Source of the DNA: a virus
Strand: one strand, 5' to 3'
Virus record (IMG/VR): IMGVR_UViG_3300025769_000900
Coordinates: 1 to 22,994 of that record
Length of the DNA stretch: 22,994 nt
Part shown: piece after piece, positions 1 to 22,994 of the stretch
Position numbering within the stretch: position 1 is the stretch's first letter
Layout: every line of letters starts with the position of its first letter
The notes under the pieces: model-generated
The model's input: the letters and a program-made list of their open reading frames with translations, nothing else
Databases searched by the model: none
What the model was told of the DNA's origin: nothing
Program-made: the position numbers and the translations under genes

Positions 1-16
1 CATGATGAAACTTCAT
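1..16 (-). CDS. Possible start of a further gene, cut by the window edge
   Basis: An ATG at 16-14 overlaps the TGA stop (15-13) of the preceding gene in an ATGA arrangement, the coupling used by many neighbours here. Only the first residues (MKFH) are visible before the window ends, so the product cannot be named. A second ATG at 3-1 is an alternative start. Confidence 0.3.
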
Positions 17-816
17 TTTCTCACTTTACATTCTATATTTCTTGGACAAGTAAATCTAGGGCCTGTTGATAACTGTATATCTGGGTCACCTTGTGGGTGT
101 TCGTATGTACACTTATAACTTGGGTCGTGTGCTCTCTTTTCCATATCTTGTTCAAACCATTCTGATTTTTTTAATCTACACATTGTGTACATATCACTTC
201 TTGGTAGTGTTCCTTTGTATTCTCTACCATATCGTGCATAGGTAGCATCTGCACCTTCACTCAAACAAATCATTACGTCAACTTTAAAATCGTGACACTC
301 ATCAAATGGTTCTGATTTTTCTTGACCCCATATTTCTAGGGACTTAGCTGGGTTCATCAATATAACCATGATATAAATTACTAATCCTACAAATCCTATA
401 AATGTTAATCCAAGTCCACAATACTTTATTATTTCACCTATCTCTTCTGCTTGTTTTTGTTTCTTTGCACGTTCTTCTCTGATTGCTTGTTTTCTTGCAT
501 CTATTCTTCTTTTTCTTTCTGTAAGAATCTCGTCCCAAGTCCCATGGCCAAACCTTAAATTAATTAATTGTTTCATTTCATAAAGATGCTCTCTGGCAAG
601 CTTTGCATCTATAATTTCTTGTGCAATATTTTCAGTTGCAAATAGGTCTTTACCTTCTCTTGATTTTATACAATCCTTTTCACCCTTGAATGCATCATCT
701 ATCGCACCGACAAACTGACCTATATCTTGTGCAGTTTGTATATTTGACTTTATGAACTCTACTGACTTTGTAACTAAAGCTATCCCTGTCAGCACCGTAG
801 TGACTGGTTCTACCAT
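13..816 (-). CDS. Unknown membrane-anchored protein with Cys-rich C-terminal domain
   Basis: Protein of 267 residues that I do not recognise as a named family. The first ~95 residues are soluble and mostly helical. A strongly basic, Lys/Arg/Glu-rich, probably coiled-coil stretch (about 98-127) leads into one clear hydrophobic segment (about 131-155). The C-terminal ~110 residues contain about seven cysteines, in contexts such as ECHDF, MICLSEG and YKCTYE, which would suit disulfides on the periplasmic side. A good ribosome site (GAGGGG) precedes the ATG. The architecture, with a cytoplasmic helix, one membrane span and a Cys-rich outer domain, suggests an envelope-directed phage protein; a lysis or superinfection role is only a guess. 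Confidence 0.75.
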   Translation of the reverse strand: MVEPVTTVLTGIALVTKSVEFIKSNIQTAQDIGQFVGAIDDAFKGEKDCIKSREGKDLFATENIAQEIIDAKLAREHLYEMKQLINLRFGHGTWDEILTERKRRIDARKQAIREERAKKQKQAEEIGEIIKYCGLGLTFIGFVGLVIYIMVILMNPAKSLEIWGQEKSEPFDECHDFKVDVMICLSEGADATYARYGREYKGTLPRSDMYTMCRLKKSEWFEQDMEKRAHDPSYKCTYEHPQGDPDIQLSTGPRFTCPRNIECKVRK

Positions 817-872
817 ATATCCCCTCTATCAACAATCGTCAAATAGACATAATATATGATTGTTCCTCTTAG

Positions 873-1292
873 TTACTTATAATACTCAAAGTTGTAACTC
901 TCTCTGTTATCTGCTATCATCTTTGCACCGTTTCTTGTATGAAATCTTACGGCCATTTCGGTCTTGGGTGACAGAGTAACGTACCTATTCGTATTTAGTA
1001 TAGGAAGAAGATAATTCAAGATTAATCTACCATAACCCCCACCATAACTCCACACAGTATAGAATATTGTACATTCAGTTGCCTTTGGACTAGAATATCT
1101 TATTAGTTGTTTCATTGTCTTTGGTACTTTATTTGTATTTGCAATACACACAACAGCCTTATTTGGAATGGTAAATATTTGTCTACCATCTGTTGTTCTG
1201 AAGTCGTAAGAATAACCCTTTCTAACAGGGTCGTCCTCTAATCGCACTTCGTTTGGCATTGTTACTGTTTTTAATTCCACTTTGTATTCCAT
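873..1292 (-). CDS. Unknown 139-residue protein
   Basis: An intact reading frame whose ATG overlaps the TAA of the upstream gene (TAATG), which supports both the start and co-translation. The protein has no signal peptide or membrane segment. It is rich in beta-prone stretches, with a Gly/Tyr-rich middle (SYGGGYGR) and an aromatic C-terminus (NFEYYK). I do not recognise the family. It sits among small exported or membrane proteins, so it may be an accessory protein rather than part of the virion core. A short inverted repeat (831-837 with 858-864) lies between this gene and the next one downstream. Confidence 0.7.
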   Translation of the reverse strand: MEYKVELKTVTMPNEVRLEDDPVRKGYSYDFRTTDGRQIFTIPNKAVVCIANTNKVPKTMKQLIRYSSPKATECTIFYTVWSYGGGYGRLILNYLLPILNTNRYVTLSPKTEMAVRFHTRNGAKMIADNRESYNFEYYK

Positions 1293-1672
1293 TAGACATT
1301 CACACCATTACTTTTATTAAGCATTGGTGTTAAGTAGAACTCATTCCAAAAACTTCCATTAAATTCAATTGTTCCTTCTTTCCCCATTGTGAGTACACAC
1401 GCAGAGGTTTCTGTTGGGTCGATTTCAAAGATTATTATATTATTTACTGCTCCAGGCTTTGTATCATCTTCTTTAAAATATATGTAAGTTGTAAAACCAC
1501 TCTCTTGTTTTGTTCTTATAACTGGCACCCAATAATTTCTACTCATTCTATCGAGCATTTCTTGTTTTGATATACACAGTAAACTTTTGTCTACTGCAAA
1601 GTCGTATTTTTCTTCTGCGATACTCGATACTGAAAGCACAGTCAAAAATACTATTGTTAATAGTTTAAACAT
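1292..1672 (-). CDS. Small exported protein of unknown function
   Basis: Protein of 126 residues with a textbook Sec signal peptide: a Lys near the N-terminus, a hydrophobic core LLTIVFLTVLSV, then a small-residue site near SSIAEE (cleavage around residue 19). The mature part has two cysteines (LLCISK and SACVLT) that could form one disulfide. The ribosome site AGGAG lies 5 nt before the ATG. It is probably periplasmic, and no family is recognised. Its stop codon overlaps the start of the 139-residue gene, so the two are likely co-translated. Confidence 0.75.
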   Translation of the reverse strand: MFKLLTIVFLTVLSVSSIAEEKYDFAVDKSLLCISKQEMLDRMSRNYWVPVIRTKQESGFTTYIYFKEDDTKPGAVNNIIIFEIDPTETSACVLTMGKEGTIEFNGSFWNEFYLTPMLNKSNGVNV

Positions 1673-1690
1673 AACTACTCCTATTATTGA

Positions 1691-1978
1691 TTATACTGCG
1701 AAAGACTCACCACAACCACATGATGCAGTTGCGTTTGGGTTTGATACTTTGAGAAAACTCCCACCTAATTCCGTAACATAATCTATTGTACACCCTAATA
1801 TATACATCTCTGCAATAGGGTCTATCCATAAGTTTTCTAGTGTTGGCTCTTTATCTGTTGTATCCCACAAGTATGTAAAACCAGAACAACCACCACTGTT
1901 TATACTCAGGGATACATTTGGTTTACCAACGGACTTTAAATAGTCCTTAGCTGATTCTGTTAAGTTTACCATACTCAT
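1691..1978 (-). CDS. A-type iron-sulfur cluster carrier (IscA/ErpA/HesB-like)
   Basis: Protein of 95 residues covering the whole HesB/IscA domain. The three conserved cluster-binding cysteines are present: Cys31 in SGGCSGF, and Cys87 and Cys89 in the C-terminal CGCGESF motif. Family members receive and deliver Fe-S clusters to apo-proteins in the cytoplasm. Phage-borne copies are known in marine myoviruses and probably sustain Fe-S enzymes during infection; the actual client here is unknown. The N-terminus is shorter than that of bacterial IscA (about 107 residues), but no key residue is missing. Start could be the first ATG or the third codon (MVNLTES). It follows an oxygenase gene, which is consistent with an iron-related accessory cluster. 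Confidence 0.9.
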   Translation of the reverse strand: MSMVNLTESAKDYLKSVGKPNVSLSINSGGCSGFTYLWDTTDKEPTLENLWIDPIAEMYILGCTIDYVTELGGSFLKVSNPNATASCGCGESFAV

Positions 1979-2068
1979 ACTCTTATTTAGTTTAATTTCT
2001 GTTTACTTTTTCTAAGTAGTGTTTTAACTACTCTAGTCCAATACTTTTTCATATCCTTGTCTTGACAT

Positions 2069-2350
2069 CTACTCAGAGCAAGGTTCGCATTGTCTATTCT
2101 CTTCTCCCAGACTTCCATAATTTTCCTCGTAACTTTTTAGTTGAACAATCATCTCCATAAACACACTGAACATATCTCTCATATCGTCTGACTTAGATTG
2201 TTCCATTGTGTATGGGACACATAATACTTTAGTTTCTGCATCTTGTTGTATGATTGCATCTCTTGCCTCCATACAGTCTTTCATTGAGGGTAATACAGTG
2301 TCTACATTACCCAGACTTATTGATGTTACCATCAGTAGTGCTTTTATCAT
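2069..2350 (-). CDS. Small probable exported protein, unknown
   Basis: Protein of 93 residues with a short hydrophobic N-terminus (MIKALLMVTSISLGN) that looks like a signal peptide or weak anchor. Four cysteines follow: MKDCM, VLCVPY, and RQCEPC at the very end. A strong ribosome site (GAGGTGAAAG) lies before the ATG. The gene starts 44 nt inside the end of the upstream oxygenase gene, so the two are read in different frames. No family is recognised. The length and signal sequence resemble other small host-envelope genes in this stretch. Confidence 0.65.
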   Translation of the reverse strand: MIKALLMVTSISLGNVDTVLPSMKDCMEARDAIIQQDAETKVLCVPYTMEQSKSDDMRDMFSVFMEMIVQLKSYEENYGSLGEENRQCEPCSE

Positions 2351-3236
2351 CTTTCACCTCACTTTGTTTATATTTTTCAACTGCATCATCTAATATTTTT
2401 TTGTTCTCTACTAGTTCCATTTTCTGTTTAAACATATCTTCGAATTGTCGTCTATTAATATCAGCTTCTACATCAGACATTATCTCTACATTAAGTGATA
2501 TACTTGTTCTTAAATCCTCTGGGTCTGATGACCTATAGGGCCAAACACAATGATTCTGTCTAGCTGTAAAAATATACATATCTCCTGGCTCTGGTTCAAA
2601 AGATACATTTGATTGACTAAAATGAGTATCAGTACCACAATTATTACTAAAAGTTATTTTTCCATCTGATAAATAAAATTCTTTTCTACCCTTAAGTTGA
2701 TTTTTTGGTTTTCTTAGATATGCAAGTGCAGAAACTCTACACCCAGTATGAACGTGTAATGGATTATATTCATTTGGTTTTTGATTGACAAACCACATAC
2801 TGGCTATATTAGCATGAAGTTCATTTCCTAAATTTCTTTTTAAATTATCTGAATTTTGTTCTCCTACATAAACTTGTTTTTGACTATTGGTGTAATAATT
2901 TTTTACAGATTGTATACAAAAATCTTTCCACATAATATGTTTTTCAAGAAGTTCTGGACTAACATAAAGTTCTTCTTCTATTTGTCCCACTAATCGGTCA
3001 CCAAAATTTTGTTTATCATTTGACATGACACTATTATACATTTTTTCTAAATCTTCAAAAATCTCATCTGGTATTTTAAATTTAACAATCACATTAGACC
3101 AAGGCTGAATGTATTCTACTTGCATATCTTTCTGTTTGGTTGTAGGGCTTATTCCAGTGAGTTCTCTAGTCCAATCGCCATGGTCTGTACCAAGTGAATC
3201 TGTTGAAGTGTTACCCATTAAATTTTTAACTTTCAT
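2307..3236 (-). CDS. 2-oxoglutarate/Fe(II)-dependent oxygenase-like protein
   Basis: Protein of 309 residues. The C-terminal half carries the double-stranded beta-helix signature of the phage putative 2OG-Fe(II) oxygenases: NPLHVHTG (His161, His163), followed by a YIF..RQNHCVWPY segment (His229) and RTSISLN (Arg243, the expected 2OG-binding Arg). The first metal ligand motif is HxH rather than the classic HxD, as I recall for this subgroup. The N-terminal ~130 residues look helical and specific to this gene. Substrate is unknown; DNA, protein or small-molecule hydroxylation are all possible. AGGA lies upstream of the ATG, which follows the stop of a 50-residue gene by one base. The terminal ~65 residues are polar and Lys-rich and overlap the next gene. 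Confidence 0.75.
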   Translation of the reverse strand: MKVKNLMGNTSTDSLGTDHGDWTRELTGISPTTKQKDMQVEYIQPWSNVIVKFKIPDEIFEDLEKMYNSVMSNDKQNFGDRLVGQIEEELYVSPELLEKHIMWKDFCIQSVKNYYTNSQKQVYVGEQNSDNLKRNLGNELHANIASMWFVNQKPNEYNPLHVHTGCRVSALAYLRKPKNQLKGRKEFYLSDGKITFSNNCGTDTHFSQSNVSFEPEPGDMYIFTARQNHCVWPYRSSDPEDLRTSISLNVEIMSDVEADINRRQFEDMFKQKMELVENKKILDDAVEKYKQSEVKDDKSTTDGNINKSG

Positions 3237-3237
3237 T

Positions 3238-3390
3238 CTATAGTCCTATCATAATTAAATATGCACCTATAATCACACCAAACTCTACTGGGATAAACCA
3301 TACATCATATTTACTTTGGTCGCCAGGCCGATGATACATCAACACTGATGACACTAATAATATAATAAACCCTATCTCTACATTTGTCAA
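3238..3390 (-). CDS. 50-residue two-span membrane protein, TTG start
   Basis: The gap between two genes holds an open frame of 50 codons that starts at a TTG overlapping the TGA stop of the upstream gene (TTGA). It ends one base before the ATG of the oxygenase gene. The product has two hydrophobic segments, EIGFIILLVSSVLMY and FGVIIGAYLIMIGL, separated by a short polar loop (HRPGDQSKYD), as in a small hairpin membrane protein. No strong ribosome site is seen, so translation probably depends on coupling. An internal ATG would give a 33-residue single-span version. Fitting the gap exactly at both ends argues that it is real. Function unknown. Confidence 0.6.
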   Translation of the reverse strand: MTNVEIGFIILLVSSVLMYHRPGDQSKYDVWFIPVEFGVIIGAYLIMIGL

Positions 3391-3689
3391 GTAATTTCTC
3401 TAAAACCAGAAGCACAGTATTCAAATGTCTTATTATTGATTATTACTTTGTCACCAACACTCGTTGACCTTGTCTTATACAATGCATTGACATCATCATT
3501 ATTCCACCACGCATCATTAATACTGTTAGTCAACATAAATGCTTTGTCAATCTTCTGTAACAAAGATAGGTTCTTGTCTATATAAACCTCTGCGACAATC
3601 TTCTCACCACCGTCTTTCCAGTCCTTCTGAATAACAGTAGCTGTGTCCTTAGTAACTTTGTTTAGATTGTTTTGTAATATTTTATTCAT
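3387..3689 (-). CDS. Unknown 100-residue protein, first gene after a strong promoter
   Basis: Soluble protein of 100 residues, Lys/Asp/Asn-rich, with a WWNNDDVNALYKTR segment in the middle and a beta-like C-terminal part (GDKVIINNKTFEYCASGF). No family is recognised. It is the first gene downstream of the sigma70-type promoter at 3770-3798 and of the leader hairpin at 3705-3763, with an AAAGAG ribosome site before the ATG. This position suggests strong, probably early, expression. Confidence 0.7.
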   Translation of the reverse strand: MNKILQNNLNKVTKDTATVIQKDWKDGGEKIVAEVYIDKNLSLLQKIDKAFMLTNSINDAWWNNDDVNALYKTRSTSVGDKVIINNKTFEYCASGFREIT

Positions 3690-3704
3690 AATTTATCTCT
3701 TTCA

Positions 3705-3763
3705 ATAAGTGAAACGAGGAAAAGGGATAAAAATGTAAATAAGAAAAACCTCGAATCACTTAT
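3705..3763 (-). promoter_or_regulatory. 5' leader stem-loop immediately downstream of the promoter
   Basis: On the minus strand the leader begins ATAAGTGA-tt-CGAGG and closes with CCTCG-tt-TCACTTAT. These give 8 bp and 5 bp helices split by a symmetric 2x2 internal loop, with a U-rich terminal loop of 29 nt. The outer base lies at the expected transcription start, about 7 nt after the -10 element. A stem that seals the very 5' end of an mRNA can protect it from decay; that role here is inferred. Confidence 0.6.
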
Positions 3764-3769
3764 AGTATT

Positions 3770-3798
3770 ATAATACCATAGTGGGGGGTATTTGTCAA
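3770..3798 (-). promoter_or_regulatory. Sigma70-type promoter with extended -10
   Basis: Reading the minus strand, a perfect TTGACA (-35, 3798-3793) is followed after 17 bp by TATTAT (-10, 3775-3770), preceded directly by TGG, an extended -10 element. It lies at the 3' end of the kinase gene and points at the genes from 3689 downward. The core is shared with the promoter in front of the tmRNA gene. Confidence 0.75.
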
Positions 3799-4472
3799 GT
3801 TCTTCTTTTCATCTCTAATTCTTTTGCAATCCAGTTCTTTGCGATACCATTAGTGACCTTTTTGTTTGCAAGTTGTTTCACTCTCTTATATACAGCTGTC
3901 AATATATCTTCGTCTTTATTATTATTGTCAATGATAATAAATCTACCTTTAAATAGATTACTAAACCTACCTATATTTGATTGCACATCTTTCCAAGATT
4001 TTACCACAATCTTTTCTGGTAATGTTCTATCTCTTTCTTGATTTCTTTGTAGTGCAACATCAAGTGATGTGTTAACAAATATCATATGACTTTCATAACC
4101 TAATTGTTGTAGAGCTCTCATCTCAGTTTCTAATTTACTGTAATCTCTACCAGTGCCATCAATAATCATACCTAATCTACCTTCGATATAATTACTCTGT
4201 CTTAACTTTGTTACTCTCTTTGCAGTATCTCTTAACTTATCTCTTTCTACTTCTTGCGACTGACCAAGTTTTGTATCCATCTTCATTGTTAAACCAGCTG
4301 ATTTGACTAACTTCTCAAATGCATCATCACTGTTAACAATACGCATACCGAACATACCAGATGTTCTTTTAACTACATAAGACTTACCACTACCTGGCCC
4401 GCCTGCAAGAAAGAATGCTTTAAATATATTGGGGTCGTAGACGCCCTCCTGTAGTTCCTTGAAGTATTTCAT
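3795..4472 (-). CDS. P-loop kinase / AAA-type NTPase
   Basis: Protein of 225 residues with a classic Walker A motif, GGPGSGKS (residues 24-31), after a short N-terminus ending KAFFLA. A hydrophobic strand ending in Asp (GMIIDGTG, around residue 110) resembles the acceptor-binding part of zeta-toxin/polynucleotide-kinase-like (AAA_33) proteins. The segment RNQERDR (around 140) resembles a lid with arginines. The reaction is probably transfer of ATP phosphate to a nucleic acid, nucleotide or small molecule; the substrate cannot be told. The start is chosen because the Walker A spacing from the N-terminus is natural. The gene overlaps the end of a small upstream gene, and the downstream promoter overlaps its last codons. 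Confidence 0.8.
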   Translation of the reverse strand: MKYFKELQEGVYDPNIFKAFFLAGGPGSGKSYVVKRTSGMFGMRIVNSDDAFEKLVKSAGLTMKMDTKLGQSQEVERDKLRDTAKRVTKLRQSNYIEGRLGMIIDGTGRDYSKLETEMRALQQLGYESHMIFVNTSLDVALQRNQERDRTLPEKIVVKSWKDVQSNIGRFSNLFKGRFIIIDNNNKDEDILTAVYKRVKQLANKKVTNGIAKNWIAKELEMKRRT

Positions 4473-4614
4473 GTTCCGTTTCTCGTTCTAAAAATTCTTG
4501 TTTATTATATTTAGTTCCCCTGTCTATTGATATGATGTTGGTTCGTGTTTGACTTTGAAATGTCATCTTTCTTACTCTATTTCTAGTTTTACCTTTTTTC
4601 ATGTTCTTCTTCAT
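4420..4614 (-). CDS. Small very basic protein, probable
   Basis: A 64-codon frame rich in Lys and Arg (KKNMKKGKTRNRVRKM at the N-terminus). I prefer the ATG at 4614 because GGAG lies 5 bases before it; an ATG at 4626 lacks a ribosome site. The last 53 bases overlap the start of the kinase gene in another frame, so reading through it may couple translation of the kinase. It fills an otherwise empty 200-base stretch. The charge suggests nucleic-acid binding, but no family is recognised and the frame could be fortuitous. Confidence 0.45.
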   Translation of the reverse strand: MKKNMKKGKTRNRVRKMTFQSQTRTNIISIDRGTKYNKQEFLERETEHEILQGTTGGRLRPQYI

Positions 4615-4673
4615 GTATTTCTCCATTTGGGTTATGTTATATAATAATATGAATTATTTTGTACGAGTCTCCT

Positions 4674-6059
4674 TTAATATGTTTTGATTAAACCTTTACC
4701 ACCAACAGGTTCAGTAGATTTTGCTACATTGGTAAACTCTGCTGGTATTGAATCTTTAGTTGCACTTATATACATTATATGTTTTCTTTCTGATTGGTCA
4801 AAGCTATGTCTTAATTGTGTGACCAAAAAGTCCCCTTTATAAAAGGTATCTATTTTACTATTGCCATGGTCTTTACCAGTAACAGGCATTGTTAACTGAA
4901 CTTTTTCTCCTACTGCAAGATTACAGTATCCATGAACTTGGAAATTTACTCTCAATCCACCAGAAGACAGTTCTGTCATTCTTGACCTTCTTGAGAGTAT
5001 CCATTCTTCTGCGTGATTGTCTGAGTATGAGTAACCTGTGTCTGTGTCGTAGAACTGTGCGTCATTTGTACCATTGAATGATGTTGGGTGTAGCTGTATG
5101 TTTGCACTAGGAAAATCTCCAATTGTATTATCAAATTCATCTATGACTGTCTGATTATATATAGGATTTTCATCTATTCTACTGTGGTCTTCAAAGTTAT
5201 CAAAATAATTAAAAGTATGTTCTGTATAGTTTTTGTGAAATATATTATATCTTGTTAACTTAGAACTTAACATACCACCTCTAGATGCTAGAAGAGTATC
5301 ATTACTTGTAGTCATTGCAAAGGCCATCATTCTTTGAAAATCTTTTTCTAAATTACCTCTTTTATTTTCACCTTCAATACTCATATTTTCACCACCAAAA
5401 AATATACCCATGGCTGGTTGGTTATACAAACTATCTAAACATCTAAATTGAAAACCTCTACTATTCTCATAAAATAAGTAATGTGGAGAATTGTTGTACG
5501 ATTTAGATGTTGACTCTCTAGTAAGATAAGATATAAATTCATTTGGTCTTACGTTAGGTGCAACAAATCTTCTTATTCTTGATGTTTCGTCAACATGAAT
5601 ATCTTTACCTGTATTCAGTAAAGTTTTATCCTGTAAAATAGTGGTAACAATATCAGAGTTAATACCTGTGTATGACTTAGATACTCTTGTTCTGTTATTT
5701 CTTAATGCTTCTGGAGATATTAAACTTAGTTCATAAATTTGTGTTCCATTTGCAATATCTTCTCTTGAAGTATATTTGTGAACACAAAGTTTATTCTCTG
5801 AATAATCAATTGTACCAACGCCTGGCGTTTCTATTTTTAATGATACAAACTCTTGACCGACAATAGGCATATTCATAATCATATTGTTTTGGTCTGTAAC
5901 TGTCAAATTAACCATGACTGCACTTGCAAATATATTTTCATATATGTTTATTTGAATTACATTTGAGTCTAGTCTTGCTCTAACGCCTGTTGAAGAAAAA
6001 AGAGTACATTCAACTAATTTATATTCGCCTGCATATTGTACTGAATCACCTAAAGCCAT
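4674..6059 (-). CDS. Baseplate hub-like structural protein (gp27-like)
   Basis: Protein of 461 residues. The N-terminal region (YAGEYKLVECTLFSS ... INIYENIFASAVM ... PIVGQEFVSLKI) has the beta-rich pattern of hub/gpD-type proteins that sit at the centre of contractile-tail baseplates. The C-terminal region (VHGYCNLAVGEKVQLTMP ... KGDFLVTQLRHSFD) resembles the second hub domain. It is adjacent to and co-directional with gp53 and gp48; the ATG overlaps or abuts the gp53 stop. T4 gp27 has about 391 residues, so this one is longer, with a middle insertion rich in Asn/Asp/Tyr. The structural role is fairly sure; identity with gp27 itself is less so. Confidence 0.65.
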   Translation of the reverse strand: MALGDSVQYAGEYKLVECTLFSSTGVRARLDSNVIQINIYENIFASAVMVNLTVTDQNNMIMNMPIVGQEFVSLKIETPGVGTIDYSENKLCVHKYTSREDIANGTQIYELSLISPEALRNNRTRVSKSYTGINSDIVTTILQDKTLLNTGKDIHVDETSRIRRFVAPNVRPNEFISYLTRESTSKSYNNSPHYLFYENSRGFQFRCLDSLYNQPAMGIFFGGENMSIEGENKRGNLEKDFQRMMAFAMTTSNDTLLASRGGMLSSKLTRYNIFHKNYTEHTFNYFDNFEDHSRIDENPIYNQTVIDEFDNTIGDFPSANIQLHPTSFNGTNDAQFYDTDTGYSYSDNHAEEWILSRRSRMTELSSGGLRVNFQVHGYCNLAVGEKVQLTMPVTGKDHGNSKIDTFYKGDFLVTQLRHSFDQSERKHIMYISATKDSIPAEFTNVAKSTEPVGGKGLIKTY

Positions 6060-6592
6060 TAGATTGCAGACTCATTCATTAGTGCTTTAAACTCATCTAC
6101 AAACTGTTCTACAAAACTAGGGTCAACTAATCGTATCTTTCTTCTTTTATCTTGTTCACTTTCTTCAAACTCACGATTTGTAATTGGTGTTAAACCTGTG
6201 TATGCGTTCTCATCAACATCATTTACTACTTCTATTTTAACTTTAGTATCACCAGAAGTCTGTGTAGATTCATAGTGATGTATTCCATCTACATTAGAGT
6301 ATTTGTCATTAATGTAACCTAAAAATTGCATACCACTCATAGGCCATTGGTGATACCTATCAGTTATTTCATTTATTAATAATATTATCCAGTGTAACTT
6401 TGCATCACCGTATAATTTATGTGCAATCATCTCTGGTGTTTCACCTTCTTTTACATCATAAGTGTCATACAATAAAGTATTAGTTTTTAATTTAGTACGC
6501 ATACCAACTCTTCGTAAAAGGTTGGTTACATCTTTAAAATTTAAATCTCCCTTAGAATCATAAGGGATAACTGGAAATGAGTCAAAATACAT
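6059..6592 (-). CDS. 53: Baseplate wedge protein gp53
   Basis: Protein of 177 residues similar to the T4 gp53 family. The diagnostic part is the LysM-like stretch KEGETPEMIAHKLYGDAKLHWIILLINEI followed by a tryptophan/proline turn (YHQWPMS), matching the family's pattern of a named 'gdp...hWvillin' core. T4 gp53 (about 196 residues) joins the wedge subunits around the hub. The C-terminal part is acidic/basic helical (EESEQDKRRKIRL). It lies three bases after gp48 and just before the hub-like gene, a coherent baseplate block transcribed from the divergent late promoter at 7830-7837. Confidence 0.85.
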   Translation of the reverse strand: MYFDSFPVIPYDSKGDLNFKDVTNLLRRVGMRTKLKTNTLLYDTYDVKEGETPEMIAHKLYGDAKLHWIILLINEITDRYHQWPMSGMQFLGYINDKYSNVDGIHHYESTQTSGDTKVKIEVVNDVDENAYTGLTPITNREFEESEQDKRRKIRLVDPSFVEQFVDEFKALMNESAI

Positions 6593-6594
6593 TT

Positions 6595-7809
6595 TTAATA
6601 TCCTTCGAAAATTCTCTCTTTGGTCATAATCTCAATCTCTTTAAATGCAAGTGTAATTGATGTTTCTACAGGTGGAGCTCCAGTATCGTCATGTGGTTCA
6701 AATGTTTTATACCTATCACCACCATAAGATACTTGAACATTCTCAAGAAAACACTCTGATACTCTATGAATAAAATCATTCTCTTTACCTTGATACATAT
6801 ACTGGATATTAAATGTATTAGGAACACGCATTGTATCTCTATCTTTACCACCAATTAATTCAGGCAACATATTTGATTTAAATGCAAAAACAATCTTTCG
6901 TATTTCATCTGCTTCTCTTGAGTTTCTTGGTATCATTTTAAAGGTATATTGAAATGACCTTCTATCAACACCTTTGAATGCAAGTTCCATTCTATCTGCA
7001 ATAATCTCTCCAGATGCAATCTCAAGTGCTTCTCTTGCACCACTAATACCAATTCCATCTAGAACACTAAGTCCCATTAAAACACCTTTCTTTTTTAAAC
7101 CTTCTGATATTTTACCAACGACTTGATTATAATTATCACTTAAACCCATACCACCCATTGCATTAGTAATTGCTTCACCAGCTGCAGCTGCAAAAGGACT
7201 AATCTCTGTATCGTTATATTTTGTACCGTATGTTACTTGAACCTGTGCAGGCATATACATTGCGATTGCAGTATCTAATCTTTTTGTTGGAGGTCTTTTT
7301 ACTTTAACATATTGAGCTTTATCTACAATCTCTGCAATTTTTTCATCTTCTGTTTTTTCACCCTTAGCATTTTTTAAACCAACCGTAGTATCTTTACCCA
7401 CACTATTAGAACCAGTATTTACAAGTTGGTCTTGAGTGTTGTCTACTGCGTTACCTTTTTCATCTTTTATTTTTTCCAATATATTTCTTTTTCTTTTTTC
7501 TTTAGCTAATGTTAACTTACCATCTTTGACCCTATCTGTAAATCTTAACTCTGAACTTTGTTGTTCATTGATAAAAAAGATAATATAATGTCCATGATTA
7601 CCTATGCCTGGGTCACCAGCAACATCTAGTGGAAACTGAAATAAATTAGGACTTGCCTTTCCTCTTTCATTGAGAGGTGCAGTATCAGAACTATTTATTC
7701 CTGTTTTACCTTTGTTGATACCAAGTAAGCCTGGTAAATTACCAGCTACTTTTCTTAATCCTGTGTTGACTACCTGAGTTGCGATACCTTTTGCGAAGTC
7801 TATTGCCAT
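6595..7809 (-). CDS. 48: Baseplate tail-tube cap gp48
   Basis: Protein of 404 residues (T4 gp48 about 364). The region YMPAQVQVTYGTKYNDTEI, and later RRSFQYTFKMIPRNSREADEIRKIV with MLPELIGG, match what I know of marine T4-like gp48. This protein caps the hub and, with gp54, starts tail-tube polymerisation. Between residues ~95 and 175 is a charged, Lys/Asp-rich insertion. AGGAG precedes the ATG. It is the first gene on the minus side of the divergent promoter region, so it is likely late-expressed. Confidence 0.85.
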   Translation of the reverse strand: MAIDFAKGIATQVVNTGLRKVAGNLPGLLGINKGKTGINSSDTAPLNERGKASPNLFQFPLDVAGDPGIGNHGHYIIFFINEQQSSELRFTDRVKDGKLTLAKEKRKRNILEKIKDEKGNAVDNTQDQLVNTGSNSVGKDTTVGLKNAKGEKTEDEKIAEIVDKAQYVKVKRPPTKRLDTAIAMYMPAQVQVTYGTKYNDTEISPFAAAAGEAITNAMGGMGLSDNYNQVVGKISEGLKKKGVLMGLSVLDGIGISGAREALEIASGEIIADRMELAFKGVDRRSFQYTFKMIPRNSREADEIRKIVFAFKSNMLPELIGGKDRDTMRVPNTFNIQYMYQGKENDFIHRVSECFLENVQVSYGGDRYKTFEPHDDTGAPPVETSITLAFKEIEIMTKERIFEGY

Positions 7810-7811
7810 GT

Positions 7812-7819
7812 CTAAATAC
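7812..7819 (+). promoter_or_regulatory. Late-promoter-like box CTAAATAC, rightward
   Basis: The sequence CTAAATAC lies 23 bases before the gp4 ATG. It resembles the CTAAATA-type late promoter of marine T4-like phages (T4: TATAAATA), which uses the gp55/gp33 late system and has no -35 element. Spacing suits a transcript starting near 7826. The same box occurs inverted at 7830-7837. Confidence 0.65.
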
Positions 7820-7829
7820 TCCTATGAAG

Positions 7830-7837
7830 GTATTTAG
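7830..7837 (-). promoter_or_regulatory. Late-promoter-like box CTAAATAC, leftward
   Basis: GTATTTAG on the plus strand is CTAAATAC read leftward, 20 bases before the gp48 ATG, with the gp48 ribosome site (AGGAG) just downstream. It mirrors the rightward box at 7812-7819. The two serve the two halves of the virion gene block from a 33-base gap. Confidence 0.65.
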
Positions 7838-7842
7838 TCGAC

Positions 7843-8289
7843 ATGACATACAAAGGTAAATATATTCCAAAGAACCCACAAAAATACAAGGGTGACCCAT
7901 CACAGGTTGTCTACCGTTCTTCGTGGGAACTTAAGTTTATGGTCTATTGTGATAAAAATGATAAAGTTGTAGAGTGGGGTAGTGAGGAAATAATCGTTCC
8001 CTACAGGTCGCCTTGGGACGGTAAAATGCACCGATACTTCCCAGACTTCTATATCAAGATAGAACAAACTACAGGTGGTGTCAAGAAGTTTCTTATCGAG
8101 GTCAAACCTAAACATCAGTGTAAAGAACCTATCAAAACACCAAAAAAACGCACACGCAAATGGTACAATGAAGTAAAGACTTGGGGTATCAATCAAGCTA
8201 AATGGAAATCTGCAATAGACTGGTGTCAGAACAGAGGTATGGAATTTAAGATACTTACTGAAGACCATCTCAATCCGAAGTATAAATAG
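7843..8289 (+). CDS. 4: Head completion protein gp4 (nuclease-fold)
   Basis: Protein of 148 residues closely following T4 gp4 (about 150): YKGKYIPKNPQKYKGDP at the start, then YRSSWELKFM, WGSEEIIVPY, RYFPDFYIK, LIEVKPK, and WKSAIDWC..RGMEFKILTED at the end. The series E...D/F-Y-I...E-V-K is the PD-(D/E)xK-type nuclease core: Glu in the ELKF helix, Asp in PDFY, and EVK. gp4 is needed to finish DNA-filled heads before tails join. It is the first gene on the rightward late transcript. Confidence 0.9.
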   Translation: MTYKGKYIPKNPQKYKGDPSQVVYRSSWELKFMVYCDKNDKVVEWGSEEIIVPYRSPWDGKMHRYFPDFYIKIEQTTGGVKKFLIEVKPKHQCKEPIKTPKKRTRKWYNEVKTWGINQAKWKSAIDWCQNRGMEFKILTEDHLNPKYK

Positions 8290-8293
8290 TATT

Positions 8294-8719
8294 ATGTACG
8301 AATACAGATGTAAAATAGTCAAGGTAATTGACGGTGATACAGTTGATGTAGATATCGACTTAGGGTTCGGTGTGTGGTTACACAAAGAACGTGTTAGGTT
8401 ATATGGTATAGATACACCAGAAAGTAGAACCAGAGATTTAGAAGAAAAGAAGTATGGTATGATGGCCAAAAAATTAGTTCTAACTTTAATGCCTATTGGT
8501 TCTATGCAGACACTTATTACAGAAAAAGATAAGACAGGTAAATTTGGAAGGGTACTTGGTAAGTTTAAAGTACACGAACCACACCTTGATAGAATGGTAA
8601 TACTTAATGAATTTATGGTTGACAATCACTACGCAGTAGAGTATCATGGTCAATCTAAGTATGATATAGACGAAATACACATGGAAAATAGAAAGAAATT
8701 AGATGGCCGTTCCAAGTAA
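8294..8719 (+). CDS. Staphylococcal-nuclease-domain (thermonuclease-like) protein
   Basis: Protein of 141 residues made of one SNase OB-fold domain. The motifs are VIDGDTVDVDID (calcium-binding loop), VRLYGIDTPES carrying Arg35, Asp40, Thr41 and Glu43, and GKFGRVLGK with Arg86. These fall at nearly the same positions as the catalytic residues of staphylococcal nuclease, so an active Ca-dependent DNase/RNase is likely. No signal peptide is visible, so it would act in the host cytoplasm, perhaps in host DNA breakdown or DNA repair/packaging. Its end overlaps the next gene by 17 bases. The TATAAATAG just before it is formed by the gp4 stop region. Confidence 0.9.
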   Translation: MYEYRCKIVKVIDGDTVDVDIDLGFGVWLHKERVRLYGIDTPESRTRDLEEKKYGMMAKKLVLTLMPIGSMQTLITEKDKTGKFGRVLGKFKVHEPHLDRMVILNEFMVDNHYAVEYHGQSKYDIDEIHMENRKKLDGRSK

Positions 8720-9263
8720 ATACATTAAAAGTGTAGTAGATGCAGCTAAAGGTAGACCAAAGTCCACTGATTGGTATAGAGATAAAATCAAAGAATTTGG
8801 TAAGCCTGGTGCGTTAGATTTAATCAGAGATGGTAAACAAGCAACAAGACCTTTCTTTGGTCGATTGAATATGTTTTTCTATGACCCAAAGTTAAAAAAG
8901 AAATTACCATATTACGATAGGTTTCCACTAGTGTTGCCATTAGAGAATTATAATGATGGGTTCTTAGGAATTAATCTACACTATCTACCAATACCATTAA
9001 GAATGAAACTACTAGATAGATTAGTAGACTTTAGTAACAACACAAAGTTTGATGAGTCTACAAGATTAAATGTAAATTATCAAAACTTAAAAAGAGTAAG
9101 ACTTATCAGACCAACAATAAAAAGATATCTTGCTGGTAAAGTTAAATCAAGATTTCGTAGAGTAGATGCAGATGAGTTTACAGTTGCAACATTATTACCA
9201 GTTCAAAGATTCTCTAAAGCCACTGCATCAGAGGTTTGGAAAGATTCAAGGAAGATGATTTAA
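8703..9263 (+). CDS. Probable DNA end protector (gp2-like)
   Basis: Protein of 186 residues, basic overall. The middle reads FFYDPKLKKKLPYYDRFPLVLPLE with DGFLGINLHYLPIPLRMKLLD, a stretch I associate with T4-like gp2 or DNA-end protectors. Those bind packaged DNA ends and guard them from RecBCD. The position beside gp4 (gp2 and gp4 are neighbours in T4) supports this, but the family memory is not firm. The N-terminus has Lys/Arg clusters (SVVDAAKGRPKST). It overlaps both neighbours slightly (TAATG with the next gene). Confidence 0.5.
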   Translation: MAVPSKYIKSVVDAAKGRPKSTDWYRDKIKEFGKPGALDLIRDGKQATRPFFGRLNMFFYDPKLKKKLPYYDRFPLVLPLENYNDGFLGINLHYLPIPLRMKLLDRLVDFSNNTKFDESTRLNVNYQNLKRVRLIRPTIKRYLAGKVKSRFRRVDADEFTVATLLPVQRFSKATASEVWKDSRKMI

Positions 9264-9997
9264 TGCCCAAATTTAATTTAGGAAGAGTTTTACAGGGAAC
9301 TGCATACGGTGTTCTAAACGAGATACTCGCAGAGTTTCGTTCTGATGATGGTTATGCATTACCCTCAAGGTATGAAGTTGTAATACTACCACCACAAGGA
9401 ACTAGAGGTAAACCTCAAGGTGCATTAAATAATATATTTGCAAAAGTTATGCAAGAGAATACTGGTGAAGGAACAACAAGAAAAACTGGACTGCAATGTG
9501 AGTCCATAGAGTTTCCTGGCCGTAACCTTGACACTGCACCAGATACAAACATATACGGCCCAACAAGAGAAATAGTGCAAGGTTATTCTTATGCAGAAAT
9601 AACTGGTGTGTTCAGATGCTCATCTGATATGAGAGAAAAATCATTCTTTGAAACTTGGCAAAGACTTGCATACAATCCACAAACTTGGTCAATGGGTTAT
9701 TATGATGATTACAGTGGTGCGTTAGAAATACATCAATTAGACCAAAAAGATAGAAGAAGATACGGAGTACAATTAATAGAATGCTTTCCAAAAACAATAG
9801 CTGCACAATCATTATCTGCACAACAAGCAACAGATGTACAAAAGATAAGTGTAACTTTTAGTTATAGATATTGGAAAAGTTTAACAGATGAGGCAGACCT
9901 ACCAAAACCTTTGCGTGATAGAATTGAAGAGGTTGTGGTAAACAGTGCAGAGAGGCAAATAAGAGCTGCAATACCGAGAGTGTTGTCTAGATTATAA
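9263..9997 (+). CDS. 54: Baseplate tail-tube initiator (gp54-like)
   Basis: Protein of 244 residues starting MPKFNLGRVL. I prefer this ATG at 9263, which overlaps the previous stop (TAATG) and has AAGGAAG 8 bases upstream, over a TTG at 9236. The middle shows the tail-tube fold pattern: LQCESIEFPGRNL near residue 85, then YAEITGVFRCSSDMREKSFFETW and RRYGVQLIECFPKTI, ending in a YRYW beta strand. gp54 is a tube-like protein that nucleates gp19 polymerisation on the baseplate. T4 gp54 has about 320 residues, so this is shorter. A gp19-like tube protein is less likely because of the length. Confidence 0.7.
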   Translation: MPKFNLGRVLQGTAYGVLNEILAEFRSDDGYALPSRYEVVILPPQGTRGKPQGALNNIFAKVMQENTGEGTTRKTGLQCESIEFPGRNLDTAPDTNIYGPTREIVQGYSYAEITGVFRCSSDMREKSFFETWQRLAYNPQTWSMGYYDDYSGALEIHQLDQKDRRRYGVQLIECFPKTIAAQSLSAQQATDVQKISVTFSYRYWKSLTDEADLPKPLRDRIEEVVVNSAERQIRAAIPRVLSRL

Positions 9998-10010
9998 AGG
10001 ATAATTTATC

Positions 10011-10718
10011 ATGGCTTTACCAAAGTTAAATACACCAACCTATGAGTTGGTGTTACCGTCTACCAACGAAAAAATAAAGTTTAGACCTTTTCTTGTAAAA
10101 GAACAAAAGGTATTACTAATTGCACAAGAATCTAATGATGACGAACAAGTTGCAAATGCAATGGGGCATTTAGTTAAAGAATGCACCTTTGGAAAAGTTA
10201 ATCCAGATACAGCACCAATGTTTGATATTGAATATTTGTTCTTAAGAATTAGAGGTAAGGCTGTTGGTGAAACGGTAGAATTAAATATAACTTGTCCAGA
10301 TGATGAAAAAACAAAAGTAAGAACAAAAGTTAATCTAGATGAGATTAATGTTCAAATGACAGCTGAACATACAAATGAAATAAAATTATCTGACAGTATA
10401 AAAATGTTTCTACGATATCCACTCTTAAGTGATATGAAAGGTGTAATAGGTGATGTTGGTGATATAGAAAGAGTTTTTGCAATTCTTAAAAAATGTATTA
10501 ATGAAATACATCATGGAGATAAAATTTACAATAGAGTAGACATAACAGATAAGGAACTTGAAGAGTTTATTGACTCTATGACAAATGACCAACTACAAAC
10601 AGTGATGGATTTCTTTGATACTATGCCTAAACTTCGTCACGCAGTTAAAGTTACGAATCCTAAAACTAAGGTAAAATCAGAGGTTGTGGTGGAGGGCCTC
10701 CAAAGTTTTTTAGGATAG
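10011..10718 (+). CDS. 26: Baseplate hub assembly protein gp26
   Basis: Protein of 235 residues. The N-terminal motif LPSTNEKIKFRPFLVKEQKVLLIAQE is diagnostic of the T4 gp26 baseplate hub family (T4 gp26 about 208 residues). The rest is alternating alpha/beta with RIRGKAVGETVELNITCP. In T4 gp26 works with gp51 in assembling the hub. A ribosome site (AAAGGA) lies before the ATG. The final codons lie on a T6A run where a -1 frameshift would join this protein to the following ORF. Confidence 0.85.
   Translation: MALPKLNTPTYELVLPSTNEKIKFRPFLVKEQKVLLIAQESNDDEQVANAMGHLVKECTFGKVNPDTAPMFDIEYLFLRIRGKAVGETVELNITCPDDEKTKVRTKVNLDEINVQMTAEHTNEIKLSDSIKMFLRYPLLSDMKGVIGDVGDIERVFAILKKCINEIHHGDKIYNRVDITDKELEEFIDSMTNDQLQTVMDFFDTMPKLRHAVKVTNPKTKVKSEVVVEGLQSFLG
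10706..10712 (+). promoter_or_regulatory. Candidate -1 ribosomal frameshift site T TTT TTA
   Basis: At the end of gp26 the zero-frame codons are TTT TTA, preceded by T, which forms the ideal X XXY YYZ slippery heptamer. A -1 slip avoids the TAG at 10716 and enters the 62-codon ORF downstream, which has no normal start of its own. Confidence 0.6.
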
Positions 10719-10900
10719 CACTTGCTCACGATAGTTTATTTAATTACTATAAAACTAACTTTTCGTTGATGCAACACCATAAATATAGTTTGACAGAACT
10801 AGAAGATATGATGCCTTGGGAAAGAGAAATATATGTGAATCTTTTAATGCAATTTATTGAGGAAGAGAATGAAAGAGTAAAAAAAGAAAATAAAGGATAG
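10712..10900 (+). CDS. gp51-like baseplate hub assembly ORF, probably made by -1 frameshift
   Basis: An open frame of 62 codons after the slippery site gives RIALAHDSLFNYYKTNFSLM, then QHHKYSLTELEDMMPWER, then a helical EIYVNLLMQFIEEENERVKK tail. The pattern recalls gp51 and tail assembly chaperone C-termini. No ATG, GTG or TTG with a ribosome site precedes the conserved YYKTNFSLMQHH part; only an internal TTG-ATG (ATG at 10769) exists, without Shine-Dalgarno. The simplest reading is a fused 296-residue gp26-gp51 product from a -1 slip at 10706-10712. A short independent protein of 43 residues from ATG 10769 is the alternative. Confidence 0.65.
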   Translation, partial: RIALAHDSLFNYYKTNFSLMQHHKYSLTELEDMMPWEREIYVNLLMQFIEEENERVKKENKG

Positions 10901-10904
10901 TCAC

Positions 10905-11246
10905 ATGGTTGACAAGATTACCAAAACAGTTGATGATGAGGTTGCGAAAAAAGACTTAAATGGTGATGGACACATCTCACAAGAAGAGATGGAGATGGAT
11001 TTGGAATTTAAAAGAAAAGAACTAGAAGATGCAGATGCTCGTAGAGATGCAATGCGTAAGATGGCTTGGTTCTCTTTACTTGGTATGTTACTATACCCAT
11101 TCGCAGTGGTACTTGCAAATCTCATTGGACTAGAACAGGCAGGAAAGATACTTGGTGATATGGCCGCAACATACTTTGTTTCAGTTGCAGCTATTGTTAT
11201 GGGTTTCTTTGGTGCAAACGCATATTCAGATAAGAAGAAGAAATAA
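10905..11246 (+). CDS. EF-hand protein with two membrane segments
   Basis: Protein of 113 residues. Near the N-terminus is one canonical EF-hand loop, DLNGDGHISQEE (about residues 17-28), suited to Ca2+ binding. A charged helix rich in Glu/Asp/Lys/Arg follows (about 30-50). Two hydrophobic segments come next (about 53-72, FSLLGMLLYPFAVVLANLIG, and about 86-105, ATYFVSVAAIVMGFFGANAY), and the protein ends in KKKK. Located between gp51-like and gp29-like genes, but membrane spans are odd for a virion protein; a holin-like or membrane regulatory role is possible. Similar proteins occur in marine myoviruses as far as I recall. An AAAGGA site precedes the ATG. Confidence 0.75.
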   Translation: MVDKITKTVDDEVAKKDLNGDGHISQEEMEMDLEFKRKELEDADARRDAMRKMAWFSLLGMLLYPFAVVLANLIGLEQAGKILGDMAATYFVSVAAIVMGFFGANAYSDKKKK

Positions 11247-12886
11247 TGGCTGAAATATCTGATTTACTTACAGAAATGAAACAACAAGGAGCATCTCGAA
11301 GAGAAGAGATGCAAGTTCTTAAAGCAAGTAGAGAAGAATTAAATAATCTTAAACAAGAAATTGAAAAACAAGGTGGTGATGCAGAGAAGAATAAAGAGTA
11401 TAGTAAACAACAACTAGCTTTAGATAAAAAAGAATTTCAATTAAGTTTAAAAACAATGTCACCTTCTGCAAAGAAGGAAACATTAAAAGACCAAGCAAAA
11501 AAAGATGCAAGACAATTAACTGTCCTACAAAGAATCAATCAAGGTATTATGGGATTTGGTTCTAGTTTAGCAGATAAAGGTAAAGCAGCTGTTGGTGGTA
11601 TATTTGGTTTTCTTAAAAAGGCTGCAGTGATTGCTCTTTTATTCTTACTACCAAAAATACTTAATAGTCAGTTTGCAAAAGATACAGTAAAATTTTTAGA
11701 AGAAAAAATACCTATCGTATTTTCAAATTTAAAATCTTTTTTTGGAAGAATTGTAAAGGGTTTTGGCCCATTAATAGATTTTGCTAAAGACCGAAGTTTT
11801 GAAAACTTTAAAGCATTGTTTAACGCAGACACAGGTATTGCAGCTGGGTTTGCACTTCTAACTGCATCACTTTTAGTTTTTGGGCCTGCAAGAATTTTAA
11901 AAAGTAGTCTTGGTTTAGCAATTAAAGCATTTACATTAGGTCTTAAAGGAGTTGGTAAGGGTTTATCAAAACTAGGAGGTGGTGGTAAAACTTTTGTTGA
12001 TAAACAAGGAAGAACAAGAGATAAAAAAACTAAGGCATTTAGTAAAGCACCTTCTTTTGGTAAAACTTTACTCAGAGGTGCTGTTAGGTTTGGTGGTATA
12101 ACTGCAGCTGCAATGACAATATATGATGGTGTAAGAGCTGGTATGGAGGAAGCAGGAAAAGAAACTGCAACTGCTGGTTCTATTGCAAGAGAAAGTATTT
12201 CTGGTGCTATATCAGGAATTACATTTGGATTACTTGAACAAGAAACTATTTCTAAATTTATGACAAATATTGGTGATAAAACAATAGAGGGTTTTAATTT
12301 TGTTAAAGATGGTTTTACTACTGGGATAGAAACTATTAAGAATGTAGAGATACCAACAATGGAGGAAGTGGGAGCTTCTATAACAGAAACAGGACTTAAA
12401 ATTAAAGATGGTTTTGGTAAAGTCAGAGATAAATTGACAGAATCAAAAGATATGTTGGTAAATAGTTTTGAAGAAGTTACAGGAATAGAGTTACCAAAGT
12501 TTGATGATGTCACTGAAAAACTAAAAAAGTTTGGTGATAATTTAAAAGAAAGAGTATTATCATTCATACCATCAAAGGAAAGCATACTAAGTTTTGGTGG
12601 TAAGATTAAAGATTTTGTTGCAGATAAATTTAAAGGTTCAGAAAACCAACAAGAAAAAATTAAACAAGCTGTTGATGAGGCACTTAAACTTCATTTTGAA
12701 ACTGACCATGTTGCAGAAAAGATACAAGAAAATGCAATGAATAAAGATAAAGTATCTGCTGAGGGTTCATCACCAATGCTTGTTAGTAATAATTCAAGTA
12801 GTAGTAACACGAATAATTATGCTAGTTATAATACTCGTGTTACTTCCACTGATACTTCAACTCAAAATATAGTTAATCAAAATTAA
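11246..12886 (+). CDS. 29: Tail-length tape-measure/hub protein (gp29-like)
   Basis: Protein of 546 residues, close to T4 gp29 (about 590). The N-terminal ~110 residues are charged and coiled-coil-like. Hydrophobic stretches follow (about 127-140 AAVIALLFLLPKIL, and about 197-217), with Gly/Lys-rich segments between. A long helical region full of repeats such as TIEGFNFVKDGF and EEVGASITETGLKIKDGF extends to about 500, and a Ser/Asn/Thr-rich tail ends the protein. This mix of hydrophobic patches and long helices is typical of tape-measure proteins. Position after gp26/gp51 fits T4 order. The ATG overlaps the preceding TAA. Confidence 0.7.
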   Translation: MAEISDLLTEMKQQGASRREEMQVLKASREELNNLKQEIEKQGGDAEKNKEYSKQQLALDKKEFQLSLKTMSPSAKKETLKDQAKKDARQLTVLQRINQGIMGFGSSLADKGKAAVGGIFGFLKKAAVIALLFLLPKILNSQFAKDTVKFLEEKIPIVFSNLKSFFGRIVKGFGPLIDFAKDRSFENFKALFNADTGIAAGFALLTASLLVFGPARILKSSLGLAIKAFTLGLKGVGKGLSKLGGGGKTFVDKQGRTRDKKTKAFSKAPSFGKTLLRGAVRFGGITAAAMTIYDGVRAGMEEAGKETATAGSIARESISGAISGITFGLLEQETISKFMTNIGDKTIEGFNFVKDGFTTGIETIKNVEIPTMEEVGASITETGLKIKDGFGKVRDKLTESKDMLVNSFEEVTGIELPKFDDVTEKLKKFGDNLKERVLSFIPSKESILSFGGKIKDFVADKFKGSENQQEKIKQAVDEALKLHFETDHVAEKIQENAMNKDKVSAEGSSPMLVSNNSSSSNTNNYASYNTRVTSTDTSTQNIVNQN

Positions 12887-13755
12887 CCATTCGCAAGTTT
12901 ATTGAAGTAGTCCATAGTGTCTTCTTCTTCTTTAACTACATTCTCAACAGGTTTCGTATCTACCTTTGGTGCAACAACGGCATCATCAACAACTGTTTGA
13001 TTACTTACCACTTGTTTACCAGATAGTACTGTGTCCAGTCTTGTCTTAAGTTCTTCATACGATTTGAAGTTACTTGGTGCAGTGAAGTCTGCCAGTGAAT
13101 ACTGTTCTTTCCAAATTCTTTCAATCGCACTATCGTCATCTAGAATTGCAGATGGAGCTTCAAACTCTGACTTATCATAGTTCCAATAACCATCAACTTT
13201 TCTAATCTTCAACTTAAAGTTTGCACCCTTCCAAAAATCAAAAGGATTGATAGGTGATTCATCTTCGAACTCAGGTTGCATTGCAGCCATAAGTTTGTCA
13301 AATATCTTCTTACCATATCTAAACAAGAAAACTTTACCCTCATTATGTGGGTTCTTAGAGTCACTCACAACATAGATGTTTGAGTAATACTGTAACTTTC
13401 TCTTTTGTTTCCTTGCAATCTCCTTGTCACTTTCCACACCAGAGTTCCACAAAGAACTGTTGTACTCTGACACAGGGTCTTTTTGGTTCAAGGTTGTTAA
13501 TGAGTTCTCAATAAACCATTGACCAGTAGGCCCTTGAAATGCGTGACTCCATAATTTAGTCCAAGGCAAGTCTTCACCTTCGATTGCTGGTAGAAATCTA
13601 AGGACTGCGTAACCATTACCAGATACATCTAGTTCAGGTTTCCATAGTCTTTCATCTACATAGGACTTTTTTTCGGTTGGGTCTTTTTCGTCTTTCTTGA
13701 CTGCACTGAGTAGCTTGTCAAGATTATTAGTCGACTTTAATTTATCTAACGACAT
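12883..13755 (-). CDS. 32: Single-stranded DNA-binding protein gp32
   Basis: Protein of 290 residues (T4 gp32: 301). It has the basic N-terminal cooperativity region, the OB-fold core (YAVLRFLPA ... LWSHAFQGPTGQWFIEN ... IYVVSDSKNP ... KVFLFRYGKKIFDKL ... NPFDFWKGANFKLKI), and an acidic C-terminal tail (VVKEEEDTMDYFNKLANG) that recruits partners. The zinc ligands of T4 gp32 (His64, Cys77, Cys87, Cys90) are mostly absent: His71 remains, but the corresponding region reads NSLTTLNQKDPVSEY with no cysteine. It stabilises single strands in replication and recombination, next to gp59. AAGGAG precedes the ATG. Confidence 0.9.
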   Translation of the reverse strand: MSLDKLKSTNNLDKLLSAVKKDEKDPTEKKSYVDERLWKPELDVSGNGYAVLRFLPAIEGEDLPWTKLWSHAFQGPTGQWFIENSLTTLNQKDPVSEYNSSLWNSGVESDKEIARKQKRKLQYYSNIYVVSDSKNPHNEGKVFLFRYGKKIFDKLMAAMQPEFEDESPINPFDFWKGANFKLKIRKVDGYWNYDKSEFEAPSAILDDDSAIERIWKEQYSLADFTAPSNFKSYEELKTRLDTVLSGKQVVSNQTVVDDAVVAPKVDTKPVENVVKEEEDTMDYFNKLANG

Positions 13756-13770
13756 TATATTCTCCTTATG

Positions 13771-14568
13771 TTATCGTATGGTTTTGTATATTTCTTCGTA
13801 TGTTAAAAAATCTACATTCTTAAATTTTGTCCTCACCTTATCTAAAATAGTGTGGACAGGACTCACCCAGATAAATTCTACATCTTTAAACTCTCCGAAG
13901 ACAGTTCCTAGCTGCAAATTCCAGTTTACTGGATTGAACCCTTTCGCATATTCAGGAAGATAATTCTTACTTCCCTTATATATGTTATTTAGTGGACTGT
14001 CATAACTGGATAAATCAAATCCTAACATATAAACTTTTGTAGCACCCTCTTGACACGCAAGGTGCATTGCTGTTGCACCAGCACACCAATCACGAGGGTA
14101 CTCTATGTTCTTTATCTTATTGTTCTCTGTAACCCAAGTAATGTATAAACCTACATCTTTTTCTACTTTAAGTCTGAGGTCATTGTAATCTAAATCTGGG
14201 TTCTTGTCAAGTGCTTCTTTAATATTACTTTCAGCTGTCTGTGGGTCTTTACCTTGTATCACACAATCTGTTCTATCTGTTCTTAATGTTTCATGTATCA
14301 TGTGTGGTTCAAAGTTCATCTTCATTGTTTTCAACAACATCTCATCTACATTTGGTAATACACTCCAATCTGTAAAGTGACATACATTATTTTTTGCATA
14401 ACCAGAACATTCTATTTCTTGTTGCATTCCATAATCTATTGCTACTAAATTATCTACTTTCACATCACGATAGATTGCGTTACAACCCCAAGTCGTAAAG
14501 TTACCCATAAATTGTAGTGCTTCGAATTGATTTCTCGATTCACCATTACCAAAAATAATTACTTCCAT
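13771..14568 (-). CDS. Sialyltransferase/DUF115-like protein, paralogue B
   Basis: Protein of 265 residues, a paralogue of the upstream gene. It begins with VIIFGNGESR (about 4-12), a Rossmann-type nucleotide-sugar loop resembling the GNGPS motif of the CstII-type (GT42) sialyltransferases. TTWGCNAIYRD and LVAIDYG follow, as in GT42 proteins. A second motif, GATAMHLACQEGATKVYMLGFDL (about 164-185), resembles the Gly/Asp region of the same fold. Function is uncertain: glycosyltransferase or an inactive relative (DUF115). It is embedded in the replication block. Its ATG overlaps the end of the upstream paralogue (14559-14568). Confidence 0.6.
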   Translation of the reverse strand: MEVIIFGNGESRNQFEALQFMGNFTTWGCNAIYRDVKVDNLVAIDYGMQQEIECSGYAKNNVCHFTDWSVLPNVDEMLLKTMKMNFEPHMIHETLRTDRTDCVIQGKDPQTAESNIKEALDKNPDLDYNDLRLKVEKDVGLYITWVTENNKIKNIEYPRDWCAGATAMHLACQEGATKVYMLGFDLSSYDSPLNNIYKGSKNYLPEYAKGFNPVNWNLQLGTVFGEFKDVEFIWVSPVHTILDKVRTKFKNVDFLTYEEIYKTIR

Positions 14569-15353
14569 ATATCTAAATCCTTATAAGTTAAAAAAGTTAC
14601 ATTCTTACACACATCAAATTGGTCAACAAGTAGCTGTTCTTCTACAGACTTTGTTACCCAATAAAAATTTACCTTTGGGAACTTTTTAAATACTTTCTTG
14701 TTTTGTGTTTGCCAATTAATACAATCAAATCCATGAGGATTGTCTGCAAATTCTGGATATAAATGACTTAGTGGTTTGTCTGGAATGGATAAGTCAAATC
14801 CCATCATATATACATTCTCTGCACCTTGTTCACAGGCTATCCACATTGCAGTACCACCAGCATTACGACCTCTGAAACTTGTTATATCATTTACCATATC
14901 ATCTTGTAACCAAGTAATATAAAGACCAGCATCTCTCATAATCTTTGAACTATCCTTATACTTTTCTAAATCTGGGTCTGTCCATTTAAGTTTAGGTAGT
15001 TTACCTTTGATTACAACTCTGTCACTTCCATTTCTTTCATTCTCAAAGATGTATTCTTCTGGTACACCTTGTTTTAATAAATCAATTAGTTCTGAGCTGT
15101 TTGTTGAACTCTCTAGTAAGTCTATGTTCTCTTGTATATGCCAGTCTAGAAACCAACACTTGTTTTTAAATGCGTATCCAGATTTATATACTTCGTGTTG
15201 TCTTATATAATCCACACAAACTAGATTGTCTAATTGTACACCTTCACTGAATATACGATTACAACCCCAAGTTGTAGTGTCATTAAATTTTTTAGATAAA
15301 TCCCACTCTTTTCTAGATTCACCATTACCATATACGATTGCATTTTTACTCAT
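14559..15353 (-). CDS. Sialyltransferase/DUF115-like protein, paralogue A
   Basis: Protein of 264 residues. The motifs correspond to those of the downstream paralogue: AIVYGNGESR (5-14), TTWGCNRIFSEG (27-38), LDNLVCVDYI, and GGTAMWIACEQGAENVYMMG (166-185) followed by FDLS. The fold pattern, with a Gly-rich first strand, an N/C-N region after strand 2 and a late GhD strand, matches CstII-type sialyltransferases and DUF115 proteins. The pair probably arose by tandem duplication, with divergence in the middle (residues 80-135). Possible roles are modification of a phage or host surface sugar or of a nucleotide; none is proven. The start overlaps the end of the oxygenase gene (ATGAGTAA). Confidence 0.6.
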   Translation of the reverse strand: MSKNAIVYGNGESRKEWDLSKKFNDTTTWGCNRIFSEGVQLDNLVCVDYIRQHEVYKSGYAFKNKCWFLDWHIQENIDLLESSTNSSELIDLLKQGVPEEYIFENERNGSDRVVIKGKLPKLKWTDPDLEKYKDSSKIMRDAGLYITWLQDDMVNDITSFRGRNAGGTAMWIACEQGAENVYMMGFDLSIPDKPLSHLYPEFADNPHGFDCINWQTQNKKVFKKFPKVNFYWVTKSVEEQLLVDQFDVCKNVTFLTYKDLDIWK

Positions 15354-15996
15354 AATAATTTTTCACATCAAATGTTTTCATTGTATCTTTACCTTTTATA
15401 GCTTGATAACTGTGTAGTTTTACTTTAGTTGATTTAATCTCTAAACAAATAAATCTTCTAGGATATATAGATGGTTGTCTTGCAGTGATTCTATGCCAAC
15501 TAATCGGTGTATTTGGAAAGAGGATTACTTTGTTTGTACCATAGTGAAATGTTTCTTCTTCACCAGTATGTGGATTACCCAATATCAAATGTCCACCATC
15601 ATCTTGTTCTTTTGGGTGTTTGAAATACCATAGTCCAGTTATAACCTTATTACCCAAATCCAAGTGCCAATCTCTCAATGGAAAGCCTTGGTCTGTATCT
15701 GGATTTTGTGAATAAGTAAAGTTTAAATTGTTACAATGTATTTTCTTTTTTAGTTTAGGATAAAACTTTTCAAAGATACTAAGATTATCTGATAGAGCTT
15801 TTACTTCACCCCCTACCTTTGTAAGATAATTAATAAGTTTCTTATCTGTTATGTCTATGTTAGAACGATTCTTAGATATATTGTAATACTTTTTTTTCTC
15901 ATCTGTTTCCCATAATTTATTTGCATACTCATACATCTCTTTATCAAGAGAACCATAAAAATAAGGAAAGGGTGTATCTTTGTAATTTATATTCAT
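15346..15996 (-). CDS. 2-oxoglutarate/Fe(II)-dependent oxygenase
   Basis: Protein of 216 residues with the complete catalytic set. WHLDLG gives His111-x-Asp113, ISWHRI gives distal His168, and YPRRFICLEI gives the 2OG-binding Arg (180 or 181). The intervening GLWYFKHPKEQDDGGHLIL is the usual second strand of prolyl-hydroxylase-type enzymes. Target is unknown; in T4-like phages these are linked to protein or nucleotide hydroxylation. It lies between the coiled-coil protein and the sialyltransferase-like pair. No strong Shine-Dalgarno sequence is seen before the ATG, so translation probably relies on the polycistronic message. Confidence 0.85.
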   Translation of the reverse strand: MNINYKDTPFPYFYGSLDKEMYEYANKLWETDEKKKYYNISKNRSNIDITDKKLINYLTKVGGEVKALSDNLSIFEKFYPKLKKKIHCNNLNFTYSQNPDTDQGFPLRDWHLDLGNKVITGLWYFKHPKEQDDGGHLILGNPHTGEEETFHYGTNKVILFPNTPISWHRITARQPSIYPRRFICLEIKSTKVKLHSYQAIKGKDTMKTFDVKNYYE

Positions 15997-16018
15997 TGTA
16001 TATCCAAACTATAAAGTC

Positions 16019-16042
16019 TTGTGGGCACATATGTACCCACAA
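16019..16042 (-). other. Strong intergenic hairpin
   Basis: A near-perfect hairpin (TTGTGGG paired with CCCACAA, continuing through an ACATATGT palindrome) lies between the coiled-coil gene and the oxygenase gene. No U-run follows on the minus strand, so an intrinsic terminator is unlikely; mRNA processing or a stability element is more probable. Confidence 0.45.
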
Positions 16043-16051
16043 AAAAGACCT

Positions 16052-16267
16052 CTAAGAAGTTTCACCAGCTCTTCTAAATGGTGTTTTCCTTCTAGGTTTA
16101 AAACCTTTAGGCCACTCTGGAACTCTTGATGCAAGTTTCTTACATCTCTCTGCGAGTTCTTGATTCTTCACTTGTAAATCAGCACACTCTCTTTCGAGTT
16201 GTTTGATTCGGTCTTTTTGCTTTGAACATTTATATTCAAAGAATGTTTCACTTCTATTATTCTTCAT
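16052..16267 (-). CDS. Small basic coiled-coil protein
   Basis: Protein of 71 residues. Residues 15-48 form a heptad-like coiled coil (KQKDRIKQLERECADLQV). The C-terminus is Pro/Arg/Lys-rich (FKPRRKTPFRR). Three cysteines occur, one early and two in the coil. A GAGG site precedes the ATG, which sits 8 bases after the gp59 stop. It may be a DNA-binding or adaptor peptide within the replication block, but no family is recognised. Confidence 0.7.
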   Translation of the reverse strand: MKNNRSETFFEYKCSKQKDRIKQLERECADLQVKNQELAERCKKLASRVPEWPKGFKPRRKTPFRRAGETS

Positions 16268-16274
16268 ATTTTCC

Positions 16275-16853
16275 TCACGAATAAAATTGGTTAATAAAAC
16301 TATTAAGTATTACTTTACACTTCTTCTTGTCGTATGTCAAGAACTTTTTATAATCAAACATAAGTTTTTTTACATTAGGCCATATTACATCATTCTTTAA
16401 TTTTTTACTCCATCTCTCTGTAAAATTACTTATGTCATCTAGTATAATCAAAGTTTCTATAGACATTCTTTTACCCAAATACTCTTTGAGTAAAACTGGG
16501 TGTTGTCCCAGTCCAAAGCCTAAAATGTTTGGATTATCTATTTTATATAACTCTTCTTTAAAATTATAAGTCATACTCTGCGTTCTCTTTTTCCATTCAA
16601 CATAATTGTCATCATTAAAATCACCTAACCACCCTTTTGTATTGTGTACAAAATTAGAAACTAGGTAATCTAGTATAACTTCTTTTCTTTTATATTTTCT
16701 TGAAATCTTAACAAAGAATATTCTATCTGTTCTCTTCCAGAACGAATCTCTTGTTGCAGACGATTTACCACCATATTTGATAAAGTCATAATCACCCTTT
16801 CCAAAGTGTGCTTTCAACGCACAGTACATAATATAAACATCAACAGGTTGCAT
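16275..16853 (-). CDS. 59: DNA helicase loader gp59
   Basis: Protein of 192 residues (T4 gp59: 217). It shares the family pattern: VYIMYCALKAHFGKGDYDFIKYGGK at the start, then FWKRTDRIFFVKISRKYKRKEVILDYLVSNFV and WLGDF, then a C-terminal domain with IETLIILDDISN, matching T4's 'FETFILLD'. gp59 binds forks and gp32 and loads the gp41 helicase. The T4 order 33-59-32 is retained here with insertions. The ATG overlaps the stop of a 40-residue gene (TAATG). Confidence 0.9.
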   Translation of the reverse strand: MQPVDVYIMYCALKAHFGKGDYDFIKYGGKSSATRDSFWKRTDRIFFVKISRKYKRKEVILDYLVSNFVHNTKGWLGDFNDDNYVEWKKRTQSMTYNFKEELYKIDNPNILGFGLGQHPVLLKEYLGKRMSIETLIILDDISNFTERWSKKLKNDVIWPNVKKLMFDYKKFLTYDKKKCKVILNSFINQFYS

Positions 16854-16975
16854 TAGTCCATGTATTTTCCGTCTTTAATTAAATGACCTAATCGGTGAGT
16901 AATAACGTGCCAAACTAAACCTATTAGAGTATCTCTTTTGTATACTCCAGCTTTTACTTTTAATTCATATCTCAT
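16853..16975 (-). CDS. 40-residue protein between gp33 and gp59
   Basis: A short open frame with ATG at 16975 overlapping the gp33 stop (ATGA). It ends with TAA overlapping the gp59 start (TAATG). The product begins MRYELKVKAGVYKRDTLIGL and continues VWHVITHRLGHLIKDGKYMD. It is basic, with three histidines and no signal peptide. The double coupling leaves little doubt that it is translated. Function unknown; the position suggests an accessory factor for replication or late transcription. Confidence 0.75.
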   Translation of the reverse strand: MRYELKVKAGVYKRDTLIGLVWHVITHRLGHLIKDGKYMD

Positions 16976-17211
16976 ATCGGTAAACTCGCAACTTTAGGTA
17001 GGAAGTTTAAATCTCTTGCGTTTGCTTCAATCTTCTCTTTTAGACCTTTGGTGATTAGACTTGATACTTTTTCTGGTTCTATTTGATTGTCTTTGCAATA
17101 TAATAATACTGCGTCCATGTGTGTTATTTGTTTTTCTTTTGCAATTCGTTCTATTTCTAGTGAGAACACTTTGGGTGTTCCTAAATCTATTTTAGGTGTT
17201 GGTAAATTCAT
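16972..17211 (-). CDS. 33: Late-promoter transcription accessory protein gp33
   Basis: Protein of 79 residues starting MNLPTPKIDLGTPKVFSLEI at 17211, where GGAG lies 5 bases upstream. A longer frame from 17253 would read through a hairpin and has no ribosome site. The core reads ERIAKEKQITHMDAVLLYCKDNQIEPEKVSSLI then GLKEKIEANARDLNFLP, matching the gp33 pattern of marine T4-like phages as I know it. In T4, gp33 couples the gp55 late sigma factor to the sliding clamp on RNA polymerase. Position just before gp59, as in T4, supports the call. It would act at CTAAATA-type late boxes such as those at 7812 and 7830. Confidence 0.8.
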   Translation of the reverse strand: MNLPTPKIDLGTPKVFSLEIERIAKEKQITHMDAVLLYCKDNQIEPEKVSSLITKGLKEKIEANARDLNFLPKVASLPI

Positions 17212-17228
17212 TATAACTCCATTATGTG

Positions 17229-17252
17229 TGTGGGGATTTTTAGGCCCCCACA
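17229..17252 (-). other. Intergenic hairpin between pqqA-like gene and gp33
   Basis: TGTGGGG and CCCCACA pair around a 10-base loop. No U tract follows on the minus strand, so it may be a processing site or attenuator. It shares the TTGTGGG arm with the hairpin at 16019-16042. Confidence 0.4.
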
Positions 17253-17265
17253 ATATTATTGTACT

Positions 17266-17340
17266 TTATATTTCAGCACAAGCATAACAATTGATTTCTA
17301 AACCAACTGCTACTTCTGTTATTGTAGGTGTCTTCCACAT
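17266..17340 (-). CDS. pqqA: PqqA-like 24-residue precursor peptide
   Basis: A 24-codon frame with AAGGAG seven bases before the ATG. The peptide begins MWKTPTITEVAVG and ends LEINCYACAEI. It shows the features of PqqA, the ribosomal peptide from which PQQ is made: an N-terminal Trp and Pro, then G-x-E-x-x-x-Y, where Glu15 and Tyr19 are the pair that is cross-linked by the radical SAM enzyme PqqE in bacteria. As I recall, the Methylobacterium PqqA also has the VG-E...Y..AEI order; the match is close. No other pqq gene is seen here, so maturation would need host enzymes. It is the first gene after the tmRNA and may be co-transcribed with it. The peptide has two extra cysteines. Confidence 0.8.
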   Translation of the reverse strand: MWKTPTITEVAVGLEINCYACAEI

Positions 17341-17363
17341 ACTTTTTCTCCTTAAAGGTTAAA

Positions 17364-17618
17364 GTTGGTGAGTATTCTGTTACTAGGAACTCACCCAAAA
17401 CCCTATCCGATTAAGCAGCTAGTGCATAACCTTGAGATGCAAAATTATCGTTTGCATTTACTTTTTTGACTTATAAGGCTGTCAACCCATAACTCTCCAT
17501 TTTACTCCAGCACCAGTCGAACCTATTTCGCCCCCTAATTCGGAACTATCTAGGTTGGTGGAGGCGTGGGGTATCGCACCCCAGTCCTGTATACTCTTGT
17601 TCCACTTCAACAAGTTAT
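17364..17618 (-). ncRNA. ssrA: Two-piece (circularly permuted) tmRNA
   Basis: On the minus strand the acceptor piece comes first. A CTTGTT/AACAAG hairpin (17614-17596) leads to the T arm TGGGG-TGCGATA-CCCCA, then CGCCTCC-A-CCA ending at 17556. After a 20-base linker the coding piece starts at 17535 with GGGGGCG, which pairs with CGCCTCC over 7 bp including a G3:U70 pair, the alanine identity element. It continues through AGGTTCGACTGG (D-like region). A pseudoknot-like fold follows (TTAT/ATAA at 17492-17489 and 17474-17471; TTGAC/GTCAA at 17485-17481 and 17470-17466). The tag frame (17455-17411) reads ANDNFASQGYALAA then stop. A hairpin at 17395-17367 closes the piece; ends are approximate. 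This permutation is typical of alphaproteobacteria. tmRNA rescues stalled ribosomes and tags incomplete proteins. Confidence 0.93.
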
Positions 17619-17624
17619 CTATTA

Positions 17625-17654
17625 TATATACCATACTTGTATTGGTTTTGTCAA
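17625..17654 (-). promoter_or_regulatory. Sigma70-type promoter for the tmRNA
   Basis: TTGACA (17654-17649) and TATATA (17630-17625) are separated by 18 bp, with TGG directly before the -10 (extended -10). The region TATGGTAT-ATAATA is shared with the promoter at 3770-3798. Transcription would start near 17618, just before the acceptor piece of the tmRNA. Confidence 0.7.
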
Positions 17655-17668
17655 TAGTAAATATAGGA

Positions 17669-17860
17669 TTAATCATCTTCCCAATCGTCCTCATCTTCTT
17701 CTTCGTATGTTATTTCTGGGGGTGTGTAGTAAAGTGGTCTTATATGTTTATCATAAATTTTAAGAGGTGTGCCTGGGCTAATAGTGTTCCAGACTGTCAT
17801 GGTTACCACATATGTAAACCAAAACACAAATGGAAAGCATAACAGTCTAATCCACCACAT
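17669..17860 (-). CDS. Small membrane protein with acidic tail
   Basis: Protein of 63 residues. One hydrophobic segment (about 4-27, IRLLCFPFVFWFTYVVTMTVW) is followed by a short linker and a very acidic C-terminus (YEEEDEDDWEDD). No ribosome site is obvious; the ATG comes two bases after the upstream stop, so coupling with the 82-residue gene is likely. The tail could face the cytoplasm and mimic DNA or bind a basic protein, but this is a guess. The downstream neighbour is the tmRNA promoter. Confidence 0.65.
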   Translation of the reverse strand: MWWIRLLCFPFVFWFTYVVTMTVWNTISPGTPLKIYDKHIRPLYYTPPEITYEEEDEDDWEDD

Positions 17861-17861
17861 A

Positions 17862-18110
17862 TTAGAATTTAAATGATTGGTCTATAAACATTGTACCAGA
17901 TTCCATACCAGAACCAGTTCTTTTTCTCTCGTATGCAAATTTAAACTTTCCAAAATGTATTGTTTCTTTACCGACATACAGTCTTAGTTTTGCACCACCA
18001 TGTTCGTTATCCATGTCGTGATATAATCTGTAACCAGCTGAATCTATGATATCTCCAGATGATAAATTAAATGTTAATAGTAGTGTGAAAATTGTTAAAA
18101 TATACTTCAT
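17862..18110 (-). CDS. Small exported protein, unknown
   Basis: Protein of 82 residues with a clear Sec signal peptide (MKYILTIFTLLLTFNLSSGD; cleavage around 18-19). The mature part is a beta-rich domain of about 63 residues with alternating charged and aromatic residues (HFGKFKFAYERKRTGSGMESG) and no cysteine. GGAA precedes the ATG. It is probably periplasmic or outer-membrane associated. No family is recognised. The gene follows the tRNA pair. Confidence 0.75.
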   Translation of the reverse strand: MKYILTIFTLLLTFNLSSGDIIDSAGYRLYHDMDNEHGGAKLRLYVGKETIHFGKFKFAYERKRTGSGMESGTMFIDQSFKF

Positions 18111-18130
18111 AATCTATTCCTATAATATAA

Positions 18131-18206
18131 TGGTGGAGCCAGAGGGGATTGAACCCACGACCTCCTGCTTGCAAAGCAGGCGCTCTCCCAACTGAGCTAT
18201 GGCCCC
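18131..18206 (-). tRNA. tRNA-Ala (anticodon TGC)
   Basis: Reads GGGGCCA-TA-GCTC-loop-GAGC, with anticodon stem CCTGC/GCAGG around TTTGCAA (anticodon TGC, positions 34-36). The T arm is GTGGG-TTCAATC-CCCTC with one mismatch (U50:U64). The acceptor end is TGGCTCC-A with encoded CCA. The G3:U70 pair marks alanine. It sits 3 bases after tRNA-Thr, so the two are probably cut from one transcript. Confidence 0.95.
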
Positions 18207-18209
18207 ATA

Positions 18210-18285
<76 letters not shown>

Positions 18286-18291
18286 ACTTAA

Positions 18292-18789
18292 TTAACCAGC
18301 AACCCCACTTGCACTTCGTGAGTTTTGATGGTATACGTTTTGGTCATCTGCTTTGTAATCATCATTCCAATCAAATGCTTCTTTGACTACATTAGTAGAT
18401 AAACCTTTATACATTTGGTGAACCTTTTTATCTTTAGCTGCAATTAACAACTTTGCTTCACTGTCATGTAATCCCTCTAACATCTGTATAAACATTTGTT
18501 CTTTCTTATGTTGAGGTGTTTGTGCGTCTGCACCTTTAATAAAGTGCCACAACTTTTTACATTCCATTGCAAGAACAGTATGTTCTGTTCCAGCAGGTGC
18601 GTCATTTGCTCTATATGGAACTTCACCCTCTGGTATTGACCATTCTATCTTTGGGTCAAATGAGGATTTGAGTACCATACGCAAACCTTCTGTATTGTTT
18701 TGTTTCAGTATTAATACTTTCTGTTCTTTGGTCTTTGCCTTATGAACCTTGTCAAGTATCTCTGAGTATAATAGTGTTGAACCAGCCAT
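18292..18789 (-). CDS. Conserved unknown phage protein, 165 residues
   Basis: Soluble, mostly helical protein of 165 residues. It begins MAGSTLLYSEILDKVHKAKT, contains FDPKIEWSIPEGEVPYRANDAPAGTEHT, and ends with a Ser/Asn/Gly-rich tail. I recognise this as a protein common in T4-like marine phages next to RNase H, but without known function. The ribosome site AGGAG precedes the ATG, which overlaps the RNase H stop (TAATG). It probably has a replication-linked role, inferred only from position. Confidence 0.75.
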   Translation of the reverse strand: MAGSTLLYSEILDKVHKAKTKEQKVLILKQNNTEGLRMVLKSSFDPKIEWSIPEGEVPYRANDAPAGTEHTVLAMECKKLWHFIKGADAQTPQHKKEQMFIQMLEGLHDSEAKLLIAAKDKKVHQMYKGLSTNVVKEAFDWNDDYKADDQNVYHQNSRSASGVAG

Positions 18790-19628
18790 TAAAAATCTCC
18801 TATTGAATCTGTTAGTTCTTTTAATTTGTTTTCTATGAAGTAAGTTAATATCTTACTTCTATCTCCTGATGGAGCTTCATTGAATGTATCTAGGATTGAC
18901 TTTTGTAAGTCGTCTGGTGTATTATCTAAATTAATCAACTTATGATTTCTTTGATAATTTCTTTTCACTTCTTCACTCATTCCAGTTTCACTATTTAACC
19001 ATGCTTCAATTTTCTTTTTACTTAATGGTCTTTGTCGTAGACCTTCTACAAATGTATGGTCTGGCGATAAGACATTAGGTACTCCATCAGATGAATCACC
19101 TTTTAATATATGTTCTTTTATATAGGTATCTGGATTATGTCCATTTACCATCTTCTTTATTATAGGACTATACTGTTTTACATTCTTGTATTTTTGTAAT
19201 TGTATAAAGTCTTTATCACCAGATATAATCATAACCTTTTGGTCTTGATACTCTTTACATAATGTACCTATGACATCATCAGCTTCTGCACCATATACTT
19301 CTACATATTTGTATGGTAGTATTTCTTTAAACTCTGATTTGATAGCATTAAGTAATCCAAATATCTTATCCCAATCTTTGGTATCATTCTCTCTACTTTT
19401 CTTACGATTCTGTTTATATTGTGGAAAGATTTCTCTTCTCCAATAGTGTCTTGAGTCATATGTTAAAACTACTTCACCATATTCTTCTTTGAACATGGTT
19501 CGATACATTCTTATAGAATTAAGTATCATATGTCTTACCATATCTTCTTCAAGTTCTTCTGACTTAGTCATGTGAAAATTCATCATCACACTAGCTAAGG
19601 TTATTTGGTTCATGTCAATTATTATCAT
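18789..19628 (-). CDS. rnh: T4-type RNase H (5'-3' exonuclease, FEN family)
   Basis: Protein of 279 residues from the ATG at 19628 (MIIIDMNQITLAS); this start keeps the N-terminal catalytic Asp of the family (MIIID). Further motifs: TYDSRHYWRREIFPQYKQNRK (the flap/helical arch region), YGAEADDVIGTL (metal-binding EADD), IISGDKDFIQL (GDKD), KGDSSDGV, and the closing FIENKLKELTDSIGDF, which matches T4's C-terminal 'FVKAGLSKLTNSINEF'. The enzyme removes RNA primers from Okazaki fragments and works with gp32. An upstream in-frame ATG at 19646 would lie within the oxygenase gene. Confidence 0.92.
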   Translation of the reverse strand: MIIIDMNQITLASVMMNFHMTKSEELEEDMVRHMILNSIRMYRTMFKEEYGEVVLTYDSRHYWRREIFPQYKQNRKKSRENDTKDWDKIFGLLNAIKSEFKEILPYKYVEVYGAEADDVIGTLCKEYQDQKVMIISGDKDFIQLQKYKNVKQYSPIIKKMVNGHNPDTYIKEHILKGDSSDGVPNVLSPDHTFVEGLRQRPLSKKKIEAWLNSETGMSEEVKRNYQRNHKLINLDNTPDDLQKSILDTFNEAPSGDRSKILTYFIENKLKELTDSIGDF

Positions 19629-20289
19629 TATGTTTCCAATACGCATTAAAACTCATTGACCTTCTTTCACCCTCACAATAGAATGGGTAAACAGAATGTT
19701 TTAACCAATTAGGGAATACTAACATTTGTCCTACTGCTGGTTTAAACATCAATGTGTCACTTTTAAAATCTTGTTTCTCACCATGTGAAAACTCTATCAA
19801 TCCACTGGCTGGGTAATGGTCTTTGGTTTCTTCATTAAAATGGTTTTCCATACCATCTGGTAGTTTTAGATATATCACACCAGAGAAATGTCCACTATGT
19901 GTGTGTATTGGATTGTATTCATGTTTATATTGTGATACTATCCAACTCTGTGATAATATAATGTTTTCTTCAGATGGACTTTGATTACCACCATTTTTTG
20001 TCCACTCGTATGCACGACCTGTTTGAATCATTGCCCTTAGATATCGTACACAGGCCTGTCTTAATATTGATAAACAATAATCCTTATCATTATCTGGAAC
20101 AGGTATTGTAACCTCTTTACTTACTTTACCAACTAGATTATCAGAGAAATCAAACTTCTTTGATAGACCATCATCTTTTAAAACTTCATCACCAGTGTTG
20201 TTTATAATATCAATAAACTTCTGTGGTACTTCAGCCTCCATAATTGTAGGACTAAATTTCTCCCACCATTTTACATTATTATTCATCAT
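19615..20289 (-). CDS. 2-oxoglutarate/Fe(II)-dependent oxygenase-like protein
   Basis: Protein of 224 residues of the same subgroup as the gene at 2307-3236. NPIHTHSGHFSGVIYLKLP gives His129 and His131. PNWLKHSVYPF gives His198, and GERRSMSFN gives Arg209/210. The N-terminal half is helical and specific. The two share the HxH-type ligand motif and the PxxL..HxVyP ending. No target is evident. Its end overlaps the RNase H start, so it is co-translated with the replication gene. Confidence 0.8.
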   Translation of the reverse strand: MMNNNVKWWEKFSPTIMEAEVPQKFIDIINNTGDEVLKDDGLSKKFDFSDNLVGKVSKEVTIPVPDNDKDYCLSILRQACVRYLRAMIQTGRAYEWTKNGGNQSPSEENIILSQSWIVSQYKHEYNPIHTHSGHFSGVIYLKLPDGMENHFNEETKDHYPASGLIEFSHGEKQDFKSDTLMFKPAVGQMLVFPNWLKHSVYPFYCEGERRSMSFNAYWKHNDNN

Positions 20290-20446
20290 TAAAAATACTT
20301 TCCATAATATACTTTTTTTCGTTATCTATTAATTCTCTTTGTTCTTTTATTTTTATCATCTGTGTTTCTAATTCTTTAGCAATATCTTTTATTTTTACTT
20401 CTCTGATATTAGTTTTAGGAAATGTTATTACATTATTCTTTGTCAT
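20276..20446 (-). CDS. 56-residue protein, unlisted small gene
   Basis: An open frame of 56 codons fills the gap between two larger genes and overlaps each by 14 bases. It starts MTKNNVITFPKTNIREV and ends KYIMESIFNDE, with a Lys/Glu/Ile-rich helix between (IKDIAKELETQMIKIKEQRE). It is probably helical and soluble. The Shine-Dalgarno sequence is weak (GGA), but coupling to the upstream gene is likely. No family is recognised. Confidence 0.65.
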
Positions 20447-20822
20447 CTTTTTTATCCAATAATTTGATTAATTTATTACTGTCAAAGTTTGCATATCTAT
20501 CATTATCTCTTATATCAAGACCCACAATTGCGTCTATAAATTTACTCATAGGATTATCATAGCCCATATCACGCATCAATGTTGCTCTAATTACTTCACC
20601 CATAAATCCACTTTCTTTTATAAACTCATCAGTTTCAATATCATATCCAGTTTCTTTCAAAGTAAAAATTAATTGATGTAATAGAAGTTTATGCATCTCT
20701 GCAATCATTTTAAAGTCTTCTCTTATATCAAGTTCTTCACCTTGCAGTTGTTTTTCTTCAACTTTATTACCCTTCCAAGGCCCTTTGATTACCACTCCTC
20801 GTTTGGAGCTATCGTCTTCCAT
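20433..20822 (-). CDS. Unknown 129-residue protein
   Basis: Acidic-basic soluble protein. The central part is helical (IREDFKMIAEMHKLLLHQLIF), followed by ETDEFIKESGFMGEVIRATLMRDMGYDNPMS, a conserved-looking stretch that I associate with T4-like marine phages. The tail is KLLDKKDDKE. AGAGGAT precedes the ATG. It overlaps both neighbours (34 bases with the upstream, 14 with the downstream gene). Function unknown. Confidence 0.75.
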   Translation of the reverse strand: MEDDSSKRGVVIKGPWKGNKVEEKQLQGEELDIREDFKMIAEMHKLLLHQLIFTLKETGYDIETDEFIKESGFMGEVIRATLMRDMGYDNPMSKFIDAIVGLDIRDNDRYANFDSNKLIKLLDKKDDKE

Positions 20823-21166
20823 ATAATCCTCTTTTCTTCATACTCACCATAGAAATCATTAGGCCAATCTCCATGTTGTATATAATGTTGCATTTGTCTA
20901 ACATAACCTTGAGCTGCATAATACTTTACACTTGCACCCTTTACATTCTTTACCATGTTTCTACGTTCTGCTCTTGCAATCTCTTGTTGTGTCTTTATCC
21001 ATTTCTTCACACTCTTATAAGATAAGTAATGGTCATCTGGTAAATCAATAACAGACTTTGCAACATTCTTATATTGTGCAGGCCCTTTCTTCTCTCTTGC
21101 AAGACGCAATCGTTTTGCAGCTGCTTCTCGTTGTTCTGGTGTCATTTTTCTTTTTCTTACTGCCAT
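20789..21166 (-). CDS. Basic helical unknown protein
   Basis: Protein of 125 residues, very basic at the N-terminus (AVRKRKMTPEQREAAAKRLR), then helical with many Lys and Arg, and ending in an aromatic Trp-rich part (YIQHGDWPNDFYGEY). This could be a nucleic-acid-binding protein, but no family is recognised. The ATG overlaps the stop of the membrane protein gene (ATATGGCAGTAA). Confidence 0.75.
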   Translation of the reverse strand: MAVRKRKMTPEQREAAAKRLRLAREKKGPAQYKNVAKSVIDLPDDHYLSYKSVKKWIKTQQEIARAERRNMVKNVKGASVKYYAAQGYVRQMQHYIQHGDWPNDFYGEYEEKRIIWKTIAPNEEW

Positions 21167-21474
21167 ATTCCACTCTCTACAAAGTAACCAACTAATCCAT
21201 TGGCCATAATTGCAACACCAACTGCATTTATTACAATCAATGCTCTATCATTCCACATTAATGATACAACTAACCAACCGATTAATCCTATCATATGTAC
21301 AAATATATTTAATGGGTAAATATTGTTTGATGTAAGTATCATACCAAATAACAGTGTAACACTTGCAACCCACTTTATATACCAATCAGTAGTATGTAGT
21401 GGAGTTTTAGTAGTAGTCACTGTTTCGTGATTTCTTTCCATTTTTTTCATCTTTATATATTCTGAATCTTTCAT
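21157..21474 (-). CDS. Three-span membrane protein, unknown
   Basis: Protein of 105 residues with a polar N-terminus (~29 residues) and three hydrophobic segments. These are WVASVTLLFGMILTS, then NIFVHMIGLIGWLVVSLMW, and IVINAVGVAIMANGLVGYF. The WNDRALI motif between spans two and three is a distinctive conserved-looking loop. Similar three-span proteins occur in phages and alphaproteobacteria as far as I recall. Its ATG overlaps the bS21 stop (TAATG). It may alter the host membrane, but the function is unknown. Confidence 0.75.
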   Translation of the reverse strand: MKDSEYIKMKKMERNHETVTTTKTPLHTTDWYIKWVASVTLLFGMILTSNNIYPLNIFVHMIGLIGWLVVSLMWNDRALIVINAVGVAIMANGLVGYFVESGIWQ

Positions 21475-21728
21475 TAATAACCTCTAGTTTCCTTTAACTT
21501 TTGTTTGTTTTTCAAATACCTTCTACGACCAGCTGCTCTTGCAAGTCTTTTCTTTTCACCTCTGGTCTGAAATGCAACTCTTTCTCTTAACTCATTAAAC
21601 ACACCTTCGTTCTGTAACTTCTTCTTCAGTGTTCTTAATGCTTTCGCAACATCATTATTATGGACTACTACTTTCATAGCCTCCATAGGTTCTCTATCTC
21701 TAAAGTTTTTTCTGTATCCTTTTTTCAT
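21474..21728 (-). CDS. rpsU: Ribosomal protein bS21 homologue
   Basis: Protein of 84 residues matching the bS21 fold: VVVHNNDVAKALRTLKKKLQNEGVFNELRERVAFQ, then the basic C-terminus GEKKRLARAAGRRRYLKN. bS21 sits near the mRNA exit of the 30S subunit and influences initiation. Phage copies are known in marine viruses and may replace host bS21 to favour phage mRNAs; this is inferred here. The N-terminal extension (KKGYRKNFRDREPMEAMK) is longer than in E. coli S21 (71 residues). AGAGGA precedes the ATG, which overlaps the previous stop. Confidence 0.92.
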   Translation of the reverse strand: MKKGYRKNFRDREPMEAMKVVVHNNDVAKALRTLKKKLQNEGVFNELRERVAFQTRGEKKRLARAAGRRRYLKNKQKLKETRGY

Positions 21729-21958
21729 TATTCCTCTATTTCTCTATTATTTACAATATCGTTTAATATCATTTCACAGTAACTTTCAATGTGAACACCA
21801 CTGTTAAGATAATCACTAATTTCTAGTATTTGTTCATCAGTTAAATCTTCTGTATCAGTTACATCAAATTGTGATTCAATTTCAGTCATCACCCAATCGT
21901 ATGCATGAGCTTCTAATTGGTCACTTAGTTTATTCATTTTATTTATCTCAAATGCCAT
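21728..21958 (-). CDS. Small acidic unknown protein
   Basis: Protein of 76 residues starting MAFEINKMNKLSDQLEAHAYD at 21958, where GAAGGAG lies 8 bases upstream and the ATG overlaps the previous TAA. A longer start at 21982 is less likely. The protein is acidic and helical, with one run (FDVTDTEDLTDEQILEISDY) and a C-terminal SYCEMILNDI. It is co-translated with bS21 just downstream. Function unknown. Confidence 0.75.
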   Translation of the reverse strand: MAFEINKMNKLSDQLEAHAYDWVMTEIESQFDVTDTEDLTDEQILEISDYLNSGVHIESYCEMILNDIVNNREIEE

Positions 21959-22515
21959 TAATAAATCTCCTTCAATTCCCATTCATTATTACTATTTAAA
22001 CACGCAGTTCCTCTCATCTGTTCTAGTTTATCACCTACTTGTACAGATGTTACAAACTCCCTACAATCACCCACAGTATTTACAGGCATAGCATTCACTG
22101 CAACATTTTTCTTAGGGTGTTTCCAATTACTTGAAGTCATATCTGGATTGTTAGTCAACGACTGTGCTAGTAACATGGTTGCATACATTTCATCTATCTT
22201 ATCGAATGTTGCTCCTACTTCGTGACCGACAAACATACCAGCAACTGCGGCTGCAGATATTAGTAATGGGTCACCACTACTATGCGTCATTACTACACCA
22301 AGAACAGTGCCTAGCCCTGCACCAATCGTTGACTTATCAATTTTATTATTATCTGCCCAAACTCCTCGCCCAGGCAGATAATAATCTTCAGAGGTACAGT
22401 TATTACCACAACCGTTATTGACTAGACCACTTGGGCCCATTCCACTTGTCGCATAACAACCCCCTAGAGAAAGAACGATTGCACTAGATAGAATCAGATT
22501 CTTCATTCGAACCAT
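21958..22515 (-). CDS. Lipoprotein with glycine-zipper, 17-kDa surface-antigen-like
   Basis: Protein of 185 residues with a lipobox near residues 16-20 (SLGGC, Cys20), hence a predicted outer-membrane lipoprotein. A Gly/Ala-rich zipper follows (about 66-105: IGAGLGTVLGVVM, AAAVAGMFVGHEVGA). The C-terminal part (GDCREFVTSVQVGDKLEQMRGTACLN) matches the 17-kDa surface antigen pattern of Rickettsia-type proteins. The ribosome site is AGAGGGGGTGATAA. It overlaps the previous gene by 32 bases. It might shield the infected host surface from further phage, but that is a guess; a similar protein is common in alphaproteobacteria, so host acquisition is plausible. Confidence 0.8.
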   Translation of the reverse strand: MVRMKNLILSSAIVLSLGGCYATSGMGPSGLVNNGCGNNCTSEDYYLPGRGVWADNNKIDKSTIGAGLGTVLGVVMTHSSGDPLLISAAAVAGMFVGHEVGATFDKIDEMYATMLLAQSLTNNPDMTSSNWKHPKKNVAVNAMPVNTVGDCREFVTSVQVGDKLEQMRGTACLNSNNEWELKEIY

Positions 22516-22994
22516 TTATCACCCCCTCTAGATTGTTCAATGATTGTGCTTCCTCTTCGTTCTTTGATTTGTCTACTTGGTTTTCAAGTTCTTTCCAAGC
22601 CTCAGTAGACCTTAATCTTGAATAGACCATTCTATCTTTTCTCATTCTATTCATCATAATCTTAATGGCTTCTTCGTTACTGTATTCAAGTAATACATAT
22701 GCTCTGTATTGTGTACCATCTTGAGTGATATCACTCTTATCAACTTTGTAACCAGCAACATCTACTTCTGCGACTATATTCTTAGATGTTTTCTCAATCT
22801 CAGATAAGACACTTGTATCTAAGTCACTTGAACCAATCTTTGCAACAAATGTTTTAGTCATACTAGACAACTTACCATTTATTCTATCTGCAAGAACTGT
22901 CTTTGCGTTCATAATTGCAATGTCTACTGCAAGTTGCATATCTGGTGCTCTTGCAGTACCACTAGAATATATAGCTTCTTCATCTGTTGGTACA
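22484..22994 (-). CDS. LPP20-like protein, 5' end outside the window
   Basis: The frame is open to the window edge: before the visible ATG at 22939 it still reads PTDEEAIYSSGTARAPD, so the true start lies beyond 22994. At least 169 residues are visible. The segment MQLAVDIAIMNAKTVLADRI with KLSSMTKTF resembles the LPP20 lipoprotein domain. The C-terminus is charged (NKDR..KLENQVDKSKNEEEAQ-like). It would normally have a lipobox signal peptide upstream, not visible. It overlaps the glycine-zipper lipoprotein gene, so both may act at the host envelope. Confidence 0.6.
   Translation of the reverse strand, partial: VPTDEEAIYSSGTARAPDMQLAVDIAIMNAKTVLADRINGKLSSMTKTFVAKIGSSDLDTSVLSEIEKTSKNIVAEVDVAGYKVDKSDITQDGTQYRAYVLLEYSNEEAIKIMMNRMRKDRMVYSRLRSTEAWKELENQVDKSKNEEEAQSLNNLEGVINGSNEESDSI

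Follow-up and report, generated by a model that had tools for sequence, protein, structure and literature searches.

Cyanophages carry psbA for the fast-turning-over D1 protein. In established PQQ chemistry the precursor peptide PqqA is consumed one for one during PQQ synthesis, whereas the enzymes are not. In M. extorquens PqqE together with PqqD cross-links Glu16 and Tyr20 of PqqA (PMC10906245). A cell-free extract turns added purified PqqA into PQQ with a yield of 70-80%, and a methylotroph with five pqqA copies, three of them outside operons, has been described (PMC9851590). In Acetobacter, overexpression of pqqAB increased PQQ by 29% only, compared to an eightfold increase for the whole operon (PMC7936290), so that the precursor is not in all cases the chief limitation. 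In an OM43 isolate the methanol dehydrogenase gene xoxF is the most abundant transcript (PMC5120137).

For viruses, PqqA was reported beside a methanol dehydrogenase in the methylophage population VP_266 from Lake Baikal (PMC7678222), and a 2026 reservoir study counts pqqA, pqqD, and pqqE as viral P-cycling genes (PMC13188868). In the open-access literature nothing was found on pqqA in connection with pelagiphages, nor with OM43 and phages. The gene is unmentioned in the papers on the phages Melnitz (PMC9004378), MEP301, and MEP401/402, and PHROGs holds no family matching pqqA. Here we describe pqqA in a 22,994-base fragment of a marine T4-like phage, which as a whole is called the window.

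Results

Identification of pqqA in the Window

An earlier note on this DNA had proposed a 24-codon gene with a ribosome site, encoding a PqqA-like peptide, next to a tmRNA. The gene was found at the proposed position and lies on the minus strand, which had not been given. The features of the locus are:

17266-17340, minus strand: pqqA, encoding the 24-aa PQQ precursor peptide MWKTPTITEVAVGLEINCYACAEI (TIGR02107, PF08042, conserved in phage relatives)
17348-17353, minus strand: Shine-Dalgarno motif AAGGAG, 7 nt before the pqqA ATG (from the sequence)
17411-17618, minus strand: permuted two-piece tmRNA (ssrA) of the alphaproteobacterial type, directly upstream of pqqA (RF04321, 117.8 bits; RF01849, 93 bits)
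16972-17211, minus strand: T4 gp33-like late-promoter transcription coactivator, next gene downstream of pqqA (phrog_254, E 1.5e-20)
16275-16853, minus strand: T4 gp59-like DNA helicase loader (phrog_269, E 1.6e-55)
17229-17252, minus strand: hairpin TGTGGGG-loop-CCCCACA without U-tract, just downstream of pqqA (in 8/8 aligned relatives)
17621-17654, minus strand: candidate promoter TTGACA ... TATGGTATATATAAT upstream of tmRNA-pqqA (putative)

The ORF starts with ATG and ends with TAA, and the claimed ribosome site corresponds to the AAGGAG motif. In profile searches the peptide scored 34.1 bits (E 1.7e-8) against the PqqA equivalog TIGR02107 and 28.5 bits against PF08042, in both cases above the curated cut-offs (20 and 21.1, respectively), which confirms the proposed PqqA identity. 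It shares with PqqA the length, the Trp-x-x-Pro leader, and the Gly-x-Glu-x-x-x-Tyr core, and the Glu (residue 15) and Tyr (residue 19) show the Glu-x-x-x-Tyr spacing of the cross-linked pair. The plain PqqA motif has a single occurrence in the window, and 1500 first-order Markov copies of the window yielded none. Judged from its sequence and that of its relatives, the window gene is a true pqqA, conserved and under selection.

On the minus strand the order is tmRNA, pqqA, gp33-like coactivator, a small ORF, and gp59-like helicase loader. The neighboring tmRNA is real; it was not detected by an ARAGORN scan, although it is clear with Rfam RF04321. The stem of the hairpin downstream of pqqA is kept in 8 of 8 aligned relatives while the loop varies, and it is possibly a 3' end or a stabilizing element. 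In the candidate promoter region TATGGTATATATAATA is invariant across the 8 aligned relatives; a consensus promoter scan of the window gave nothing above chance and did not flag the TTGACA site. The window also encodes a T4-like gp32, which is closest to that of the Methylophilales phage Melnitz.

Further genes of the window include one for an A-type Fe-S cluster assembly protein (1691-1978, minus strand; PF01521, 38.9 bits), and a link of this gene to PqqE, an Fe-S enzyme, would be only speculation. Two adjacent similar-looking ORFs (13771-14568 and 14559-15353, minus strand) resemble MptE-like proteins weakly at best and are adjoined by a 2OG-Fe(II) oxygenase-like gene.

Conservation and Selection in Viral Relatives

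With gp59 as bait, relatives were recruited without reference to pqqA. An intact pqqA is present upstream of gp59 in 17 of 20 such relatives, and all T4-like relatives with a gp59 identity of at least 80% keep the gene between tmRNA and gp33. The three relatives without pqqA form a distant group with 48% gp59 identity; in the one inspected, a different ORF occupies the tmRNA-gp33 interval. The tmRNA-pqqA order is the same in relatives, and in all close relatives the reading frame, the integrity of which had been put forward as a check, is intact.

Conservation of the Glu15-Tyr19 pair, also named in the earlier note as a check, was analyzed with a degenerate DNA pattern that fixes part of the leader and a single Cys and leaves the codons of Glu15 and Tyr19 wholly free. 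This pattern gave at least 120 matches in viral contigs, and the 120 matches listed all encode both Glu and Tyr. By scans with degenerate DNA patterns a lone pqqA was detected in more than 200 other viral contigs, which is a lower bound. The collection comprises at least 211 viral loci, a few of which share a contig, with 116 distinct peptides from Trp on. Among the loci listed, an SD-like motif precedes pqqA in 202 of 211 cases, and the gene stands in 22 separate gene contexts, a large group of which has portal and GroES genes around pqqA. A viral PqqA of 60 aa, encoded at L283:1694-1746 (plus strand), carries ~36 additional C-terminal residues that are acidic and rich in Asp, Glu, and Ser.

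For pqqA of the gp59-recruited relatives pS was 0.33 and pN 0.059. The 116 distinct viral YACA-type sequences gave a pS of 0.69 and a pN of 0.145, a pair which is biased by the search pattern, whereas the gp59-recruited pair is unbiased. These values argue for strong purifying selection on viral pqqA.

pqqA in Cultured Methylotroph Phages

When annotated phages were searched with a methylotroph-type PqqA, pqqA was found in nine out of nine Methylophilales/Methylophilaceae phage records examined (P19250A, MEP301, Venkman, MEP401, MEP402, and four Melnitz strains), a set which is not a full census and leaves out MEP431-434, Venkman EXVC038S, phimb624-a, him624-a, MG-MTP1, and RSA-MFP1. The phages span at least four unrelated groups, i.e., Kyanoviridae (Melnitz), Zobellviridae (MEP401/402), MEP301, and P19250A/Venkman. 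In none of the nine records is pqqA annotated as such, and in Melnitz it is overlain by an annotated hypothetical protein on the opposite strand. Unannotated pqqA genes in the published methylophage genomes are located at:

MZ577097.1, 76140-76205, plus strand
KX815270.1, 28085-28153, minus strand
MW452941.1, 3316-3384, minus strand
MT375522.1, 9977-10045, minus strand
OP830907.1, 43050-43118, minus strand

The five methylophage peptides compared contain no Cys and, like the Cys type, score high with TIGR02107. No methylotroph phage without pqqA was found using the MEP301 terminase, the Venkman primase, the MEP402 polymerase, and the P19250A recombinase. The gene is absent from HTVC008M and Mosig, which are SAR11-infecting relatives of Melnitz, and tblastn with the window peptide and the Cys-type consensus against phage records gave no match of that type. 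Apart from these, the methylotroph-type PqqA matched only an uncultured spring phage and two contigs that bear the label Acinetobacter phage. The first of the two, the record "Acinetobacter phage MD-2021a" (INPHARED CAKLQF020000010.1), was rejected; it is a bacterial contig and carries ppk and pqqABCDE.

Host-Type PqqA and the Lone Precursor Gene

Cellular PqqA of marine and other Alphaproteobacteria is likewise of the Cys-containing type GLEIN-x-YACAE. The closest cellular peptide, WKTPEIREVAVGLEINCYACAEL, is 87% identical to the window PqqA. It comes from two assemblies labelled Pelagibacterales, and in each of them the same locus also contains pqqB-E. Four phage PqqA peptides are identical to peptides in genome assemblies. 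All 12 tested genomes with a Cys-type PqqA show matches to PQQ-dependent dehydrogenases, and some Cys-type genomes hold several pqqA genes, up to five. In the streamlined marine alphaproteobacterial genomes AG-337-E20 and MED-G10 (HIMB59) two to five copies are present, and several of these loci have no pqqB-E nearby. Host comparison of the RNA genes of the window singled out no host and gave a best match of 86% for its tRNA-Thr and weak matches only for the tmRNA, the alphaproteobacterial type of which fits a host having a Cys-type PqqA.

All collected loci were searched with PqqB, PqqC, PqqD, and PqqE queries from an Acinetobacter cluster. Homologues stand beside cellular pqqA of the same type at 62 of 118 loci and beside viral pqqA at 0 of the 217 loci listed, in agreement with the lone precursor gene proposed for the window. 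The viral loci listed thus lack pqqBCDE, which usually accompanies PqqA without being strictly defining. This is no bar to membership in the PqqA family, because orphan pqqA genes occur in methylotrophs (PMC9851590) and in marine Alphaproteobacteria. In 17 longer viral contigs neither PqqD nor a PQQ dehydrogenase was found, and radical-SAM proteins occur in only two of them, one of which is probably bacterial. Five distinct cultured methylophage genomes were searched as a whole and contain neither a radical-SAM enzyme nor a PQQ dehydrogenase; therefore, PqqE must be host-derived in those phages. As the window is a fragment, the genome of its own phage could hold other pqq genes.

Discussion

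The window pqqA is a host-type gene, 87% identical in its product to a host-type peptide, which is found in a T4-like context and in cultured phages, intact and under purifying selection, as expected for an auxiliary gene. We consider it likely that it is an auxiliary metabolic gene, by which the phage supplies the precursor to host PqqBCDE and so keeps PQQ-dependent dehydrogenases supplied. The phage would make only PqqA, and the host would provide PqqD, PqqE (cross-linking Glu15 and Tyr19), PqqB, PqqC, and a protease to obtain PQQ. With host transcription shut down in infection, the precursor would be the first component to be exhausted, since one PqqA is used per PQQ whereas the enzymes are reusable. 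Phage PqqA, expressed during infection and converted by the host enzymes, may then keep PQQ-dependent alcohol and methanol dehydrogenases loaded and direct energy to phage replication, to the benefit of the phage.

The earlier note had offered two functions, feeding of the host PQQ enzymes or a decoy, and of these the feeding appears to fit best. As a decoy or inhibitor, the phage peptide would occupy PqqD or PqqE, lower host PQQ, and thereby divert metabolism or block a competitor. A lone, short substrate of high similarity could indeed compete with host PqqA for PqqD/PqqE. However, none of the copies listed has lost either reactive residue, the constraint on the peptide is that expected of a working precursor, and a peptide which is itself converted to PQQ would not deplete PQQ. 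In addition, streamlined genomes of the host type multiply pqqA themselves. We therefore regard a decoy as unlikely.

Even less probable is that the gene encodes a different RiPP, which another enzyme modifies, e.g., on Cys, to give a signal, a toxin, or a superinfection factor. The window peptide has two Cys toward its C-terminus, which had been taken as a possible pointer to another modified peptide, and no maturase was seen beside the gene; both would be in line with this. However, cellular PqqA encoded beside pqqB-E carries these Cys as well, so that they are no mark of another product and the pointer is not supported. Moreover, the methylophage versions do without any Cys, and TIGR02107 scores high for versions with and without Cys.

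To a similarly small degree we would expect a neutral passenger, i.e., a fragment of a host pqq operon that was gained by recombination and is functionless in the phage. The phage peptides closely resemble host ones, up to the four identities with genome-assembly peptides. Against this, the gene is always whole across the 22 contexts and several unrelated phage groups, ribosome-site motifs and strong purifying selection accompany it, no disrupted copies were seen in close relatives, and none of the listed viral loci holds a pqqB-E remnant.

Bacterial DNA misfiled as viral, as is plainly the case for the pqqA-bearing contig MD-2021a and as might be suspected for the 87-kb contig behind L049 with its 11 radical-SAM matches, has next to no probability as a general explanation and is refuted for the window by the T4-like gp32, gp33, and gp59 and for the cultured phages by pqqA in the sequenced isolates Melnitz, Venkman, MEP301, MEP401, MEP402, and P19250A.

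Supply of the consumed precursor to host enzymes thus stays the preferred reading. On balance, we lean toward the broader view that phages of PQQ-dependent bacteria from several unrelated families, by separate host-type-matched acquisitions, carry only the consumable precursor, that nearly all methylotroph phages do so, and that these genes form a class supplying a consumed peptide substrate and not an enzyme. Neither the lone-precursor form nor its breadth or recurrence in methylophages appears to have been reported so far. With only 23-25 codons the gene is easily overlooked. It falls short of the minimum length that gene callers usually apply, and PHROGs offers no family for it, so that surveys of auxiliary metabolic genes which build on these would miss it.

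Much of the one-carbon turnover in surface water runs through PQQ-dependent methanol and alcohol dehydrogenases. If phage pqqA keeps such dehydrogenases supplied, viral infection would be tied directly to one-carbon flux. The gene may also serve as a host marker, linking a virus contig to a PQQ-making host, with the PqqA type hinting at the group. Using cultured pairs, i.e., Melnitz or Venkman on the OM43 strain H5P1, the supply hypothesis is testable now.

Among the known systems, VP_266 is similar in that its phage-encoded PqqA was proposed to enhance PQQ-dependent methanol oxidation (PMC7678222). It differs in that the phage also carries the methanol dehydrogenase, whereas the window and the searched methylophage genomes have the precursor alone, and in that the report concerns a single population. 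Melnitz resembles the window as a T4-like phage with a gp32 of 64% identity, a tmRNA followed by gp33 and gp59, and a pqqA; however, its pqqA lies elsewhere, adjoining a tRNA-Leu, and belongs to the Cys-free methylotroph type. From the PqqA family in general the phage loci differ by being virus-encoded and without pqqBCDE, the tested whole phage genomes also being without a radical-SAM PqqE. A likeness in principle may be cyanophage psbA, where the phage likewise supplies the single consumed part of a host machine, but psbA provides a protein subunit, whereas pqqA would provide a peptide that is chemically converted to a cofactor by host enzymes.
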